From assembly GCF_000564855.1 (NCBI RefSeq), contig NZ_AYXG01000103.1, positions 1 through 64,000 of the forward strand: DNA of 64,000 nucleotides, in the 5' to 3' direction. Position numbers and translations under genes: made by a program. Source of the stretch: Actinokineospora spheciospongiae (lineage in GTDB: Bacteria; Actinomycetota; Actinomycetes; Mycobacteriales; Pseudonocardiaceae). Positions 1-64,000 of the stretch are shown one piece after another; within the stretch, counting starts at the first letter, position 1, and every line of letters begins with the position of its first letter. A model generated the notes under the pieces. The model was given only the letters and a program-made list of their open reading frames with translations, did no database searches and was not told the origin of the DNA.

Positions 1-281
1 TCCCCCACCCAAGCACATCCACCCACCCGGGCATTCTGGCGCCGGGCCGGCGGTATGGGGATCATCGGCGGCTGCGCCGGTGGGGTTTCTGGTGACCTGG
101 GGGCGGGCTGGCGTTGCGAGCCGGCATTGCAGGGTGGCTGGCAAGTGGGGTGGCGGTGGCGAGTGCGCCGGTGGTGTTCAGCCTGGTCGGCTGGGGGTCT
201 GCGGGGTTCGGGGCGGGTGGTTGCCGGGTCGGTGGGTTCGTGCTGGTCGGCGGGGCTCGTGGTTCAGGGGCTTGGCGCTGG

Positions 282-1643
282 TCAGGCGCGGAGGTCGCCG
301 TGGGTGCGGTGCCAGGGGGTGACGGGGTCCAGGGATTGGGTGAGTTCTTCGGTGAAGATGGCCAGTTTGTGGGCGATGACCTCCTCGCCCAGCAGGGTGG
401 GGGCGAGTTTGGAGGTGGCGAGGCGGTGTTGGGCCTCCCAGGGGGTTCGGGCGAGGTCGCCCTGGACGCGGCCCTCGGGTGGGGGGTCGAGGCGGTCGGT
501 GATGCCGGAGAGGCCTGCGGCGAGGAGGGCGGCGACGACCTGGTGGGGTTGGGCGTCGGCGCCTGCGAAGCGGGCCTCCAGGCGGAGGTTGGGGCCCTGG
601 CCGGCCAGGCGGACCGCCGTGGTGCGGTTGTCGGTGCCCCAGCCGACCTGGCGGGGGGAGAACGGTGCCGTGCGGAGCCTGACGTAGGAGTTCCAGGTGG
701 GGGCCCAGAACGCCGTCAGGTCCGGGGCGGCTCGGAGGACACCCGCCAGGAAGTGGCCGAAGAGGGTGGACATTTCCGTGGGGCGGGCTCCCGCGCCCAG
801 AGGGGCACCGCCGGGGTCGTTCAGGGAGACGTGCACGTGGCAGGAGCTGCCGGTGTTGGGGGCTTCGGCGGCGAGGTAGCCGGCTCGGACGCCCACTGCG
901 GCTGCGGCGGCTCGGACGGCCAGTTGTTGGAGCATGGCGTCGTCGCAGGCGGCGAGGGGGTCTCGGTGGCGGAGGACGTACTCGTACTGGGCGGGGTGGA
1001 CTTCGCCCCGGGCGGATTCCAGGCCGAGGTCCAGTTCGTCGAGTGCTGTGTCCACTGCGGACAGGACGGTGCGCAGCGGGGTCAGCGCGTGGACCGCGTA
1101 GTCGAGGCCGGTGGGGGTGAGCGGGGTTCCCTCGGGGGTGGTGAAGGTGACCTCGTGCTCGATGCCGACGGACGGGACGACACCGACCTGTTCCAGGGCG
1201 GCGAGTTGGTCGCGCAGGGTGGTGCGGGGGGCTTCCGGGACGGGGCGGCCGTCGGGCCACTCGACGTCGCAGACCACCAGCCAGGTGGCGGGGCGGCCGG
1301 GGGCGGGGGCGAGGGTGGCGAGGTCGGGGCGGAGGCGGAGGTCGCCGTAGCCGCCGAGGAACTGGTCGACGGCGGGGGCGTTGATGACCTCGCGCTCAGC
1401 GTTGGTGCCGAACAGGTAGGCGCACATGCCGTAGCCGCTGGGCAGGACGGAGTCGACGAAGAAGGGGGCGCCCAGTTCGACCGCGTCGAAGCGGGCGTGC
1501 GGGTCGGGGACGAGGCAGACGACGCGGCGGATGCTGCCGTCGGCGACCGCGTCGCGGAGTCGGCCCGCGAGGGCGGAGGCCTTGCGGGCGCGGTCGGCGA
1601 GTGGGCGGGGGCCGACCGGGCGGCGGTGGTCGAGCAGGGTCAT
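282..1643 (-). CDS. Glutamine synthetase-like gamma-glutamyl ligase
   Basis: A 453-residue GlnA-family protein. The GS catalytic motifs are present in order: GIEHEVTF (about 160-167, metal-binding Glu residues), GSSCHVHVSL (about 265-274), NSYVRL (about 318-323) and the WGTDNR arginine near 340, so an ATP-dependent ligase is likely. It resembles the divergent GlnA3/GlnA4-type group (gamma-glutamyl polyamine or amino-acid ligases) more than true GlnA, whose NPYL segment is here QPHQ. It lies 64 bp downstream of the IucA/IucC synthetase on the same strand and is probably the last gene of the siderophore operon. I infer, without proof, that it acts on a diamine or siderophore precursor rather than on ammonia. 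The ATG start excludes an N-terminal shadow extension running through the upstream gene. Confidence 0.85.
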   Translation of the reverse strand: MTLLDHRRPVGPRPLADRARKASALAGRLRDAVADGSIRRVVCLVPDPHARFDAVELGAPFFVDSVLPSGYGMCAYLFGTNAEREVINAPAVDQFLGGYGDLRLRPDLATLAPAPGRPATWLVVCDVEWPDGRPVPEAPRTTLRDQLAALEQVGVVPSVGIEHEVTFTTPEGTPLTPTGLDYAVHALTPLRTVLSAVDTALDELDLGLESARGEVHPAQYEYVLRHRDPLAACDDAMLQQLAVRAAAAAVGVRAGYLAAEAPNTGSSCHVHVSLNDPGGAPLGAGARPTEMSTLFGHFLAGVLRAAPDLTAFWAPTWNSYVRLRTAPFSPRQVGWGTDNRTTAVRLAGQGPNLRLEARFAGADAQPHQVVAALLAAGLSGITDRLDPPPEGRVQGDLARTPWEAQHRLATSKLAPTLLGEEVIAHKLAIFTEELTQSLDPVTPWHRTHGDLRA

Positions 1644-1707
1644 CTGGCGGTCTCCGGGTGGGGCGGGCACGGGGGCCACGCGTCCACTGTGGTCGATGGG
1701 GGTCGGG

Positions 1708-3468
1708 TCACCAGGCGCCCTGGGGGTCCGGGGCGGCGAGGGGGTTGCGGGCGCGGCCGGAGCGGACGTCGAACTCGTCGTCCCGGTCGATCTTGTCGAA
1801 GCCCTGGCCCGCGAGGTGTTCGCGGTTGAGGCAGACGCGTTCGACGTCGGGGGCGAACAGGCCGCAGGCGTCGAACCGGGTGGTGGTGGCCGGGTGCGCG
1901 TCGCGGTAGGCGGCGACGATTTCGCGGACGTGGGACCACAGGCGGGGGCGGGGGTAGTCCAGGTCGTCGTAGAGGATTTCGGCGAGGAACCTGAGTTGGC
2001 CCGCGAAGACGGAGCTGAACAGCGATTGCACCAGGAGGTGGGCGGGCCAGCGGAGCATGTCCGCCGAGGCGGCGGTGCCGAGCAGTTCGTAGGCGGGGAG
2101 TTGTTCGTCGAGCAGGTCCACGCCCTGGGCGAAGTCCTTGATGGCCACGCGCAGGGGCACCCCATCCCCGTCCGTGATGAGGATGAGGTTCTGGCCGTGG
2201 GGGCAGAAGCCGACGCCGTGTTCCAGGAGCCAGTGCAGCAGTGGGGTCAGCGCGAGGTCGAGGGTGCGGCGCAGCCACTCGTCGGCGGTCAGGCCGGAGG
2301 AGGTGATCAGGTGCGCGATGACGGACTCGCCGTCGGGGCCCCGGTACGGCAGTGCGGCGAACGACAGGGCCCGCTCCCCCGGTGCCAGGCGGGTGCGGAT
2401 CGGTTCCCGCCACAGCGCGCCCAGGGTCTCGTGGAACCGGTACGGCAGTTCCTCGACCGCGCCGAACAGCGGGTGCCGCACCGACACGCTGGCCACCTCG
2501 CCGAGCAGGTCGAAGCGGTACTCGTCGCGCAGCAGCGGGTCGGACTCGTGGACGGTGCGCAGCCAGGTGGTGACCTCCGGCGCGGCCAGGGTCGCCGCCG
2601 AGGCCAGGCCCCGGTAGACGAGGGTGTTGCGGACCGACACCGCCGTCTTGACGTCGCGGCGGGCGGGGTCGGTGGTGTTGGCCAGGGTCCGCACGGTCTG
2701 GTGCGGCCGGTACCGGTCGCGGCTCTCCCCCACCGGGACGACCACGCCGGTGGCCACCTCGGCTGCGTAGAGGGTGCCGATGATCTCGTCCGCCTGCCAC
2801 GGGTGGACCGGGACCAGCACGTAGTCGTGCGGGGAGTCCAGCTTGGCGCGGAACTCGGCGAGCAGTTCGGCGCCGAGTTCGTCGGTGAGCAGGCTGTCGG
2901 CGGTGAGCCCGTCGACGCAGCGGAAGGCGGCGTGGTCGCGGTGCACGGCCAGCCACGGCAGGGCGAACGTGCGGCCCGACTCGGGGGCGTAGCGGTCGCG
3001 GTCGGTGGCGGAGAAGCCGACGCGGCCCTTGTTGAGCACGATGCGGGGGTGGCCGGTGAGGTGGCTGTCGGCGGTGTCGTAGTCGAGGGTGAGCAGTTCC
3101 GCGGCGGTGACCGCGCGGTCGAGGCGGGCGGCCTCGTTGGCGACGGTGGCGGTCAGCTCGGCCAGCACGTCGGCCAGCCGCAGCCCGGTGAGGCCCAGTT
3201 CGGCGCGGGCGTCGACGACGAGCGCGCGCGGGTCGTCGGCGGGGGCGCCGTCGCGGGTGGCGCTGCCCGCGCGGACCGACCAGGACTCGAAGGCGCCCGG
3301 TCGGGCGGCGAACCGGTAGACGGCGCCGCCCGCGAGGTCGAGCCGCCAGGGGCGGTGGCCGCGGTCGTCCGGTTCGCCGTCGGGCACCGGGCGCAGCAGG
3401 CCCTCGTAGCTGAGTTCGCCGAGCGCCTTGTGGGTCACCAGTGACCCGGCCTCGCGCCACGCCGTCAC
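1708..3468 (-). CDS. desD: NIS siderophore synthetase, IucA/IucC family (DesD-like)
   Basis: A 586-residue nonribosomal-peptide-synthetase-independent siderophore synthetase, the usual family length. It adenylates a carboxylate and condenses it with an amine or hydroxylamine. Visible family motifs are KTAVSVRNT (about 273-281), HPWQ (222-225), HGQN (424-427) and KDF (444-446), the last two in the FhuF-like C-terminal half. The GTG start at 3468 overlaps the stop of the monooxygenase gene by GTGA, implying translational coupling; the longer frame upstream runs into that gene. In desferrioxamine pathways DesD oligomerises N-hydroxy-N-succinylcadaverine. The gene symbol is given by analogy; the actual product could differ because no DesC is nearby. 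Confidence 0.9.
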   Translation of the reverse strand: MTAWREAGSLVTHKALGELSYEGLLRPVPDGEPDDRGHRPWRLDLAGGAVYRFAARPGAFESWSVRAGSATRDGAPADDPRALVVDARAELGLTGLRLADVLAELTATVANEAARLDRAVTAAELLTLDYDTADSHLTGHPRIVLNKGRVGFSATDRDRYAPESGRTFALPWLAVHRDHAAFRCVDGLTADSLLTDELGAELLAEFRAKLDSPHDYVLVPVHPWQADEIIGTLYAAEVATGVVVPVGESRDRYRPHQTVRTLANTTDPARRDVKTAVSVRNTLVYRGLASAATLAAPEVTTWLRTVHESDPLLRDEYRFDLLGEVASVSVRHPLFGAVEELPYRFHETLGALWREPIRTRLAPGERALSFAALPYRGPDGESVIAHLITSSGLTADEWLRRTLDLALTPLLHWLLEHGVGFCPHGQNLILITDGDGVPLRVAIKDFAQGVDLLDEQLPAYELLGTAASADMLRWPAHLLVQSLFSSVFAGQLRFLAEILYDDLDYPRPRLWSHVREIVAAYRDAHPATTTRFDACGLFAPDVERVCLNREHLAGQGFDKIDRDDEFDVRSGRARNPLAAPDPQGAW

Positions 3469-4745
3469 GTCGCACTCCCCTCGGTTGTCGAGTCCCCAGT
3501 GAACCCGAAAGTGGTGTAGGCCGTGCGCTCCGGGAGTCGGTGCACGACCCGCCCGCAGACCGAGTTCAGGATCGTCGCCGCCCGCCACGCGGCCAGTCCC
3601 AGGTCCGGTGCGCCCACCCCGTGCGTGTGGCGTTCGGCGTTCTGCGCGTAGAGGCGGCCAGCCACCCCCGGGCGCAGCGCGACCCGGTAGTCACCGTCCA
3701 CGACGAGCTTGCCCTCGTCGTCGTGGGCGGGCAGGTCGCCGAGGAGCCCGCCCAGGTCGCGCTCCGCGTAACCCGTGGCGCACACGACCTCGGTGGTGCG
3801 CAGCGAGCTGGTCGTCCCCTGGTCGACGTGCCGCAGCCGCAGCCGCACCCCGTCCGGTGCCCCGGTCGCCGCCACGACCTCGACGCCGGGGGCGAGGGTG
3901 GCGTCGGGCCAGCCGCCGCCGACCGTGCGCCGGTACAGCTCGTCGTGGATCTCGGCGATGGTCTCGGCGCTGATCGCCTTGTGGAGCTGCCACTGCGCGG
4001 GCACCAGGGCGGCGCGGACCGGGCCTGCGAGACCGCGGAAGTAACGGGTGTAGTCGGGGGTGAACTGCTCCAGCCCCAGCTTGGAGTACTCCATCGGCGC
4101 GAAGGCCCTGGTCCTGGTCAGCCAGCGCACCGCGCCCCGGCGGCGGCGGAGCAGGTCGAGGAACACCTCGGCGCCCGACTGCCCGGAGCCGATGACGGTG
4201 ACGTCGTCGGCCTCGACCAACCGGTCACGGGCGGCGAGGTACTGCGCGGAGTGGGTCACGCGGTCCAGTCCCCGTAGTAGTTCCGGTAGTACGGGACCGG
4301 TTCCCACACCCAGGACGACCGAGCGCGCGAGAACCCGCTCACCGCCCACATCGAGTACGAACGCCTCTTCGGTGTCGGACCACCGGACGGACTCCACCGG
4401 GCTGTCGAACCGGCAGGGCAACCGGCGCGCGGCCCACCGGCAGTAGTCGTCGTACTCCGCGCGCGGGATGTGGAACTTCTCGGCGAAGTAGAACGGGAAC
4501 AGGCGGTCGTGCGCGCGCAGGTAGCTCAGGAACGACAACGGGTGCGCGGGCTCGACCAGGCTGACCAGGTCGGCCAGGAACGGCACCTGGAGCGTCGTCC
4601 CGTCGATCATCATCCCCGGGTGCCACCGGAACCCGGGTTCGCGCTCGAAGAAGGCGGTCGACAGCCCGTCGACGCCGTCGGCGAGCGCAGCCAGCGACAG
4701 GTTGAACGGGCCGACGCCGATGCCCGCGAGGTCGAGCGGGGTCAT
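3465..4745 (-). CDS. desB: Lysine/cadaverine N6-hydroxylase (DesB-like flavin monooxygenase)
   Basis: A 426-residue FAD/NADPH-dependent N-hydroxylating monooxygenase of the IucD/DesB group, which converts a terminal primary amine to a hydroxylamine for hydroxamate siderophores. The FAD site GIGVGPFNLSL is at residues 8-18, the NADPH-binding GSGQSG at 176-181, and an ATGYA motif lies in the C-terminal third. The ATG at 4745 overlaps the stop of the decarboxylase gene (ATGA), and its own stop overlaps the IucA/IucC start. Placement directly after a decarboxylase suggests the substrate is cadaverine or a related diamine rather than free lysine; this is inferred from gene order. Confidence 0.9.
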   Translation of the reverse strand: MTPLDLAGIGVGPFNLSLAALADGVDGLSTAFFEREPGFRWHPGMMIDGTTLQVPFLADLVSLVEPAHPLSFLSYLRAHDRLFPFYFAEKFHIPRAEYDDYCRWAARRLPCRFDSPVESVRWSDTEEAFVLDVGGERVLARSVVLGVGTGPVLPELLRGLDRVTHSAQYLAARDRLVEADDVTVIGSGQSGAEVFLDLLRRRRGAVRWLTRTRAFAPMEYSKLGLEQFTPDYTRYFRGLAGPVRAALVPAQWQLHKAISAETIAEIHDELYRRTVGGGWPDATLAPGVEVVAATGAPDGVRLRLRHVDQGTTSSLRTTEVVCATGYAERDLGGLLGDLPAHDDEGKLVVDGDYRVALRPGVAGRLYAQNAERHTHGVGAPDLGLAAWRAATILNSVCGRVVHRLPERTAYTTFGFTGDSTTEGSAT

Positions 4746-6085
4746 CCCGCCCGCCCGGCGACGAGGTCCAGCAGCGGCGCGTAGTCCTCGACCGCGGTGT
4801 GCGGGTGCAGCAGCGTCAGCTTGAGCCACAGCTCGCCGTCGACCTGGGCCCGGCCGAGCACGGCGGTGCCCGAGCTCAGCAGGTCGCGGCGGATCTCGGC
4901 GACCCGGGCGTCGGGGGCGTCGACCGGCCGGAACAGGACCGTCGACAGCGTCGGCTCCGCCCACAGCCGCAGCCGGGGGTGGGCGCGGACGGCACCGGCG
5001 ACGGCGGTGGCGGTGTCGCAGCAGTGGTCGACCAGGGCGCCGACCCCGGAGCGGCCCAGCGCGCGCAGCGTGACGGCGATCTTGAACGCGTCCGGGCGGC
5101 GGGACGTGCGCAGCGAGCGGCCGAGCAGGTCGGGCAGGCCGGCCTCGGTGTCGTCGTCGGCGCTGAGGTAGTCGGCGCTGGTGCTCAGCGCGCGCAGGAC
5201 CCCGGAGTCGGCGCAGACGAGCAGGCCCGCCGCGATCGGCTGCCAGCCGAACTTGTGCAGGTCGAGGGCGACGGAGTCGGCCTGGTCGAGCGCGGGCAGG
5301 GACCGGCGGTCGCTGAACAGCAGCGCGCCGGCGTAGGCGGCGTCGACGTGCAGCCACGCCCCGGCCGCGCGGGCGGTGGCGGCGATCTCGGGCAGCGGGT
5401 CGAGGGCGCCGGTGTTGGTGGTCCCCAGGGTGGCCACGACCACGGCCGGGCCCGCGACCCGCGCCAGTGCGGCGCCGAGCGCGGCCGGGTCCACCCGGTC
5501 GTCCACGCAGTCGACCGGCACCGGCTCGGCCAGCCCCAGCAGCCAGGCCGCGCGGGCGACGCTGTGGTGGGCGTTGCGCCCGCAGACGACCGTCACCCGC
5601 CCCAGGGTCTCCCTGGCGAGCAGCAGCGCGATCAGGTTCGACTCGGTGCCGCCGGTGGTGACCAGCGCGTCCGGCGCGGGGGCCGCCGGGTGGCAGAGCC
5701 GGGCCAGTCCCCTGGTCAGCTCGCCCTCCAGCTCGCTGGCCACCGGCGCCTGGTCCCAGGAGTCCATCGACGGGTTGAGCACGCTGGCCACCAGGTCTGC
5801 CGCGGCGGCCACGGCCAGCGGCGGGCAGTGCAGGTGCGCCGCGCACCACGGGTCCGCCGGGTCGGCCGACCCGGCGGCGAACCGCCTGGTCAGCGCGGCC
5901 AGCGCGGCGACCGCGCCGATCCCGGTGGCGGGCACCGGGTCGTCGGCGACGGCCAGCGCCGCGGGTCCGCCCGCGGGCACCGGCCCGCCGCGCTGGCGAG
6001 CCCCCTCGGCCAGGGCGTCCAGCGCCACCGACACCAGGGCGCGCACCGCGTCCGGCGCGGCCAGGGCCGCGGGCTCGTAGGTCAT
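4742..6085 (-). CDS. desA: PLP-dependent lysine/diaminobutyrate decarboxylase (DesA-like)
   Basis: A 447-residue group II PLP-dependent decarboxylase of the DesA/diaminobutyrate-decarboxylase type. TGGTESN (144-150) and HVDAAY (246-251) form the cofactor site and LHKFGW places the Schiff-base lysine at 278. By analogy with desferrioxamine synthesis it would convert L-lysine to cadaverine, the first step of the pathway. It is the first gene of the operon. The ATG start is preceded by a purine-rich ribosome-binding stretch (GAAGGGG on the minus strand) and, 24 bp farther, by an iron-box-like sequence, so iron repression is likely. Diaminobutyrate or ornithine as substrate cannot be excluded from sequence alone. 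Confidence 0.87.
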   Translation of the reverse strand: MTYEPAALAAPDAVRALVSVALDALAEGARQRGGPVPAGGPAALAVADDPVPATGIGAVAALAALTRRFAAGSADPADPWCAAHLHCPPLAVAAAADLVASVLNPSMDSWDQAPVASELEGELTRGLARLCHPAAPAPDALVTTGGTESNLIALLLARETLGRVTVVCGRNAHHSVARAAWLLGLAEPVPVDCVDDRVDPAALGAALARVAGPAVVVATLGTTNTGALDPLPEIAATARAAGAWLHVDAAYAGALLFSDRRSLPALDQADSVALDLHKFGWQPIAAGLLVCADSGVLRALSTSADYLSADDDTEAGLPDLLGRSLRTSRRPDAFKIAVTLRALGRSGVGALVDHCCDTATAVAGAVRAHPRLRLWAEPTLSTVLFRPVDAPDARVAEIRRDLLSSGTAVLGRAQVDGELWLKLTLLHPHTAVEDYAPLLDLVAGRAG

Positions 6086-6108
6086 CTGACCCCTTCGACG
6101 TCGACAAG

Positions 6109-6127
6109 TGAGGCAACCCTTACCGAC
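6109..6127 (-). promoter_or_regulatory. Candidate iron box (DmdR/IdeR operator)
   Basis: The 19 bases TGAGGCAACCCTTACCGAC match about 14 of 19 positions of the actinobacterial iron-box consensus TWAGGTWAGSCTWACCTWA. The site lies just upstream of the siderophore operon start, where an iron-loaded DtxR-family repressor would block transcription. The match was made by eye. Confidence 0.6.
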
Positions 6128-6195
6128 AATACGAGTGGATCAACCCCGGGGCGATGGTGACGTGCCCCGCACGCCGAAGACCACCCTCGGCGGGC

Positions 6196-7038
6196 TCAGA
6201 AGCCGCCCTCGGCCGCCGCCACCGCGTGCCGCAGCAGCAACGCCGTGGTCACCGGCCCGACGCCGCCCGGAACCGGGGACAGCACGCCCGCGACCCCGTC
6301 GACCGACGCCGCCTCGACGTCGCCGACGAGCGACCCGTCCGCCGCGGTGTTCGTGCCCACATCAATCACGACCGCGCCCGGCGCCACGTGCTCGGCGGTC
6401 ACGAAGTCCGCCCGTCCGATGGCCACGACCAGCACCTCGGCCGTGCGCGCGACGGCGGGGAGGTCGACGGTCCGCGAGTGCGTCACGGTCACCGTGGCGT
6501 CGGCGCGCAGCAGCAGTTGCGCGACCGGCTTGCCGACCACGGCGCTGCGCCCGATGACGACCGCGCGCTTGCCGCTGAGCGGCACCCCGTGGTGGGCCAG
6601 CAGCTCCAGGCACGCCTCGGCGGTGGCCGGGGCGAACGCCGGGGTGCCGATGACCAGGTTGCCCGCGCTGACCGGGCTCGCCCCGTCGATGTCCTTGGCG
6701 GCCGGGATGAGGTGCGCCAGGTCGGTGAGGGACACGCCCTTGGGCAGCGGCGTCTGGAGGATGATGCCGTGCGTGCCGTCGTCGGCGGCCAGCTCGGTCA
6801 GCGTGGCCGCGATCGCCTCGACGGTGGGGTTCTCCACGGTGTGGATGACCGCGCGGACCCCGACCTTCTCGGCGGCCTTGACGATCGACCGCACGTACCA
6901 GAGCGTGCCGTCGTCGTCGGTGGCCACGACGATGGCCAGCGCCGGGGTGACCCCGGAGGCGGTGAGCTTCGCGGCGCGCTCGGCGACGTCCGCGCGGATG
7001 GCGGTGGCGAGTGCCTTGCCGCTCAGGTTCTCAGCCAC
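6196..7038 (-). CDS. folD: FolD-like methylene-THF dehydrogenase lacking the cyclohydrolase lysine
   Basis: A 280-residue FolD-family protein with the NADP-binding GRSAVVGKPVAQLLL and C-terminal PVPGGVGPVT signatures. FolD normally carries both 5,10-methylene-THF dehydrogenase and methenyl-THF cyclohydrolase activities, the second needing the lysine of the YVxxK motif. Here the stretch reads YVRSIVK (48-54), with isoleucine where that lysine belongs; the active-site Gln (QTPLP, about 95) and Asp (KDIDG, about 118) are kept. I infer a dehydrogenase-only enzyme. The gene overlaps the upstream cyclohydrolase-family gene by 8 nt, which would supply the missing step. A second, complete FolD may exist elsewhere in the genome. 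Confidence 0.88.
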   Translation of the reverse strand: MAENLSGKALATAIRADVAERAAKLTASGVTPALAIVVATDDDGTLWYVRSIVKAAEKVGVRAVIHTVENPTVEAIAATLTELAADDGTHGIILQTPLPKGVSLTDLAHLIPAAKDIDGASPVSAGNLVIGTPAFAPATAEACLELLAHHGVPLSGKRAVVIGRSAVVGKPVAQLLLRADATVTVTHSRTVDLPAVARTAEVLVVAIGRADFVTAEHVAPGAVVIDVGTNTAADGSLVGDVEAASVDGVAGVLSPVPGGVGPVTTALLLRHAVAAAEGGF

Positions 7039-7651
7039 GCAGACCCTCCCGGACGCGCTCGACGATCCCGCGGGCGCGCTCGATCGCCCCGGTCAGCTCG
7101 GTGACGGTGGCGCGCAGGCCGTCGGCGACCTCGGCGTCCTTGATCGAGGCCACGTTGATCTCGATGTTGACGATCGCGGACTCCAGCGCGGCGGCGGCGC
7201 TGGAGGCGGCCACGGCCACGTCGGAGACGACGTTCGGGTTGCCCCGCTCGACCAGGCCGTCGGCCAGCTCGACGATCCGGGTGGCGACCCGGCCGACCTC
7301 GGCGGGCGGCTGCGCCGCGCCGCGCAGCGCGGCCTGGATCGCGGTGCGGCGGGCGGCCTTGTCCTCGTCGGTGGCGCGGGGCAGGCCGTAGGCGGCGCCG
7401 ACCGCGGCGAACGCCTCGGCGTCGGCGGCGGCCAGGGCGAGGGCCTGCTCGCGCAGCAGGTCGGACTCGGCCTTGACGGCCAGCATGTCGGCTTCGCGGT
7501 CGGCCCACTTGCCCCCGGTGGTGTACGAGCTCACCATGCCGACCAGCGAGGCGCCGGTCGCGGCCAGCAGCGCGGCCGCGCCGCCCCCGCCGGGCGTGGG
7601 GGTACGATCCCCGAGTTCGGCGAGCCACGAGCCGATAGTCGAATCCTTCAT
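7031..7651 (-). CDS. fchA: Cyclodeaminase/cyclohydrolase family protein (FchA-like)
   Basis: A 206-residue, mostly helical protein of the formiminotransferase-cyclodeaminase C-terminal family. The family hallmark TPTPGGGGAAALLAATGASL lies near residues 17-36, followed by ALAAADAEAF and NPNVVSDVAVA. Stand-alone members act as methenyl-THF cyclohydrolase (FchA) or formimino-THF cyclodeaminase. Coupling with a FolD that lacks the cyclohydrolase lysine favours methenyl-THF to 10-formyl-THF conversion. No histidine-degradation genes are nearby, which argues against the cyclodeaminase role. A TACTAT box 7 nt before the ATG suggests a leaderless transcript. Confidence 0.85.
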   Translation of the reverse strand: MKDSTIGSWLAELGDRTPTPGGGGAAALLAATGASLVGMVSSYTTGGKWADREADMLAVKAESDLLREQALALAAADAEAFAAVGAAYGLPRATDEDKAARRTAIQAALRGAAQPPAEVGRVATRIVELADGLVERGNPNVVSDVAVAASSAAAALESAIVNIEINVASIKDAEVADGLRATVTELTGAIERARGIVERVREGLRG

Positions 7652-7658
7652 GGCCCGG

Positions 7659-7664
7659 ATAGTA
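7659..7664 (-). promoter_or_regulatory. -10 box for leaderless fchA-folD transcript
   Basis: On the minus strand TACTAT ends 7 nt before the fchA ATG, the typical spacing of actinobacterial leaderless promoters. It sits in the 38-bp gap shared with the divergent folC-like gene. Confidence 0.5.
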
Positions 7665-7689
7665 ACCGGGCTCGCCGATCGGGAGACGC

Positions 7690-8916
7690 GTGCGGGAGCG
7701 GCGGGACTTCAGGTCCCTGGACGAGGCCGCGGCCGAGCTGTACCGGTTCGTCCCGGGCAGCGCCGCGCTGCGCGTCGGCTACTCCCTCGACCGGCTGCGG
7801 TCCTTCCTCGACGGCATCGGCGCACCGCAGGACCGCCTGCGGGTCGTGCACGTGGCGGGGACCTCCGGCAAGACCTCCACCGCCTACTTCGCCCGCGCCA
7901 TGCTGCAGGAGGCCGGGCTGCGCACGGGGCTGACCGTGTCGCCGCACATCACCTCGGTCACCGAGCGGGTGCAGGTCGACGGGGAACCGTTGCCGGAACC
8001 GGTTTTCCTGGAGCTGCTGGGCCGGTTCCTGCCGAAGGTGACCGGGCCGCTGACCTACTTCGAGGTGCTGGTCGCCTTCGCCTACTGGGCGTTCGCCGAG
8101 CTGGGTGTGGACGTCGCGGTGGTCGAGACCGGACTGGGCGGCCTGCTCGACGGGACCAACACCGCCACCCGGGCCGACAAGGTGTGCGCGATCGGCGACA
8201 TCGGCCTCGACCACACCGAGGTCCTGGGCGAGACCCTGCCAGAGATCGCCGCGCAGAAGGCCGGGATCATCCACCCCGGCAACACCGCGCTGCTGCTGGC
8301 GCAGGACCCGGTGGCCATGGCCGTCGTGCGCGAGCACGCCGACCGGGTGGGCGCGGCGCTGACCGTGGTGCACGACGAGGGCCCCGCCGACCTGCCGCTG
8401 TTCCAGCGCCGCAACTGGTCCCTGGCCAGGGCGGCGACGTCGGCGGTCCTGGGCCGGGCGGTGACGCCGTCGGCGCTGGTGTCCGCGCAGCCGCCGGGCA
8501 GGCTGGAACAGTACGGCGACCTGGTGCTCGACGGCGCGCACAACCCGCAGAAGCTCGACGCGCTGCGGGAGAGCCTGGCCGAGCGCGGGGTGACCTCGGC
8601 GGCGGTGCTGGCCAACCTGCTGGTGTCGCCCCCGGCGAAGCTGGACGCCGCCCTGCTGGCGCTGCTCCCGCTGGCGGCCCACCTGGTGGTCCCGGAGTTC
8701 ACCGTGCTCGGCGACCTGCCGAAGCGCTCCGTGCCCGCCGTGGAACTGGCCGAGCGGGCCACCGCGCTGGGGTTCGCCTCGGTCGAGGTGTGCCCCGGGC
8801 TGGCGGAGGCGCTGGCCGCGCTGCGGGGCCGGCCGGAGCCGACGCACCTGGTCACCGGGTCGCTCTACCTGGTCAGCCAGGTGCGGGCGCTGCTGTCGGA
8901 CCCAGGGCACAGGTGA
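7690..8916 (+). CDS. folC: Folylpolyglutamate/dihydrofolate synthase-like Mur ligase (FolC-like)
   Basis: A 408-residue Mur-ligase-fold protein. The P-loop GTSGKTST is at 57-64, SPHITSVTERVQVDG follows the family Omega-loop region, ETGLGG matches the central metal/ATP motif, and DGAHNPQK marks the C-terminal glutamate-ligase domain. Such enzymes add glutamate to folates using ATP. The gene is divergent from fchA-folD with only 38 bp between, so the three may form one folate-processing module. It is slightly shorter than typical FolC (about 420-450 residues) and may be a paralogue. The GTG start is preceded by GGGAGA. Confidence 0.85.
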   Translation: MRERRDFRSLDEAAAELYRFVPGSAALRVGYSLDRLRSFLDGIGAPQDRLRVVHVAGTSGKTSTAYFARAMLQEAGLRTGLTVSPHITSVTERVQVDGEPLPEPVFLELLGRFLPKVTGPLTYFEVLVAFAYWAFAELGVDVAVVETGLGGLLDGTNTATRADKVCAIGDIGLDHTEVLGETLPEIAAQKAGIIHPGNTALLLAQDPVAMAVVREHADRVGAALTVVHDEGPADLPLFQRRNWSLARAATSAVLGRAVTPSALVSAQPPGRLEQYGDLVLDGAHNPQKLDALRESLAERGVTSAAVLANLLVSPPAKLDAALLALLPLAAHLVVPEFTVLGDLPKRSVPAVELAERATALGFASVEVCPGLAEALAALRGRPEPTHLVTGSLYLVSQVRALLSDPGHR

Positions 8917-9025
8917 CCGACCGATTCGTGGGCGTGGCCCCGGGCGATGGTGGAGAACAGGTCCGCGCGGCGCGCTGAACGCCCCGGCCGGACATTCGTC
9001 CCATGTGGAGGGTAGAGCGCATCCG

Positions 9026-9037
9026 GTTCGTCCGAAC
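9026..9037. promoter_or_regulatory. Short palindrome upstream of Xre regulator
   Basis: GTTCGTCCGAAC has 5-bp arms GTTCG/CGAAC around TC. It lies about 58 bp before the Xre gene start and could be an autoregulatory operator. Short palindromes are common in GC-rich DNA, so support is weak. Confidence 0.25.
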
Positions 9038-9094
9038 GGGTTCGCTTGCCCACCCGGCCTACCATGGAAGCACAAGCCGTGGAAGGGGCGACTG

Positions 9095-10306
9095 ATGCAC
9101 ACCGATCACAGCATTGGGCACCGGCTCAAGGAACTGCGCGAGTGGCGGGGCCTGACCCAGACCGTGCTGGCGGACCTCGCGGGCCTGTCCCGCTCACACG
9201 TGACCAACATCGAGAACGGCAGGCGCGCGGTCGACAAGCGGTCGGTGCTGGAAGCGCTGGCCGCCGCACTGCGCGTGGCGCCCTCGGAACTGGCGGGCCA
9301 ACCGATCCCCCGATCGGACCAACTGTCCAGCGAGGCACATGCCGGAATCGTCGCGGTATCAGCCGCGCTGAGTGATTACGAACTCGGTCAGCCCTCTGAC
9401 GTTGCCGTTCGACCATGGGATTCCGTACTGGCCGAAATCCGCAAGATGAACACGGAGATACTCCCCCGATGCGATTACATAGCCCTGGGGTTGATGGTTC
9501 CCAAGCTGATTGCGGACCTCCATGCGAGTTACAACGACGATCCGAAAAATCGCCGCCAAGCACTCGAAGGAATGATATACGCCTATCGCGCAGCGCGGAG
9601 CCTGACCTACTTCCAAGGGGTCCAGGGACTTCCCCAACTCGCGGCACACCACGCTCGCCGGGCAGCCGAGGAACTCGACGAGCCGCACTGGCTCGGCCTG
9701 GCCACGTGGATCAAGATCCTCAACACCGCAAACGGCAGCAGCAGGAAGCGCAACTACGATCTCACGCTCGCCACGCTCAACACCCTTGAGCCGCACATGG
9801 ACTCACCCGAGGTCGCGCAAATCTACGGAATGCTGCACCTCCATGGCGCACTGACCAGGGCGACCCAAAAAAACCGACCCGAGACGGATGGCCACCTCGA
9901 CGAGGCAGCCGCTGTCGCACATCGGCTCCCTGACGACGTGAACCCCTTCGCGGGTTTGCAGTTCGGTCGGACGAACGTCGGCATCTGGCGCATCGGCCTG
10001 GGGGTTGAAATGGGCGACGGGGCCAAGGTGGCCGAGACAGCCCGTCACGTGCACATCGAAAGCATGCCGTCACTGGAACGACAAGGGATGTTCTACGCCG
10101 ACCTCGGCCGGGGGCTTGCCTGCGACAAGCGCACACGACCGCAGGCAGTCGCGGCATTGGCCAAGGCCGAGAAGATCGCTCCACAACGAATGCAGGGAAA
10201 TCCTTTCTTCCGCGAGACTGTCATCGACCTGGTTCGCAAAGCGAAGCACGACAGCGTCGGCCGGGAGCTGCGGGGCATGGCCTACCGCATGGGGGTCACC
10301 GCCTGA
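9095..10306 (+). CDS. Xre-family transcriptional regulator with helical repeat C-terminus
   Basis: A 403-residue protein. Residues 10-65 form an Xre/Cro helix-turn-helix (RLKELREWRGLTQTVLADLA followed by SRSHVTNIENGRR), and the long C-terminal part is alpha-helical and TPR-like, as in actinobacterial regulators that sense small molecules or peptides. The ATG at 9095 was chosen because GGAAGGGG sits 5 nt upstream and the helix-turn-helix begins right after. Two very small genes follow on the same strand and may be its targets or partners. The ligand is unknown. Confidence 0.8.
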   Translation: MHTDHSIGHRLKELREWRGLTQTVLADLAGLSRSHVTNIENGRRAVDKRSVLEALAAALRVAPSELAGQPIPRSDQLSSEAHAGIVAVSAALSDYELGQPSDVAVRPWDSVLAEIRKMNTEILPRCDYIALGLMVPKLIADLHASYNDDPKNRRQALEGMIYAYRAARSLTYFQGVQGLPQLAAHHARRAAEELDEPHWLGLATWIKILNTANGSSRKRNYDLTLATLNTLEPHMDSPEVAQIYGMLHLHGALTRATQKNRPETDGHLDEAAAVAHRLPDDVNPFAGLQFGRTNVGIWRIGLGVEMGDGAKVAETARHVHIESMPSLERQGMFYADLGRGLACDKRTRPQAVAALAKAEKIAPQRMQGNPFFRETVIDLVRKAKHDSVGRELRGMAYRMGVTA

Positions 10307-10382
10307 CCTTTCGGGTGAATTCGCCGGTGGATTCATCGCGAAACACCGCGGGCACGCCCACGGCATAGCGTGGTCTGCGACA

Positions 10383-10406
10383 GGCCGGGGGCGGCTGCCC
10401 CCGGCC
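10383..10406. terminator. GC-rich hairpin between regulator and small genes
   Basis: A perfect 10-bp stem (GGCCGGGGGC / GCCCCCGGCC) closes a 4-nt loop. It could terminate the Xre gene transcript or attenuate readthrough into the two small genes. It lacks a U-tract. Confidence 0.45.
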
Positions 10407-10439
10407 ACCGCCACTTCGAGCAGCACACGGACGCCACCC

Positions 10440-10673
10440 ATGACAATCGGGACAGCCGACAACCCACTCCTGCCCGGAACGCCGACCATTCCGGTTTCCT
10501 TCGTCACCGCCCTCCAGACCCTCGTCACCACAGCCCACCAGATCTACTACTCCCTGGAAATGGGCCTGCTCAACCCGGCCGAGGTCGAACGGCTGGAAAG
10601 CCTGGAAACCAGCGTCCTGCACACCTGCCACCGCCTGCTCGCCGAGCAGATCACCCGGACCGGAGCAGCGTGA
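10440..10673 (+). CDS. Small hypothetical protein (77 aa)
   Basis: A 77-residue protein with no recognised family. After a Pro/Gly-rich N-terminus it is predicted helical (TALQTLVTTAHQIYYSLEMG, then AEVERLESLETSVLHTCHRL), with one Cys/His pair near residue 63. The stop overlaps the GTG of the next small gene (GTGA), which supports both being real and co-translated. It follows an Xre-TPR regulator by 133 bp; in actinobacteria such small partners often belong to the same regulatory unit. Function unknown. Confidence 0.55.
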   Translation: MTIGTADNPLLPGTPTIPVSFVTALQTLVTTAHQIYYSLEMGLLNPAEVERLESLETSVLHTCHRLLAEQITRTGAA

Positions 10674-10912
10674 GCGCCACCACGCCACCCAGCCAGATCT
10701 GCTTCATCCACGGCAACCTCATCGACGTGCGCATCTACCCGGCCCAGATCCTGGCCGCCCTCAGCCGGGGCGAACTCACCCTCAACCAGCTGGCGGAATT
10801 CGGCACGGCCCTCAACGACTCGACGACCGCCCTGCGGTGGTTGCTCGACCACCCCGACGCGCAGGAGACCCGAGACCTCATGGAAGAACTGACCCTGCCG
10901 GATTTCCGGTAG
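10670..10912 (+). CDS. Small hypothetical protein (80 aa)
   Basis: An 80-residue acidic protein with no recognised domain. It starts at a GTG overlapping the stop of the 77-aa gene, so translation is probably coupled. The central region (QILAALSRGELTLNQLAEFG) looks helical. It may act with the preceding small protein and the upstream Xre regulator; this rests on position only. Confidence 0.55.
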   Translation: MSATTPPSQICFIHGNLIDVRIYPAQILAALSRGELTLNQLAEFGTALNDSTTALRWLLDHPDAQETRDLMEELTLPDFR

Positions 10913-11005
10913 GGCCTGCGCGGAGCCCCCCGCCCGTGCGCACGACCACCTCCGCCGATGCGCTACCACGCGGTAGGGTCGGCCGAACTCGGACGAGGAG
11001 GTCGC

Positions 11006-11956
11006 ATGGCTCGGTGGGGTATCACGTTGCCGTTGACCGGGGTGCCGCTGGCGGCGCACCGCGAGCTGGTCAAGGAGCTGCCGGACCTCGGGTACACCGA
11101 CGCCTGGACGGCCGAGACGGCGGGCACCGACGCGTTCACCCCGCTGGCGTTGGCCGCCGAGTGGGCGCCGGAGCTGCGGCTGGGCACCGCCATCGTCCCG
11201 GTCTACACCCGTGGTCCCGGGCTGCTGGCGATGAGCGCGGCCACCATCGCCGAGCTGGCCCCCGGCCGGTTCGCGCTGGGCATCGGCACCTCGTCGCCGA
11301 CGATCGTGCGGGGGTGGAACGCCGCCGAGTTCACCGAGCCGTTCAAGCGGACCCGGGACACGCTGCGGTTCCTGCGCTCGGCCCTGGCCGGGGAGAAGGT
11401 CAGCGCCGAGTACGACACCTTCGCCGTGTCGAAGTTCCGGCTGGAGCGCCCGCCCGCCACCGCCCCGGAGATCCTGCTCGCCGCGCTGCGGCCGGGGATG
11501 CTGCGGTTGGCCGCGCGCGAGGCCGACGGGGCGATCACCAACTGGCTGGGCGCGGGCGACGTGCCGAAGGTGCGCGCCGAGCTGGGGTCGGACGCCGAGC
11601 TGGTGGCGCGGGTGTTCGTCTGCCCGACCGAGGACGCCGAGGCGGCGCGGGGGCTGGGCAGGCTGCTGATCAGCAGCTACCTGACCGTCCCGGCCTACGC
11701 CGCCTTCCACGACTGGCTCGGCCGCGGTGAGCTGCTGCGCCCGATGCACGAGGCGTGGGCGGCGGGCGACCGCAAGGCCGCCAACGCGGCCATCCCCGAC
11801 GAGGTGGTCGACGACCTGGTCGTGCACGGGTCGCCGGAGAGCTGCCGGGAGCAGGTCCAGTCCTACGTGGACAACGGGCTGACCACCCCGGTCATCGCCG
11901 TGCTGCCCACCGCGGCCGACCCGGCCGAGATGGTGCGGGCGCTGGCGCCGAAGTAA
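11006..11956 (+). CDS. F420-dependent-type luciferase-like (LLM) oxidoreductase
   Basis: A 316-residue TIM-barrel protein of the bacterial-luciferase-like flavin/F420 superfamily. Typical stretches are YTDAWTAET near residue 30, LGTAIVPVYTRGP near 73, FALGIGTSSPTIVRGWN near 92, and the terminal SPESCREQVQSYVDNG segment of the N5,N10-methylene-H4MPT-reductase-like group. The substrate is unknown; most actinobacterial relatives reduce or oxidise small organic compounds with coenzyme F420. The ATG at 11006 is preceded by GAGGAGG. It is a single-gene unit between two Xre regulators. Confidence 0.8.
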   Translation: MARWGITLPLTGVPLAAHRELVKELPDLGYTDAWTAETAGTDAFTPLALAAEWAPELRLGTAIVPVYTRGPGLLAMSAATIAELAPGRFALGIGTSSPTIVRGWNAAEFTEPFKRTRDTLRFLRSALAGEKVSAEYDTFAVSKFRLERPPATAPEILLAALRPGMLRLAAREADGAITNWLGAGDVPKVRAELGSDAELVARVFVCPTEDAEAARGLGRLLISSYLTVPAYAAFHDWLGRGELLRPMHEAWAAGDRKAANAAIPDEVVDDLVVHGSPESCREQVQSYVDNGLTTPVIAVLPTAADPAEMVRALAPK

Positions 11957-12044
11957 CCGGCTCTCGCGCTGGATTTCAAGTCCTGCAACCATTCCACCAT
12001 CTGCGGCGGTTGCTTCGCGGCCCGGGAGTGCCCATTGTGGCCGC

Positions 12045-12872
12045 ATGAGTGAACGACTGTCCGCGCGGATGCGGGCGCTCGCCACCGAGCTGACCACGCT
12101 GCGGGTCCGCTCCGGGCTGACCACCCGGGGCGCCGCCCGGCGGCTGGGCATCTCCTCGGCGAGCCTCAACCGCACCGAGAACGCCAAGCGCGAGGCCTCC
12201 ACCGAGGAACTGGGCGGCATGCTGGCCGTCTACGGCGCCACCACCGACGACCGCAGGGCGGTGCTGGAACTGGCGGGCGAACTCCCCGTGCCCGGCTGGC
12301 TGGGGATGGCGCCGGACCCGGCCGCGCTGGCCCGGTTCGAGGCGCAGGCGACCACGATCGTCGACTTCGCCCCGACCTCGGTGCCCGGGCTGCTGCAGAC
12401 CGCCCAGTACGCCCGGGCCGCGCAGGCGCAGAGCATGGCGTTCGGCACCGCGCTGGAGCAGCGGGTGAGCGCCAGGGTGGGGCGGCAGGCGGTGCTGTCG
12501 AAGCTGTCCGCGCCGGAGTACGTGGCGTTCCTGGACGAGGCGGTGCTGCGCAGGCCGGTGGGCGGCGGGGTGGCGATGGCCGCGCAGATCCGGTGGCTGA
12601 TCAGCCGGGCGCGGCAGTCCAACGTGACCGTCCGGGTGGTGCCGTTCCGGCACGGCGGCTACCGCAACCCGGGGCGGTTCGCGGTGCTGCGCTTCCGCAA
12701 GTCGTCCCCGCTGGTCTACCTGGAACACGAGGGCTCCTCGGGCTTCTTGGACGCCCCCGAGCACGTCGAGCTGTTCACCGCGATCACCGCCACCATCGCC
12801 TCAGCGGCGCTTGATCATATCGATTCGGTGAACTTGATGACCCGGATCGCGGCCGATCACGACCGGAGCTGA
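12045..12872 (+). CDS. Xre regulator with DUF5753 ligand-like domain
   Basis: A 275-residue protein with an N-terminal helix-turn-helix (about 15-70, including RRLGISSASLNRTENAKRE) and a C-terminal DUF5753 domain (FAPTSVPGLLQTAQYARA near 105, DEAVLRRPVGG near 165, VRVVPFRHGGY near 195). This is the WhiJ-like family, usually paired with a DUF397 protein, but none adjoins it here. It is convergent with the S9 peptidase gene and separated from it by a strong hairpin. A related regulator occurs at 46437-47279. Confidence 0.83.
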   Translation: MSERLSARMRALATELTTLRVRSGLTTRGAARRLGISSASLNRTENAKREASTEELGGMLAVYGATTDDRRAVLELAGELPVPGWLGMAPDPAALARFEAQATTIVDFAPTSVPGLLQTAQYARAAQAQSMAFGTALEQRVSARVGRQAVLSKLSAPEYVAFLDEAVLRRPVGGGVAMAAQIRWLISRARQSNVTVRVVPFRHGGYRNPGRFAVLRFRKSSPLVYLEHEGSSGFLDAPEHVELFTAITATIASAALDHIDSVNLMTRIAADHDRS

Positions 12873-12876
12873 AACG

Positions 12877-12922
12877 GCGGCGGCGGGGAACCCGTTCTGC
12901 CACCGGGGTTCCCCGCCGCCGC
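12877..12922. terminator. Strong bidirectional terminator hairpin
   Basis: A perfect 17-bp inverted repeat (12877-12893 and 12906-12922) around a 12-nt loop. It lies between the convergent Xre and S9 peptidase genes and likely terminates both. Confidence 0.75.
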
Positions 12923-12927
12923 GGCGC

Positions 12928-15000
12928 TCAGACGCCGAGGGCGCCCTTGAGCCAGCGCAACTGCATCAGCATGAAGTTCTCCGCCACGTCGTCCTCCTGT
13001 GGGGCCATGTGCGTGACCCCGGGCAGCGGCAGCAGGGCGTGCGGGCGGCCCGCCGCCACCAGCGCGGTGGACAGCCGCAGCGAGTGCGCGACCACCACGT
13101 TGTCGTCGGCGAGGCCGTGGATCAGCAGCAGCGGCCGGTCCAGGTTGGGCGCGTCGTCGATGAGCGAGTTGCGGTCGTACACTTCGGGCCGCTCGTCGGG
13201 GTGGCCGAGGTAGCGCTCGGTGTAGTGGGTGTCGTACAGGCGCCAGTCGGTGACCGGGGCACCGGAGATGGCGGCGTGGAACACCTCGGGGGCGCGCAGC
13301 ACGGCGAGCGCGGACAGGTAGCCGCCGTAGGACCAGCCGCGGATGCCGACCCGGTCCAGGTCGAGGTCGGGGTGCTCGGCGGCGACGGCGTGCAGCGCGT
13401 CGACCTGGTCGGCCAGGGTGACGCCCGCGAAGTCGCCTGCGATCGCCCGCTCCCACTCCGGGCCGCGCCCCGGCGTGCCGTGGCCGTCGGCGACGAGGAC
13501 GGCGAAGCCCTGGTCGGCCAGCCACTGCGGGTTCACGAAGGCGTTGCGGGTGGAGAGCACCCGCTGCGCGTGCGGGCCGCCGTAGGGGTCCATCAGCACC
13601 GGGACCTTGGTGCCCGGGACGTGCCCGGTCGGGTACAGCAGGCCCACCCGCAGCCCGCGCTCGCCGACGGTGAGCAGCCGGACGTCGGGCACGATCGGCG
13701 GCTCGGTGGCCAGGCTCGTGACGGTGCCGATCTCCTCGCCGCCGCGCAGCACCCGCACCTTCGGCCCGGCCCACTCCAGCGACCAGGACACCAGCACGAT
13801 GACGTCGCCCGCCCGGGTCGCGCTGTGCACTCCGTCCTCAGTGGACACCCGGTTCGGGCCGGACGTGTAGACGTGGACCTGGGTGGGGTCCTCGGCGGAG
13901 GCGGTGAACAGGACGTCGTCGCCGACGTGCAGCACCGAGCGCACCTGGAGGTCGCCGCTGACGCACTCCTCACCGACGAACAGCCGGTTCGCACCGTCGC
14001 GGGCGGCGATGCGGACCAGGTCACCGCCCGGGGTCCACGCGGGCACCCCGGGGGAGATCTCCACCCAGGTGTCGTCGGTCTCGGTGTGCAGCAGCTCGGT
14101 GGCGCCGGTGTCCGGGTCGACGGCGCGGACCTCGACCGTCTTCTGGTCGCGGGACTGCACGGCGATCAGCGGCTTGCCCGCGGCCGACCAGTGCACCGCC
14201 ACCAGGTACGGGGTGGCCCGGTTGTCCCAGTCAACCGGGACGCGGGTGCCGTCGAGGCCGATGACCTCCAGGCGGACGGTCACGTTGTCGGTGCCCGCGG
14301 CCGGGTAGGACACCACGTGCGGGGTGGCGGCGGGATCGGCCGGGTCGGCGATGTGCCAGCGCCGCACCGCGCTCTTGTCGGCGTGCGCGACCAGCAGCCG
14401 GGTGCCGTCCGGGGACCACCAGAAGCCGCGCGAGCGCCCCATCTCCTCGGCGGCGATGAACTCGGCCAGCCCATAGGTCTCGTCCGGGCCGCCGGGCTCG
14501 GCCAGCGCCCGGTCGTCGGCGCCGTCGACGCCGACCACCCGCAGGGCACCCCCGGACACGTACGCGACGTGCGTGCCGCCGGGGTCGGGCCGCGGGTCGA
14601 TGATCGGGGTGGCGGTGGCCACCTCGCCCGCCGCGCCGGTCAGCGCGTCGGCCACGAACAGCCGCCCGGACAGCGCGAACGCGCACACCCGGGCAGCGGC
14701 GTCGGTGGCGTTGCCCATCACGCCGCCGCCCTGCTCGCGGGAGCGCTCGCGCCGGGCCCGCTCCTCGGCCGACAGCTCCTCGGTGCCGCCCAGCAGCAGC
14801 TCGCCGGGGTCACCCAGCCGGGTCTCCTGCCCGGTGGACAGGTCCTGCACCCACAGGGCGTGCGTGCGGTCCTCCCCGGAGGACGACCGCAGGAACAGGA
14901 CGTGGCTGCCGTCGGCGGCGATGCGGAACTCGCGGGGGGAACCGAGCGTGAAGCGCTGGGTGCGCGCCTGGAGCCGGAGGAAGGAGGTGTCACTGGTCAC
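12928..15000 (-). CDS. S9 family prolyl oligopeptidase / dipeptidyl peptidase IV-like
   Basis: A 690-residue serine peptidase. The N-terminal two-thirds are a DPP-IV-type beta-propeller; the C-terminal alpha/beta-hydrolase domain has GIRGWSYGGYLSALAV with the nucleophile Ser, LIHGLADDNVV with the Asp, and GVTHMAP with the His, so the triad is complete. It would cleave short peptides after proline or alanine. No signal peptide is visible, so it is probably cytoplasmic. The GTG at 15000 was chosen because the family N-terminus begins there and a TAGGTT box lies 7 nt upstream, fitting a leaderless transcript. Confidence 0.88.
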   Translation of the reverse strand: MTSDTSFLRLQARTQRFTLGSPREFRIAADGSHVLFLRSSSGEDRTHALWVQDLSTGQETRLGDPGELLLGGTEELSAEERARRERSREQGGGVMGNATDAAARVCAFALSGRLFVADALTGAAGEVATATPIIDPRPDPGGTHVAYVSGGALRVVGVDGADDRALAEPGGPDETYGLAEFIAAEEMGRSRGFWWSPDGTRLLVAHADKSAVRRWHIADPADPAATPHVVSYPAAGTDNVTVRLEVIGLDGTRVPVDWDNRATPYLVAVHWSAAGKPLIAVQSRDQKTVEVRAVDPDTGATELLHTETDDTWVEISPGVPAWTPGGDLVRIAARDGANRLFVGEECVSGDLQVRSVLHVGDDVLFTASAEDPTQVHVYTSGPNRVSTEDGVHSATRAGDVIVLVSWSLEWAGPKVRVLRGGEEIGTVTSLATEPPIVPDVRLLTVGERGLRVGLLYPTGHVPGTKVPVLMDPYGGPHAQRVLSTRNAFVNPQWLADQGFAVLVADGHGTPGRGPEWERAIAGDFAGVTLADQVDALHAVAAEHPDLDLDRVGIRGWSYGGYLSALAVLRAPEVFHAAISGAPVTDWRLYDTHYTERYLGHPDERPEVYDRNSLIDDAPNLDRPLLLIHGLADDNVVVAHSLRLSTALVAAGRPHALLPLPGVTHMAPQEDDVAENFMLMQLRWLKGALGV

Positions 15001-15007
15001 GGCCCCC

Positions 15008-15013
15008 AACCTA
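15008..15013 (-). promoter_or_regulatory. -10 box for leaderless S9 peptidase transcript
   Basis: TAGGTT on the minus strand ends 7 nt before the GTG start, matching the leaderless TAnnnT arrangement seen at several genes of this window. Confidence 0.45.
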
Positions 15014-15134
15014 GTCGGGCGGACCGGTCGGGGGGACCCGACGATCCGCTGCCGCCGGGGGCGGGCCCGCTCTCTTGGGCAATCCCTCGCCTGCGCACAG
15101 GTTGTTCTCAAGATCCGGCGGGAGAGTCCATGCC

Positions 15135-16586
15135 ATGACGAACCCCGGACCGCAGCAGCCGAACGAGACCCCCGAACCGCGCGCCGCGTGGCAGCCCCCC
15201 GCGAACCCCGGCGGTTCTTCCCAGCCGTGGCAGCAGCCCGCCGGTCGAGTCGAACCCGGCCACCCGCAGCAGCGCCCAGCCCCGCAGACGCCCCAGCAGG
15301 CAGCCCCCGGTCCGCAGTCCCCGCCCGCCCCCGGCGCCCAGCCGCAGGCCGGACAGCACGCCCCCACCTCGGCGCAGCACCCCGGCGTGCACCAGGCCGG
15401 GCAGCAGGCGCAGCACCCCGGCGCCCACATGCCGCAGGCACCGCATTCCGGTGGCCACCAGCCCCTGGTCGGGCAGCACAACCCGGCCGCCGCGCAAGCG
15501 GCCCACCCGCAGGCAGCGGCCGAGCAGGGGCGGGGCGAACAGGCCGGGTACGGGCACCGGCCCAACGGCCACCAGCCACCGCCATCGGCGCAGCACCCCG
15601 ACGGCAGGCCCCTGGTCGGGCAGCACGACCCGGCCGCCGCGCAGGCGGGTCATGCGCGGGGCGGGCCTGCTCAGGCCGCTCACCCGCAGGCGGCGGGTTC
15701 CGAGCAGGGCCGGGGTGGGCAGGCCGGGTACGGGCAGCAGATCCCCGCCTTCTACCAGCGGCAGGTGCTGCCGCAGCCGAGGCAGGGCAGGCTCCGGCGG
15801 GGCGCGGTGGCGCTGGTGGCGGCGTCGGTGCTCGGCGCGGGTCTGCTCGGCGGGGCGGCGGGGGCGGTCATCGGCTCCGACGGCGCGTCCACCGCGACCT
15901 CGACCACCGCCACCTCGAACGCGGCGCCGCTGTCGGCGACCACGGCCACCGACGTGTCCGCCATCGCCGCGAAGGTAATGCCGAGCGTCGTGCAGATCAC
16001 CGTGCGGCTGGGCAACGCCGAGGGCATCGGCTCCGGTGTGGTGCTCAGCGCCGACGGCCGCATCCTGACCAACAACCACGTGGTCGAGGGCGCCCGCGAC
16101 ATCACGGTCACCTTCTCCGACGGCAAGACCGCCCCGGCCACCGTCGTCGGCTCCGACGCTGGCGCGGACCTCGCGGTCATCCAGGTCCAGGGCGTCAGCG
16201 GGCTGACCGCCGCCACCCTGGGCGACTCGTCGGCGGTCAGGGTCGGTGACCAGGTGATCGCCATCGGCTCCCCCGCCGGTTTGCAGGGGACGGTGACCAC
16301 GGGCATCGTCAGCGCCCTCGACCGCGACGTGAACATCGGCTCGGAGGGCCCCACCAGCCGCGTGTCCGGCGGTTCGACCGTGTCCTACAAGGCGATCCAG
16401 ACCGACGCCTCGATCAACCAGGGCAACTCCGGCGGACCGCTGTTCGACACCGCGGGCCGGGTCATCGGCATCAACTCCGCCATCTACTCCCCCGTGTCCA
16501 CCTCGGACGGCGCGGCGGGCAGCGTCGGCATCGGCTTCTCGATCCCGATCGACACCGCCGAGCAGGTGATCTCCAGGATCGGCTGA
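15135..16586 (+). CDS. Membrane-anchored trypsin-like (HtrA-type) serine protease, no PDZ
   Basis: A 483-residue protein: a cytoplasmic Pro/Gln/His-rich region (1-215), one transmembrane segment (about 222-246), and an extracytoplasmic S1C protease domain from about 274. The triad is visible: His in LTNNHVVEG (about 315), Asp in GADLAVIQV (about 345), Ser in QGNSGGPLF (about 431). It ends right after the protease domain, so the PDZ domain usual for DegP/HtrA is missing. The low-complexity region carries two imperfect copies of a block starting PLVGQH. The ATG follows GGAGAG. It likely acts in cell-envelope protein quality control. Confidence 0.87.
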   Translation: MTNPGPQQPNETPEPRAAWQPPANPGGSSQPWQQPAGRVEPGHPQQRPAPQTPQQAAPGPQSPPAPGAQPQAGQHAPTSAQHPGVHQAGQQAQHPGAHMPQAPHSGGHQPLVGQHNPAAAQAAHPQAAAEQGRGEQAGYGHRPNGHQPPPSAQHPDGRPLVGQHDPAAAQAGHARGGPAQAAHPQAAGSEQGRGGQAGYGQQIPAFYQRQVLPQPRQGRLRRGAVALVAASVLGAGLLGGAAGAVIGSDGASTATSTTATSNAAPLSATTATDVSAIAAKVMPSVVQITVRLGNAEGIGSGVVLSADGRILTNNHVVEGARDITVTFSDGKTAPATVVGSDAGADLAVIQVQGVSGLTAATLGDSSAVRVGDQVIAIGSPAGLQGTVTTGIVSALDRDVNIGSEGPTSRVSGGSTVSYKAIQTDASINQGNSGGPLFDTAGRVIGINSAIYSPVSTSDGAAGSVGIGFSIPIDTAEQVISRIG

Positions 16587-16594
16587 ACCCACCC

Positions 16595-16630
16595 GTGCCC
16601 GAGCCCGCCTCCCCGGACGGACTCGGGCAC
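16595..16630. terminator. Hairpin between convergent protease and mmsA genes
   Basis: A 9-bp inverted repeat (GTGCCCGAG / CTCGGGCAC) with an 18-nt loop lies between two convergent genes and probably serves both. Confidence 0.5.
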
Positions 16631-16638
16631 CGGCTCGC

Positions 16639-18129
16639 CTAGGTGTTGCGGGGGAAGCCCAGGTTGACGCCGCCGTGGGAGGGGTCGGGCCAGCGGCTGG
16701 TGACGACCTTGGCCCGGGTGAAGAAGTGGATGCCGTCGGGGCCGTAGGCGTGGGTGTCGCCGAAGAGGGAGTCCTTCCAGCCGCCGAAGGAGTAGTACCC
16801 GACCGGGACCGGGATGGGGACGTTCACGCCGACCATGCCCACCTCGACCTCGTTCTGGAAGCGCCGGGCGGCGCCGCCGTCCTTGGTGAAGATCGCGGTC
16901 CCGTTGCCGTAGGGGTTGGCGTTGACCAGGTCCAGCGCCTCCGAGTACGACTGGGCACGGACCACGCAGAGCACGGGGCCGAAGATCTCGTCCCGGTAGA
17001 GGGCCGTGTCGGGGCGGACGTGGTCGAAGAGGGTGGGACCGAGCCAGAAGCCGCCCGCGTCCCCGTCGACCTCGTGGTCGCGGCCGTCGACGGCGAGGGT
17101 GGCGCCCTCGGGGTTCTCGACGTAGGAGACGACCCGGTCGCGGTGCGCGGCGGTCACCAGCGGCCCCATCTCGCAGCCGGAGCGCCTGCCGTCACCCACC
17201 TTGAGCCCACCGATGCGGTCGGTGATCCGGGCCACCAGGTCGTCGCCGACCGGGTCGACGGCGACGACCACCGACACCGCCATGCAGCGCTCGCCCGCGG
17301 AGCCGAACCCGGCCGAGACCGCCGCGTCCGCCGCCAGGTCCAGGTCGGCGTCGGGGAGCACGACCATGTGGTTCTTCGCGCCGCCGAGGGCCTGCACGCG
17401 CTTGCCGTTGCGGGTGCCGGTCTCGTAGACGTACCGGGCGATGGGGGTGGAGCCGACGAAGGAGATGGAGCGCACGTCGGGGTGCTCCAGCAGGCCGTCG
17501 ACCGCGGCCTTGTCGCCGTGCAGGACGTTGAGCACACCGGCGGGCAGCCCGGCCTCGGCGAACAGCTCGGCGATGAACACCGCCGCCGACGGGTCCTTCT
17601 CCGATGGTTTGAGCACCACCGCGTTCCCGCACGCCACCGCGTTCGGCACGAACCACAGCGGCACCATCGCCGGGAAGTTGAACGGCGAGATCACCCCGAC
17701 CACGCCGAGCGGCTGCCGGATCGAGTACACGTCCACGTTGCCCGACACGTTCTCGCTGTACCCGCCCTTGAGCAGCGTCGGCACCCCGCACGCGAACTCG
17801 ACGGCCTCCAACGCCCGCTGCACCTCGCCCGCCGCGTCGTCGAGGACCTTGCCGTGCTCGGCGGTGACGATCTCGACCAGCTCGGCGCGGCGCGCGTTGA
17901 GCAGCTCGCGGAATCCGAAGAGGACGCTCGACCGGCGGGCCAGCGACGCGTCCCGCCACCCCGGGAAGGCGGCGCGGGCCGCGGCCACCGCCGCCTCGAC
18001 CTCCGCAGGCCCGGCGAAGTCGACGTGCCCGGCCACCCGACCGGTCGCCGGGTCGAACACCTCGCCCGTCCGCTCGGCGGTGCCCGACCAGGCCCTGCCG
18101 TCGATCCAGTGCGTGATCAGCCTGCTCAC
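16639..18129 (-). CDS. mmsA: CoA-acylating (methyl)malonate-semialdehyde dehydrogenase
   Basis: A 496-residue aldehyde dehydrogenase of the MmsA/IolA type, which oxidatively decarboxylates malonate or methylmalonate semialdehyde to acetyl- or propionyl-CoA using NAD and CoA. The catalytic Cys is in GSAGERCMAVS, preceded by the family stretch GGAKNHMVVLPDADLD; PFNFPAMVP is the N-terminal nucleotide-binding loop. The GTG start overlaps the aminotransferase stop (GTGA). With that aminotransferase it completes conversion of beta-alanine or beta-aminoisobutyrate, the end products of reductive pyrimidine breakdown, to acyl-CoA. Confidence 0.92.
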   Translation of the reverse strand: MSRLITHWIDGRAWSGTAERTGEVFDPATGRVAGHVDFAGPAEVEAAVAAARAAFPGWRDASLARRSSVLFGFRELLNARRAELVEIVTAEHGKVLDDAAGEVQRALEAVEFACGVPTLLKGGYSENVSGNVDVYSIRQPLGVVGVISPFNFPAMVPLWFVPNAVACGNAVVLKPSEKDPSAAVFIAELFAEAGLPAGVLNVLHGDKAAVDGLLEHPDVRSISFVGSTPIARYVYETGTRNGKRVQALGGAKNHMVVLPDADLDLAADAAVSAGFGSAGERCMAVSVVVAVDPVGDDLVARITDRIGGLKVGDGRRSGCEMGPLVTAAHRDRVVSYVENPEGATLAVDGRDHEVDGDAGGFWLGPTLFDHVRPDTALYRDEIFGPVLCVVRAQSYSEALDLVNANPYGNGTAIFTKDGGAARRFQNEVEVGMVGVNVPIPVPVGYYSFGGWKDSLFGDTHAYGPDGIHFFTRAKVVTSRWPDPSHGGVNLGFPRNT

Positions 18130-19433
18130 TCGCCCTCCCCGACCGCCGCGACGGCGTGGCCGAGCGCGTCGAGCGCCTCGTCCACCTCGTCCTCGGTGAG
18201 CGTCATCGGCGGCGCCAGCCGGATGACGTTGTTGTGCAGACCGCCCTTGCCGACCAGCAGACCGTGGGCCCTGGTCTGCTCCAGCACGGTCACCGCCGCG
18301 GCCGGGTCGGGTTCGCGGGTGCCCGGCTCGACCAGCTCGACGGCGAGCATCAGGCCCTTGCCGCGCACGTCCCCCACCACCGGGTTGCCCGCGGCGATGT
18401 CGTGCAGGCCCGCGCTCAAGCGGGCTCCCATCTTGGCGGCGTTGCCCTGGAGGTCGTTGTCCAGCAGGTAGTCCAAGGCCGCTTTGGCGCCCGCGGTGGC
18501 GAGCGGGTTGCCGCCGAAGGTGGAGATGGAGTTGGCGGTGAAGCAGTCCATGACGTCGCCGCGCGCGACCACGCCGCCGATGGCCAGGCCGTTGCCCAGG
18601 CCCTTGGCGAAGGTCATCACGTCGGGGGTCACCCCGTGGGCGGAGATGCCCCAGAAGTGGTCACCGGTGCGGCCCCAGCCGGTCTGCACTTCGTCGGAGA
18701 TCAGCAGGATGCCGGTCTCGTCGAGCACCTCCTTGAACGCCCCGAACAACCCGTCGGGCGGGGAGCTGAACCCGCCGACGCCCTGGATCGGCTCGACGAT
18801 CATGCAGGCCACGTCGCCGGAGGTGGTGGTCAGCAGGACCTCGCGCAGGTCCTCGACGCAGGCGGCGACGTAGTCGGCGTCGGGCAGGTGGCCGAACGGG
18901 CTGCGGTAGCGGTAGCCGCCGTGCACGTGGCTGACCTTCACCGGGGAGAGTGAACTCGTGGACCACCCGCGGTTGCCGGTGATGCCGACCGTGCCGAAAG
19001 CGCGACCGTGGTAGGAGTTGCGCAGCGCCAGGACCTGGTTGCTGCGGCGGAACTGGGTGGCCAGCATCAGGGCGGTCTCGTTGGCCTCGGTTCCGGAGTT
19101 GGTGAAAAACACCTTCGCGTCCGGGATGCCGGACAGTTCCGCGATCTTCTCCGCCAGCTCCACCTGCTGCCGGATCAGGTACAGCGTCGAGGTGTGCAGC
19201 ACCCCGGTGTCGAGCTGGCGGCGGATCGCGCCGCTGATCTCGGGCACGTCGTAGCCGATGGCGTTGGTCAGGATGCCCGCGAAGAAGTCGAGGTAGGTGG
19301 CGCCGGTCGAGTCGGTCACCCGCCTGCCCCCGGCGCGGGTGATCTCGATCGGGTCCCGGTAGTAGAGGGCCAGCCAGGACGGCAGCACGGCCCGGTGGCG
19401 GTCGATCAGCGGAGTCTGCTCGGTGTCGGCCAT
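18126..19433 (-). CDS. Class III aminotransferase (beta-alanine/4-aminobutyrate type)
   Basis: A 435-residue fold-type I class III PLP aminotransferase. FFTNSGTEANETALML is the cofactor phosphate site, LLISDEVQTGWGRTG carries the PLP-contacting Asp, and MTFAKGLGNGLAIGG has the Schiff-base lysine. It overlaps mmsA, indicating the product is malonate or methylmalonate semialdehyde, so the likely substrate is beta-alanine or beta-aminoisobutyrate. The ATG at 19433 was chosen since the family N-terminus starts there. It is divergent from the PucR-type regulator, which probably controls it. Confidence 0.88.
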   Translation of the reverse strand: MADTEQTPLIDRHRAVLPSWLALYYRDPIEITRAGGRRVTDSTGATYLDFFAGILTNAIGYDVPEISGAIRRQLDTGVLHTSTLYLIRQQVELAEKIAELSGIPDAKVFFTNSGTEANETALMLATQFRRSNQVLALRNSYHGRAFGTVGITGNRGWSTSSLSPVKVSHVHGGYRYRSPFGHLPDADYVAACVEDLREVLLTTTSGDVACMIVEPIQGVGGFSSPPDGLFGAFKEVLDETGILLISDEVQTGWGRTGDHFWGISAHGVTPDVMTFAKGLGNGLAIGGVVARGDVMDCFTANSISTFGGNPLATAGAKAALDYLLDNDLQGNAAKMGARLSAGLHDIAAGNPVVGDVRGKGLMLAVELVEPGTREPDPAAAVTVLEQTRAHGLLVGKGGLHNNVIRLAPPMTLTEDEVDEALDALGHAVAAVGEGE

Positions 19434-19472
19434 GGTCGCGAGTGTGACCGCCCGCCGACCCCGGCGCCATGG

Positions 19473-19488
19473 ACACAGTGTGCCGGTC
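19473..19488. promoter_or_regulatory. Candidate PucR operator copy in divergent promoter
   Basis: ACACAGTGTGCCGGTC lies in the aminotransferase/PucR intergenic gap. The TGTGCCGGT core recurs at 19524-19532, over the PucR start, and a similar ACACAGTG occurs before the NCS1 permease gene (34315-34322). Confidence 0.35.
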
Positions 19489-19517
19489 GAACCACCCCGA
19501 CCGCACAACCTGTTCCC

Positions 19518-19523
19518 TACACT
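19518..19523 (+). promoter_or_regulatory. -10 box for leaderless pucR-type gene
   Basis: TACACT ends 6 nt before the GTG at 19530. The box lies inside a palindrome (TACAC...GTGTA, 19518-19534), so self-repression is possible. Confidence 0.45.
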
Positions 19524-19529
19524 GTGCCG

Positions 19530-21140
19530 GTGTACCCCACGGTCTCGGAAGTCCTCGCCCTGCCCGTGTTCCGCCACGGCGCCCCGACCGTGGTGGCCGG
19601 GGCGGCGGGCCTGTCGTCGCGGGTGCGCTGGGTGCACGCGGCCGAGGTCGCCGACATCGCGGGCCTGCTGCGCGGCGGCGAACTCGTCCTCACCACCGGC
19701 ATCGCCCTCCCCGACGACCCAACCGGCCTGACCCGCTACGTCGACGACCTGGCCGACGTCGGCGCCGCGGGCCTGGTGGTCGAACTGGTCCGCCACTGGA
19801 GCGACGCCCTGCCCCCCGCCCTCGCCTCGGCCGCCGAGCGGCGCGGGCTGCCCCTGGTCACGCTGGGCCGGGAAACCCGGTTCGTCGCGGTGACCGAGGC
19901 CGTCGCCGAGCTCATCGTGGACGCCCAGGTCGCGGAACTGCGGGCGGCCGGGCAGGTGCACGAGACGTTCACCGCCCTGACGGTCGCCGGGGCGGAACCC
20001 GCGGAGGTGCTGCGGGAGGTGACCCGGTCGGCGGGACTCCCGGTCGTCCTGGAAACCCTGGGCCACGACGTGCTGGCCTACGACACGGCGGGCGGCGCAC
20101 CGGGGGAACTCCTGGCGGACTGGGCGCAGCGGTCCAGGAACGTGATGCTGTCGGAACGAACGGGCTACCACGCGCAGGCGGGCTGGCTGGTCACGGTGGT
20201 CGGCGCCCGCGGCAACGACTGGGGTCGACTGGTCCTGCTGTGCCCGTCGGAACCCGCGCACCGGCACGTGGTCATCGCCGAACGGGCGGCGTCAGCGCTG
20301 GCGGTGCACCGGTTGGCGGCCCGGGACCGGGAGGGGCTGGAACGGCACGCGCACCGGACGCTGCTGGCGGAACTGCTGGCCTCCCCGACACCGCCGGGGG
20401 ACCTCGTGGCCCGCTCGGAGGCCCTGGGAATCCCGCTGCGGGGCAGGCGACTGATCGGCGTGTGCGTGCGCCCATCGACAACGGTGGGGACAGCGCACGC
20501 CATGGCCGTGGCGGAAACCCTGCGCGACCTCGCCGAGGCAACAGCGCTGGCAGCGCGCCGCGCCCGGGTCGCAGCCCTGGTCGGCATCGTGGACGACGTC
20601 AGCGTCCGCACCCTGCTGTCGCTGACCACGGCGGCCGATGTGGACGGTGTGCTCAACCGCCTGTCGCGCGAACTGCACCAGCCGGTGGTCCTGGCCGCGG
20701 GCACCACGGTCACCGAGGTGGGCCAAGCCCGCCGCAGCCTCACCGAAGCCGCCCACGTCGCCCAAGCCGCCCTGAGCACCCCCTCACCGAAACCCTTCCA
20801 CCGCCTCCAGGACGTCCGCCTCCGAGGCCTCCTGCACCTCCTGGCCGACGACGACCGCCTGCTCGCCTTCGCCGACCGCGAACTTGGCGCCCTCGCCGCC
20901 AGGGACAAGGCGCACGGCAGCCGCCTGATGGACACCCTCCGCCACTACTGCGCCCACGGCGGCAACAAGTCCGCCGCTGCTGCGGCGGCGCACATGTCCA
21001 GGACGGCTTACTACCAGCAGTTGGCGCGGATCGAACAGGTCCTGGGTGTATCCCTGGAATCGCCGGAATCGGTGCTGTCCCTGCACGTCGCCCTGCTGGT
21101 CACCGAAATCCGCACGAACCGACGCCCGGCGACCGAGTGA
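19530..21140 (+). CDS. pucR: PucR-family transcriptional regulator
   Basis: A 536-residue PucR/CdaR-type regulator. The N-terminal purine-catabolism domain (TVSEVLALPVF through about residue 120) is followed by a GGDEF-like linker region and a C-terminal helix-turn-helix (DTLRHYCAHGGNKSAAAAAA, then MSRTAYYQQLARIEQ, about 470-515). These regulators activate purine, pyrimidine or amino-acid catabolic genes. It is divergent from the aminotransferase-mmsA operon. The GTG at 19530 is favoured over the in-frame GTG at 19524 because of the TACACT box 6 nt upstream. The symbol denotes the family. Confidence 0.85.
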   Translation: MYPTVSEVLALPVFRHGAPTVVAGAAGLSSRVRWVHAAEVADIAGLLRGGELVLTTGIALPDDPTGLTRYVDDLADVGAAGLVVELVRHWSDALPPALASAAERRGLPLVTLGRETRFVAVTEAVAELIVDAQVAELRAAGQVHETFTALTVAGAEPAEVLREVTRSAGLPVVLETLGHDVLAYDTAGGAPGELLADWAQRSRNVMLSERTGYHAQAGWLVTVVGARGNDWGRLVLLCPSEPAHRHVVIAERAASALAVHRLAARDREGLERHAHRTLLAELLASPTPPGDLVARSEALGIPLRGRRLIGVCVRPSTTVGTAHAMAVAETLRDLAEATALAARRARVAALVGIVDDVSVRTLLSLTTAADVDGVLNRLSRELHQPVVLAAGTTVTEVGQARRSLTEAAHVAQAALSTPSPKPFHRLQDVRLRGLLHLLADDDRLLAFADRELGALAARDKAHGSRLMDTLRHYCAHGGNKSAAAAAAHMSRTAYYQQLARIEQVLGVSLESPESVLSLHVALLVTEIRTNRRPATE

Positions 21141-21182
21141 GAGGGCCGCTTGGGATTGCCACCTGGCACGGCACTGCCGTAT

Positions 21183-22369
21183 GGAACAGCCCCGCTCGCG
21201 CGGGGAAGACCTCGGGTGAATCCGGTCGTCCGCGTCGCGCCCGGGAACAGCCCCGCTCGCGCGGGGAAGACTACCGGGCAACCCGCACCGCGACCGGCCG
21301 CCTCGGAACAGCCCCGCTCGCGCGGGGAAGACACCGACCCGGGGGCGCCCCAGTTGTTGTTGCTGGGAACAGCCCCACTCGCGCGGGGAAGACAGCCTGA
21401 ATCTCCTGGCGCAGTCGCTCCCGTTCGGAACAGCCCCGCTCGCGCGGGGAAGACGACCACCTGCTGGGGCGAGAGGCTATAACGCCGGGAACAGCCCCGC
21501 TCGCGCGGGGAAGACCGCTCGCTGTCCGCCGACGAAGCCAACTGGGGCGGAACAGCCCCGCTCGCGCGGGGAAGACCTGTGGGGGTGAGCGTGGAACCCA
21601 TGGACGAACGGAACAGCCCCGCTCGCGCGGGGAAGACGAGATCGAGGTTGCCCGCCGGTACGTCGCCGCCGGAACAGCCCCGCTCGCGCGGGGAAGACCT
21701 TGGCGGTCGCCCGCTTCCGGGTCTCCTCCAGGGAACAGCCCCGCTCGCGCGGGGAAGACCAGGGCAAGCCGAGTCCCATCACCCCGGTGGAGGGAACAGC
21801 CCCGCTCGCGCGGGGAAGACTTCACCGCCCAGGATGTGGCTGTGGCCATGGTGGGAACAGCCCCGCTCGCGCGGGGAAGACCCACCCAAGACCGCCCAGC
21901 AGGTGGGGGCCCCGGGAACAGCCCCGCTCGCGCGGGGAAGACGACCGGCCGCGCCACAGGATGCCGACCACGTCGGGAACAGCCCCGCTCGCGCGGGGAA
22001 GACCCTCACCGCGATCATCGCCAGCCGCACGGCACGGGAACAGCCCCGCTCGCGCGGGGAAGACCTCGGGGAGCACCTGCTGGGGCTGTACGACCGGGGA
22101 ACAGCCCCGCTCGCGCGGGGAAGACCTTCGGGGGCAGACGGGCCTCAGTCGGCAGGAGGGAACAGCCCCGCTCGCGCGGGGAAGACGGCGCGGTCCATCC
22201 GCCTGTGCGGGGGCATGTTGGAACAGCCCCGCTCGCGCGGGGAAGACGTGGGCTTGGTGGACCGGGGCGGTATGTGGGCGGGAACAGCCCCGCTCGCGCG
22301 GGGAAGACCCGCTGTCCGACGCCCACACGTGGCCCGCCGGGGGAACAGCCCCGCTCGCGCGGGGAAGAC
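21183..22369 (-). CRISPR. Type I-E CRISPR array, 20 repeats and 19 spacers
   Basis: Twenty 28-bp repeats occur at an exact 61-bp period from 21183 to 22369, giving nineteen 33-bp spacers. On the plus strand each repeat begins GGAACAG and ends GAAGAC around the palindromic core CCCCGCTCGCGCGGGG. Only repeat 4 (21366-21393) differs, with one G-to-A in the core that would leave a G-U wobble in the crRNA stem. The minus-strand reading matches the canonical I-E repeat orientation and the leader lies on the right next to cas2, so transcription should run right to left, with the newest spacer at 22309-22341. Confidence 0.98.
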
Positions 22370-22430
22370 ACTTGTTGACCTGGAGGTTTACGAACAGTAA
22401 CAGCGTTTCTCATTCACTTTTGTCGGCTCA
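22370..22430 (-). promoter_or_regulatory. CRISPR leader
   Basis: A relatively A/T-rich stretch between the last repeat and the cas2 stop. On the minus strand it holds CAAAAGTGAATGAGAAACG and ends CTCCAGGTCAACAAGT directly at the repeat, like leader ends of actinobacterial I-E arrays. The promoter may extend into the 3' end of cas2, since the gap is only about 58 bp. Confidence 0.75.
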
Positions 22431-22778
22431 GCGCTGGCCGTAGCGGCGGCGTCTGCCTGCGGTGCTCCAGCCTTTCTTCTCACCGGTGCCTGCTCCCTCA
22501 CCCACCGCTGACGGGCGCAACATCAGCGTCACGCCCTCGAAATCGACCGGCACCCATTCGCTGGCGTGGACGGTGAAGGCGAGGCCCTGTTCGTTGTCGG
22601 CTTGGTGGACCATGATGGCGCGGCCGGTCTTGACCATCTCGACCACCCGTTCCCACATCAGGCCCCGCACGCGCGCACTGATGCGGCCGACGAACACGCC
22701 CGGGGAGATTTCCAGGAGCCAGCGGGTGAGGTGGCCGCGCAGGCCGATGGGGCAGGCCGCCACGACGATGACCGTCAT
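22428..22778 (-). CDS. cas2: CRISPR-associated endoribonuclease-like Cas2e
   Basis: A 116-residue Cas2 of the I-E (CasE/Cas2e) type that bridges two Cas1 dimers in the spacer-integration complex. Typical features are the MTVIVVAACPIGLRGHLTRW start, GVFVGRISARVRGLMWERV, and a basic C-terminal tail (RRRRYGQR). The ATG at 22778 overlaps the cas1 stop. It is the last gene of the cas operon, ending next to the leader. Confidence 0.93.
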   Translation of the reverse strand: MTVIVVAACPIGLRGHLTRWLLEISPGVFVGRISARVRGLMWERVVEMVKTGRAIMVHQADNEQGLAFTVHASEWVPVDFEGVTLMLRPSAVGEGAGTGEKKGWSTAGRRRRYGQR

Positions 22779-23731
22779 CCCTCCTCCTCGTCGTAGGCGA
22801 CGCCTCCGGCGACGTTGCGACCGTTGTAGTCCCACAGCATCACGACGTCCGGGTCCTCGAATGATTCTGGCCCGTATTCGACCACCTCATCTTCGTCCGC
22901 CAGCAGGGTCTTGATGTCGCGGACGCAGGTTTCGAGGAACCTGCCGTCCTTCATCCGGTCGCGAATGGCGCGGCGGGTTTCCGCGCCGATGTCGCCGACC
23001 TCGCGGGCGGCGATGTCGAAGGCGGTCGGGATCGTGATCTCTGTCTTGTAGAGGTCTGCGATGTCGAAGACGAATGACCTGACGTGTCCCGTGTGGACGA
23101 AACCGAGGCCGGGCGCGCAGCCCAGGGCGACCGTGACGGCGTGCACGACCCCGTAGAGGCTGGTGTTGGCGGCGGACAGGGCCTGGTTGATCGGTGTGCC
23201 GCTGTCGAAATCCGAGGTGTCGTAATCCCGGCGTTCCCACTGCACCCCGGTCCGCTTGGCATGGTCGCGGTAGATGCGCCGGACACGCGATCCTTCCCGG
23301 CCCCTCAGTTGCTGCATGGTGAGGCCCGAGGTGTCCTCGTCGGGGAAGCGCATGGCGTACATCGCCCGGGCGACCCGCAGGCGCGAGGTGCGGTTGGAGA
23401 CCAGTTCGGCCTGCCGCTCCAGCAGCCGTGACGACCGGGCCAGGGTGCGCCCGTGGGCGTAGTACCGCACCCCGTGCTCCCCCACCCACACCGCCGTGGA
23501 ACCGCTTTCCGCGAGCAGCACCATGGCCTGCTGGCTGACGTTCGTCCCCGGGCCGAGGAGCAGTGCCCCCACGGTGGCGGCGGGGATGTGCACGATCCCG
23601 CGCGCGTCCCTGGCGGTGATGGCGTTGGCGTCGCGGTGGACCACGCAGTGTTCGAGGTAGACGAAGGTCAGCCGGTCCTGTGCTCGGCTGAGCTGAGAGA
23701 TCGGGACCGGTCGGGCGCCCGGGATGTCCAT
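22775..23731 (-). CDS. cas1: CRISPR-associated integrase Cas1e
   Basis: A 318-residue Cas1, the spacer integrase. Predicted metal-binding residues are Glu146 (LRGREGSRVRR), His213 (FVHTGHVRSF) and Asp226 (FDIADLYK), so the active site is intact. Starts at ATG 23731, sharing one base with the cas6e stop; its stop overlaps the cas2 start. The C-terminal tail is acidic. With Cas2e it should support new spacer acquisition. Confidence 0.95.
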   Translation of the reverse strand: MDIPGARPVPISQLSRAQDRLTFVYLEHCVVHRDANAITARDARGIVHIPAATVGALLLGPGTNVSQQAMVLLAESGSTAVWVGEHGVRYYAHGRTLARSSRLLERQAELVSNRTSRLRVARAMYAMRFPDEDTSGLTMQQLRGREGSRVRRIYRDHAKRTGVQWERRDYDTSDFDSGTPINQALSAANTSLYGVVHAVTVALGCAPGLGFVHTGHVRSFVFDIADLYKTEITIPTAFDIAAREVGDIGAETRRAIRDRMKDGRFLETCVRDIKTLLADEDEVVEYGPESFEDPDVVMLWDYNGRNVAGGVAYDEEEG

Positions 23732-24399
23732 CAGCGGACCGCGGCCAAGGTGAGCAGGCCGCAGCCGTAGCCCTTGGCCGGGCCGATCCCGTGCACCAGG
23801 GCGGTCCGCAGCGCTTGGGGGTCGGTCACTTCGAGCAGGCCCTCGAAGGTGGCGGTCGACAGGGTCACCGTGCGGGTTTCGCGGGCGAAGCGCCAGGTGT
23901 GCCGGGCGCGCACGGCGACGTCCGGTTCCTTCTCCACCCCGGCGGGAACGGTGAAGCCGTGGTTGTCCACCCGGTCGAGCAGCCACTGGGTCTGCTGGGC
24001 GACCGTCACGTGCGCGTACCGCTGCGACCGGATCGCGGTGGCCTTGCGGCGCTGGCTCCTGACCGGGTTCGCGGTGAGCCGGAAGGCATAGCGGTCGGCG
24101 ATGGCGACCCGGTCCAGGAGCGGGGTGTAGTCACGGGTGACCCAGCCCTGGGTGGTGGGCCACCCCGCTTGCTCGACGAGGTGGGTCAGGTCCGGTTCGT
24201 GGGGGCTGAGGACGTAGAGCAGGGTGCTGTGCTCGTCCTGGTCCAGCCGCCACAGGACCCGGCCCTCATCGGTCGGGGTGCGGTGCGCGGCGGGGAAGGC
24301 GTTGAGGACGGCGGCGTGCAGGCGGTGCGGTGAGGAGAGCAGGTCCCGCGCGCCCCGCCGGGCCTTGTTGATCTCGAACCGGGTGAGGAAGGCGCTCAT
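23731..24399 (-). CDS. cas6e: crRNA-processing endoribonuclease Cas6e (Cse3/CasE)
   Basis: A 222-residue Cas6e that cleaves the pre-crRNA at the repeat hairpin and stays bound in Cascade. The likely catalytic His lies in SSPHRLHAAV (25 or 28), and the C-terminal glycine-rich loop HGIGPAKGYGCGLLTLA is clear. Start at ATG 24399 overlaps the cas5e stop. The long frame upstream is a shadow of cas5. Confidence 0.93.
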   Translation of the reverse strand: MSAFLTRFEINKARRGARDLLSSPHRLHAAVLNAFPAAHRTPTDEGRVLWRLDQDEHSTLLYVLSPHEPDLTHLVEQAGWPTTQGWVTRDYTPLLDRVAIADRYAFRLTANPVRSQRRKATAIRSQRYAHVTVAQQTQWLLDRVDNHGFTVPAGVEKEPDVAVRARHTWRFARETRTVTLSTATFEGLLEVTDPQALRTALVHGIGPAKGYGCGLLTLAAVR

Positions 24400-25109
24400 C
24401 GTCGGGGCTCCAACAGGTCCATCGGGTCGTGGGCGGCCTGCGCCGGGGGCGGGGTCCACGCCGGGTTCGGCACGGTCACCCGGCGGTGGGCCACTGACCG
24501 CCAGGCGTAGGAGCGGTTGGCCGGGTCGAAGCTGACGGGTTGGTCGCGGACCAAGTCCGCGCCGACGGTGTCGGGGGCGCAGTCGACGACGAGGTCGAGG
24601 GTGACCGACTGCGCGCGGTTGTCGGCGACCGTCCGCTTGGACGCCATCCACGGCGTCTCGGTGAGCACCCGTTCGGCGCCTCCGGGGTGGAGACCGTGTT
24701 CGAGCTTGCCGACCGGGGGGCAGGACCGCCTGCCCAGGGCCAATGGGAACGCGGGCCGCCGCAGGGCGTCGCGCAGGCCGGTGAGCAGGCTTTCCTCCCC
24801 CTCCACCGCCACCAGGAACACCGCGTCGGACAGGTAGAACCGGTAGGACAGCGGCATGGACTCGGAGCCGTCGCGCGTCCGGGCGGTCTGGAAGTCGCGC
24901 TCGATCCGGCCCGGCTGTTCCACCCGCACCCCGACCCGCAGGTCGACCAGGTCCGCGATCGAGTCGACCCGGCGGCGGCCGTCCGCGGCAGCGAGCAGGC
25001 CGATCACCCCGCTCTTGGTCGGCACGCGACCGGTCTCCCGGCGGGCGAACCGGCTGCCGGTGCCCCAGGACTGCAACGGGCCCGCGAGCCGCAGCAGTAG
25101 GGCGGTCAC
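24396..25109 (-). CDS. cas5e: Cascade subunit Cas5e (CasD)
   Basis: A 237-residue Cas5 of subtype I-E that caps the 5' handle of the crRNA. The N-terminal LRLAGPLQSWGTGSRFARR and PTKSGVIGLLAAA stretches are diagnostic. The GTG at 25109 overlaps the cas7 stop (GTGA) and its own stop overlaps cas6e, so translation is coupled across the Cascade genes. Confidence 0.93.
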   Translation of the reverse strand: MTALLLRLAGPLQSWGTGSRFARRETGRVPTKSGVIGLLAAADGRRRVDSIADLVDLRVGVRVEQPGRIERDFQTARTRDGSESMPLSYRFYLSDAVFLVAVEGEESLLTGLRDALRRPAFPLALGRRSCPPVGKLEHGLHPGGAERVLTETPWMASKRTVADNRAQSVTLDLVVDCAPDTVGADLVRDQPVSFDPANRSYAWRSVAHRRVTVPNPAWTPPPAQAAHDPMDLLEPRR

Positions 25110-26239
25110 GGCTGCCCCACGCGCTGCTCGACCAGGTCGGCCACGGCGCGCACGGTGGTGTCGAAGGTCGACCGGGTGCCCAGCTCGTCGAGTGGTTCCA
25201 TCCGCTCCCCCACGCCGAAGGACCAGCAGCCGACCGGGGTCTCGTCGAAGGCGCGGTGCAGTTCGGTGGCCTGGTCCGCCAGGCGGGCGATGGACGCGGC
25301 GACCCGACCGCCCTTCTCCCCATCGACCACGGCTTCCTCGAACGCGCCCGCCAGGTTGATCGGCTGGGTCTCGCGCACCACGACCAGCACGGCGTCGGGG
25401 AGGGTGCGGTTGGCGAAGGTGTTCTGCTTGCCGGTGGGCATGCTCGCCACGAACGCGCGCACGAACGCGGCCACCGCGCGCTTGGTGGCCTCGGGGTCGC
25501 CGAGGTTGCGGTGCAGCGCGTCGACGTCGACGTTGGCGTAGCGGTAGAGGGTGGAGGAGTTGAACTCCACCGTGCCGATCATCCCGGCGCCCGCGTCCTC
25601 GTCCTCGTCCTTCCTCTTGTGGTCGTCGACGGCGGTGAAGTAGTCGTACTCGTTCGCCACGGCGTGCACGCTGATGGCGTGCGCGACCTGGGCGGCTGCT
25701 TCGACGTTGAGGGCAGTGTCGTCGGCGACCATGCGACCGAACAGCGACACGTCGACCGAGTGGGTCCGGTCGGCGCGCGCCCTGGCCGCCGACTTCTCGA
25801 TGGTGGCCTTCCCGCCGTCGGCGGCGTGGGCGGCCTCGACCGCCAGCGCCGCCAGGTTCTCGACCTGCCGGTTGCTGAGGAACAACAGGTAGCCGGACTC
25901 GTCGGGCTCGTCCTTCTTCTTCGCCGCCACGATCTTGATGCCCGCGGCGGTCAGCACGTCCTTGGCCAGCGCGGGCGCCGAGTCGGCGAGGGCCGCGTCC
26001 TGGCGGGTGATCTCGTCGGTGAGCAGTTCGACCACGCGCTTGGTGCGGACACCGAGGTCGGAGCGGTCGAGCAGGCCGTCGAAGGCGTCGCGGGTCGCGC
26101 GCTTCCACGCCTGGCTGGAGACCCTGGAGCGGCGGACACCGCCGTAGACGGCGCTCTTGGGGCTGCCGGTGTCGTCGCGGTTGAGGTTGCTCGGCGGGAC
26201 GGTCTGGAGGACGTGGATGTCGACGATGGTGCGCGGCAC
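25106..26239 (-). CDS. cas7e: Cascade backbone subunit Cas7e (CasC/Cse4)
   Basis: A 377-residue Cas7, the repeated backbone subunit of Cascade. The family start IVDIHVLQTVPPSNLNRDD and VRRSRVSSQAWKRATR are present, as is LPTGKQ-like SMPTGKQNTFANRT in the C-terminal half. The GTG at 26239 follows GAGAGG at good spacing. It is separated from cse2 by 20 bp. Confidence 0.94.
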   Translation of the reverse strand: MPRTIVDIHVLQTVPPSNLNRDDTGSPKSAVYGGVRRSRVSSQAWKRATRDAFDGLLDRSDLGVRTKRVVELLTDEITRQDAALADSAPALAKDVLTAAGIKIVAAKKKDEPDESGYLLFLSNRQVENLAALAVEAAHAADGGKATIEKSAARARADRTHSVDVSLFGRMVADDTALNVEAAAQVAHAISVHAVANEYDYFTAVDDHKRKDEDEDAGAGMIGTVEFNSSTLYRYANVDVDALHRNLGDPEATKRAVAAFVRAFVASMPTGKQNTFANRTLPDAVLVVVRETQPINLAGAFEEAVVDGEKGGRVAASIARLADQATELHRAFDETPVGCWSFGVGERMEPLDELGTRSTFDTTVRAVADLVEQRVGQP

Positions 26240-26259
26240 GGTGCCGTTCCTCTCGGTGG

Positions 26260-26892
26260 TCAGGCTTGGTCGGTTGCGGTGACGAAGTGGAATTCCCGGC
26301 CCCAGGCCAGGACGACCCTGGTCCGCCGGTCGCCACCACGCTGCCAGTCGGACAGGTCCTGGGCGAGCTGCCCGTAGTCGAGGGGAATCCGCCTGGCGCG
26401 CAACAACTGCGCCACCCCTCGCAGGTGGTGGAACAGTTCCTGCGGGGAGTCCGCGGTGCTGAGCATGGCGAAGCGGCGCAGGACCGGGTTGTCCGGCGGG
26501 CTGTCGGGGCTGAAGAGTTGGCGCATCGCGGCGCCCAGGCGCACGCCGCGTTTGTGCATCCACTTGGCCTGGGACTGCTGGTGCAGCGCGAACAGCGTCA
26601 GGCAGTGGTGGGCGGCGATTTCGTCATGGGTCGGCTCGTCCGAGCGCGCACCGCGGGCGAAGACCGGGTGCAGCGTGTGGACGAGGATTTCCGGGACGCT
26701 GCCGGGTTCCTTGCCCACTGCCCGCCGCAACTGGGCCAGTGCCGCCACACTGGAGGACACCTTGCGCAGGTAGCCGCTCTGCAACGCGGTTGCCCGGGCG
26801 CCGACGATCCCGCTCAGGGTCGAGTTGTCCCGGGCGGGGAGTTCCTCGGTGCGCTCGGGAGTCCCCGGTGTGCCGGTCGTCTCGGTGGTCAT
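26260..26892 (-). CDS. cse2: Cascade small subunit Cse2 (CasB/Cas11)
   Basis: A 210-residue helical Cse2 protein, two copies of which line the Cascade belly and stabilise the R-loop. Matches include SVAALAQLRRAVGKEPGS and the HHCLTLFALHQQSQ segment. It begins at ATG 26892 with GGGAGAG upstream and ends just before cas7. The N-terminal 20 residues are Thr/Pro/Glu-rich and probably disordered. Confidence 0.9.
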   Translation of the reverse strand: MTTETTGTPGTPERTEELPARDNSTLSGIVGARATALQSGYLRKVSSSVAALAQLRRAVGKEPGSVPEILVHTLHPVFARGARSDEPTHDEIAAHHCLTLFALHQQSQAKWMHKRGVRLGAAMRQLFSPDSPPDNPVLRRFAMLSTADSPQELFHHLRGVAQLLRARRIPLDYGQLAQDLSDWQRGGDRRTRVVLAWGREFHFVTATDQA

Positions 26893-26909
26893 GTTCTCTC
26901 CCAGGGTGT

Positions 26910-28538
26910 TCAGGCGGTCGGCTCGGGGACGCGCCGACCGGCCATCGGGAAGGCGTCGCGCAGGGCTTTGCCGAACCAGCGGTCGGCGTGGAAGGCGGTG
27001 AGGAGGCGTCCGCCGCGGGACCGGCCCGCCATCGCCACCGCGGGCGCCTGGGCCAGCAGGTCGACGCCGAGGGCGCGAACGGCGCGCTTGCCCGTTTCGT
27101 GCCATTCCTGCTGGCAGGTGGTGGGATCGGTGTCCGAATCCAATCCCGCCACCCAGGACCGGAACAGGGGGTCCAGCGCGTCGTAGGCGGATTCCAGTGC
27201 GCGACTGCGCGGTCCGGCGTGCTCACCACCGGAGGCTTCGGCCAGGTTGGCGGCGAGCGATCCCAGTGCCTTGGCCGCCGCCTCGGCCGCGGCCACGCAC
27301 GCGAGGACCACCCCGGTGAGGGCGACGGCGTCCTCGGTGAGCAGCATCGCGGCGACCGACATGCGGTCCTCGACGATCTCGTCCACCACCGAGTTGTTGC
27401 TGCCGTAGACCACGCCCAGGGTGTGCAGGTGGACCTGGTGGTCGGCGGGCAACGCCTTCTGCACCCTGAGGTGCCCCACCCAGCGGATCACCTTCGGTGA
27501 GAGCCGGGGGGCGGGCTCGGCGCCGCCCGGGGAGACGGTCGCGGCGGGGAGCATGGCCTGGAGTCCACGCCAGATGGCCCGTGAGGGGTCGTGCTCCAGC
27601 GGCATGTAGACGGTCGCCAGTTTGAGCTTGGTCGCTTGGGCCTTGCTGAGCCGCCACGCGGTGTGCGACTCGAAGCGGTTCAGGTTCTGCGGGGTGAGCC
27701 GGTCGCCGTTGCAGATCAACACACCGGTGACCTCGTTCCCGGTGACGGCGAGGCGGATGCGCCTGCTCGGCCAGGTGAACAGCTCCAACGGACCCGCGGG
27801 AGCCCGACCGCCCGGCACCTCCTCGGCGGCACCGAGCACCGGCCGCTCCCACACCGGGAGGTCCTCCCGATCGGATTCGGCCCGCTCGAAGTCGGCGGTG
27901 ATGAGGTTGAGCAGGAGCGTCTCGCGGAGGTTGCGGCCCTCGACCAGCACCCCGCCGAGGTGACCCGACCAAGCCTGGCCGATCGGGTACCCCTTGCCGC
28001 CCTTGACGCGCTCGTCGCCGACCGCGCCGGACTTGATGCCGGAGGGGTCGAACGCCTGGCAGTGCACGACCCACCTGGCCGCCTCGGCGAACGAGAGGCT
28101 GAGCCTGCCGCCGATGCGGGTGGTGAAGAAGGGGCGACCGTTGGGCACGTCGACGATCAGCTTGCTCAGTTCGGAGAACTCGCCCTTGGTGGTGTGCAGG
28201 TCCGCCACCTGGAGGAACGGGGTGGTCGGGTGCAGCAGGTCGAAGCGCTCCCGGTGCTCGTCGAGGTAGCTCCGCACGGCGTCGACCGAGAGCCCGCCGG
28301 ACCACATCCGCTCCCACCCGTCGAGGTCTGCGGGTCCGCGCACCGCGCGGTGCAGGATCGCCAGGAGCAGGCGCGTCACGGCGAAGACCTGGGTGGGCAC
28401 GTCCCCGAGCAGGCACACGATTTCCCCCGCGCGCCGCACGGTGTCCACCAGGGACAGCTCGACCACGTCGCCGCTGTCCAGCCTGGCCAGCACCCACGGC
28501 TGCCCGATGAGGTCGAAGGAGCATTCAGAGTCGCTCAT
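26910..28538 (-). CDS. cas8e: Cascade large subunit Cas8e (Cse1/CasA)
   Basis: A 542-residue Cse1, which recognises the PAM and recruits Cas3. The start SFDLIGQPWVLARLDSG and HPTTPFLQVADL, then VVHCQAFDPSGIKSG, match the family, and the C-terminal four-helix bundle is present. The ATG at 28538 overlaps the cas3 end by 14 nt. Length fits subtype I-E. Confidence 0.92.
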   Translation of the reverse strand: MSDSECSFDLIGQPWVLARLDSGDVVELSLVDTVRRAGEIVCLLGDVPTQVFAVTRLLLAILHRAVRGPADLDGWERMWSGGLSVDAVRSYLDEHRERFDLLHPTTPFLQVADLHTTKGEFSELSKLIVDVPNGRPFFTTRIGGRLSLSFAEAARWVVHCQAFDPSGIKSGAVGDERVKGGKGYPIGQAWSGHLGGVLVEGRNLRETLLLNLITADFERAESDREDLPVWERPVLGAAEEVPGGRAPAGPLELFTWPSRRIRLAVTGNEVTGVLICNGDRLTPQNLNRFESHTAWRLSKAQATKLKLATVYMPLEHDPSRAIWRGLQAMLPAATVSPGGAEPAPRLSPKVIRWVGHLRVQKALPADHQVHLHTLGVVYGSNNSVVDEIVEDRMSVAAMLLTEDAVALTGVVLACVAAAEAAAKALGSLAANLAEASGGEHAGPRSRALESAYDALDPLFRSWVAGLDSDTDPTTCQQEWHETGKRAVRALGVDLLAQAPAVAMAGRSRGGRLLTAFHADRWFGKALRDAFPMAGRRVPEPTA

Positions 28539-31278
28539 GCAGCAGCCCCCGGCGCGGGTCGTAGGTGAGGCGGAAGCCGTGCAGGTCAGCCCGGCGGTCG
28601 TGGTCGAGCACGAGGACGAGTTGTCCGGAGAGCAGGGGGGCGAGGTCGAAAGCGGTGACGCGGGTCCGCTCCAGTTCGGCGATGACGGCGTCGATGACCC
28701 CACCGTGGCTCAACGCGACCGGCAGGCGCACCGAGCACGCCGACACCACCTTCGCCTGCGCCCGGGGCACCTGTTCGAACAGCGGCAGTTGCTCGCCGCC
28801 ACCCTTGACCCAGTCGGGCACCAGCAGCCCACCGTCCGCGTCGCGTTGCACGACCAGGACCTCCAGCGATTCCGCGCCGTCGCGCACCTGGGCCGCGCCC
28901 CGCACCTCGTCCTTGGCCTCGCCCGCCCCAGCGACCAACCAGCCCTCCAGCGAACCGGGGTCGACCGCACGTCCGACGAGGAAGGCGTTCGCGGCCTCGG
29001 TCCGCTGCCGCTGCGCGACCAGGGCTGCCGACGCGGCGGCGGCCATCGCGGGCTGCCAGGCCCCGGGACCGAGCACGTCCTCGCCGTAGCCGCGCTGCAC
29101 GAGCGCAGCGATGTCGTCGGGCAGGACGATCCTGTCGCGCTCGACCAGCAACGCGGCCGACCGCAGCAGTGTGTGATCGCCGTAGACGCGACGCGACCCC
29201 GACACCGGCACCACCGGACCGGCGGCCCAGTCCTCGACACCGACCAGCGCGCACCGCGGCGTCCGCAACCGCTCGGGGCGGACGCGGTCGTGCCGGTGCA
29301 ACCTGCCCAGGCGCTGGAGCACCAGGTCGACGGGCGCCAGGTCGGTGACCATCAGGTCGAAGTCGACGTCGAGGGACTGCTCGACCACCTGCGAGGCCAC
29401 CACGACGTGCAGGTCGGGCCGATCGGTGCCGCCGGGGCCGAACCGGCGCACCAGGGACCGGTCGATCTCGGCGCGGTCACAGGCCAGGAAGCGGGAATGG
29501 GCGATGGTCACAGCGTCGGCACCGAACTCGTCGGCGAGCCGTTCGGCGGTTTCCTGGACGCGGGTGACGGTGTTGCGCACGACCACCGCGCACCCGCCGC
29601 CGACGAGGTTCTCCCTGAGGTGGGCGACGAGCGTGTCGAGGTCGTCGGCCAGCCGGTCGAGGTGGACCTCGGTGGCCTCGGCGGTGTCGTCAACCGGCGT
29701 CGAGCCCGCGGTCGTGGTGATCACCGGGTAGCCCGGATGACCGTCGGCGATCGTCGGAACAGCGCCCTGCCCCTCGGCGTAGGCACGCACCAGCTCCGCG
29801 CGTCGACCATCGGGCAGGGTGGCCGACAGCAGGACGACCGGGACACCGTAGGCGCCGAGCCAGTGCAGCACCCGGTGCAGGTAACGGGACATGTAGACGT
29901 CGTAGGCGTGCACCTCGTCGACCACCACGACCTTGCCCGCGAGCGCGAGGTGGCGCAGCATCAGGTGCCTGCTCTTGAGCCCGGCGAAGAGGACCTGGTC
30001 GATGGTGCCGACCACGAAGGACGCAAGCCCGGCCTTCTTCCGCCCGCTGAGCCACTGGTGCGCGATCGCGCCGCAGTCGTCGGCCCGCTCGCCGATCCCG
30101 ACGTACCGGCCACGGCGGACCAGCCCGGAGTACTCGTCGTTGAGGTGCGCCTTGCCGTGGGCGAGGGTGACCGACACCGCCGAGTCAGCGGGCAATCGGT
30201 CGATCCAGTGCCGAACCCGGCTGAACATCGCGTCCGTGGTCGCCTGCGTCGGCAGCGCGAGGAAGCACCCGTCGGCCCCGGTCCGGTGGGCGAGCACCTC
30301 GGCGGCCAACAGCGCCGCCTCGGTCTTGCCCGACCCCATCGGCGCCTCGATCACCACGATCCCCGGCTCGACCCCCTCGGACACGGCGACGGCCGCGCGC
30401 TGCACCGGCCTGGCCGAGGACTTGTCGAACCGCGCCCGGAAGACCCCATCGAGGTCCCCACCCAAGGCTGCTGCCCGCCACCCACGTGGCAGAGCCAAAT
30501 CTGCCCAGCCGTCGGCCACCCGCCGAGCGGTGACCTCGTCGTCGGGAAGGGAGGGAGGCCGGTGTGCGGACCACAACGGAAACAGCTCCGAGTTGGACGC
30601 TATCCAGTCGGCGACGATGACGACCCCGGTCAAGATGACCTGTGTCGGCACCCCCAGGTCCGACGTCGAGAACTCGTCGAGCCCGGGAAACCGTTCAGCC
30701 GCTCGGGAGAGCAACGTGGCCCGCACCGCCTCCCACACCCCGGCGCCCGCCAGCTCCGCGCGGTCCCGAGCGGTGTCGAGTCGGCCGCTGTCCGGGGTCA
30801 TGCCGTGGTGACTGCCCACCACCGATGCGAGCTGCCCCGCGATCCGCCGGTCGAACCCGCGACCCCGAAGCCAGTCCTGCACGGCCAAGTGACCGACGAG
30901 GGTGTGGTTCACCGCGCCCCGCAGGGGATCGTGCTGGAGCCGCAGGTCGACCGCGAGACCGGAACGTCGCATGTGGTCGAGAAGGACGTCCGCCCGCGCA
31001 GCGGTCGCCTGCACGGCAAACGCCGGGCTGGCCTTCCCCACGTCGTGCACGGCCGCGAGCCACTGTGCGAGGTGGACAACGCCCTCCCGACCACCGGGCA
31101 GGTCCCGCGCCATTCGCGCAACCACCAAGGGGGACAACCACTCCCGAACGAGCAGAGCAGCAACACCGGCGGTGTCATCGAGGTGCTGCCACAACGGCAA
31201 CCACCCGAAGGTCACCTCGTCGGGATCGAATTCGGTCTTCGCCCAGACCGTCGCCCAAGCGTCCACAGGCGTTGTCAC
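28525..31278 (-). CDS. cas3: CRISPR-associated helicase-nuclease Cas3
   Basis: A 917-residue Cas3 with both enzymatic parts. The HD nuclease has HDVGKASPAF (His78-Asp79) plus downstream histidines (VVGSHHGM); the SF2 helicase has Walker A GSGKTE (315-320), DEVH (454-457), LLSATLP and QRLGRLHRH. It degrades target DNA after Cascade recruitment. The GTG at 31278 follows GGGAGGG; the 49 residues upstream in the same frame look non-coding. It is the first gene of the cas operon, with its promoter in the 505-bp region to the right. Confidence 0.94.
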   Translation of the reverse strand: MTTPVDAWATVWAKTEFDPDEVTFGWLPLWQHLDDTAGVAALLVREWLSPLVVARMARDLPGGREGVVHLAQWLAAVHDVGKASPAFAVQATAARADVLLDHMRRSGLAVDLRLQHDPLRGAVNHTLVGHLAVQDWLRGRGFDRRIAGQLASVVGSHHGMTPDSGRLDTARDRAELAGAGVWEAVRATLLSRAAERFPGLDEFSTSDLGVPTQVILTGVVIVADWIASNSELFPLWSAHRPPSLPDDEVTARRVADGWADLALPRGWRAAALGGDLDGVFRARFDKSSARPVQRAAVAVSEGVEPGIVVIEAPMGSGKTEAALLAAEVLAHRTGADGCFLALPTQATTDAMFSRVRHWIDRLPADSAVSVTLAHGKAHLNDEYSGLVRRGRYVGIGERADDCGAIAHQWLSGRKKAGLASFVVGTIDQVLFAGLKSRHLMLRHLALAGKVVVVDEVHAYDVYMSRYLHRVLHWLGAYGVPVVLLSATLPDGRRAELVRAYAEGQGAVPTIADGHPGYPVITTTAGSTPVDDTAEATEVHLDRLADDLDTLVAHLRENLVGGGCAVVVRNTVTRVQETAERLADEFGADAVTIAHSRFLACDRAEIDRSLVRRFGPGGTDRPDLHVVVASQVVEQSLDVDFDLMVTDLAPVDLVLQRLGRLHRHDRVRPERLRTPRCALVGVEDWAAGPVVPVSGSRRVYGDHTLLRSAALLVERDRIVLPDDIAALVQRGYGEDVLGPGAWQPAMAAAASAALVAQRQRTEAANAFLVGRAVDPGSLEGWLVAGAGEAKDEVRGAAQVRDGAESLEVLVVQRDADGGLLVPDWVKGGGEQLPLFEQVPRAQAKVVSACSVRLPVALSHGGVIDAVIAELERTRVTAFDLAPLLSGQLVLVLDHDRRADLHGFRLTYDPRRGLLHERL

Positions 31279-31515
31279 GATCCCTCCCACTGTCCAGCGT
31301 ACTGCCGTCTCAAATCTCCACAGCTTCCGGTTCTGTTTCTGATCCAGCCCAGATTCACCCGAACGGACCTGGCGGGCCGGGCGAACAGCCCAGCATGGAC
31401 AACCTGCGAACAACCGACAGTCCATGTCGAACGCAGAAGTACCCTTGCCCAGTCTGGCCAGGCGCAGAGTCTGAACGCGGTAGCCTCTTCATCTGGCCAG
31501 AGGAGGAGAAACGCC

Positions 31516-31593
31516 GTGTGTCAATTTGACATCGTGGAGCGCGTCGTCCAAGATCATCTTGTGCACGTAACCGGCTGGCCAGCCAGGTCCTGA
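31516..31593 (+). CDS. Possible 25-aa leader peptide
   Basis: A GTG frame of 25 codons ending TGA, preceded by GAGGAGGAGAA at good spacing. The peptide begins MCQFDIVERV. It overlaps the TGTCAATTTGACA palindrome and one CTGGCCAG copy. No homologue is known to me; the strong ribosome-binding site is the only support. Confidence 0.25.
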   Translation: MCQFDIVERVVQDHLVHVTGWPARS

Positions 31594-31653
31594 CTTCGTC
31601 TCGCTGACGGCGAGCTGATCCTGCGGTCGCCTCATCGTGCGGCCATAGGCCAC

Positions 31654-31681
31654 ACATCATCCCTGCTCGCGCGGGGTTGCC
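31654..31681 (-). repeat. Orphan CRISPR-repeat-like element
   Basis: About 20 of 28 positions match the array repeat, including 15 of 16 in the palindromic core (31661-31676 CCCTGCTCGCGCGGGG). The right-hand part read on the minus strand (GGGATGATG) is closer to other actinobacterial I-E repeats than to this array. It stands alone, 9 kb from the array and about 380 bp before the cas3 start. Confidence 0.55.
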
Positions 31682-31714
31682 AGCAGATACCGAGTAACGG
31701 TTCAGCCGTGACCA

Positions 31715-31747
31715 CGGTGACCCCCCGGCTGCAACGGGGGGTCACCG
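31715..31747. terminator. Strong hairpin upstream of small membrane protein
   Basis: A perfect 12-bp stem (CGGTGACCCCCC / GGGGGGTCACCG) around a 9-nt loop. No T-tract follows. It could insulate the cas3 upstream region from the 85-aa gene or act as an RNA or protein-binding element. Confidence 0.5.
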
Positions 31748-31784
31748 ACTTGGTGTCATCCATTTCTCTCAGCATGGAGAACAA

Positions 31785-32042
31785 GTGCCAACCGTACACG
31801 ACAGACCTTCACCAAACACGCCCAGCCCTGGAGACGGGCCGACCATTCGAGAGGCTGTCATCTGGACCATCGCCGTGATAGTTGCAGTGATCGCTGGAAG
31901 CATCGCGGGACTGGGGATATGGCTACACCCTCTCACAGACGGCAAATTGCGAGAAATCGCAGCTTTCACCTCTTGCGCCTTGGTGACGTTGGCGACCTAC
32001 TGGCAGGTTGACCGGAAACTCACGTTCACCATCCGACCGTAG
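31785..32042 (+). CDS. Small membrane protein (85 aa), unknown function
   Basis: An 85-residue protein with a Pro-rich N-terminus and two hydrophobic segments (about 25-47, VIWTIAVIVAVIAGSIAGLG, and about 58-72, IAAFTSCALVTLATYW), so it should sit in the cytoplasmic membrane. The GTG start is preceded by GGAGA. No family is recognised. It is transcribed away from cas3. Following it (32043-32249) there is no gene, only a 10-bp inverted repeat (GCCGGGCCAG at 32059, CTGGCCCGGC at 32123) enclosing A- and T-runs, perhaps its terminator. Confidence 0.55.
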   Translation: MPTVHDRPSPNTPSPGDGPTIREAVIWTIAVIVAVIAGSIAGLGIWLHPLTDGKLREIAAFTSCALVTLATYWQVDRKLTFTIRP

Positions 32043-32249
32043 TCATATCTTTACGCAAGCCGGGCCAGCCCCAAAAAGAGGCACAAGGCTGACCATTTTT
32101 GCCGCTTCTCCGACAAGCGGGACTGGCCCGGCGCCACGGTCGACTAAATAACCAACCCGGCCTCCGAAATTCAATTGGGCACGATGGAGGAGATCCTAGA
32201 CACAACTTCAAAGTCCCGGAATCGGCTCTACCCCTGCACGTCGTCCTCC

Positions 32250-32864
32250 TCACCACCGATCAGCAAGCAGTCTCAGGTAGGCGGCCGGGCCGCCGTTCGC
32301 GTGGTCTTGGGCGCCCGTGCGGGTCAAGGTCAGCTCGCCCTCCGGGGTGAGCTTGAGGGTCGTGGTGGCGCGACGGTCGTCCGAGGTGTCCTCAGCACTC
32401 AGGATGGGCACAGTGGCGGGGAACATCCGGGCGGCGGCTTCCGGAGTCGGCGCCGGGGCGTGGCCGGTGCGGTTGGCGCTGCTGACGTAAACCGGCCCCA
32501 GACCCTCGAACAGCTCCGCCATGGTGTGCGCGCCGAACAGGAGCGCGTAGCCGTCGCGGGTGGAGGGGGCCAGCGCCGGGCGCGGCCGGACGGGCACCAG
32601 GAGGGTGACCAGTTCACGGGTCAGGAGGTGGTGGGCGGTCTCGACCAGACGAGCGGGCAGGGCGAGGTCGGGCACGAGGTCGGCCCAGCGTTGCGGGGAT
32701 GCCGTCCAGGTGGCGACCGGTTGGTCGGCGGGGCGGGTCTTGGCCAGGTTGACCGCGGCCGGGTCCGTGGCCGCGACGACGCAGGTGAGGGGGACCGGGT
32801 TGGGGAGGACGACCGCTGCACCAGATTCCAGGGCGGCGCGAACAGCAGGGCGGTCGGTGATCAT
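32250..32864 (-). CDS. YrdC/Sua5-domain protein (threonylcarbamoyl-AMP synthase-like)
   Basis: A 204-residue protein with a stand-alone YrdC-like domain. The family signatures AKTRPADQP (KxR substrate-binding stretch, about 41-49) and VSSANRTGHAP (SAN motif) are visible; the C-terminal Sua5 domain is absent. Family members make threonylcarbamoyl-AMP for tRNA t6A or act in carbamoyl transfer. Its ATG overlaps the stop of the isopropylmalate-synthase-like gene, so the two are coupled, which is unusual for a housekeeping tRNA-modifying enzyme and hints at a specialised role. The housekeeping copy is expected elsewhere. Confidence 0.78.
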   Translation of the reverse strand: MITDRPAVRAALESGAAVVLPNPVPLTCVVAATDPAAVNLAKTRPADQPVATWTASPQRWADLVPDLALPARLVETAHHLLTRELVTLLVPVRPRPALAPSTRDGYALLFGAHTMAELFEGLGPVYVSSANRTGHAPAPTPEAAARMFPATVPILSAEDTSDDRRATTTLKLTPEGELTLTRTGAQDHANGGPAAYLRLLADRW

Positions 32865-34114
32865 CGGGTGGCCGCCGGGGTGTTCCGGGAGTTGAGGAAG
32901 CCGGCGAGGTCCGCATCGGGGATGTGGGCGTGGTTGCGGCGGTAGGCCTCGGACTTGACCCAGTCCAGCGCCGCCGCGGTCTCCTCCCCCGTCAGGTCGT
33001 GGCCGAGGCGGTGGGCGACCGCGCGGAGGACCCGGGCGCTGGCGAGGTGGGTGAGCAGGACGGTGGGTTCGATGCCCAGGACCTCGTGCGGGTCGTACGG
33101 CTCGAAGGTGCGGGGGTGGGCGAAGGGGGTGCCGGTGGAGATGGTTCCCACGCCGGTGCCGACGATCGGGGTGGTGACGGTGAGGGGGATGCCCGTCTCC
33201 TCGGCGACCATTCGGGCGATCGGGGGGACGCCGGTCAGGTCCGGGGGCGTGTGCCAGAGGGCGGTGCCCGGGCCGAGCAGGTCCTCCGCGCGCTGGGACA
33301 GGAGGAACAGCAGTTGCTCCGTTGCGACCATGCCGCTGCGTTCGGCGATGCCGAGCCAGGAGCAGGCTGCCACGCGGGTGCCCGCGGTGATGGCGGCGAG
33401 GGTGTTGGGCAGGCCCAGGCCGAGGTCGTTGTGCAGGTGGGAGGCCAGGACGACCTCGTCGGTGACTCGGGAGTGGAGGTCGGTGAACAGCGACGTCGCC
33501 TCGTGGGTGAGCAGTCGGCCCACCGTGTCGGCCAGGACCACCGTGCCCGCGCCCGCGGCGGTGAGGGAGGTGGCGTGGTCGGCCATCAGGCCCACGTCGG
33601 CGCGGGTGGCGTCGGCGAAGCAGATGTCGACGTGGGTGCCCTCGGCCCTGGCCGCGTCGACGAAGTCGGCCGCGGCCGTGAGGGCCTGTGCCGCGGGGCG
33701 GTGCACCATGACGTCGGCCATGACCTCCGACGCGGGGACGACGACCATCACCCGGGCGCCCGGGGCGCCCGCGACGGACGCGCAGGCCTGGCGGACGTCG
33801 GCGGTGGTCCCCCGGCAGACGGCGGCGGGGGTGACCGCGTCGCCCGCTTCGAGGGCGACCCGCCGGGTGGCGTCGAACTCCTCGCGGCACACGGCGGGGA
33901 AACCCGCGGCGAACACCACGTGCCGGGGGCCGTCCGCGCCGAACAGCGCGCCCTGCGCCCGGGCCAGCCGCACCCGGAAGTCGGCCGACATCAGGGTCTT
34001 GCCCTGCGCCCCGTCCCGCGCGGACTCCTCCCACAGCACCATCCGACCGGCCTGCGCCGACTCCCGGACCAGGTCCACGAACGCCTCCTCGTACCCGCTT
34101 CTCGTCCTGCCCAT
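32861..34114 (-). CDS. 2-isopropylmalate/homocitrate synthase-like (HMGL) enzyme
   Basis: About 417 residues with an HMGL-type TIM barrel that condenses acetyl-CoA (or another acyl-CoA) with an oxo-acid. The catalytic RDGAQ is near residue 34, the metal-binding SHLHNDLGLGLPNTLAAI is central, and GIAERSGMVATEQLL corresponds to the family GxGERxGN segment. No leucine regulatory domain is evident. An alternative GTG start at 34141 adds nine residues; neither start has a clear ribosome-binding site. It is coupled to a YrdC-domain gene and divergent from the NCS1 permease. Substrate unknown. Confidence 0.8.
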   Translation of the reverse strand: MGRTRSGYEEAFVDLVRESAQAGRMVLWEESARDGAQGKTLMSADFRVRLARAQGALFGADGPRHVVFAAGFPAVCREEFDATRRVALEAGDAVTPAAVCRGTTADVRQACASVAGAPGARVMVVVPASEVMADVMVHRPAAQALTAAADFVDAARAEGTHVDICFADATRADVGLMADHATSLTAAGAGTVVLADTVGRLLTHEATSLFTDLHSRVTDEVVLASHLHNDLGLGLPNTLAAITAGTRVAACSWLGIAERSGMVATEQLLFLLSQRAEDLLGPGTALWHTPPDLTGVPPIARMVAEETGIPLTVTTPIVGTGVGTISTGTPFAHPRTFEPYDPHEVLGIEPTVLLTHLASARVLRAVAHRLGHDLTGEETAAALDWVKSEAYRRNHAHIPDADLAGFLNSRNTPAATR

Positions 34115-34314
34115 GAACACACACGACCACCGATCCGTCACCAGTGTTGTCGATCACCCGGCACCCGCGCTGAGGAGTCCTCACCCGGCTGTGGAACACT
34201 GCCACCGGACGGGTGAGTGACAGTCCAGTTGCCACGGTGTAACCCTTGTGCCCGCTGCACATCCGGTCATCGGCGCGCAATCGGCAGTGTGTTCGCCGAG
34301 TGGTCGAAGGCTGA

Positions 34315-34333
34315 ACACAGTGACACTGCCGGG
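34315..34333. promoter_or_regulatory. Candidate PucR-type operator before permease
   Basis: The palindrome CAGTGACACTG (34318-34328) is followed by CCGGG and resembles the ACACAGTG/CACTGTGCCGG elements in the pucR divergent promoter. A related CACTGCC occurs near 34196. Confidence 0.35.
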
Positions 34334-34392
34334 TGACCTCGACCTGCCCGAAGGATGCCGGGGTGGAACTCTGATCCCGAGCATCGGAGCGG

Positions 34393-35934
34393 ATGATGGC
34401 CACTGCGGAAACCGGCGGCACCCAGCGCACCCTCCCGGACGGCCGGGTCGAACTCACCGACCGGTCCGGCATCGAGGGCAGCCGGTTCCACAACGCCGAG
34501 TTGGCGCCGGTCCCGGTGGCGCAGCGGACCTGGACGACCTACAACTACTTCGCGCTGTGGATGGGGATGGCGCACAACATCCCCAGCTACACCCTCGCCG
34601 CCTCGTTGATCGCGTTGGGGATGAGCTGGGTGCAGGCGTTGATGACGATCGTGGTCGGCAACCTGATCGTGTTGGTGCCGATGTTGCTCAACAGCCACGC
34701 GGGCACCAAGTACGGCATCCCGTTCCCGGTGTTCGCCCGGGCGTTCTTCGGGGTGCGCGGGGCGAACCTGGCGGCGCTGCTGCGGGGGTTCATCGCCTGC
34801 GGGTGGTTCGGCATCCAGACCTGGGTGGGCGGGCAGGCGGTGTACGTGATCGTGGGCAAGCTCGCCGGGGCCGGGTGGGTGGACGCGGCGCGGGTGGCCG
34901 ACCAGCCGTGGACGCTGTGGGTGAGCTTCCTGCTGTTCTGGGTGGTGCAGATGGCGATCATCTGGCGGGGGATGGAGGCGATCCGGCGGTTCGAGAACTG
35001 GACCGCCCCGCTGGTGTCGGTGGGGTTCCTGATCCTGCTGGGGTACGTGCTGGTCAAGGCCGGTGGGCTGGGGCCGATCCTGGCGGCGCCGTCGAGGCTG
35101 GGGTGGGGGTCGGGGTTCTGGGCGGTGTTCGCGCCCTCGCTGATGGCGATGATCGCGTTCTGGGCGACGCTGTCGCTGAACATGCCGGACTTCACCCGGT
35201 TCGGCGGCGGGCAGAAGACCCAGGTGCGCGGGCAGGTCCTGGGGCTGCCGACGACCATGACGTTCATCGCGGTGGTGGCGATCCTGACGACCTCCGGTGG
35301 GCAGTTGCTCTACGGGGAGGACCCGGACCTGTGGGACCCGGCGCTGCTGGCGGCGAAGTTCGACAACCCGGTGCTGGTGGTGATCGCCCTGGTGGCGCTG
35401 GTGCTGGCGACCGTCTCGTGCAACCTCGCGGCGAACGTGGTCAGCCCGTCCTACGACTTCTCCAACGCGTTCCCGAAGCGGATCACCTTCGCCGCGGGTG
35501 GGCTGATCACCGGGGTGATCGGGGTCGTGATCATGCCGTGGCGGCTGATCTCCGACCCGGGCATCTACATCTTCGCCTGGCTGGGCTTCTACGGCGGGGT
35601 GCTCGCGGCGATCGCGGGGGTGCTGGTCGCGGGGTACTGGTTCGTCCTCAAGACCCGGCTCGACGTGGCCGACCTCTACGCCGAGGGGGGCCGCTACTGG
35701 TTCACCGGCGGGTGGAACCCCAAGGCCGTGCTGGCGACGGTGGTCGGTGCCGTGCTGGCCGTGGGCGGCGCGTACGGCGGGCCGTTCCCCGACGACGGGC
35801 TGATCCCGTTCCTCAAGCCGCTCTACGACTACAACTGGGCGGTCGGGTTCGTCTCCGCCCTCCTCGTCCACACCGTCGTGTCACTGCCCAACCGGGACAA
35901 CTCCCGCCCACAGGAAGGGGAAGTCCGTGTCTGA
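34393..35934 (+). CDS. NCS1-family nucleobase/hydantoin:cation symporter
   Basis: A 513-residue nucleobase:cation symporter-1 protein with about 12 transmembrane helices. The N-terminal family signature includes TWTTYNYFALWMGMAHNIPS (TM1), GTKYGIPFPVFARAFFGVRG and GWFGIQTWVGG (TM3). It would import uracil, dihydropyrimidines, hydantoin or allantoin. The next three genes on the same strand encode dihydropyrimidine breakdown, so a pyrimidine or hydantoin is the likely cargo. The stop overlaps the next gene by 8 nt. Confidence 0.9.
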   Translation: MMATAETGGTQRTLPDGRVELTDRSGIEGSRFHNAELAPVPVAQRTWTTYNYFALWMGMAHNIPSYTLAASLIALGMSWVQALMTIVVGNLIVLVPMLLNSHAGTKYGIPFPVFARAFFGVRGANLAALLRGFIACGWFGIQTWVGGQAVYVIVGKLAGAGWVDAARVADQPWTLWVSFLLFWVVQMAIIWRGMEAIRRFENWTAPLVSVGFLILLGYVLVKAGGLGPILAAPSRLGWGSGFWAVFAPSLMAMIAFWATLSLNMPDFTRFGGGQKTQVRGQVLGLPTTMTFIAVVAILTTSGGQLLYGEDPDLWDPALLAAKFDNPVLVVIALVALVLATVSCNLAANVVSPSYDFSNAFPKRITFAAGGLITGVIGVVIMPWRLISDPGIYIFAWLGFYGGVLAAIAGVLVAGYWFVLKTRLDVADLYAEGGRYWFTGGWNPKAVLATVVGAVLAVGGAYGGPFPDDGLIPFLKPLYDYNWAVGFVSALLVHTVVSLPNRDNSRPQEGEVRV

Positions 35935-36769
35935 CGTCGTCAGGGCCGGTCTCATCCAGCAGAAGTGGACCGGCGACAAGGATTCGATGATCAGGGCCGC
36001 GGTGGACCACATCGCGACCGCGGCGTCGCAGGGCGCCCAGGTGGTGTGCCTGCAAGAGCTGTTCTACGGCCCGTACTTCTGCCAGGTGCAGGACGCGGAC
36101 TACTACTCCTACACCGAGGGCATCCCCGACGGCCCGACGACCGAGCTGCTGTGCGAGGTCGCGGCCCGGCACGGGATCGTCATCGTCGCACCGATGTACG
36201 AGCAGGAGCAGGTGGGCGTCTACTACAACACCGCCGCGGTGATCGACGCCGACGGCACCTACCTGGGCAAGTACCGCAAGAACCACATCCCGCAGGTGAA
36301 GGGGTTCTGGGAGAAGTTCTACTTCCGCCCCGGCAACATGGACTACCCGATCTTCGACACCGCGGTGGGCCGCATCGGCGTCTACATCTGCTACGACCGG
36401 CACTTCCCGGAGGGTTGGCGGGCGCTGGGCCTGGCCGGGGCGAAGATCGTGTTCAACCCGTCGGCGACGAGCCGGGGGCTGTCGCAGTACCTGTGGCGGT
36501 TGGAGCAGCCCGCGGCGGCGGTGGCGAACGAGTACTTCGTCGGCGCGATCAACCGGGTGGGTGTGGAACCGCTGGGCGACAACGACTTCTACGGGCAGAC
36601 CTACTTCGCCGACCCGCGCGGGCAGCTCGTCGGGGAGGCGGCGTCGGACACGGAGGAGGAGGTCGTGGTGCGCGACCTGGACATGGGGTTGCTCGCCGAG
36701 GTGCGGGACCTGTGGCAGTTCTACCGGGACCGCCGCCCCGACAGCTACGACTCGCTCACCAAGCCCTGA
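35927..36769 (+). CDS. Nitrilase-family beta-ureidopropionase-like amidohydrolase
   Basis: A 280-residue carbon-nitrogen hydrolase. The Glu-Lys-Cys triad is visible in CLQELFYGPYF, KYRKNHIPQ and YICYDRHFPEG. By context it hydrolyses N-carbamoyl-beta-alanine to beta-alanine, CO2 and ammonia, the step after dihydropyrimidinase; N-carbamoylputrescine amidase is the nearest alternative family. The GTG start overlaps the permease stop by 8 nt. Confidence 0.88.
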   Translation: MSDVVRAGLIQQKWTGDKDSMIRAAVDHIATAASQGAQVVCLQELFYGPYFCQVQDADYYSYTEGIPDGPTTELLCEVAARHGIVIVAPMYEQEQVGVYYNTAAVIDADGTYLGKYRKNHIPQVKGFWEKFYFRPGNMDYPIFDTAVGRIGVYICYDRHFPEGWRALGLAGAKIVFNPSATSRGLSQYLWRLEQPAAAVANEYFVGAINRVGVEPLGDNDFYGQTYFADPRGQLVGEAASDTEEEVVVRDLDMGLLAEVRDLWQFYRDRRPDSYDSLTKP

Positions 36770-36780
36770 AAGGCCCACGG

Positions 36781-38166
36781 ATGCGCACCATCATCACGGG
36801 AGGGACCGTCGTCAACGCCACCGGCCGCGCGCACGCGGACGTGGTCGTGGACGGCGAGGTCATCACCGCGGTCACCGCCCCGGGGTTGATCACCGAGGCG
36901 GACCGGACGATCGACGCCACCGGCAAGTACGTGATCCCCGGCGGCATCGACGCGCACACGCACATGGAGATGCCCTTCGGCGGGACGTTCTCGCACGACA
37001 CCTTCGCCACCGGCACCGAGGCGGCGGCGTGGGGCGGGACCACCACGATCATCGACTTCGCGGTGCAGGCGCGCGGCACGTCGCTGCTGGCCACCCTGGA
37101 CAAGTGGCACGCGAAGGCGGACGGCGACTGCGCCGTCGACTACGGCTTCCACATGATCATCTCCGAGGTGGACGACGGTTCGCTCAAGGAGATGCGGCCG
37201 TGCATCGACGCGGGCGTGAACAGCTTCAAGATGTTCATGGCCTACCCCGGCGTCTTCTACTCCACCGACGGCGACATCCTGCGCGCCATGCGGCGGGCCA
37301 CCGAGACCGGCTCGATGATCATGATGCACGCGGAGAACGGCATCGCCATCGACCAGCTCGTGGCGCAGGCGCTGGCCGAGGGCCGGACCGCCCCGGTGGA
37401 GCACGGGCTGACCCGGCCGCCGGAGCTGGAGGGCGAGGCGACGTCGCGGGCGATCGCGCTGGCGGGGGTCACCGGGGCGCCGCTCTACATCGTGCACCTG
37501 TCGGCCCGGCACGCGCTGGAGGCGGTGGCGGCGGCCAGGAACACCGGGCAGAACGTGTTCGCCGAGACCTGCCCGCAGTACCTGTACCTGTCGATCGAGG
37601 ACATGGCGAAACCCGGTTTCGAGGGCGCCAAGTACGTGGCCTCGCCGCCGCTGCGGACCAGGGACCACCAGGCGGACCTGTGGCGGGGGCTGCGGACCAA
37701 CGACCTGTCGGTGGTCTCCACCGACCACTGCCCGTTCTGCTTCGAGGACCAGAAGGTGCTCGGCAGGGACGACTTCTCCAAGATCCCGAACGGGATGCCC
37801 GGCGTGGAGCACCGGATGGACCTGCTGCACCAGGGCGTGGTGGCCGGGGAGATCACCCTGGAGCGCTGGGTGGAGATCAGCTCCACCACCCCGGCTCGGA
37901 TGTTCGGCCTGGCCGGCCGCAAGGGGACCATTTCCCCCGGCGCCGACGCCGACGTGGTGGTCTACGACCCGGCGGCGACGCAGACCATCTCCGCGCTGAC
38001 CCACCACATGAACGTGGACTACTCCGCCTACGAGGGCATGGAGATCACCGGCAGGGTGGACGTGGTGCTCTCCCGGGGTTCGGTGGTCATCGCCGACGGC
38101 GCTTTCCACGGCAAGCCCGGACACGGACGATTTCTGAAGCGCGACCTCTCCCAGTACCTGCTTTAG
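36781..38166 (+). CDS. hydA: Dihydropyrimidinase / D-hydantoinase
   Basis: A 461-residue cyclic amidohydrolase. The binuclear metal site is complete: DAHTHME (HxH), the carboxylated lysine in NSFKMFMAY, His in MMHAEN and IVHLSARH, and Asp in STDHCPF. It opens dihydrouracil, dihydrothymine or 5-substituted hydantoins to N-carbamoyl amino acids, which the preceding nitrilase-family enzyme then cleaves. It starts 11 bp after that gene and is followed 10 bp later by the luciferase-like oxidoreductase, so the four genes form one operon. Confidence 0.93.
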   Translation: MRTIITGGTVVNATGRAHADVVVDGEVITAVTAPGLITEADRTIDATGKYVIPGGIDAHTHMEMPFGGTFSHDTFATGTEAAAWGGTTTIIDFAVQARGTSLLATLDKWHAKADGDCAVDYGFHMIISEVDDGSLKEMRPCIDAGVNSFKMFMAYPGVFYSTDGDILRAMRRATETGSMIMMHAENGIAIDQLVAQALAEGRTAPVEHGLTRPPELEGEATSRAIALAGVTGAPLYIVHLSARHALEAVAAARNTGQNVFAETCPQYLYLSIEDMAKPGFEGAKYVASPPLRTRDHQADLWRGLRTNDLSVVSTDHCPFCFEDQKVLGRDDFSKIPNGMPGVEHRMDLLHQGVVAGEITLERWVEISSTTPARMFGLAGRKGTISPGADADVVVYDPAATQTISALTHHMNVDYSAYEGMEITGRVDVVLSRGSVVIADGAFHGKPGHGRFLKRDLSQYLL

Positions 38167-38176
38167 GAGGATCGGC

Positions 38177-39172
38177 ATGGACTTCGGTGTGGTGTTGCAG
38201 ACCGACCCGCCCGCGAGCGACGTGGTGCGGCTGATGGTGGAGGCCGAGCAGCGCGGGTTCAGCCACGGCTGGACGTTCGACTCGTGCGTGCTGTGGCAGG
38301 AACCGTTCGTCGTCTACTCGCAGATCCTGGCCCAGACCCGGTCGCTGGTGGTCGGGCCGATGGTGACCAACCCGAGCACCCGCGACTGGTCGGTGACGGC
38401 GTCGCTGTTCGCCACCCTCAACGACATGTTCGGCAACCGCACCGTCTGCGGCATCGGCCGGGGCGACTCGGCCCGCCGGGTGATCGGGCAGCGGCCCGCG
38501 TCGCTGGCGGTGCTGCGCGAGTCGATGCACGTCATCCGGGAACTGGCCGAGGGCCGCGAGGTCGAGCACCACGGCGGACCGGTCCGCATCCCGTGGGTGC
38601 GCGACGGGCGGCTGGAGGTGTGGATGGCCGCGTACGGGCCGAAGGCGTTGAAGCTGGTCGGCGAGCACGCCGACGGGTTCATCCTGCAAACCGCCGACCC
38701 GGCGATCGCCGAGTGGACCATCGGCGCGGTGCGCGAGGCGGCGGGCGCGGCGGGACGCGACCCGGGCGGGATCACCGTGTGCGTCGCCGCCCCGGCCTAC
38801 GTCGGCGACGACCTCGCCCACCAGCGCGACCAGCTCCGCTGGTTCGGCGGCATGGTCGGCAACCACGTGGCCGACCTGGTCGCCCGCTACGGCGAGTCCG
38901 GGCCGGTCCCGAAGGAGCTGACCGAGTACATCCGGGGCCGCGAGTCCTACGACTACGCCCACCACGGCAGGGCGGGCAACCCGTCGACGGACTTCGTGCC
39001 CGACGACATCGTGGACCGCTTCTGCCTGGTGGGTCCCGCCTCGGCGCACGTGCGGCGGCTCCAGCAGCTCAAGGAGCTGGGGGTGGACCAGTTCGCGGTC
39101 TACCTGATGCACGACGAGCGGGAGAAGACGCTGGCGGCCTACGGGGACGAGGTGATCCCGGCACTGCGCTGA
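38177..39172 (+). CDS. F420-dependent-type luciferase-like oxidoreductase of pyrimidine operon
   Basis: A 331-residue LLM-class flavin/F420 oxidoreductase of the type repeatedly found beside hydantoinase genes in actinobacteria. Characteristic stretches are FGVVLQTDPPASDVVRLM at the N-terminus, GIGRGDSARRVIGQRPAS near 95, and DGFILQTADPAIAEWTI near 170. AGGAGG lies just before the ATG. As no classical dihydropyrimidine dehydrogenase is in the window, it may perform the ring reduction or handle another step; this is an inference from operon position. Confidence 0.82.
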   Translation: MDFGVVLQTDPPASDVVRLMVEAEQRGFSHGWTFDSCVLWQEPFVVYSQILAQTRSLVVGPMVTNPSTRDWSVTASLFATLNDMFGNRTVCGIGRGDSARRVIGQRPASLAVLRESMHVIRELAEGREVEHHGGPVRIPWVRDGRLEVWMAAYGPKALKLVGEHADGFILQTADPAIAEWTIGAVREAAGAAGRDPGGITVCVAAPAYVGDDLAHQRDQLRWFGGMVGNHVADLVARYGESGPVPKELTEYIRGRESYDYAHHGRAGNPSTDFVPDDIVDRFCLVGPASAHVRRLQQLKELGVDQFAVYLMHDEREKTLAAYGDEVIPALR

Positions 39173-39177
39173 CCGGG

Positions 39178-39211
39178 CCGCCCCGCACCGGTGGCGGCCG
39201 GTGCGGGGCGG
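39178..39211. terminator. Bidirectional terminator hairpin
   Basis: A perfect 14-bp inverted repeat (39178-39191 / 39198-39211) with a 6-nt loop lies between the convergent pyrimidine operon and the unknown 672-aa gene. Confidence 0.75.
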
Positions 39212-39218
39212 TTCCCGC

Positions 39219-41237
39219 CTACAGCTCGCGCAGGTCGTAGCCGTCCTTGACCTTCGTGGCCAGGCTGGCGATCGTGGCGCCCGCGCCCTTGCCGTTGCCG
39301 GTGTTGTCCTGCGGCTTGGCCCAGTGGTGCGTGCCGTCCTCCGCCGCGAAGAGCAGGTGGGAGCGCTCGGGGAAGGGCTTGTGCCACCGGCCCTTCACCA
39401 GCTTGCCCGCCTGCATGTAGCCGTCCGGCTTGATCTCGCGGTCGCTCCAGTCGGCGAACCCGGTCGGGTCGACGTCCATCGGCCAGAAGGCGTTCGGGGC
39501 CGCGGAGTCGATGAAGCCCCAGTAGCCCGCGACGCGCACCCGCAGCGGGCGCCCCTTGAAGTCCGCCCCCTCAGTGCCGGGCGCGCCCGGTGCGAAGTCG
39601 GTGTCGAGGTCGACCTCCGCGACCGGCCTGCCCTTGGCGTCGCTGCCGGGCAGCACGGCCATCAGCGCCTCGCTGACCACGTCCATCGGCCCCGGCACGA
39701 ACTCCCCGTTGTCCGCGTACAGCGCGCCGGTCCGCCCACCGATCTTGACGTTGCGGTACTCGCGGTTCTGGTCGTCGGTCTTGACCCCGCTGAGGATCGA
39801 CTGCACGGGGTTGCCCGCGTTGTCGGCCGTGGGCCTGCTCGCCGCCGCGGTGGCGGCGGGCGTGGGCGGTTGGACCACCGCGACCTTGGGCATCCCGGCG
39901 ATCATCGCCTCGGCGAGGGAGTCGACGCCCGCCTGCATGGCCGAGCCGTTCACCGGCTGCGCCGGGTCGATCGGCAACCGTTCCACGATCATCTCGGCGA
40001 TGCGGGTGCCGAGCTGGTCGAGCACCGCGCCCTTGAGCGCGTCCAGCGGGTTGAGGATGGTGAAGATGTTGCCCCGGAACTCCTCGAACAGGCTCGTGCC
40101 GAACGACACGATGACCGACTCGGTGTCCTGCGTCTTGCCCAGCAGTTCCTGGAGCAGGGCCAGGCGCTGGCCGAGGTAGCCCTGCATCGCGCTGGTGATG
40201 CCCTTGCGGGCGACGTCCCAGACCAGGCCCAGCGGTGAGAAGAAGCTGGTGCCCACGCCGATCAGCCCGTCGGCGCACACCAGGGTGATCTCCAGGTTCG
40301 CCATGTGCTTCTCGGTCAGCATCCGGTGCATCTTGGTGGGGTCGGCGTTGTGCTCGGCGAACTGCGCGCCCTTCTGGTGGTTCGCCTGGTAGTCCTTCAC
40401 CGCCGCGGCGGCCTGCGCGGACAGCGCGGCCTTGCCCGCGAAGGCCATCAGCACCTTGATGCCGGTCGCGGCGTTGCTCAACCCCACCGCCACCGGTGTG
40501 GTGAACGGCGAGGGCACCACCCCGAACAGGCCACCGCTGAACTGCATCGCGTTGGCGCACTGGTCGATGATCCACAGCCCGGCCTGCAGGGCCTTGCGCT
40601 GCTTGCCGGGGTCCAGGACCACGAGCGCCTTGATGGACTCGAACTCGACGGCCCCGGCGAAGTCCGCCCCCGCCTTGGTCATGACCTGCTTCGTCTGCTC
40701 GATCAGCGGGACCAGTTCCTCGCGGACGAACACGTCGAACTTCGCGAAGTCCGCGTCGGTGCGCGCCAGGGGGATCGACTGGGCGTGCCTGCGCAGCGCG
40801 TTCTCCGCCGCCAGGCCGCGCACCACGCAGTCCTGCAACGCGGCCCGCGCGGCGAGGGCGGCCTTGCCGTGCCCGGTGGCGTGCATGAACTCGAAGTCGG
40901 CCAGCCTGTCACAGGCGGCCATGACGTCCCCGCACTGGGCGAGCATCCCGTTCGAGAAGGCCATGTGGTTGTCGAAGAGCAGCCGGTACTCGTCCACCCG
41001 CTGCCGCAGCGCCGGGTCGACGCCGCCCTGGAGCAGGGCGGCGACCGGGGCGTGCGTGGTCAGGGTCTGCACGACCGGGCCGAAGGTGAGCGCGGCGACG
41101 GCCGCGGGGGCGGGGGCGGTGACGTCGGCGTTCTGGCGACCGATCCGGGCAAGCGCCGGGCGGGCGTGCTGCTGGATGGCGGTCTTGGCCGCGGCCAGCA
41201 CCGCGGCCGGGTCCGCGGCGGGGGTGGGGTCGGTCAT
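39219..41237 (-). CDS. Large protein of unknown function (672 aa)
   Basis: No family recognised. The N-terminal two-thirds are Ala-rich and helical, with hydrophobic stretches around 245-280 (GVVPSPFTTPVAVGLSNAAT) and 330-355 (GLIGVGTSFFSPLGLVWDV). A Pro/Ala/Thr linker (about 455-475) leads to a distinct C-terminal region with many aromatics (GYWGFIDSAAPNAFWPMDV, then GRWHKPFPERSHLLFAAEDG). No secretion signal is seen. It ends a three-gene minus-strand operon of unknown proteins. The layout of a helical, partly hydrophobic body, linker and compact C-terminal domain could suit an effector or structural protein, but nothing proves this. Confidence 0.75.
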   Translation of the reverse strand: MTDPTPAADPAAVLAAAKTAIQQHARPALARIGRQNADVTAPAPAAVAALTFGPVVQTLTTHAPVAALLQGGVDPALRQRVDEYRLLFDNHMAFSNGMLAQCGDVMAACDRLADFEFMHATGHGKAALAARAALQDCVVRGLAAENALRRHAQSIPLARTDADFAKFDVFVREELVPLIEQTKQVMTKAGADFAGAVEFESIKALVVLDPGKQRKALQAGLWIIDQCANAMQFSGGLFGVVPSPFTTPVAVGLSNAATGIKVLMAFAGKAALSAQAAAAVKDYQANHQKGAQFAEHNADPTKMHRMLTEKHMANLEITLVCADGLIGVGTSFFSPLGLVWDVARKGITSAMQGYLGQRLALLQELLGKTQDTESVIVSFGTSLFEEFRGNIFTILNPLDALKGAVLDQLGTRIAEMIVERLPIDPAQPVNGSAMQAGVDSLAEAMIAGMPKVAVVQPPTPAATAAASRPTADNAGNPVQSILSGVKTDDQNREYRNVKIGGRTGALYADNGEFVPGPMDVVSEALMAVLPGSDAKGRPVAEVDLDTDFAPGAPGTEGADFKGRPLRVRVAGYWGFIDSAAPNAFWPMDVDPTGFADWSDREIKPDGYMQAGKLVKGRWHKPFPERSHLLFAAEDGTHHWAKPQDNTGNGKGAGATIASLATKVKDGYDLREL

Positions 41238-41292
41238 CGCTTCGCGCTCCTCTGGTGACCGTGGGCGGGTCCTGGGTGGGTGGTGCGGGGGT

Positions 41293-41577
41293 TCAGCTCG
41301 CTTCGCCCGCCATCGCTTTCACGATGACCTCGGCCAGGGCGGTGGACAGGATCTCGCCGAGCTGCTCCGGCGGCAGCGCGGCGGCGCCGGGCACCTCCGC
41401 CAGCACCTGTTCGACGGCGGGGTTGAGGGCGCTCTCCTGCAACTCGGCGATCAGCAGCGCCAGGTCGGCCTCGGTGATCGCCGCGCCGTCCTCGCCCCGC
41501 GCGGTCTTGACGGCGCGGTACTTGGCGAGCAGCGGCTCTAGGAACGCCGTCAGGTCGACCGCTTCCTGGCTGGTCAC
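41293..41577 (-). CDS. Small protein sharing a C-terminal motif with its neighbour (94 aa)
   Basis: A 94-residue acidic helical protein starting at GTG 41577. Residues 52-78 have the pattern NxAxxQxxAExPxAAALxxEQxxxIL, which also occurs near the C-terminus of the 342-aa protein encoded just upstream. It lies 37 bp from that gene and 55 bp from the 672-aa gene. The shared motif suggests a common docking or oligomerisation element. No known family recognised. Confidence 0.65.
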   Translation of the reverse strand: MTSQEAVDLTAFLEPLLAKYRAVKTARGEDGAAITEADLALLIAELQESALNPAVEQVLAEVPGAAALPPEQLGEILSTALAEVIVKAMAGEAS

Positions 41578-41614
41578 GGCTGGTGGTCCTCTCGTTCGGC
41601 GTGGGTGCGGGTGT

Positions 41615-42643
41615 TCACAGCCGGTCGGCCGGGATGCTCGCCAGCAGTTGCGCCATCTGCTCCCGCGACAGCGCGGCCGCTTCCGGCATCTCGGCGACGA
41701 GCTGGGCGAAGGCCTCGTTCAGGTCGTCCACGGCCGCGTCCGGGATCGCGTCGGACTCCTGGGCGATCTCGCCGAACCGGTCCTGCGCCTCGGCGATCTC
41801 CTCGGGGCTGAACAGGTTCTCCAGCGCTTCGAGCACGTCGTCCTCATCGGACTGGGCCGCTGGCACCGGGGTGGCGATCACGATGCCGTAGTCGGCGAAG
41901 TACTCGACCCGCTCGGGTGTGGTGGCCGGGGCGTGCTCCAGGAACGCCTCGGCGAAGGACCGCACACCGCGTTCGTCGGCGTAGAAGAGGAAGTACGGGG
42001 TGAAGGTCTCCCACGCCTCCTCGGTGCCGTCCCAGGACGGTCCGAACTCGGCCAGGAACGCCGCCCACACCTCGGGGTCGGGTTCGGCCTCCGGTTCCGC
42101 GGCGGTCGCGATCGCGATGCCGTAGCCCGCGAAGAAGCCCACCCGGTCCCCGGAGTCCGCGGCGTACTCGACGAAGGACCTGGCGGGCGCGGCGACGCCG
42201 CGCTCCGCGGCGTAGAAAAGGAAGTAGTCCACGAACCCGGACCAGTTCTCCTCCTGCCCGTCCCAGGAGGGCCCGTACTCCTGCAGGAACGCGGCCCACT
42301 CCCCCTCGTCGTACGCCGTGTCGTCCACCTCGGGCTCCGCTTCGGTGGCGGCGGCCATGCCCCGCAATTCCGCCGCCAGCGTCGCGACCCCGGCGTCCTG
42401 GGCCGCGCGGAACAGCTCCACCCCGCCGTTGCCCTCCGCGTACCGCGCCAATTCCTCGCCCGCGGCGGGGAACCCCTCCACCGCGGCGCGGTCGAGGAGG
42501 GCGGCGCGCAGGGCGTCGAAGTCGGAGCTGCCCGCGGAGTCCAGGTCCTGGTAGACCTCGACCACCACGGTGAACAGCAGCTCGGGGTCGCGCACGTCGT
42601 GGTCAAGCAGGACACGCAGCGCGCCGTCGAGGGCCTGGTCCAT
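41615..42643 (-). CDS. Acidic protein with two tandem ~77-residue repeats (342 aa)
   Basis: A very acidic 342-residue protein, first gene of the unknown operon. Two tandem repeats (about 115-180 and 192-260) share the pattern WAAFL.E[YF]GPSWDG.EE.W, then a YFLFYA.ERGV segment, ending GYGIAIAT / DYGIVIAT. A separate helical N-terminal domain covers 1-100. Residues about 305-335 carry the AExPxAAALxxEQ motif shared with the 94-aa protein. No signal peptide or catalytic motif is seen. I do not recognise a family; the repeats look like a protein-binding module. Confidence 0.75.
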   Translation of the reverse strand: MDQALDGALRVLLDHDVRDPELLFTVVVEVYQDLDSAGSSDFDALRAALLDRAAVEGFPAAGEELARYAEGNGGVELFRAAQDAGVATLAAELRGMAAATEAEPEVDDTAYDEGEWAAFLQEYGPSWDGQEENWSGFVDYFLFYAAERGVAAPARSFVEYAADSGDRVGFFAGYGIAIATAAEPEAEPDPEVWAAFLAEFGPSWDGTEEAWETFTPYFLFYADERGVRSFAEAFLEHAPATTPERVEYFADYGIVIATPVPAAQSDEDDVLEALENLFSPEEIAEAQDRFGEIAQESDAIPDAAVDDLNEAFAQLVAEMPEAAALSREQMAQLLASIPADRL

Positions 42644-42790
42644 CTGCGCCTCTTCCCTTCACCTGGTCGCGGCACCGGCCGGGAGCGGCAGGTCTCGGTG
42701 TTGCCCCGCCAACGGTAGGGGCGCGACCGCGGTCGCCGTTGCCCTCGGAGGCAGCCGCGCGGGCACTCCGGGCGCACCGACCGAACGGGA

Positions 42791-42826
42791 CCGGCCTGCC
42801 CGCGACGGGCGTCGCGGGCAGGCCGG
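42791..42826. terminator. Strong terminator hairpin downstream of rocD
   Basis: A perfect 16-bp stem (42791-42806 / 42811-42826) with a 4-nt loop follows the ornithine aminotransferase stop on the minus strand and precedes the unknown operon. Confidence 0.75.
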
Positions 42827-42849
42827 GGTGCGGGTGGGCGGGAACGGGG

Positions 42850-44064
<1,215 letters not shown>

Positions 44065-44070
44065 GCGACC

Positions 44071-44076
44071 AGGCTA
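44071..44076 (-). promoter_or_regulatory. -10 box for leaderless rocD
   Basis: TAGCCT on the minus strand ends 6 nt before the rocD ATG, the spacing of a leaderless actinobacterial promoter. Confidence 0.5.
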
Positions 44077-44176
44077 GGCGCACGTGGACGTCGGTTTCAG
44101 CCGTCGGGTGTTGCTTGTGGCGTGCATTCGTTGCGCGCTGACCGACTCTGGCGCGGGTTCGTTGCATCCGCCCGGC

Positions 44177-44182
44177 TACGCT
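44177..44182 (+). promoter_or_regulatory. -10 box for leaderless ppk2
   Basis: TACGCT ends 7 nt before the ATG at 44190, consistent with a leaderless transcript of the PPK2 gene. Confidence 0.45.
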
Positions 44183-44189
44183 CTCGGGC

Positions 44190-45035
44190 ATGGCGAAGAA
44201 GACGGTCCCGTCCGTTCGGGACGCGCTGCGGGTGCGCCCCGGTTCGGGCCTGCACCTGGGTCCGCGCGACACCCCGGTGGGCCCGGCGACCAAGGCCGAG
44301 GCGGCCGACCTCCTCGCCGCGACGGGCGAGCGGCTCGCCGTGCTGCAGGAGGCGCTGTACGCGGAGTCCCGCCGCTCGGTGCTGCTGGTGCTGCAGGGCA
44401 TGGACACCTCGGGCAAGGGCGGCACGGTCTCCCACGTCTGCGGGCTGGTCAACCCGCAGGGCCTGCGGGTCACCTCGTTCAAGGCGCCGACCCGGCAGGA
44501 GCTGCGGCACGACTTCCTGTGGCGGGTCCGCAAGCAGGTGCCCCCACCGGGGTACATCGGCGTGTTCGACCGCTCGCACTACGAGGACGTGCTGATCGCG
44601 CGGGTGCAGGAGCTGGTGCCGCGCGAGGTGTGGGACGCGCGGTACTTCGCGATCAACGAGTTCGAGGCCGAGCTGGCCGAGGCGGGGACGACCGTGGTGA
44701 AGGTGTTCCTGCACATCTCCCCGGAGGAGCAGCGGGAGCGGCTGATCGCCCGGCTGGAGACCCCGGCCAAGCAGTGGAAGTACGACCCGGCCGACCTGGT
44801 GGCCCGGTCGCGGTGGACGGAGTACGAGGAGGCCTACCGGGCGGCGCTGGAGCGGTGCGGGACCGCGGCGGCCCCCTGGTACATCGTCCCCGCCGACCGC
44901 AAGTGGTACCGGAACTGGGCCGTGGCGAGCGTGCTGCTGGAGACGCTGGAGGAGCTGGCGCCGACGCCGCCCGAGCCGACCTACGACGTGGCGGCGGAGC
45001 TGGCCAGGATCACCTACGCCGACCCCTGGGGCTGA
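44190..45035 (+). CDS. ppk2: Polyphosphate kinase 2 family protein
   Basis: A 281-residue PPK2-family phosphotransferase that moves phosphate between polyphosphate and nucleotides. Walker A is LQGMDTSGKGG (about 69-79), Walker B/lid residues are GVFDRSHYEDV, and FLHISPEEQRERL and WKYDPADL follow the usual order. Size fits single-domain PPK2. Whether it phosphorylates NMP or NDP cannot be told. A matching terminator hairpin follows. Confidence 0.9.
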   Translation: MAKKTVPSVRDALRVRPGSGLHLGPRDTPVGPATKAEAADLLAATGERLAVLQEALYAESRRSVLLVLQGMDTSGKGGTVSHVCGLVNPQGLRVTSFKAPTRQELRHDFLWRVRKQVPPPGYIGVFDRSHYEDVLIARVQELVPREVWDARYFAINEFEAELAEAGTTVVKVFLHISPEEQRERLIARLETPAKQWKYDPADLVARSRWTEYEEAYRAALERCGTAAAPWYIVPADRKWYRNWAVASVLLETLEELAPTPPEPTYDVAAELARITYADPWG

Positions 45036-45067
45036 TCCCGGGTACCGAGGCGCCGCTCGACTCAGGA

Positions 45068-45112
45068 CGGCGACGGACCCCCGCGTCGTACTCGACGTGG
45101 GGTCCGTCGCCG
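45068..45112. terminator. Terminator hairpin downstream of ppk2
   Basis: A perfect 14-bp stem (45068-45081 / 45099-45112) with a 17-nt loop lies between ppk2 and the convergent Xre gene. Confidence 0.7.
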
Positions 45113-45157
45113 CGCGCGTTCGGTGCCGTCGAGCATCGCGGAGGGCTCCGGGTGGAC

Positions 45158-45976
45158 TCATCCGACGGTGCCCGTCCGTGCCGCGAGATCGGTCAGTGTC
45201 CGTCGGGTGTGTTCCGCGGTGGCCGCGGCCGTCGTGGCGGCGCGCAGCAGTGTCGTGTGCGCGGCGGTGGAGTCGGGGCTTTCCAGGATGACGTGGGTGC
45301 CGTGGTGGTCGATGTGGACCACGGGTGGGAAGTGGTCGATGTGCAGGACCCGGAAACCCGGGTGTGGCGGGAAGGTGGCGGGCAGCAGGCGGATGGTGTT
45401 CGGGGCGGTGTGGCACAGGTGCAGCAACTGCTCGCCCATGACGTCCGCGGGTATCGCGGGGTGGGTGAGGGCACGGGGGTGCAGGAGGAACCGGTCGGTC
45501 GGCGGGGCCGCCGGCTCGGGGGACTGGTGATCACCGATCGGGTGACCGAGGGCGTGGTGGTACGCGGCGGTCCGCAGCGGGCGGGGGATGAGCAGGGGGT
45601 CGAGCCAGGTGGCGGTGTCCGCGACCTCCTCGATCGCGCCGAGCGCGCTCGTCCCGGCGCCGGGGCGGATGATCCACTCGGTCAGGTCGGCGTCGGCGGT
45701 CAGCCGGTAGAGGTGGGGTCGGCGGGCCGGGTCGATGTCGAGCAGGCCGCACAGCCCGCCGATCTCCAGGGCGGTGGGAACGCGGCGGCCCGTCATGACC
45801 CGGTTGAGCATCGCGGGCGACATGGTCATCTGCCCGGCGAGTTCCCGGGTGGTGAGACTGCGGGCCAGCCGAGCGGTGTCGAGTTCGCGGGCCACCAGCA
45901 GTCCCCGCAGGGTCTTCGCGCGGACGCCGTTGCCGTCCGCGCGCGGGGTGTCAAAGGCGGTGCCGTGTTCTGGCAT
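45158..45976 (-). CDS. Xre-family regulator, second of a duplicated pair (272 aa)
   Basis: A 272-residue protein with an N-terminal helix-turn-helix (SLTTRELAGQMTMSPAMLNR, about 40-70) and a C-terminal ligand-like domain reminiscent of DUF5753 (ATWLDPLLIPRPLRTAAYHH near 125, VMGEQLLHLCHTAPNTIRLL near 180). It overlaps the 150-aa gene upstream by 26 nt and is the last gene of a six-gene minus-strand cluster. The His-rich stretch HIDHFPPVVHIDHHGTH near 215 is notable and could bind a metal. Confidence 0.72.
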   Translation of the reverse strand: MPEHGTAFDTPRADGNGVRAKTLRGLLVARELDTARLARSLTTRELAGQMTMSPAMLNRVMTGRRVPTALEIGGLCGLLDIDPARRPHLYRLTADADLTEWIIRPGAGTSALGAIEEVADTATWLDPLLIPRPLRTAAYHHALGHPIGDHQSPEPAAPPTDRFLLHPRALTHPAIPADVMGEQLLHLCHTAPNTIRLLPATFPPHPGFRVLHIDHFPPVVHIDHHGTHVILESPDSTAAHTTLLRAATTAAATAEHTRRTLTDLAARTGTVG

Positions 45977-46403
45977 GGGTGCGGGTTCCTCGTGGTCGTT
46001 CGTCGGGTTGGGGTGCGGTGGTGGGGGTCAGGAGTGCGGCTTGTCGTCGCTGTGCGGCGGTGAGGAGTTCTTCGAGCCGGGCGGGGAGCCAGGGTTCGGC
46101 TGGTTCGTCTGGGAAGGTGTTCAACAGGTGGGTCGTCTCCCGCCAGCCGTCGGCCATCCGGACCCAGACGAGGTCCGATGCCGCGACCCAGCGGCCGAGG
46201 AAGACCTGCCCGGTCCCGGTCTCGTCCATCACCACGAATTCCCGGTGCCCGTCGCCGAGGCGGTAGCCCCCGATGACCGTGTCACCGGCCCGGCGGGCGA
46301 GCAGGTTCCACCCATCGGCCAGCAGTTCGCGGCGCAACTCCACCGGGGAGACGGCATCCGCGCCGGACACCACACGCGAGTACCGCGCGTTCATCGTTGC
46401 CAT
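45951..46403 (-). CDS. Small partner protein of Xre regulator (150 aa)
   Basis: A 150-residue protein of unknown family. The core RAGDTVIGGYRLGDG followed by FVVMDE resembles AAGDTVIAVFRG and LILVDR in the 121-aa protein at 47276-47641, so the two appear paralogous. The ATG at 46403 is chosen for GGAAGGG upstream. It lies 33 bp downstream of one Xre gene and overlaps the next, so it belongs to the operon. Such small partners commonly modulate the adjacent regulator in the WhiJ-like systems. Confidence 0.6.
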   Translation of the reverse strand: MATMNARYSRVVSGADAVSPVELRRELLADGWNLLARRAGDTVIGGYRLGDGHREFVVMDETGTGQVFLGRWVAASDLVWVRMADGWRETTHLLNTFPDEPAEPWLPARLEELLTAAQRRQAALLTPTTAPQPDERPRGTRTHARTRHRL

Positions 46404-46436
46404 GGTGAAGGCCCTTCCAGTCAATGGCGTGGGTGG

Positions 46437-47279
46437 TCACGGGTACAGGCCTGCGGTGCGTTCGTGGTCGGCGGCGAAGCGGGTCAGCAGATCGACGCTG
46501 TCGTCCGGGGAGGCCGCGATCGAGAGCAGCCCGTGCAGCGTGTCCTCGACCACCCGCGTGTCGGCGGGGTCGTCGAGCAGTCCGGAGGCGGCGTCGGAGT
46601 GCAGGTGCACGACGGTGGGGGCGTCGGTGATCCGGTACACCGCGCAGTCGCCCGGGGACCGGTACCCGCCTTCCCGGAACGGGACCACCCGCACCGCCAC
46701 CGGCCTGCCCCGCACCAAGGCCACCAGGTGCCGCAACTGCTGTGCCATCGCCGTCGGACCGCCGACGGGGCGACGCAGGACGGCTTCGTCGAGGATGAGG
46801 GTGCGGTCGGGTTGGGTGGGGTCCAGCAGGATCTCGCGCCTGCGCCCCGCGCGGGTCAGGGCCGCGTGTTCCTCGTGGCGGCGGTGCCAGCACAACGCCC
46901 GGGTGTAGTGCGGGGTCTGGGCGACCAGCGGAAGTGCGGTCGCGGAGAACTCGACCACCGACCGGGCACTCGCTTCGAGTACCGCCACCGCCTCGTCGTG
47001 CGGCCCGAAAGCCCCCGGAACCTGCCACCACCCGGTGGCGGGTTGCCCCTGGGCGAGGGCCAGCACCTGGGCACGCTCATCCGGCGGCGGCTGGTAGACG
47101 GCCAACGCGGCGCCCACCTCCACTGGACCGAAGGGGCGTTTGGCGTTCTCCGACCGGTTCACCGCCGCCGAGGACATCCCCAACCGGGGCGCGGCCTGCC
47201 GGGTCGTGAGTCCACGATCGCGACGGCACCGGGCCAGGGCCATGCCCAACACCCGATGACGGATGTGCACGTCCGTCAT
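46437..47279 (-). CDS. Xre regulator with DUF5753-like domain (280 aa)
   Basis: A 280-residue relative of the regulator at 12045-12872. The helix-turn-helix (RGLTTRQAAPRLGMSSAAVN, about 22-45) is followed by the DUF5753 features FSATALPLVAQTPHYTRA, ILDEAVLRRPVGG and VAVRVVPFREGGY. The ATG overlaps the stop of the 121-aa gene (ATGA). Members of this family control development or secondary metabolism together with small partners. Confidence 0.8.
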   Translation of the reverse strand: MTDVHIRHRVLGMALARCRRDRGLTTRQAAPRLGMSSAAVNRSENAKRPFGPVEVGAALAVYQPPPDERAQVLALAQGQPATGWWQVPGAFGPHDEAVAVLEASARSVVEFSATALPLVAQTPHYTRALCWHRRHEEHAALTRAGRRREILLDPTQPDRTLILDEAVLRRPVGGPTAMAQQLRHLVALVRGRPVAVRVVPFREGGYRSPGDCAVYRITDAPTVVHLHSDAASGLLDDPADTRVVEDTLHGLLSIAASPDDSVDLLTRFAADHERTAGLYP

Positions 47280-47641
47280 CGCACCCCGCCCCGCTCGCGC
47301 CCGGCCGCGGAGCGGCCTGCCCAAGAGGTGTTCGGCGTTCGGGGCGATGCTGTTCCGGCGAGCCACGCCCGGGCGATCGTGGTCAGCCCCCGGTCGTCGG
47401 CCCACTGCAACCCCAGGGGTTTCGGGATCGTGGCCACCACCGGCTGAGGGCCCTCGATCACCACACCGGGAAACCGGCGGTCCACGAGGATGAGGACACG
47501 CTTTTCCTCGATGCAGACCCCCCGGAACACTGCGATCACGGTGTCCCCGGCCGCGAGGCGGAACGTGTGCCCGCCCTCGAAGACCCGCGAGCACGCCGCC
47601 CGACCGATCCGGGCGGACGGGGTCAGGAACCGCGTCGTCAC
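47276..47641 (-). CDS. Small partner protein of Xre regulator (121 aa)
   Basis: A 121-residue protein starting at GTG 47641, which overlaps the stop of the Cys-rich gene (GTGA). The segment RLAAGDTVIAVFRGVCIEEK followed by LILVDRRFPGVVIEG looks like a small beta barrel and matches the 150-aa protein around AGDTVI. The C-terminus is basic. It is translationally coupled to the downstream Xre gene. Function unknown. Confidence 0.6.
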   Translation of the reverse strand: MTTRFLTPSARIGRAACSRVFEGGHTFRLAAGDTVIAVFRGVCIEEKRVLILVDRRFPGVVIEGPQPVVATIPKPLGLQWADDRGLTTIARAWLAGTASPRTPNTSWAGRSAAGRERGGVR

Positions 47642-47928
47642 CGGCCACCCCCGCACCAGGCCGGTCCGCCCGGGAACAACAACCGCACCAACGCGCAGGC
47701 ACACCACGAACACAGGAACAAGTTCGGCGGGCGATGTGGCCCCACCAGGTCCACCGGAACCCGGCACGTGCTCCACACCCAGTCATCGACACCATCCGGA
47801 GGGGGACACCGCACGACGTGCACCTCGTCCGGGAAGTGGGAGTTCGACCCCCACCAGACCACGGATCGCCCACCCGGATCACCGACCCCGCCGGGCATCA
47901 CCGGTGTCCGCGACGCACTGCTCACCAC
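47638..47928 (-). CDS. Cysteine-rich small protein (96 aa)
   Basis: A 96-residue protein starting at GTG 47928, just after the stop of the 45-aa gene, and ending in a GTGA overlap with the 121-aa gene. It has seven cysteines (VRCPPP, WSTCRVP, then CSWCACALV and a last WCGGGR) with two histidines between, compatible with a zinc site. Coupling on both sides supports it being real. No family recognised. Confidence 0.55.
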   Translation of the reverse strand: MVSSASRTPVMPGGVGDPGGRSVVWWGSNSHFPDEVHVVRCPPPDGVDDWVWSTCRVPVDLVGPHRPPNLFLCSWCACALVRLLFPGGPAWCGGGR

Positions 47929-47929
47929 G

Positions 47930-48067
47930 TCATCGCCTCCTTGCCGCCACCAGGTACACGGACAAGGCTTCGTTGACCTGGGCCAGGCCACCCAAGAGCA
48001 CCTGGTCATCTCTCCAGGGGTTGTCCGACTCAGCGGCATTGGAGGGCATGTCGTTCGGGTCAGCCAT
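47930..48067 (-). CDS. Very small protein (45 aa) heading the cluster
   Basis: A 45-codon frame starting ATG at 48067 (MADPNDMPSN...) with a predicted helix DDQVLLGGLAQVNEALSVYL and a basic end (AARRR). Its stop is one base before the GTG of the Cys-rich gene, and AAGGAGG within its 3' end provides that gene's ribosome-binding site. The tight spacing is the main support. Confidence 0.5.
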   Translation of the reverse strand: MADPNDMPSNAAESDNPWRDDQVLLGGLAQVNEALSVYLVAARRR

Positions 48068-48134
48068 GGGAACGCATCCGTTCTGTGGCAAGGAACAAAT
48101 TGGAAGTAGTGGCGGTCAGAACGCGGCTGTTGCT

Positions 48135-48347
48135 CTACGACTGCTCGCCTAACCGCTCCGGTAATGCGGGATGAGCCTTGGCGGCTTGGCGCAGCTTGCG
48201 GATGGCGCTGTCGGCTCCGTTGATCTCGCGCGGCTCACCCAGGGACGTCACCGCCCAAGTCGCTCGCGCCACGGCCGCCAGCTCCGTGAGCGTCAGCGAC
48301 ACCGTCACGGATGCCTCAGGTTCACTCCGGGGCTTCCTGCGCGGCAT
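48135..48347 (-). CDS. Small hypothetical protein (70 aa)
   Basis: A 70-residue protein: basic N-terminus (MPRRKPRSE), then a beta/alpha segment (ASVTVSLTLTELAAVARATW) and a basic helix (NGADSAIRKLRQAAKAHPAL). It may bind DNA, like small partners found beside resolvase-like genes in actinobacteria. It overlaps the 3' end of the frameshifted resolvase-like gene by 43 nt and lies 67 bp upstream of the six-gene cluster. Confidence 0.5.
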   Translation of the reverse strand: MPRRKPRSEPEASVTVSLTLTELAAVARATWAVTSLGEPREINGADSAIRKLRQAAKAHPALPERLGEQS

Positions 48348-48894
48348 GCCCCCACACCGGCGCTCCAGGCCCGCGACTGGCGACCGGACAGCGCTCGCTC
48401 GACGTCCGGGGGCAAGCCGCCGTCCATGCCCCACGGCTCGACGTCCCGCAGCACCAGCTCCCGCACCAACGAGGCCACCACCTCCACCCGGTGCGACAGG
48501 TGACCGCCGTCGAGCACCACCACGGCGGCGACTTGGCGCTCGTCGAGGCATTGAGCAGGCCCGTGAAGCCTGGCCGCTCATCGGCCTCCAGGACCCCCGA
48601 ACAGACGTCGGTGAACACCGTCCACAGCTCCCAGCCCTCCCGGGCACACCAGCTCGCCAAGGTCTCCTTGCAGCCTTCCAGGTAGCCCGGCCGGTCACTG
48701 CCACTGCGGACGTAGCCGAAGACCACCTCCGCCGGGGCGCAGCCTCCCTGAAGGCAGGCGGACCGGTTGCCCTCTGCCGAACACGCGGGGTACGGCTCGT
48801 GCGCTGCTGACTGGCAACCTGACGTGAGGTCATCCGTCTCGGCTCCCTGGCTCGGGGGTGAGGGTGGCACCCGCCGCCCCGGGGCGGGGTTCAA
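48305..48894 (-). pseudogene. Frameshifted resolvase-like recombinase
   Basis: The N-terminal part (VVFGYVRSGSD, then ETLASWCAREGWELWTVFTD and RPGFTGLLNA) looks like a serine-recombinase catalytic domain, including the Ser in the YVRS position. After LLNA the frame is lost near 48555; a shifted frame continues LDERQVAAVVVLDGGHLSH and reads to a stop at 48305. One missing C in the minus-strand GCC-TCGACG stretch would restore a single frame. It is therefore a pseudogene, a sequencing error, or rarely a programmed shift. The start is uncertain. Confidence 0.55.
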
Positions 48895-48985
48895 GGCAGC
48901 GGGTGCCTGACCACGAGTTTTGTGTGCTTCACTGGGTGCAGTCGATCGGTCGCGGCCAGTTGTGAAGAACTGTCAAGGAGCGGCA

Positions 48986-50272
48986 GTGCCCGGGAATGCT
49001 GAGCTAGGAGCAGTGCTCCGCGAACTGCGGACAGCACGGGGGTTGACATTGGGTGCTGTCGCTAGCCAGGTCCGCTGTGCACCGTCGTTGCTCTCGTACG
49101 TCGAGAGTGGCCAACGTCAGCTCCACGAGTGGCTTGCGGCCAAGCTGGACGAGGTCTACGGCACAGGTGGTGTAGTGGTCTCGCTCCTGCACGGCACCGT
49201 CACCATGTCTGATTCGCCCCCATTTAGGGTACCTTCTGAGAGCGATGTGTTCGTTGTGTCGCTGCTTGGAGGTGAAGCGATGCCGCTCTCACGGCGAGAA
49301 CTGCTGGCCTCTCTGAGCGTTGGTGTCGCAGGTACGGTGCTGAACCGCCGCTTCGAGAGAGTGGTTGAAGCGCTTGATATGACCACCGATCCGCTTGACC
49401 ACTTCGCCGCAACCTATAACGGCTTCCAAGTTGCTACCCGGTCGCTTCATCCTCACCGGTTGATTGACGGCCTGACCGGCAGCGTGGCCGTCTTGGACGG
49501 ACTTCGCCGCCGCGCAGGCAGCAAGGAACAGTCCCAGTACCACCAGATGCAGGCGCGCTTCGCTGAAAGTCTCAGTTGGCTCAGCGAGGAGGCAGGCGAC
49601 CTACCGAGCGCGATGTACTGGATCGACCGAGCCTCCCAGTGGGGTCAAGCCGCTGACTGGCACGCCATGTCCGCGTACGGGTTCGTGCGACGCTCCATGA
49701 TGGTCGTCAGCTTCTCAGGAAACGGCCGCCGGGCTATCGACAACGCCACAACGGTCATCTCCCAGTCCCAGTCGTCGCCACGGATGCGGGGCTTGGCTGC
49801 CAAACAGATAGCCTTCGGCCATGCGCTGCTCGGCGACCAGGAGGCAAGCACGCGCGCCCTCGACCAAGCCGTGACGCTGCTGTCCAAGCCGGTCCAGGGC
49901 GGTGATGCGCTGCTGGGACAACGCAGCGTCTTGACCGAAGACCTCTTCACGATCTTCCAGACCACCTGCGACATCTACCTAGGCCGCGGTGAGCAGGCCA
50001 TTGCCAGCCTGGCACCGCGCCTGGACAGCTTGTCGTCTTCTTCGGCTCGTACTGCCACGATCACCAGAGCCAAGGTGGCTCGGGCCTACGCCAACATCGG
50101 GCAACCCGAAGAAGCCGCGCACCACGCCTTGGCTGCTCTCGATGACATTGAAGCAGTCGGCTCACAGTCGGCCCGAGCCGAACTGGGGCGAGCAGCCCGT
50201 ACCTTCGCCCGCTGGCGAGGTCGTGAGGACATGCAGGCTGTGCTCCGCCGTTTGCAAGTCAGGACCGTTTGA
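48986..50272 (+). CDS. Xre regulator with TPR-like C-terminus
   Basis: A 428-residue protein: helix-turn-helix at about 5-55 (LRELRTARGLTLGAVASQ, then APSLLSYVESGQRQLHEW) and a helical tetratricopeptide-like region from about 130 to the end (VARAYANIGQPEEAAHHAL). Such regulators often respond to peptides or gamma-butyrolactone-like signals. The GTG at 48986 has AAGGAG upstream. Its 3' end overlaps the convergent peptidase E gene by 14 nt. Codon GC is lower than in the core genes, fitting an accessory region. Confidence 0.78.
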   Translation: MPGNAELGAVLRELRTARGLTLGAVASQVRCAPSLLSYVESGQRQLHEWLAAKLDEVYGTGGVVVSLLHGTVTMSDSPPFRVPSESDVFVVSLLGGEAMPLSRRELLASLSVGVAGTVLNRRFERVVEALDMTTDPLDHFAATYNGFQVATRSLHPHRLIDGLTGSVAVLDGLRRRAGSKEQSQYHQMQARFAESLSWLSEEAGDLPSAMYWIDRASQWGQAADWHAMSAYGFVRRSMMVVSFSGNGRRAIDNATTVISQSQSSPRMRGLAAKQIAFGHALLGDQEASTRALDQAVTLLSKPVQGGDALLGQRSVLTEDLFTIFQTTCDIYLGRGEQAIASLAPRLDSLSSSSARTATITRAKVARAYANIGQPEEAAHHALAALDDIEAVGSQSARAELGRAARTFARWRGREDMQAVLRRLQVRTV

Positions 50273-50975
50273 GGCGAGTTACGTCCAGTGGCTCCTCGTG
50301 GACATCGCTGCCGTTCGCTGTCACCCGGTAAGCCCCGGCGTGCTTGCGGTCGCTGATCGCGCGCACCAACTCGTGGCCTTGGAAGTGCAGTCCGGCTCCA
50401 GTGTCCATGGCATAACCCTCTGACGGCAGTTCTCCTGCTCGCATCGCGCCCTCAAATACTTGGCGGCGGTCGCCGTAGTGCACAGCGTTGCTGTACGGCA
50501 GCAGGCCCAGGCCGTCCCGGTGTGCCTGTACCTCACCGAACGAGTCGGTGACACCGCCAGCAAACCAGCACAGCGAACCCGCGGACTCTCCACCGAGGAT
50601 GACACCGTGCTCGTAGCAGTCACGAAGCACCTGATCAAGGCCATGCTCCCGCCAGACCTCCAGAGCCTTGGCCACGTTGCCACGATCGACCCAGACAAGG
50701 GTTTTCTCACCGAGAAAACGTGCCAAGTCGCGCGGCCGGTCGTCGGCCGACAGCGCGAGATGACTTGTCTCTACATCGGTGTCGGCGAAGGCCGCGTAAA
50801 AGCTCTCGATGCTGGCCGTGTCGTCATCGCTGGCGGTCGGGATGAAGCAGACCTTGGGCTTGGTCAGGTTGCCTGCCAACTCGAAGGCGTATCGGAAGAC
50901 CGGAGACGGTTGCCAGGGGTCACGGGCACGGTTGAAGCCCATACAGGTGGCGAGGATGTGCGATGCAGCGGTCAC
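50259..50975 (-). CDS. Peptidase E-like (S51 family) serine hydrolase
   Basis: A 238-residue protein of the class I glutamine-amidotransferase-like fold, peptidase family S51. The nucleophile Ser is in LGGESAGSLCWF, with an upstream oxyanion segment VDRGN; DGLGLLPYSNAVHYG carries a likely catalytic His. Family members cleave Asp-X dipeptides or act on cyanophycin-like peptides. The GTG start lies in an AT-rich divergent promoter region shared with the small gene at 51020. Confidence 0.8.
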   Translation of the reverse strand: MTAASHILATCMGFNRARDPWQPSPVFRYAFELAGNLTKPKVCFIPTASDDDTASIESFYAAFADTDVETSHLALSADDRPRDLARFLGEKTLVWVDRGNVAKALEVWREHGLDQVLRDCYEHGVILGGESAGSLCWFAGGVTDSFGEVQAHRDGLGLLPYSNAVHYGDRRQVFEGAMRAGELPSEGYAMDTGAGLHFQGHELVRAISDRKHAGAYRVTANGSDVHEEPLDVTRLKRS

Positions 50976-50985
50976 AACACATATC

Positions 50986-51013
50986 TTACAACGTAATCCG
51001 ATAGTGTTATCAT
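50986..51013 (+). promoter_or_regulatory. Promoter for leaderless small gene
   Basis: TTACAA (50986-50991) and TATCAT (51008-51013) are 16 bp apart, and TATCAT ends 6 nt before the ATG at 51020, so transcription would start at the start codon. The segment is markedly AT-rich for this window. Confidence 0.55.
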
Positions 51014-51019
51014 GACAGT

Positions 51020-51373
51020 ATGGGTTCAGATGACACTGGCCCAGTGGGATTAATTGGTCGAGTTAGACATGTAGACGAAGAGCGTAAATTCGCCGATATT
51101 GAGTTGCAAAATGGGAATATCATCAGTTGCGAGATTGACGAAGAAGACGAGACGACCACTTCGCCAGGGCAACCCCTGTCAACGACCCGGAGTGGATGGG
51201 CTACTACGACGACGCCCAGCACGCAGGAGACACCGGACACGCCCTGTTCGACCTTGCCATCAGCGACCATTCCCCCACCGAAGCCCGTGCCCGCCTCACC
51301 GCCGCGGTCGACGGCCACACCGCCGAGTTCACTCGCTCCAAGGCCATCTCCAGCATCAAGCTCGCCTCACTGA
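51020..51373 (+). CDS. Small AT-rich gene running into foreign frame (up to 117 aa)
   Basis: The first about 45 residues (MGSDDTGPVGLIGRVRHVD, then EERKFADIELQNGNIISCEI, ending DEEDE) look natural, with a small beta-barrel-like pattern. After about 51160 the frame becomes Thr/Pro-rich and overlaps, in another frame, a conserved regulator remnant, so the true C-terminus is probably lost. A good leaderless promoter precedes it. Function unknown. Confidence 0.35.
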   Translation: MGSDDTGPVGLIGRVRHVDEERKFADIELQNGNIISCEIDEEDETTTSPGQPLSTTRSGWATTTTPSTQETPDTPCSTLPSATIPPPKPVPASPPRSTATPPSSLAPRPSPASSSPH

Positions 51374-51564
51374 CCATGGCCACCGGCGAGCCCGCCGAAG
51401 CCACTGCGATCGGTATCGCGGCCCTCGACACCGCGGGCACCATTCGGTCCTGCCGCGCCGCCGACGACCTGCGTCAGCTCTCCGGCTTCGCAGCACGCCA
51501 TCACGCCACCTCAGGGACAAGCGAGTTGCGTCACCGCATCGCCGCTCTCACCACCGTCTCGTGA
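51178..51564 (+). pseudogene. Truncated TPR-type regulator, C-terminal remnant
   Basis: From VNDPEWMGYYDDAQHAGDTG to the stop this matches the C-terminal end of actinobacterial Xre/TPR regulators (TGHALFDLAI, then KLASLTMATGEPAEATAIGI and RAADDLRQLSGFAARH). The N-terminal helix-turn-helix and most repeats are missing; instead the AT-rich gene at 51020 joins it near 51165-51178. An ATG at 51196 could still give a 122-aa product. Its stop overlaps the GTG of the phosphotransferase gene. Confidence 0.6.
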
Positions 51565-52445
51565 ACACCCACAACATCGACCACCGCGCACTGATCGACG
51601 CCTGCGCCCAAGCAGGTCTCAACCCCGACGGAGCCCAGCCGCTACGGCTCGGCGAGAACGCCCTCTACCGGCTGCCCCACGGTGTGGTCGTCCGTCTCTC
51701 CCGCCCCGGTCGAGCTGTCACCGCACGCAAGGAAGTCGCGGTCGCCCGCTGGCTGGCCCGTCACGACGTGCCCGCCGTCCGCGCCCTCGACATCCCCAAC
51801 CCCGTCGAGACGCACGGACGCGCCGCCACGTTCTGGACCGAGCTGCCCGAGCACCGCCACGGCACCCCCATCGAGATCGCCGCCGCCGTCCGCCGCCTGC
51901 ACGAACTGCCGATCCCCGACGACGTGTTCCTCGAACCCCTCGACCCGTTCGTGCGCCTGACCGACCGCGTCGATGGCGCCACCGCCCTCAGCGAAGACGA
52001 CCGCAAATGGTTGCGCCATCACATCACGACACTGCGCGACCGCCACGCCGACCTGCCCGCCGGGCTACCGGTCTGCGTCATACACGGCGACGCCTGGGAC
52101 GGCAACGTCGTCACCACCACCGACGGGCACACCGTGCTGCTCGACCTCGAACGCACCGCGATCGGCCCACCCGAATGGGACCTTGTCAGCACCGCCGTCA
52201 AACACCTCAGCTTCGGCTGGATCACCGACAGGGACTACCAGGACTTCTGCCACGGCTACGGCCACGATGTCACCACTTGGACCGGATACGAGCTGCTCCG
52301 CGACATCCGCGAACTCCGCATGACCTGTTACCTCGCCCAACACGCCACCGAACATCCCTCCACCCGACGCGAAGCCCAACTGCGCGTCAACTGCCTCCGC
52401 GGCCGCACCACACCACGGCCCTGGGCCTGGACACCGGCGACATGA
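51561..52445 (+). CDS. Aminoglycoside phosphotransferase (APH)-fold protein
   Basis: A 294-residue kinase-like protein. The catalytic loop VCVIHGDAWDGNVV contains the HGDxxxxN Brenner motif and VLLDLERTAIGPPEWDL supplies the metal-binding Asp. The substrate may be a small metabolite; resistance to an aminoglycoside is not implied. GTG 51561 overlaps the stop of the truncated regulator gene (GTGA), a coupling that suggests an ancient operon in which the regulator was intact. Confidence 0.78.
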   Translation: MNTHNIDHRALIDACAQAGLNPDGAQPLRLGENALYRLPHGVVVRLSRPGRAVTARKEVAVARWLARHDVPAVRALDIPNPVETHGRAATFWTELPEHRHGTPIEIAAAVRRLHELPIPDDVFLEPLDPFVRLTDRVDGATALSEDDRKWLRHHITTLRDRHADLPAGLPVCVIHGDAWDGNVVTTTDGHTVLLDLERTAIGPPEWDLVSTAVKHLSFGWITDRDYQDFCHGYGHDVTTWTGYELLRDIRELRMTCYLAQHATEHPSTRREAQLRVNCLRGRTTPRPWAWTPAT

Positions 52446-52587
52446 CCACAGCACACCCGTGCACCGGGTGTGCTCACACCGTCTCCCATTTCCGCACCTG
52501 CAACGACACCGAAGTTCCCACCAGCCGCGAACTCGACCACGGCATCACCGTACGAACACCAACCACAGCAGGGAAGGCCGCCGACAC

Positions 52588-53067
52588 ATGCCGTTCCAGG
52601 TCGCCGTCTGCGGGCCACGCCACTGCACACCCCAGGACGAACAGCACGCCCGCGAGGTCGGGCGCCTGCTCGCCCAGGCGGGCGCGACGGTGATCTGCGG
52701 CGGCGGGGTCGGGGTCATGGCCGCCGTCGCCGCCGGAGCCCACGCCGAAGGCGGCCTCGTCATCGGCGTCCGCCCCGGCGACACCGCCGCCGACGCCGAC
52801 CCCCACCTGTCCGCCGTCATCGTCACCAACCTCGGCGAAGCCCGCAACGCCGTCATCGTCTGGTCCGCCGACGCCGTCATCGCCATCGGCGGCTCCTGGG
52901 GCACCCTCTCCGAGATCGCCCTCGCCAAACGGCGCGGCACCATCCCCGTCATCACCCTGGGCGGCTGGACCATCACCGACCACCACGGCAACCCCCTCGC
53001 CGACGACGCGATCCCCGCGAGCACGCCCCAGGACGCCGTCACCCACGCGCTGAACCACCGATCCTGA
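52588..53067 (+). CDS. LOG/TIGR00725-family nucleotide-binding protein
   Basis: A 159-residue Rossmann-type protein with FQVAVCGPRHCTP at the N-terminus, TVICGGGVGVMAAVAAGA (about 33-50) and AIGGSWGTLSEIALAKRRG (about 95-113). The GGxxGTxxE signature is that of LOG-like/lysine-decarboxylase-like nucleotide 5'-monophosphate phosphoribohydrolases. It follows the phosphotransferase by 142 bp on the same strand. GGGAAGG is upstream of the ATG. Confidence 0.82.
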   Translation: MPFQVAVCGPRHCTPQDEQHAREVGRLLAQAGATVICGGGVGVMAAVAAGAHAEGGLVIGVRPGDTAADADPHLSAVIVTNLGEARNAVIVWSADAVIAIGGSWGTLSEIALAKRRGTIPVITLGGWTITDHHGNPLADDAIPASTPQDAVTHALNHRS

Positions 53068-53151
53068 GAGGCGGGCCGACCGGCGCATTCGCCGTCGGGA
53101 CGCCCTGGGTCGGATCGGCTCGGCCGGGTCACCGCGGGCATAGTGGGACCC

Positions 53152-53874
53152 GTGGAACGTGACCGCCTGCTGCCCCGACCGCTGCGCGGTCCCGCCGCCG
53201 CGGTGGCCGCGGTGTGCTTCGCCGCCGTGCTCGCCCTGGGCCTGCCGGTGGCGGGCCAGGCCGACGCCGGGGCCGCGGACGCGGCGGTGACCGGGGCGGT
53301 GGACCGGGTGTTCGCCGGGGTGCCCGGTGTGCTGGAGCCGCTGTCGTACTCGACGGCCCCCGCGGCGATGGTCGGGCTCATGGTGGTGCTGGTGGTGATC
53401 GCGCTGCGGCTGCGCAGGCCGCGGGTGGCGCTGCTGGCGGTGGCCGGGCCGGTGTTCACCGCCGCCGTGAACACCTGGGTGCTCAAGCCGCTGTTCGACC
53501 GCACGCACGACGACTACCTCGCCTACCCGAGCGGGCACACCGGCACGCTGGTGTCGATCCTGGCGGTGATCACGCTGGTGGGCGCGGGCAGTGCCCCGGC
53601 GGGTGCCCGGCTGCGGACCGCGCTGCTGTCGGGGGTGGCGGGGCTGGTCCTGACCGCGGTCGCGGCGGCCGCGATCGTCGGGCTCGCCTACCACTACCCG
53701 AGTGACACCGTCGGCGCGCTGTTCTGGGCGGTCGGGGCCGTGATCGTGGTCGCGGCGGGGATCGACCGCCTGCCGGTGTCCGCGCGGTCGGCGGTCCGGC
53801 GCCCGGACGGCTCCACCGGTAGCGTGGCGGGTCGTCACCCGAAGTGGCGGGGGGACCACCGCGTGGCGCCCTGA
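53152..53874 (+). CDS. PAP2-family membrane phosphatase
   Basis: About 240 residues with 5-6 transmembrane helices. The phosphatase motifs appear in order: KPLFDRTHDDY (C1), PSGHTGT (C2) and YHYPSDTVGA (C3, with catalytic His). It likely dephosphorylates a lipid such as undecaprenyl or phosphatidyl phosphates at the outer face of the membrane. The GTG at 53152 is favoured over 53143 because CATAGT lies 7 nt upstream, a leaderless layout. Confidence 0.85.
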   Translation: MERDRLLPRPLRGPAAAVAAVCFAAVLALGLPVAGQADAGAADAAVTGAVDRVFAGVPGVLEPLSYSTAPAAMVGLMVVLVVIALRLRRPRVALLAVAGPVFTAAVNTWVLKPLFDRTHDDYLAYPSGHTGTLVSILAVITLVGAGSAPAGARLRTALLSGVAGLVLTAVAAAAIVGLAYHYPSDTVGALFWAVGAVIVVAAGIDRLPVSARSAVRRPDGSTGSVAGRHPKWRGDHRVAP

Positions 53875-53934
53875 AACCGGGGGCGTACGGTGCGTAACCT
53901 GGCAGAGCGGCCTTTCGCGACGGAGAGGATGGCG

Positions 53935-54126
53935 GTGACCGACACACCCATCTACGACCAGATCAACCAGGAACTCGGTTTCTCGGAGAGCAGGCACGAC
54001 GCGACCGAGACCGCTCCACGCCCCCGCAGGCAGTCGGGGGCGCGTGCGGCGGGGTCGAAGACCGGCGTGTCCGTGTGGGCGCTGATCGACGAGCACAAGT
54101 CCACCCCGACCGGCCGCCACACCTAG
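53935..54126 (+). CDS. Small conserved-looking protein (63 aa)
   Basis: A 63-residue protein beginning VTDTPIYDQINQELGFSES, with a basic middle (RPRRQSGARAAGSK) and a terminal WALIDEHKSTPTGRHT. The GTG at 53935 has GGAGAGG at ideal spacing; in-frame ATG at 53929 and GTG at 53890 are alternatives. It lies between PAP2 and the convergent ZapE-type gene. Function unknown. Confidence 0.5.
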   Translation: MTDTPIYDQINQELGFSESRHDATETAPRPRRQSGARAAGSKTGVSVWALIDEHKSTPTGRHT

Positions 54127-54165
54127 CCCCACCAGCCGGTTCCCGGTCCCGGCCGGTACCGCGGT

Positions 54166-55203
54166 TTAGTCCTGGGCGCCCGGCAACGACGCCGCGTCCC
54201 GGGACAGGGCCACCAGCCTGCTGACCGCCCGCAGGTACTTCTTGCGGTAGCCGCCGCGCAGCATCTCCTCGGTGAACAGCGCCGACACCGGCGCGCCGGA
54301 GACCACGACCGGTACCGCGCGGTCGTAGAGCCGGTCGGCGAACGCGACCAGCCGCAGCGCCACGTCCTGCCCGGTCAGCGGCGCCACCCCGCGCAGGTGC
54401 ACAGCGGTCACCCCGTCGACGAGCCTGCCGTAGCGCGAGGGGTGCACCCGGGCCAGGTGCGCGCACAGCGCGGTGAAGTCGTCCAGTGTGGACCCTTCGA
54501 CCCGCTCGGCACTGGCGGCCAGGTCGGCGTCGGTCATCGGGTCGGGGGCGTCGGGCAGGCCGCGGTGGCGGTAGTCCGGGCCGTCGACCCGCACGACGTC
54601 GAAGCGGGCGGACAGGGCCTGGATCTCGCGCAGGAAGTCCTCGGCGGCGAACCGCCCCTCCCCCAGCTTGTCCGGCAGCGTGTTCGACGTGGCCGCCACG
54701 TGCACGCCCGCGTCGGTCAGCTCGGCGAGCAGGCGGGTGACCAGCATGGTGTCGCCGGGGTCGTCGAGTTCGAACTCGTCGAGGGCCAGCAGCCGGTGCC
54801 CGGAGAGCCGGGTGACCGCCTCGCGGAAGCCGAGCGCGCCGACCAGGTTGGTGACCTCGACGAACGTGCCGAACGCCTTGGGTCCGGGCACCGCGTGCCA
54901 CAGCGAGGCCAGCAGGTGGGTCTTGCCGACGCCGAAGCCGCCGTCGAGGTAGAGGCCCGGCTTGCCCGGGTCGGCCTTGCCGCCGAACACCCGCTTGAGG
55001 AACGACCGCTCCCCGCCGCCCGCGCCGACCCGCGCGGCGAAGGCCGAGCCCGCCTCGACCGCGGCGGCCTGGCTGGGCTCGTCCGGGTTGGGCACGTAGG
55101 TGTCGAACCGGACCCCGCCGAAGCGCGGCGGCGGTGCCAGCGCGGCGACCAGCTCGTCGGCGCCGATCTCGGGCTGGCGGTCGGTGAGTTTCCCGGCGGA
55201 CAT
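54166..55203 (-). CDS. zapE: ZapE/AFG1-like ATPase
   Basis: A 345-residue AFG1-like P-loop ATPase. Walker A is GGFGVGKTHLL, Walker B LLALDEFELDDPGD, followed by the sensor ATSNTLPDKLGEGRF and FLREIQAL. In proteobacteria ZapE acts at the division ring; the role in actinobacteria is less clear. The ATG at 55203 has TACGCT 6 nt upstream, so the transcript is probably leaderless. It is divergent from the reductase gene. Confidence 0.87.
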   Translation of the reverse strand: MSAGKLTDRQPEIGADELVAALAPPPRFGGVRFDTYVPNPDEPSQAAAVEAGSAFAARVGAGGGERSFLKRVFGGKADPGKPGLYLDGGFGVGKTHLLASLWHAVPGPKAFGTFVEVTNLVGALGFREAVTRLSGHRLLALDEFELDDPGDTMLVTRLLAELTDAGVHVAATSNTLPDKLGEGRFAAEDFLREIQALSARFDVVRVDGPDYRHRGLPDAPDPMTDADLAASAERVEGSTLDDFTALCAHLARVHPSRYGRLVDGVTAVHLRGVAPLTGQDVALRLVAFADRLYDRAVPVVVSGAPVSALFTEEMLRGGYRKKYLRAVSRLVALSRDAASLPGAQD

Positions 55204-55209
55204 GCCGGG

Positions 55210-55215
55210 AGCGTA
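55210..55215 (-). promoter_or_regulatory. -10 box for leaderless zapE
   Basis: TACGCT on the minus strand ends 6 nt before the ATG, a typical leaderless arrangement. Confidence 0.5.
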
Positions 55216-55236
55216 TCCGCGTGCTTGGCTGGGCGG

Positions 55237-55995
55237 GTGCACAGGCTGTGGCCCCCCTCCCCCGGCGGTTCGCCCACCGTGGTGGACGACACCGCGCTCG
55301 AACGGCTCTACGACTACCCCGACGACCTCGACCGGCCGTGGGTGCAGGTCAACTTCGTCACCAGCGCGGACGGCGCGGTGGCCGTCGACGGCCATTCGGC
55401 GGGCCTGTCCGGTCCGGCGGACAAGAAGGTGTTCGCGCTCGGCCGCGACCTCGCCGACGTCGTGCTGGTCGGCTGGGGCACCGCCCGCGACGAGGGCTAC
55501 CGGGGCCTCAAGCGCACCGAGACGCGGACCGACCGGCGGCTGCGGCGCGGGCTGGCGGAGCTGCCGCCGATCGCGGTGGTGACCCCGCGCTGCTCGGTCC
55601 CCCCGGACTCGCCGCTGCTCACCGACACCGCCGTTCCCCCGATCGTGATCACCACCGGGGCCTCGGCGGCGGCCGACCGGGCCGCGCTCACCGCGGCCGG
55701 GGCGGACGTCGTCGTGGCGGGTGGGCGCGAACTCGACCCGGTTGCCGCGCTGGCCGCGCTGGACGAGCGCGGGCTGCGCCGGGTGTGCTGCGAGGGCGGG
55801 CCGCGGCTGTTCGGGGACCTGGTCGCCGCCGACCTGGTCGACCAGCTTTGCCTGACGGTGGCGCCGCTGCTCGCGGGCGGCGGGATCGGCCGGATCACCG
55901 GCGGCGGTCCGGTGCCGGTGCCGCGGCGGCTGGCCCTGGCCTCGGTGCTGTCCGACGACGGCTTCCTGATGCTGCGCTACCGGCGGGGGGACTGA
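55237..55995 (+). CDS. RibD C-terminal-like pyrimidine/dihydrofolate reductase family protein
   Basis: A 252-residue reductase-fold protein. VNFVTSADGAVAVDGHSAGL, FALGRDLADVVLVGWGTARDE and CCEGGPRLFGDLVAADLVDQ are hallmarks of the RibD C-terminal family, which reduces a ribosylamino-pyrimidine in riboflavin synthesis. The deaminase domain of true RibD is missing, and its natural substrate is unknown. GTG start at 55237. Confidence 0.82.
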   Translation: MHRLWPPSPGGSPTVVDDTALERLYDYPDDLDRPWVQVNFVTSADGAVAVDGHSAGLSGPADKKVFALGRDLADVVLVGWGTARDEGYRGLKRTETRTDRRLRRGLAELPPIAVVTPRCSVPPDSPLLTDTAVPPIVITTGASAAADRAALTAAGADVVVAGGRELDPVAALAALDERGLRRVCCEGGPRLFGDLVAADLVDQLCLTVAPLLAGGGIGRITGGGPVPVPRRLALASVLSDDGFLMLRYRRGD

Positions 55996-55999
55996 CGCC

Positions 56000-56506
56000 G
56001 TGGCACTGGACCCGGAGGCGTTCGACGACCTGGTGCGCGCGCACACCGACCGGATGTACCGGGTGGCGCTGCGGCTGTGCGGCGACCCGGCCGAGGCCGA
56101 GGACGTGGTGCAGGACGCCTGGATCGCCGCCTGGCGCGGCCGGGCGTCCTTCCGGGGCGACGCGGCCGTGTCGACCTGGCTGTACCGGGTGGTCACCAAC
56201 ACCGCCATGGCCCACCTGCGCCGCCGCAGGCCCACGGTGGCGCTCGACGAGGTGCCCGCGGGCAGGCTGACCGACGCCCAGCCGTCGCCGGAGGCGTGGG
56301 CGCTGCTCGGCGAGCGGGCGAGCGCGGTGCACCGGGCGATCGCCACCCTGGAGCCCTCCCAGCGCGTGCCCCTGGTGCTGCGCGAGCTGGAGGGCCTGAG
56401 CTACAAGGAGGTGGCGGGCGTGCTCCAGGTCAGCGTGTCGGTGCTGCACAAGCGGCTGTACCGGGCCCGGGTCGCCCTGCTCGCCAAGCTGGAGGAACTG
56501 CGATGA
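56000..56506 (+). CDS. ECF RNA polymerase sigma factor
   Basis: A 168-residue extracytoplasmic-function sigma factor. Region 2 is visible in MYRVALRLCGDPAEAEDVVQ and DAWIAAWRG, and region 4 in LELEGLSYKEVA-like ELEGLSYKEVAGVLQVSVSV. The GTG start is 4 nt after the reductase stop. The next gene encodes a zinc-finger-type anti-sigma-like protein overlapping by 4 nt, making a sigma/anti-sigma pair at the head of an Asp23 envelope operon. Confidence 0.9.
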   Translation: MALDPEAFDDLVRAHTDRMYRVALRLCGDPAEAEDVVQDAWIAAWRGRASFRGDAAVSTWLYRVVTNTAMAHLRRRRPTVALDEVPAGRLTDAQPSPEAWALLGERASAVHRAIATLEPSQRVPLVLRELEGLSYKEVAGVLQVSVSVLHKRLYRARVALLAKLEELR

Positions 56507-57066
56507 CCGATCCCCGAACCGATCCGGGCGCACTGCCCTGCGGGCGCGACCGGGCCGACCTGGTGGCGCTCGCCGCCGACGGCCACGCCGCCGACCCGGC
56601 CCTGGCCGAGCACGCCGCGGCCTGCCCGCACTGCGCGCCGGTGCTGGCCGCGGCGGAGGACGACTGGGCGCGGGTGCGCGCGGCGGCCGCCGTGCCGCTG
56701 CCCACCCCGCCGGGGCTGGCCGAGCGGGCGCTGGCCGCGGTGCGGGCGGTGCGCGGTGCGGGCGGCGTCGTGGAGGTGGACCAGGAGGGCGGGGCGCTGC
56801 GGGTGTCCGAGCGGGTCGTCGCCCTGGCGGCTCGGGCGGCGGCCGCGGAGTACCTGGCGGACACGGGCGGCGGGCACCTGCGGTCCGTCACCACCGGACC
56901 CGGGACCGTCGAGTTGGGACTGGCCGTCCGGTTCGGCACGGCCATCGATCCGCTCGCCGAGCGGCTGCGCGCCCACGTCCTGGCGAGCCTGGCCCCGCAC
57001 CTGGGTGAGCGGGTGCCGGTGGTCGACGTCCGGGTGGTCGATGTGACCCATCCCCCATCCGGGTGA
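56503..57066 (+). CDS. Anti-sigma-like zinc-finger protein fused to an Asp23-like domain
   Basis: A 187-residue protein. The N-terminus holds a ZAS-type motif (LAEHAAACPHCAPVL, H-x3-C-x2-C) as in zinc-binding anti-sigma factors. The C-terminal half (VVEVDQEGGALRVSERVVALAARAAA through VDVRVVDVTHPPSG) looks like an Asp23/Gls24 domain. It overlaps the sigma gene (ATGA). No transmembrane helix is evident. It may sequester the sigma factor and tie its release to the Asp23 assembly; that link is inference. Confidence 0.72.
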   Translation: MTDPRTDPGALPCGRDRADLVALAADGHAADPALAEHAAACPHCAPVLAAAEDDWARVRAAAAVPLPTPPGLAERALAAVRAVRGAGGVVEVDQEGGALRVSERVVALAARAAAAEYLADTGGGHLRSVTTGPGTVELGLAVRFGTAIDPLAERLRAHVLASLAPHLGERVPVVDVRVVDVTHPPSG

Positions 57067-57175
57067 CTTGGCGAGAGTTGTCGGCGGGTGCGGGCATCTG
57101 ACTGAGTGCACGGCCCCGAACGCAGCAGCGTCAGGGGCGGTGAGCCCTCAGCCCATTCGGAAGGAACTGCCGACG

Positions 57176-57661
57176 ATGGCAACCACGAACCCGATCAAGC
57201 CCGACCAGGCCGCCGACACCTCCCCCGCCACCCGCACCGGCGTGGCCCCGGCCCGCCTGGCCGACGACCAGTCGCACGGCAAGACCACCATCGCCTCCAA
57301 CGTGGTGCAGAAGATCGCGGGCATGGCGGCCCGCGAGGTGTCCGGTGTGTACGCGATGGGCGGCGGGGTCTCCCGGGCCTTCGGCGCGATCCGCGAGCGC
57401 ATCCCCGGCGCGGGCACCGTGTCCACCTCCGGGGTGTCGGTGGAGGTCGGCGAGAAGCAGGCCGCGATCGACCTCGACATCGTCGTGGAGTACGGCGCGG
57501 GCATCGTCGAGCTGGCGCGGGCGGTGCGCCGCAACGTGATCACCGCCGTGGAGCGGATGACCGGCCTGGAGGTCATCGAGGTCAACATCTCGGTCAACGA
57601 CATCCACCTGCCGGACGAGAACGGCGACGACGAGGCGCCCACCACGTCCCGAGTGGAGTGA
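57176..57661 (+). CDS. Asp23/Gls24 family envelope stress protein
   Basis: A 161-residue Asp23 protein. After a disordered N-terminus, TTIASNVVQKIAGMAAREVSG and VYAMGG start the domain, and VSVEVGEKQAAIDLDIVVEYG and VEVNISVNDIHLPDE complete it. In Firmicutes Asp23 lines the membrane through AmaP; an AmaP-like gene closes this operon too. AAGGAAC precedes the ATG. Confidence 0.88.
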   Translation: MATTNPIKPDQAADTSPATRTGVAPARLADDQSHGKTTIASNVVQKIAGMAAREVSGVYAMGGGVSRAFGAIRERIPGAGTVSTSGVSVEVGEKQAAIDLDIVVEYGAGIVELARAVRRNVITAVERMTGLEVIEVNISVNDIHLPDENGDDEAPTTSRVE

Positions 57662-57963
57662 CGACCGTGGACCCGGCGGCCTCCCCCGGCGCGCTGGCCG
57701 ACGCCATCGGCGCGGCCGTGCTGGCCGACCCCGCGGTGCTGCGGCTCGACGGCGGCGCGTTCGGCGCCGTCGCCACTGCGCTGCCCGGGCGGCGGGTCGT
57801 CGGTGTCCGGGTCGGCGCCCCCGGGGACCCGATCGAGGTTTCCGTGGTGCTGGCCCTGGGCACCACCGTCCCGGCCGCCGCCGCGCGGGTGCGCGGCGCG
57901 GTCCGGGCGCTGGCCGGGCCGGTCCCGGTCGACGTCCACGTCAGCGACGTGGACGTGCCGTGA
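57658..57963 (+). CDS. Small Asp23-operon protein (about 101 aa)
   Basis: About 101 residues, starting at a GTG that overlaps the Asp23 stop. It contains LADAIGAAVLADPAVLRLDG and GRRVVGVRVGAPGDPIEVSV, resembling a degenerate Asp23-like fold without the N-terminal helix. Coupled to genes on both sides (GTGA). An alternative GTG at 57667 exists. Confidence 0.65.
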   Translation: MTTVDPAASPGALADAIGAAVLADPAVLRLDGGAFGAVATALPGRRVVGVRVGAPGDPIEVSVVLALGTTVPAAAARVRGAVRALAGPVPVDVHVSDVDVP

Positions 57964-58214
57964 CCGACCCGCGCGAGCGGGCTGCCCGGCGCGAGTTCGT
58001 CCGCCGCGCCCACCCGGACGTCGGCGGCGACCACGACGAGTTCGTCACCGGACTGGCCCGCCTGCGGGCCGCCGCGGCCGATCAGTCCGATCCGGACGGT
58101 CGCAGGTGGGACGGTCCGGTCGTCGGGGACACCCGACCGGGTGGCGTGCGCGGTCTGACCGACCGGGTGCGCCGCTGGCACAGCAGGCGCTTCCGCAAAC
58201 CCCGGGTCCGCTGA
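57960..58214 (+). CDS. Small J-domain-like protein (84 aa)
   Basis: An 84-residue basic protein with RREFVRRAHPDVGGDHDEFV near the N-terminus, which resembles the end of a J-domain with its HPD tripeptide, but too short for a full J-domain. The C-terminus is Arg-rich. It overlaps the preceding gene (GTGA). Its operon position suggests a role in envelope stress. Confidence 0.6.
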   Translation: MTDPRERAARREFVRRAHPDVGGDHDEFVTGLARLRAAAADQSDPDGRRWDGPVVGDTRPGGVRGLTDRVRRWHSRRFRKPRVR

Positions 58215-58238
58215 CCCGCCAGGAACGAGTAGGGACAC

Positions 58239-58418
58239 ATGAACGCGACCCAGACCGGCATCTTCGCCGGCCTCATCCTGGGCCTGGCCGCCTCGCAGGG
58301 CTTCCTGGCCTTCGTCATCACCCTGGCCATCGGCTTCGTCGGCCTGGTCGTCGGCCGGATTGTCGACGGCGAACTGGACCTGTCCGACATGTTCGGCGGC
58401 CGGGGCAGGGACAGGTGA
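58239..58418 (+). CDS. DUF2273-like small membrane protein (59 aa)
   Basis: A 59-residue protein with two hydrophobic segments (GIFAGLILGLAASQGFLAF and ITLAIGFVGLVVGRI) and an acidic amphipathic tail (DGELDLSDMFGG). This is the layout of DUF2273 proteins found in Asp23/AmaP operons. The stop overlaps the GTG of the next Asp23 gene. AGTAGGGA precedes the ATG. Confidence 0.75.
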   Translation: MNATQTGIFAGLILGLAASQGFLAFVITLAIGFVGLVVGRIVDGELDLSDMFGGRGRDR

Positions 58419-58750
58419 TCGAGGTGGACGACCGGGGCACGCTGAGCATCGACCCGGTCGTGGTGCGCAAGATCGCCGAGCACGCGGCCGACGCCGCCCC
58501 CGGCACCACGGCGGTCAAGCGCAAGCTCATCGGCTCGCACGGCGCCACCGCCACCGTCGACGGCACCGGGGACACCGTGTCGCTGCGGGTGGACCTGGCG
58601 CTGCACTACCCCGCGGCGGTGCGCCAGGTCGTGGCGGACGTGCGCGCCGCGGTCACCGGGGAGGTCGAGCGGATCACCTCCTACCGGGTGCTCGGAGTGG
58701 ACGTCACCGTCTCCGCGCTGCTGCCCGAGATCCGCGCGCGAGTGGAGTGA
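58415..58750 (+). CDS. Second Asp23/Gls24 family protein
   Basis: A 111-residue single-domain Asp23 protein (GTLSIDPVVVRKIAEHAADA, then VSLRVDLALHYPAAVRQVVA and VLGVDVTVSALLPE). GTG start overlaps the DUF2273-like stop. It lacks the long disordered tail of the first Asp23 protein. Confidence 0.82.
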   Translation: MIEVDDRGTLSIDPVVVRKIAEHAADAAPGTTAVKRKLIGSHGATATVDGTGDTVSLRVDLALHYPAAVRQVVADVRAAVTGEVERITSYRVLGVDVTVSALLPEIRARVE

Positions 58751-58754
58751 GGCA

Positions 58755-59291
58755 GTGCGCGTCTTCGTCCGAATCCTGAGCCTCCTGCTCGGCCTGGCCC
58801 TGGCCGCCGCGGGAGCACTGCTGGCCCTGGAGGTCGGCTGGACCTGGGCCCGTCCGGTGGACGGCCCGCTGCTGGTCCCCTGGCCCGCCTGGCGCGACCG
58901 GCTGGCCGGGCTGACCTGGCAGGACACCGAGGTCAGGGTCACCGCCTGGGTGGTCGCCGGGGCCGGTCTGGTGCTGCTGCTGGTGGCGCTGACCGCCCGG
59001 CGCAAGGACGTCGAACTGCTCGACCCGACCCCCGGCGTCACCGTCCGCACCTCACCGCGCTCGCTCGCCCGGATCGTCGGGACGCGGGTGCGCGCCGAGG
59101 AGAACGTCAGCGGCGCCTCCGTCACCGCCACCGCGCGCAAGGTGCGGGTGCGGGCGAGCAGCGGCCTGGAGTCCGAGGAGCAGTTGCGGCCCCGGTTGCA
59201 GGAGGTCGTGCGCACCACCCTTGAGGACCTGCCGCTGACCCGCAGGCCCCGGGTCAGCGTCGTCGTCGACTCGCCCCGGGACCGCTCGTGA
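58755..59291 (+). CDS. DUF6286-like membrane protein of Asp23 operon
   Basis: A 178-residue protein with two transmembrane segments (about 6-26 and 62-82) separated by a short external loop with WTWARPVDGPLL, then a cytoplasmic Asp23-like domain (VTVRTSPRSLARIVGTRVRA through PRVSVVVDSP). This matches the DUF6286/AmaP-type layout. It lies 4 nt after the second Asp23 gene. Confidence 0.78.
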   Translation: MRVFVRILSLLLGLALAAAGALLALEVGWTWARPVDGPLLVPWPAWRDRLAGLTWQDTEVRVTAWVVAGAGLVLLLVALTARRKDVELLDPTPGVTVRTSPRSLARIVGTRVRAEENVSGASVTATARKVRVRASSGLESEEQLRPRLQEVVRTTLEDLPLTRRPRVSVVVDSPRDRS

Positions 59292-59325
59292 CCGCCCACC
59301 GCCCCGACCCACACCGGGAACGCCC

Positions 59326-59922
59326 ATGAAATCGCCGTCCGTCGCCGCCCTGGCCCGCTCCTACCGCGCCGAGCGGGTCGTCACCGCGCTGATCGGCCTG
59401 CTGGCGCTGCTCGCGGGCGCCACCGCCCTGGTGGTGGGCCAGGGGTGGCTGGGGTCGTTCCGCGCGGTGCGGCCGGTGCTCGACCCGATCGCGCTGGACA
59501 CCCTGGGGAACTGGCAGACCCACGCCAGGGTGGGCGCGATCGTGCTCGGGGTGCTGCTGCTGGTGCTGGGCCTCCTGCTGGCCGCCCGGACGCTGCGGCC
59601 CGAGCGGCACCCGGACCTGGCGCTGGACCGCTCGGTCGGTTCCGGCCTGGTGGTGACCGCGTCGGCCATCGCCGAGGCGATCGCCGTGGACGCCGAGCAG
59701 GTCGACGGGGTCAGCCGGGCCAGGGCCACCGTGGTCGGCGACCCCGAGGAGCCCGCGCTGCGGCTGAGCGTGTGGCTGCACGAGGGCACCCGGCTCAAGG
59801 ACGTGTGGCGCGAACTGGACGGGTCGGTGCTGACCCGGGCCCGCGAATCGCTCGGCGTGGACACCCTGCCGACCGCGGTCCGCGTGGAACTGGGCACCGC
59901 GGAGCGGCAACGGGTGCGCTGA
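59326..59922 (+). CDS. amaP: AmaP-like alkaline shock membrane anchor protein
   Basis: A 198-residue protein with two transmembrane helices (about 19-41 and 70-88) and a C-terminal cytoplasmic Asp23-like domain (LVVTASAIAEAIAVDAEQVD through VRVELGTAE). In Staphylococcus AmaP tethers Asp23 to the membrane. It ends the operon that begins with the ECF sigma factor. Confidence 0.78.
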   Translation: MKSPSVAALARSYRAERVVTALIGLLALLAGATALVVGQGWLGSFRAVRPVLDPIALDTLGNWQTHARVGAIVLGVLLLVLGLLLAARTLRPERHPDLALDRSVGSGLVVTASAIAEAIAVDAEQVDGVSRARATVVGDPEEPALRLSVWLHEGTRLKDVWRELDGSVLTRARESLGVDTLPTAVRVELGTAERQRVR

Positions 59923-59950
59923 GCGGGGCTCGCAGGGCAGGATGTGCCCC

Positions 59951-61042
59951 GTGGCGCTCCCGCTGACCCCGCCGGTCCAACCCATGCTCGCCAAGCCGTC
60001 GAAATCCATCCCGGACGGCGCGGACCTGGTGTTCGAGCCCAAGTGGGACGGCTTCCGCTGCCTGGTCTTCCGCGACGGCCCCGAGGTGACCCTCCAGTCG
60101 CGTTCGGGCAAGCCGCTCAACCGCTACTTCCCCGAGGCGGTGGCGGCCCTGTCGACGGCCCTGCTCGACCGGGTCGTCCTCGACGGCGAACTGGTCGTCG
60201 ACCGCGACGGCCGCCTCGACTTCGACGCCCTCTCCGAGCGCATCCACCCCGCGAAGAGCCGGGTGGACCTCCTCGCCGAGCAGACCCCCTCCCGCTTCAT
60301 CGCCTTCGACGTCCTCGCCCTCGGCGACGCCGTCCTCCTGGAAACCCCCGCCGTCGAGCGCCGCCGCACCCTGGAAGACCTGCTCACCCCCACCGGCTCG
60401 GTCCACCTCACCCCGGCCACCACCGACGCGGACCTGGCCCGCCAGTGGTTCACCATCTTCGAGGGCGCGGGCCTCGACGGGGTGATGGGCAAGCCGAACG
60501 GCCCGTACACGCCCAACAAACGCACCATGCTCAAGTTCAAGCACGCCCGCACCGCCGACTGCGTGGTCTCGGGCCTGCGCTGGCACAAGGACACCGAACC
60601 CGGCGAGGCGGTCGGGTCGCTGATGCTGGGCCTCTACGACAACACCGGCGCCCTCAACCACGTCGGCGTGGTCGGCTCCTTCACCGCCGCCCGCCGCCGG
60701 GAACTGGCGGTCGAGATGGCCGAACTGATCCCCGGCGGAGCCGAGGCCCACCCCTGGTCCCAACCGGACAACGGGGCGTCGCGGATGCCCGGGGCCATCA
60801 GCCGGTGGCGGACCACCGAACAGCCCTGGGTCCCCCTGCGGCTGGAGCGGGTGGTGGAGGTCGCCTACGAGCACACCGAGGGCGGCTACCCCAGCCGCTT
60901 CCGCCACACCGCCCAGTTCCGCCACTGGCGCCCCGATCGCGAACCGTCCTCCTGCACGTACGAGCAACTGGAAGAACCGGCCACCTACGACCTGGAGTCA
61001 GTCCTGCGCGGCGAGGTCAGGGCCAGAGAACAGGGCTCCTGA
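59951..61042 (+). CDS. ligC: ATP-dependent DNA ligase (LigC-like)
   Basis: About 363 residues. The adenylation lysine is in EPKWDGFR, with DGELVV, FDVLAL, EGVMGK-like LDGVMGK, and TMLKFKHAR giving the remaining nucleotidyltransferase motifs; a C-terminal OB-fold follows. This is the LigC type of bacterial ATP-dependent ligase, linked to repair rather than replication. The GTG at 59951 is preferred over ATG 59942 because a CAGGAT box lies 7 nt upstream. Confidence 0.9.
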   Translation: MALPLTPPVQPMLAKPSKSIPDGADLVFEPKWDGFRCLVFRDGPEVTLQSRSGKPLNRYFPEAVAALSTALLDRVVLDGELVVDRDGRLDFDALSERIHPAKSRVDLLAEQTPSRFIAFDVLALGDAVLLETPAVERRRTLEDLLTPTGSVHLTPATTDADLARQWFTIFEGAGLDGVMGKPNGPYTPNKRTMLKFKHARTADCVVSGLRWHKDTEPGEAVGSLMLGLYDNTGALNHVGVVGSFTAARRRELAVEMAELIPGGAEAHPWSQPDNGASRMPGAISRWRTTEQPWVPLRLERVVEVAYEHTEGGYPSRFRHTAQFRHWRPDREPSSCTYEQLEEPATYDLESVLRGEVRAREQGS

Positions 61043-61118
61043 AAAAAACCGCCAGCCCGGGCACCAGCCGGCCGCCCGCGAACGAGACGAGTCGCAGCCT
61101 CGACTTCTGGCAACAGGC

Positions 61119-61949
61119 TCAGAAGTCCGCACCGCGCGAGAGCTTCTCGTTCGCGCGCAGCTCGGCGAGTGCGTTCTCGTGCATCGCGACGACGACGTCG
61201 TAGCCGGAGTTGCCGAGCACGATCCGTCGCGGCGGAACGGGTGCGTTCATCGCGCTGATCACGGCCCGCACCCCGCGTTCGGGGTCGCCCTCCTGCTTGC
61301 CGTTGTGGTCCACGAACGCCGCCTTGACGCCCTCGACCATCGGCACGTGGGCGTCGACGGTCTCGTTGACGGGCTCGTCCTGGAAGCCCGCGAAGGCCTT
61401 GGTGCGAAACGCTCCCGGCTCCACGACGAGCACGCGCACACCGAACGGCTCGACCTCTTGGCGCAGTGCCTCCGACAGCCCTTCGAGGGCGAACTTCGCC
61501 GCCGAGTAGTAGCCGAACCCCTGCGTGCCGACGAGGCCCGCCACCGACGACATGTTCACGATCCAGCCGTCGCCGCGGGTCCGCATGCCTGGCAGGACCG
61601 CGCGCAGCACCTCGACCACGGCGAACAGGTTGAGGTCGAACGTGCGGCGGACCGTGTCATCGGGGGCGCCCTCGACCGAGCCGAACCAGCCGCGGCCCGC
61701 GTTGTTGACGAGCACGTCGATCCCGCCGAACCGCTCCTCCGCCGCCTCGACCGCCGCGCGCACCTGTTCGGCATCGGTGACGTCGAGCTGGAGGACCAGC
61801 ACGCGGTCGCCGTACGGCTCGGCCCATTCCCGCAGTTCAGCGGGCCGTCGCGCGGTCACCACCACCTGATCGCCCTGTTCCAGCGCGGCCTCGGCGTAAA
61901 CCAGGCCGAACCCTCCCGGCGTCCCACCCGTGATGAACCAGGTCCTCAT
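61119..61949 (-). CDS. SDR-family oxidoreductase
   Basis: A 276-residue classical short-chain dehydrogenase. TGGTPGGFG (cofactor loop), NNAGRGWFG, the serine in VNMSSVAG and YYSAAKFALEG (YxxxK) are all present. The substrate is unknown. It is divergent from a TetR regulator with a shared 58-bp promoter region, so it is probably repressed by that regulator. Confidence 0.88.
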   Translation of the reverse strand: MRTWFITGGTPGGFGLVYAEAALEQGDQVVVTARRPAELREWAEPYGDRVLVLQLDVTDAEQVRAAVEAAEERFGGIDVLVNNAGRGWFGSVEGAPDDTVRRTFDLNLFAVVEVLRAVLPGMRTRGDGWIVNMSSVAGLVGTQGFGYYSAAKFALEGLSEALRQEVEPFGVRVLVVEPGAFRTKAFAGFQDEPVNETVDAHVPMVEGVKAAFVDHNGKQEGDPERGVRAVISAMNAPVPPRRIVLGNSGYDVVVAMHENALAELRANEKLSRGADF

Positions 61950-61975
61950 GGACTTCTCCTTTCGCTATATCAGTC

Positions 61976-62003
61976 AATGTAGCGGTACATGCGCTAATGT
62001 AGC
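61976..62003. promoter_or_regulatory. Candidate TetR operator between SDR and tetR
   Basis: Two direct AATGTAGC copies (61976-61983 and 61996-62003) are 20 bp apart, and TGTAGCGGTACA (61978-61989) is an inverted repeat. The site covers the divergent promoter region and could serve both genes. Confidence 0.5.
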
Positions 62004-62007
62004 AACC

Positions 62008-62664
62008 ATGCAGAACGCACGGGATCGCCTCCTGCTCGCCGCGGCGGAGTTGCTGGAGGGCGGCGGCGCGGTGTCCACGCGGGCGGTGTGCGAACGCGCA
62101 GGCGTGCAAGCGCCGACGCTGTACCACCACTTCGGCAGCAAGCAGGGCCTGATCGACGCCGTGGTGAACCACGGCTTCACCCAGTACACGGCGGTCGAGA
62201 GCTCCGGCGACCCGCTGGAGGACCTGCGGACGGGCTGGGACCGGCACGTGCGGTTCGGGCTGGAGCACCCGACGTTCTACGGCCTGCTCTACGGTCGCGC
62301 CGAGCCGGGAAAGCCCTGTGCCGTCACGGCTCCCGCGCACGCCGCGTTGCGGGAGCGGTTCACCGAGGCCGCCGCGCGCGGCCTGCTGAAGGTGCCCGCG
62401 GACGACGCCGCGGAGCAACTGCTCGCCGCGAACGTCGGCATCACGCTGACCCTGATCACCCAGCCGGAACCGGACTTCGGACTGTCCGGACGCCTCCGCG
62501 AGACCGTGCTGGCAGGCGTGCTGCACACACCGTCAGCAGGCACCCCGGCCACCCGCGCGAGCACCGCGCTCACCCTGCGCGCCCTGGCCGCCGACGACCC
62601 AGGCGACCTCACGCCGGGCGAACGCGCGCTGCTCGGCGAACTGCTGGACCGCTTGGCCCGTTAG
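62008..62664 (+). CDS. TetR-family transcriptional regulator
   Basis: A 218-residue regulator with a TetR helix-turn-helix (about 20-55, STRAVCERAGVQAPTLYHHF) and a helical ligand-binding domain with a C-terminal TetR-like part. It is divergent from the SDR gene and probably represses it and itself. The inducer is unknown. Confidence 0.88.
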   Translation: MQNARDRLLLAAAELLEGGGAVSTRAVCERAGVQAPTLYHHFGSKQGLIDAVVNHGFTQYTAVESSGDPLEDLRTGWDRHVRFGLEHPTFYGLLYGRAEPGKPCAVTAPAHAALRERFTEAAARGLLKVPADDAAEQLLAANVGITLTLITQPEPDFGLSGRLRETVLAGVLHTPSAGTPATRASTALTLRALAADDPGDLTPGERALLGELLDRLAR

Positions 62665-62718
62665 AGCACGCGACATCCCCCCGTCGGGCCGCGCGTCCTC
62701 GTCGCCATCTCAGGTTCC

Positions 62719-63672
62719 TCAAGCATCCGGAGAACGCGCATACCGCGTCGCCCCGGCAGAAGCAGCGACAACACAGCAGATCGCCACCCACTGGTACGGC
62801 GCCAGCGCCTCCCGCAACACCACCAGCCCGGCGATCGCCGCGACCGCCGGTTCCAGGCTCATCAGCACGCCGAACACCCGCGGCGGGATCTTGCGCAGCG
62901 CCTCCAGCTCCAGCGAGTACGGGATCACCGACGACATCAGCGCCACACCGAGCCCGACCAGCAGGACCGTCGGGGACAGCAGCCCGGCGCCCGCGTCCAG
63001 GGCCCCGATCGGGAGCACGACCAGCCCGGCGACGCCCATGGCCAGGGCCAGGCCGGTGCCGTCGGCGCTGGCGCGGCCCAGGGCGGCGCCCAGCAGGATG
63101 TACCCGGCCCAGCACAGGCCCGCGCCGAGGGCGAGCAGCAGGCCCACGACGGACACGTCGCCTTCGCCGCCGCGGGCGAGGAGGACGACACCCGCGCCCG
63201 CCAGCAGCGCCCACAGGGCGTCGAGCCAGCGGCGGGAGCCCGCCAGGGCCAGGGTCAGCGGTCCCAGGAACTCGACGGTGACGGCGATGCCCAGCGGAAT
63301 CCGGTCCAGGGCGAGGTAGAACAGGGTGTTCATCGCCGCCAAGACCACGCCGTAGCCGACGACGACGGTGAGGGTGCGGCGGTCGACGCGCAGCGAGGGG
63401 CGCCAGATCAGCAGCAGGACCGCCGCGGCGAAGACCAGGCGGAGGGCGACCACGCCGGTGGCGCCCGCGGTGGCGAACAGGTGCTTGGCCAGGGCGGCGC
63501 CGATCTGGACGCTGACGATGCCCAGCAGGACCTGCGCGGTGGGCGGGATGGCGCCGGTCAGCCGCGGGGTGGCGGTGGCCGGCCACGCCAGCGGGCCGCG
63601 CGGGGTCCGCTCCACCTGTGCGAACACCACAGCCGCACGCTCCTCTCCACCGCCCGCCCCGGGCGCAGTCAT
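62719..63672 (-). CDS. EamA/RhtA-type drug-metabolite exporter
   Basis: A 317-residue protein with ten predicted transmembrane helices in two EamA repeats (first VLLGIVSVQIGAALAKHLFA, last QWVAICCVVAASAGA). Matches to the RhtA group (GVVALRLVFAAAVLLLIWRP, FLALDRIPLGIAVTVEFLGP-like segment) suggest export of threonine/homoserine or related metabolites. Start at ATG 63672. Confidence 0.85.
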   Translation of the reverse strand: MTAPGAGGGEERAAVVFAQVERTPRGPLAWPATATPRLTGAIPPTAQVLLGIVSVQIGAALAKHLFATAGATGVVALRLVFAAAVLLLIWRPSLRVDRRTLTVVVGYGVVLAAMNTLFYLALDRIPLGIAVTVEFLGPLTLALAGSRRWLDALWALLAGAGVVLLARGGEGDVSVVGLLLALGAGLCWAGYILLGAALGRASADGTGLALAMGVAGLVVLPIGALDAGAGLLSPTVLLVGLGVALMSSVIPYSLELEALRKIPPRVFGVLMSLEPAVAAIAGLVVLREALAPYQWVAICCVVAASAGATRYARSPDA

Positions 63673-63766
63673 CCTATGTCTGGGTGTTCACGGGGGTCTC
63701 ACCTGCGTGGTGACAGGCTCGACGGCGAACATGGGACCGCTGCGTGGGAAGAGGGACGGGCAACGC

Positions 63767-64000
63767 GTGAGGGTCGGACGCTGGACCTGGCTGGTGCCAC
63801 TCGCCCTGCTGTCCGCCTGCACGGCCGGACCGTCGACCCGCCCCGGCATCGTCGTCAACGACGGGGTGCAGCAGCAGGCCCCGCCCGTGGCGCAGCCGAG
63901 CGGCCCGGCGCCGCTGCCCGAGCTCGGCACCCCCGCCAACGCGAAGATCCGGTGGTCCCCCTGCGCCGCGGAGATCACCGCGACGCTGCCGCGGACCACC
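63767..64000 (+). CDS. Secreted lipoprotein, probable alpha/beta hydrolase (partial)
   Basis: The first 78 codons of a gene cut by the window edge. A lipoprotein signal peptide is visible (WTWLVPLALLSACTAG, lipobox LLSAC), then a Pro-rich spacer and KIRWSPCAAEIT, which resembles the start of actinobacterial SlpD/TAP-type secreted hydrolases. An in-frame ATG at 63731 adds 12 residues; the GTG at 63767 is preferred because of the GAGGGACGGG upstream and the compact signal peptide. Confidence 0.6.
   Translation, partial: MRVGRWTWLVPLALLSACTAGPSTRPGIVVNDGVQQQAPPVAQPSGPAPLPELGTPANAKIRWSPCAAEITATLPRTT

Follow-up and report, generated by a model that had tools for sequence, protein, structure and literature searches.

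The window analysed here, a 64,000-nucleotide stretch of an Actinokineospora spheciospongiae contig, encodes a FolD in which isoleucine occupies the place of the catalytic cyclohydrolase lysine, and its gene overlaps that of an FchA-family protein. Very probably the two are a dehydrogenase and a cyclohydrolase of catabolic origin that have taken the place of the bifunctional FolD. A sequence-only reading of this DNA had proposed such a division of labour between FolD and FchA, and the proposal is strongly supported by the clade-wide loss of the lysine, the tight linkage to FchA and the existence of genomes that have only the pair. The analyses described below show the sequences, the linkage, the phylogeny and the gene losses. 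We use the name FolD2 for the lysine-less FolD clade, which extends across the Actinomycetes.

From sequence we predict the enzyme activities, the direction of flux and the role of the neighbouring folate ligase as follows. FolD2 would oxidise 5,10-methylene-THF to 5,10-methenyl-THF; hydrolysis of this product would lie beyond it, because the cyclohydrolase lysine is replaced by isoleucine, and FchA would hydrolyse methenyl-THF to 10-formyl-THF. Most likely the pair had its origin in methyl-group catabolism, where it oxidised the carbon released by betaine/dimethylglycine/sarcosine demethylation in a route that ends with PurU and formate. In several lineages, that of the window genome included, it would have replaced the bifunctional FolD, leaving purine and formyl-methionine synthesis with no other enzymatic source of 10-formyl-THF. 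The probable task of FolC2, encoded next to the pair, is to attach glutamates to the folates that FolD2-FchA uses or is co-regulated with.

The gene pair and its active sites

The features of the locus are:

6196..7038, minus strand: FolD2, predicted monofunctional methylene-THF dehydrogenase, 280 aa, with PF00763 and PF02882
6883..6885, minus strand: codon 52 of FolD2, Ile at the catalytic cyclohydrolase Lys (E. coli K54), from alignments
7031..7038, minus strand: fchA/folD overlap of 8 nt, GTGGCTGA, from the sequence
7031..7651, minus strand: FchA, predicted methenyl-THF cyclohydrolase of the FTCD_C family (PF04961, 8.8e-53)
7652..7689, no strand: intergenic region of 38 nt between the divergent fchA and folC2, from coordinates
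7690..8916, plus strand: FolC2, a second folylpolyglutamate-synthase-like protein (TIGR01499, 246.7 bits, cut-off 162.65)

Both FolD domains are present in the window protein (PF00763, 3.2e-24; PF02882, 6.3e-56). Alignment with solved FolDs, gap-free around the motif, sets Ile52 of YVRSI at the lysine of YVxxK, and Tyr48, Gln95 (in ILQTPLP) and Asp118 (in KDIDG) are retained; the earlier description of an isoleucine for the catalytic lysine, with Gln95 and Asp118 kept, is thus borne out by alignment. That reading had also named what would speak against it, a lysine supplied from elsewhere in the protein. Comparison of residues across the clade found no FolD2-specific conserved lysine able to replace the missing one, which rules this out; Lys54, adjacent to the site, varies among relatives (N, R, G or T). 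An AlphaFold model built from three sequences was poor (pLDDT 56) and was set aside. In E. coli FolD, where the role of this residue (K54) has been studied, the K54N enzyme keeps about 19% of dehydrogenase activity and has undetectable cyclohydrolase activity, and K54N strains grow very slowly, surviving through spontaneous hydrolysis of methenyl-THF (PMC5688156). By analogy with that drop to 19%, FolD2 must in some way compensate for the support that the lysine gives to the dehydrogenase; as a guess, T40, W47, A56, T96 and the ATAxA segment of FolD2 may do so.

The PF04961 match of FchA covers residues 6–183 of 206, so that the protein is an FTCD_C domain without a formiminotransferase domain. 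Against the NCBIfam FchA profile it scores 182.7 bits (5.7e-54), below the 275-bit equivalog cut-off, and we therefore place it in the wider FTCD_C/FchA-like group. Its best solved relative is PDB 7vg4 (2.3e-37), an FchA annotated as methenyl-THF cyclohydrolase. The 8-nt overlap recurs, by coordinates, in A. bangkokensis and A. pegani, and suggests translational coupling of fchA and folD. Both this overlap with a cyclohydrolase-family gene and the FolC-like gene lying back to back are as the sequence-only reading had described them; the divergent starts are 38 nt apart.

It might be supposed that FolD2 is a dehydrogenase only, that methenyl-THF is hydrolysed spontaneously and that FchA has some other task, such as formimino-THF cyclodeamination. 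FTCD_C does also cover cyclodeaminases, the step from methenyl to formyl can occur unaided, and E. coli K54N mutants are viable; those strains, however, are very slow-growing (PMC5688156). Formiminotransferase was found in 0 of the 13 genomes tested, which makes a cyclodeaminase role unlikely and led us to reject a place for FchA within a formiminotransferase system. Since, in addition, the annotation of 7vg4 is that of a cyclohydrolase and FchA is bound up with the lysine-less FolD, we regard this alternative as very improbable and keep to FchA as the cyclohydrolase of the pair.

Downstream of folD, and co-directional with fchA-folD, lies a siderophore-type row (282-6085, minus strand) of glutamine-synthetase-like, IucA/IucC synthetase, Lys/Orn N-monooxygenase and PLP decarboxylase genes, which is kept in two close relatives as well. 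We rejected a functional tie to the pair, as adjacency is all the evidence for one.

The lysine-less clade and its linkage to FchA

By identity to the window protein, the FolDs of 201 Pseudonocardiaceae genomes fall into two groups, one at 55% or above (57 genomes) and the other at about 41–47%. All 40 proteins read in the first group have Ile or Leu at the lysine position, nearly all with QTPLP, whereas all 20 read in the second have Lys and none has QTPLP. Sampling was then widened to the phylum, the class and plasmids, with Embleya, Nonomuraea and (Paen)arthrobacter records among those read. Of the 159 FolDs compared in all, 100 lack the lysine (87 Ile, 11 Leu, 2 Ala) and the other 59 have it. 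On this basis the loss is confirmed as a real feature of FolD2 and not a chance one. The Ile/Leu FolDs form one clade (FastTree, 0.995; quick IQ-TREE, SH-aLRT 92), and a careful tree holds all 39 retained lysine-less rows together, the YEGGA form included, with support of 98/86. The residues that mark it out are T40, W47, I52, A56, T96, V263 and T265, and A138-A140-A142 in contrast to the C-P-G of other FolDs. A survey of actinobacteria for the YVRSI variant and its neighbours had been suggested from the sequence; it returned this Ile/Leu clade, usually beside FchA. We found no earlier description of an actinobacterial lysine-less FolD clade in the open-access literature, and to our knowledge no enzyme of the clade has a published assay.

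The YEGGA form belongs to family f26 (G235, G284; L132, L168, L207), where the lysine-less FolD directly follows the FchA gene and has FAPLP where others have QLPLP. Seven other genomes of this family were read and have a FolD with Lys; the three of these that were tested are without FchA. As to whether the YEGGA FolD (L132/L168) represents a separate loss of the lysine, two trees place it outside the other lysine-less FolDs and the careful tree groups it with them.

FchA stands directly upstream of 88 of the 100 lysine-less FolDs and of 0 of the 59 with Lys. Among the 201 Pseudonocardiaceae genomes it occurs in 57/57 with FolD2 as against 7/144 without (Fisher 9e-43, uncorrected for relatedness); one of those seven, G082, also has a FolD2 apparently interrupted by a frameshift. 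The 12 lysine-less FolDs that do not have FchA directly upstream come in part from genomes with more than one FolD match; they are:

L064: one locus in a fragmented draft
L109, L110, L240: genus g49, of which at least G436 and G251 carry FchA at another place in the genome
L267-L273: seven loci of family f91, in genomes listing more than one FolD match
L217, 7989-8870: Paenarthrobacter plasmid pYJN5-2

Plasmid pYJN5-2 is conjugative; its lysine-less FolD2 is annotated as bifunctional, and FchA is absent within 8 kb. Genus g17 (L210 and similar; G016, G056, G087, G109, G126) has FchA-family genes and no FolD2, and the FolDs sampled there have Lys.

The operons of relatives give the pair a metabolic setting. 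In 20 of 41 loci FolD2-FchA occurs together with PurU and sarcosine oxidase genes, and the neighbours comprise SoxB/D/A/G, a DMGO-like protein, PurU, SdaA, GlyA and a GbcA-like protein; the demethylation loci often add the DMGO-like protein, serine dehydratase, GlyA, the GbcA-like betaine monooxygenase, FolP and PabB. Such operons are devoted to glycine-betaine/sarcosine demethylation, in which methyl groups are passed onto THF and oxidised to formate, and a strong one-way flux from methylene- through methenyl- to formyl-THF would be expected in them. The FolD2/FchA genes of G101, a genome of the window's genus, adjoin DUF4420, Z1-domain and C5 DNA methylase genes in a defence-like island (L044, 1-7000).

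A different cause for the loss can be imagined, namely that the lysine was given up mainly to evade carolacton or another natural product aimed at FolD, with FchA then retained as compensation. Carolacton hydrogen-bonds to the catalytic lysine of FolD, and the residual dehydrogenase of E. coli K54N is completely insensitive to it (PMC5688156); the hosts, moreover, are soil bacteria likely to encounter such compounds. The lysine-less clade is, however, widespread, fixed and linked to demethylation in the 20/41 loci, which catabolic specialisation fits better, and we hold the escape from an inhibitor to be very unlikely.

Gene losses, the window genome and FolC2

The window genome (G000) is a Pseudonocardiaceae draft of 7.5 Mb in 262 contigs, and its nearest named relatives, Actinokineospora bangkokensis and A. 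pegani, have the same FolD (84–85% identity), FchA and FolC. A genome-wide search of this draft returned one FolD, FolD2, and one FTCD_C protein, FchA; neither a second folD nor a formate-THF ligase was found in it, and a bypass through the latter enzyme was accordingly rejected. To look for a second complete folD and folC had been an early suggestion: there is no second folD, but there is a second folC. As no other FolD, formate-THF ligase or FchA gene is present, methylene-THF is predicted to reach 10-formyl-THF only through FolD2-FchA; 10-formyl-THF is presumably still required, since PurU, PurN-like and Fmt-like genes are retained. The window's contig stops short of the expected folD site, so that the loss of folD in this genome rests on the genome-wide search.

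The ordinary folC lies on contig C98, and FolC2 is 33% identical to its product. FolC2 has the standard FolC motifs (P-loop GTxGKxS, SPH, ER, LDH, KAGI and DGAHN). Among FolD2 loci it is found only in the window and two close relatives, that is, in three Actinokineospora genomes; the idea that the pair has a dedicated folate ligase is therefore supported in part. Distant relatives of FolC2 (about 37% identity) occur in G045 and G078. Their FolC locus (L208, 3170-12384, and L209) has MetF-like, PurU, FolD with Lys, and LigA/LigB genes, with a GcvT-like gene on the other strand, and is apparently one of aromatic O-demethylation. This hints that FolC2-type ligases are associated with one-carbon catabolism. 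A modified cofactor had also been raised, and FolD2, FchA and FolC2 could be imagined to form a dedicated pathway whose folate is modified or carries a special glutamylation: FolC2 is a second ligase adjoining the pair, its distant relatives lie in a one-carbon catabolic locus, and some FolD2 operons contain FolP and PabB genes. Yet FolD2 is the sole FolD of the window genome, and the pair therefore has to handle the ordinary folate pool. Moreover, FolC2, standard in its motifs, is missing from most FolD2 loci, and no unusual pterin gene was found. We found no evidence in favour of a modified cofactor and judge such a pathway most improbable.

The replacement of the housekeeping enzyme extends beyond this draft. 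In 10 Pseudonocardiaceae genomes of two genera no FolD but the lysine-less one passes the Pfam cut-off, and formate-THF ligase (FTHFS) is absent from all 10; two of them, G086 and G184, are single-contig. The lysine-bearing folD of congeners lies near purN and purH, and in G168, G086 and G184 this neighbourhood is kept with its flanks, canonical folD is missing and no remnant of it is detectable there; in G184 the small gene that follows folD is retained, with about 155 nt at the expected place of folD. The housekeeping folD has thus been deleted from beside purN-purH, and the split pair kept, in at least two Pseudonocardiaceae lineages. G101, with a FolD of each type, may be at an intermediate stage. 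Outside the Pseudonocardiaceae, G436 and G251 have the lysine-less FolD alone, with FchA elsewhere in the genome. Nine genomes of family f91 (L258-L266) show a single lysine-less FolD among the matches listed, with FchA upstream and few candidates scored, and are probably a further case. It is likely, then, that a dehydrogenase-only FolD with FchA, coming from methyl catabolism, has repeatedly displaced the bifunctional FolD in actinobacteria (in an Actinokineospora subclade, a subclade of genus g16, genus g49 and probably family f91), which would make one-carbon supply to purines and formyl-methionine dependent on the split pair.

Known systems and significance

FolD is usually regarded as one bifunctional, essential enzyme and a drug target. 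FolD2 resembles it in fold and in domains along the entire protein, in the active-site Tyr, Gln and Asp and in the cofactor loop GRSxxVGKP, and differs from it in forming a separate clade with Ile for Lys, AxAxA for CxPxG and QTPLP for QLPLP. Similarities and differences are also evident with four other systems: (i) MtdA of Methylobacterium is a dehydrogenase without cyclohydrolase activity, partnered by the FTCD_C-family cyclohydrolase Fch/FchA. The comparison with MtdA/FchA made at the outset holds by analogy, in that a cyclohydrolase-free dehydrogenase goes with a separate FTCD_C-family cyclohydrolase, and fails in that the window dehydrogenase is, by its Pfam and PDB matches, a FolD and not MtdA, in an actinobacterial host. 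(ii) Yeast MTD1 (PDB 1edz), reportedly a subject of Barlowe and Appling in 1990, is a monofunctional NAD-dependent methylene-THF dehydrogenase. It too is a dehydrogenase-only protein of the FolD family, but is very distant in sequence (8.9e-07 over 36 residues) and has no FchA partner. (iii) Acetobacterium woodii and other acetogens have an fhs-fchA-folD cluster in which fchA and folD are annotated as separate cyclohydrolase and dehydrogenase (PMC3315566, PMC6925170). There the clustered genes serve, with fhs, the anaerobic Wood-Ljungdahl pathway, whereas the window has no fhs, a link to demethylation in relatives and a sole FolD. (iv) In the folD-purU MABO operon of plasmid pAO1, FolD and PurU likewise dispose of amine-derived methyl groups, but that FolD is described as bifunctional (PMC6214936), in contrast to the predicted monofunctional FolD2. 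Taken together, FolD2-FchA is probably an undescribed variant of the known dehydrogenase-plus-FchA kind.

A large actinobacterial clade labelled as bifunctional in databases is thus very likely to be dehydrogenase only, and metabolic models and gene names for FolD2 and FchA would then need correcting. The FolD2-only genomes, with the standard gene cleanly deleted, are a natural experiment in which a bifunctional enzyme of central metabolism has been split in two. In such strains we would predict FchA to be important or essential, and inhibitors anchored on the catalytic lysine to meet with resistance.
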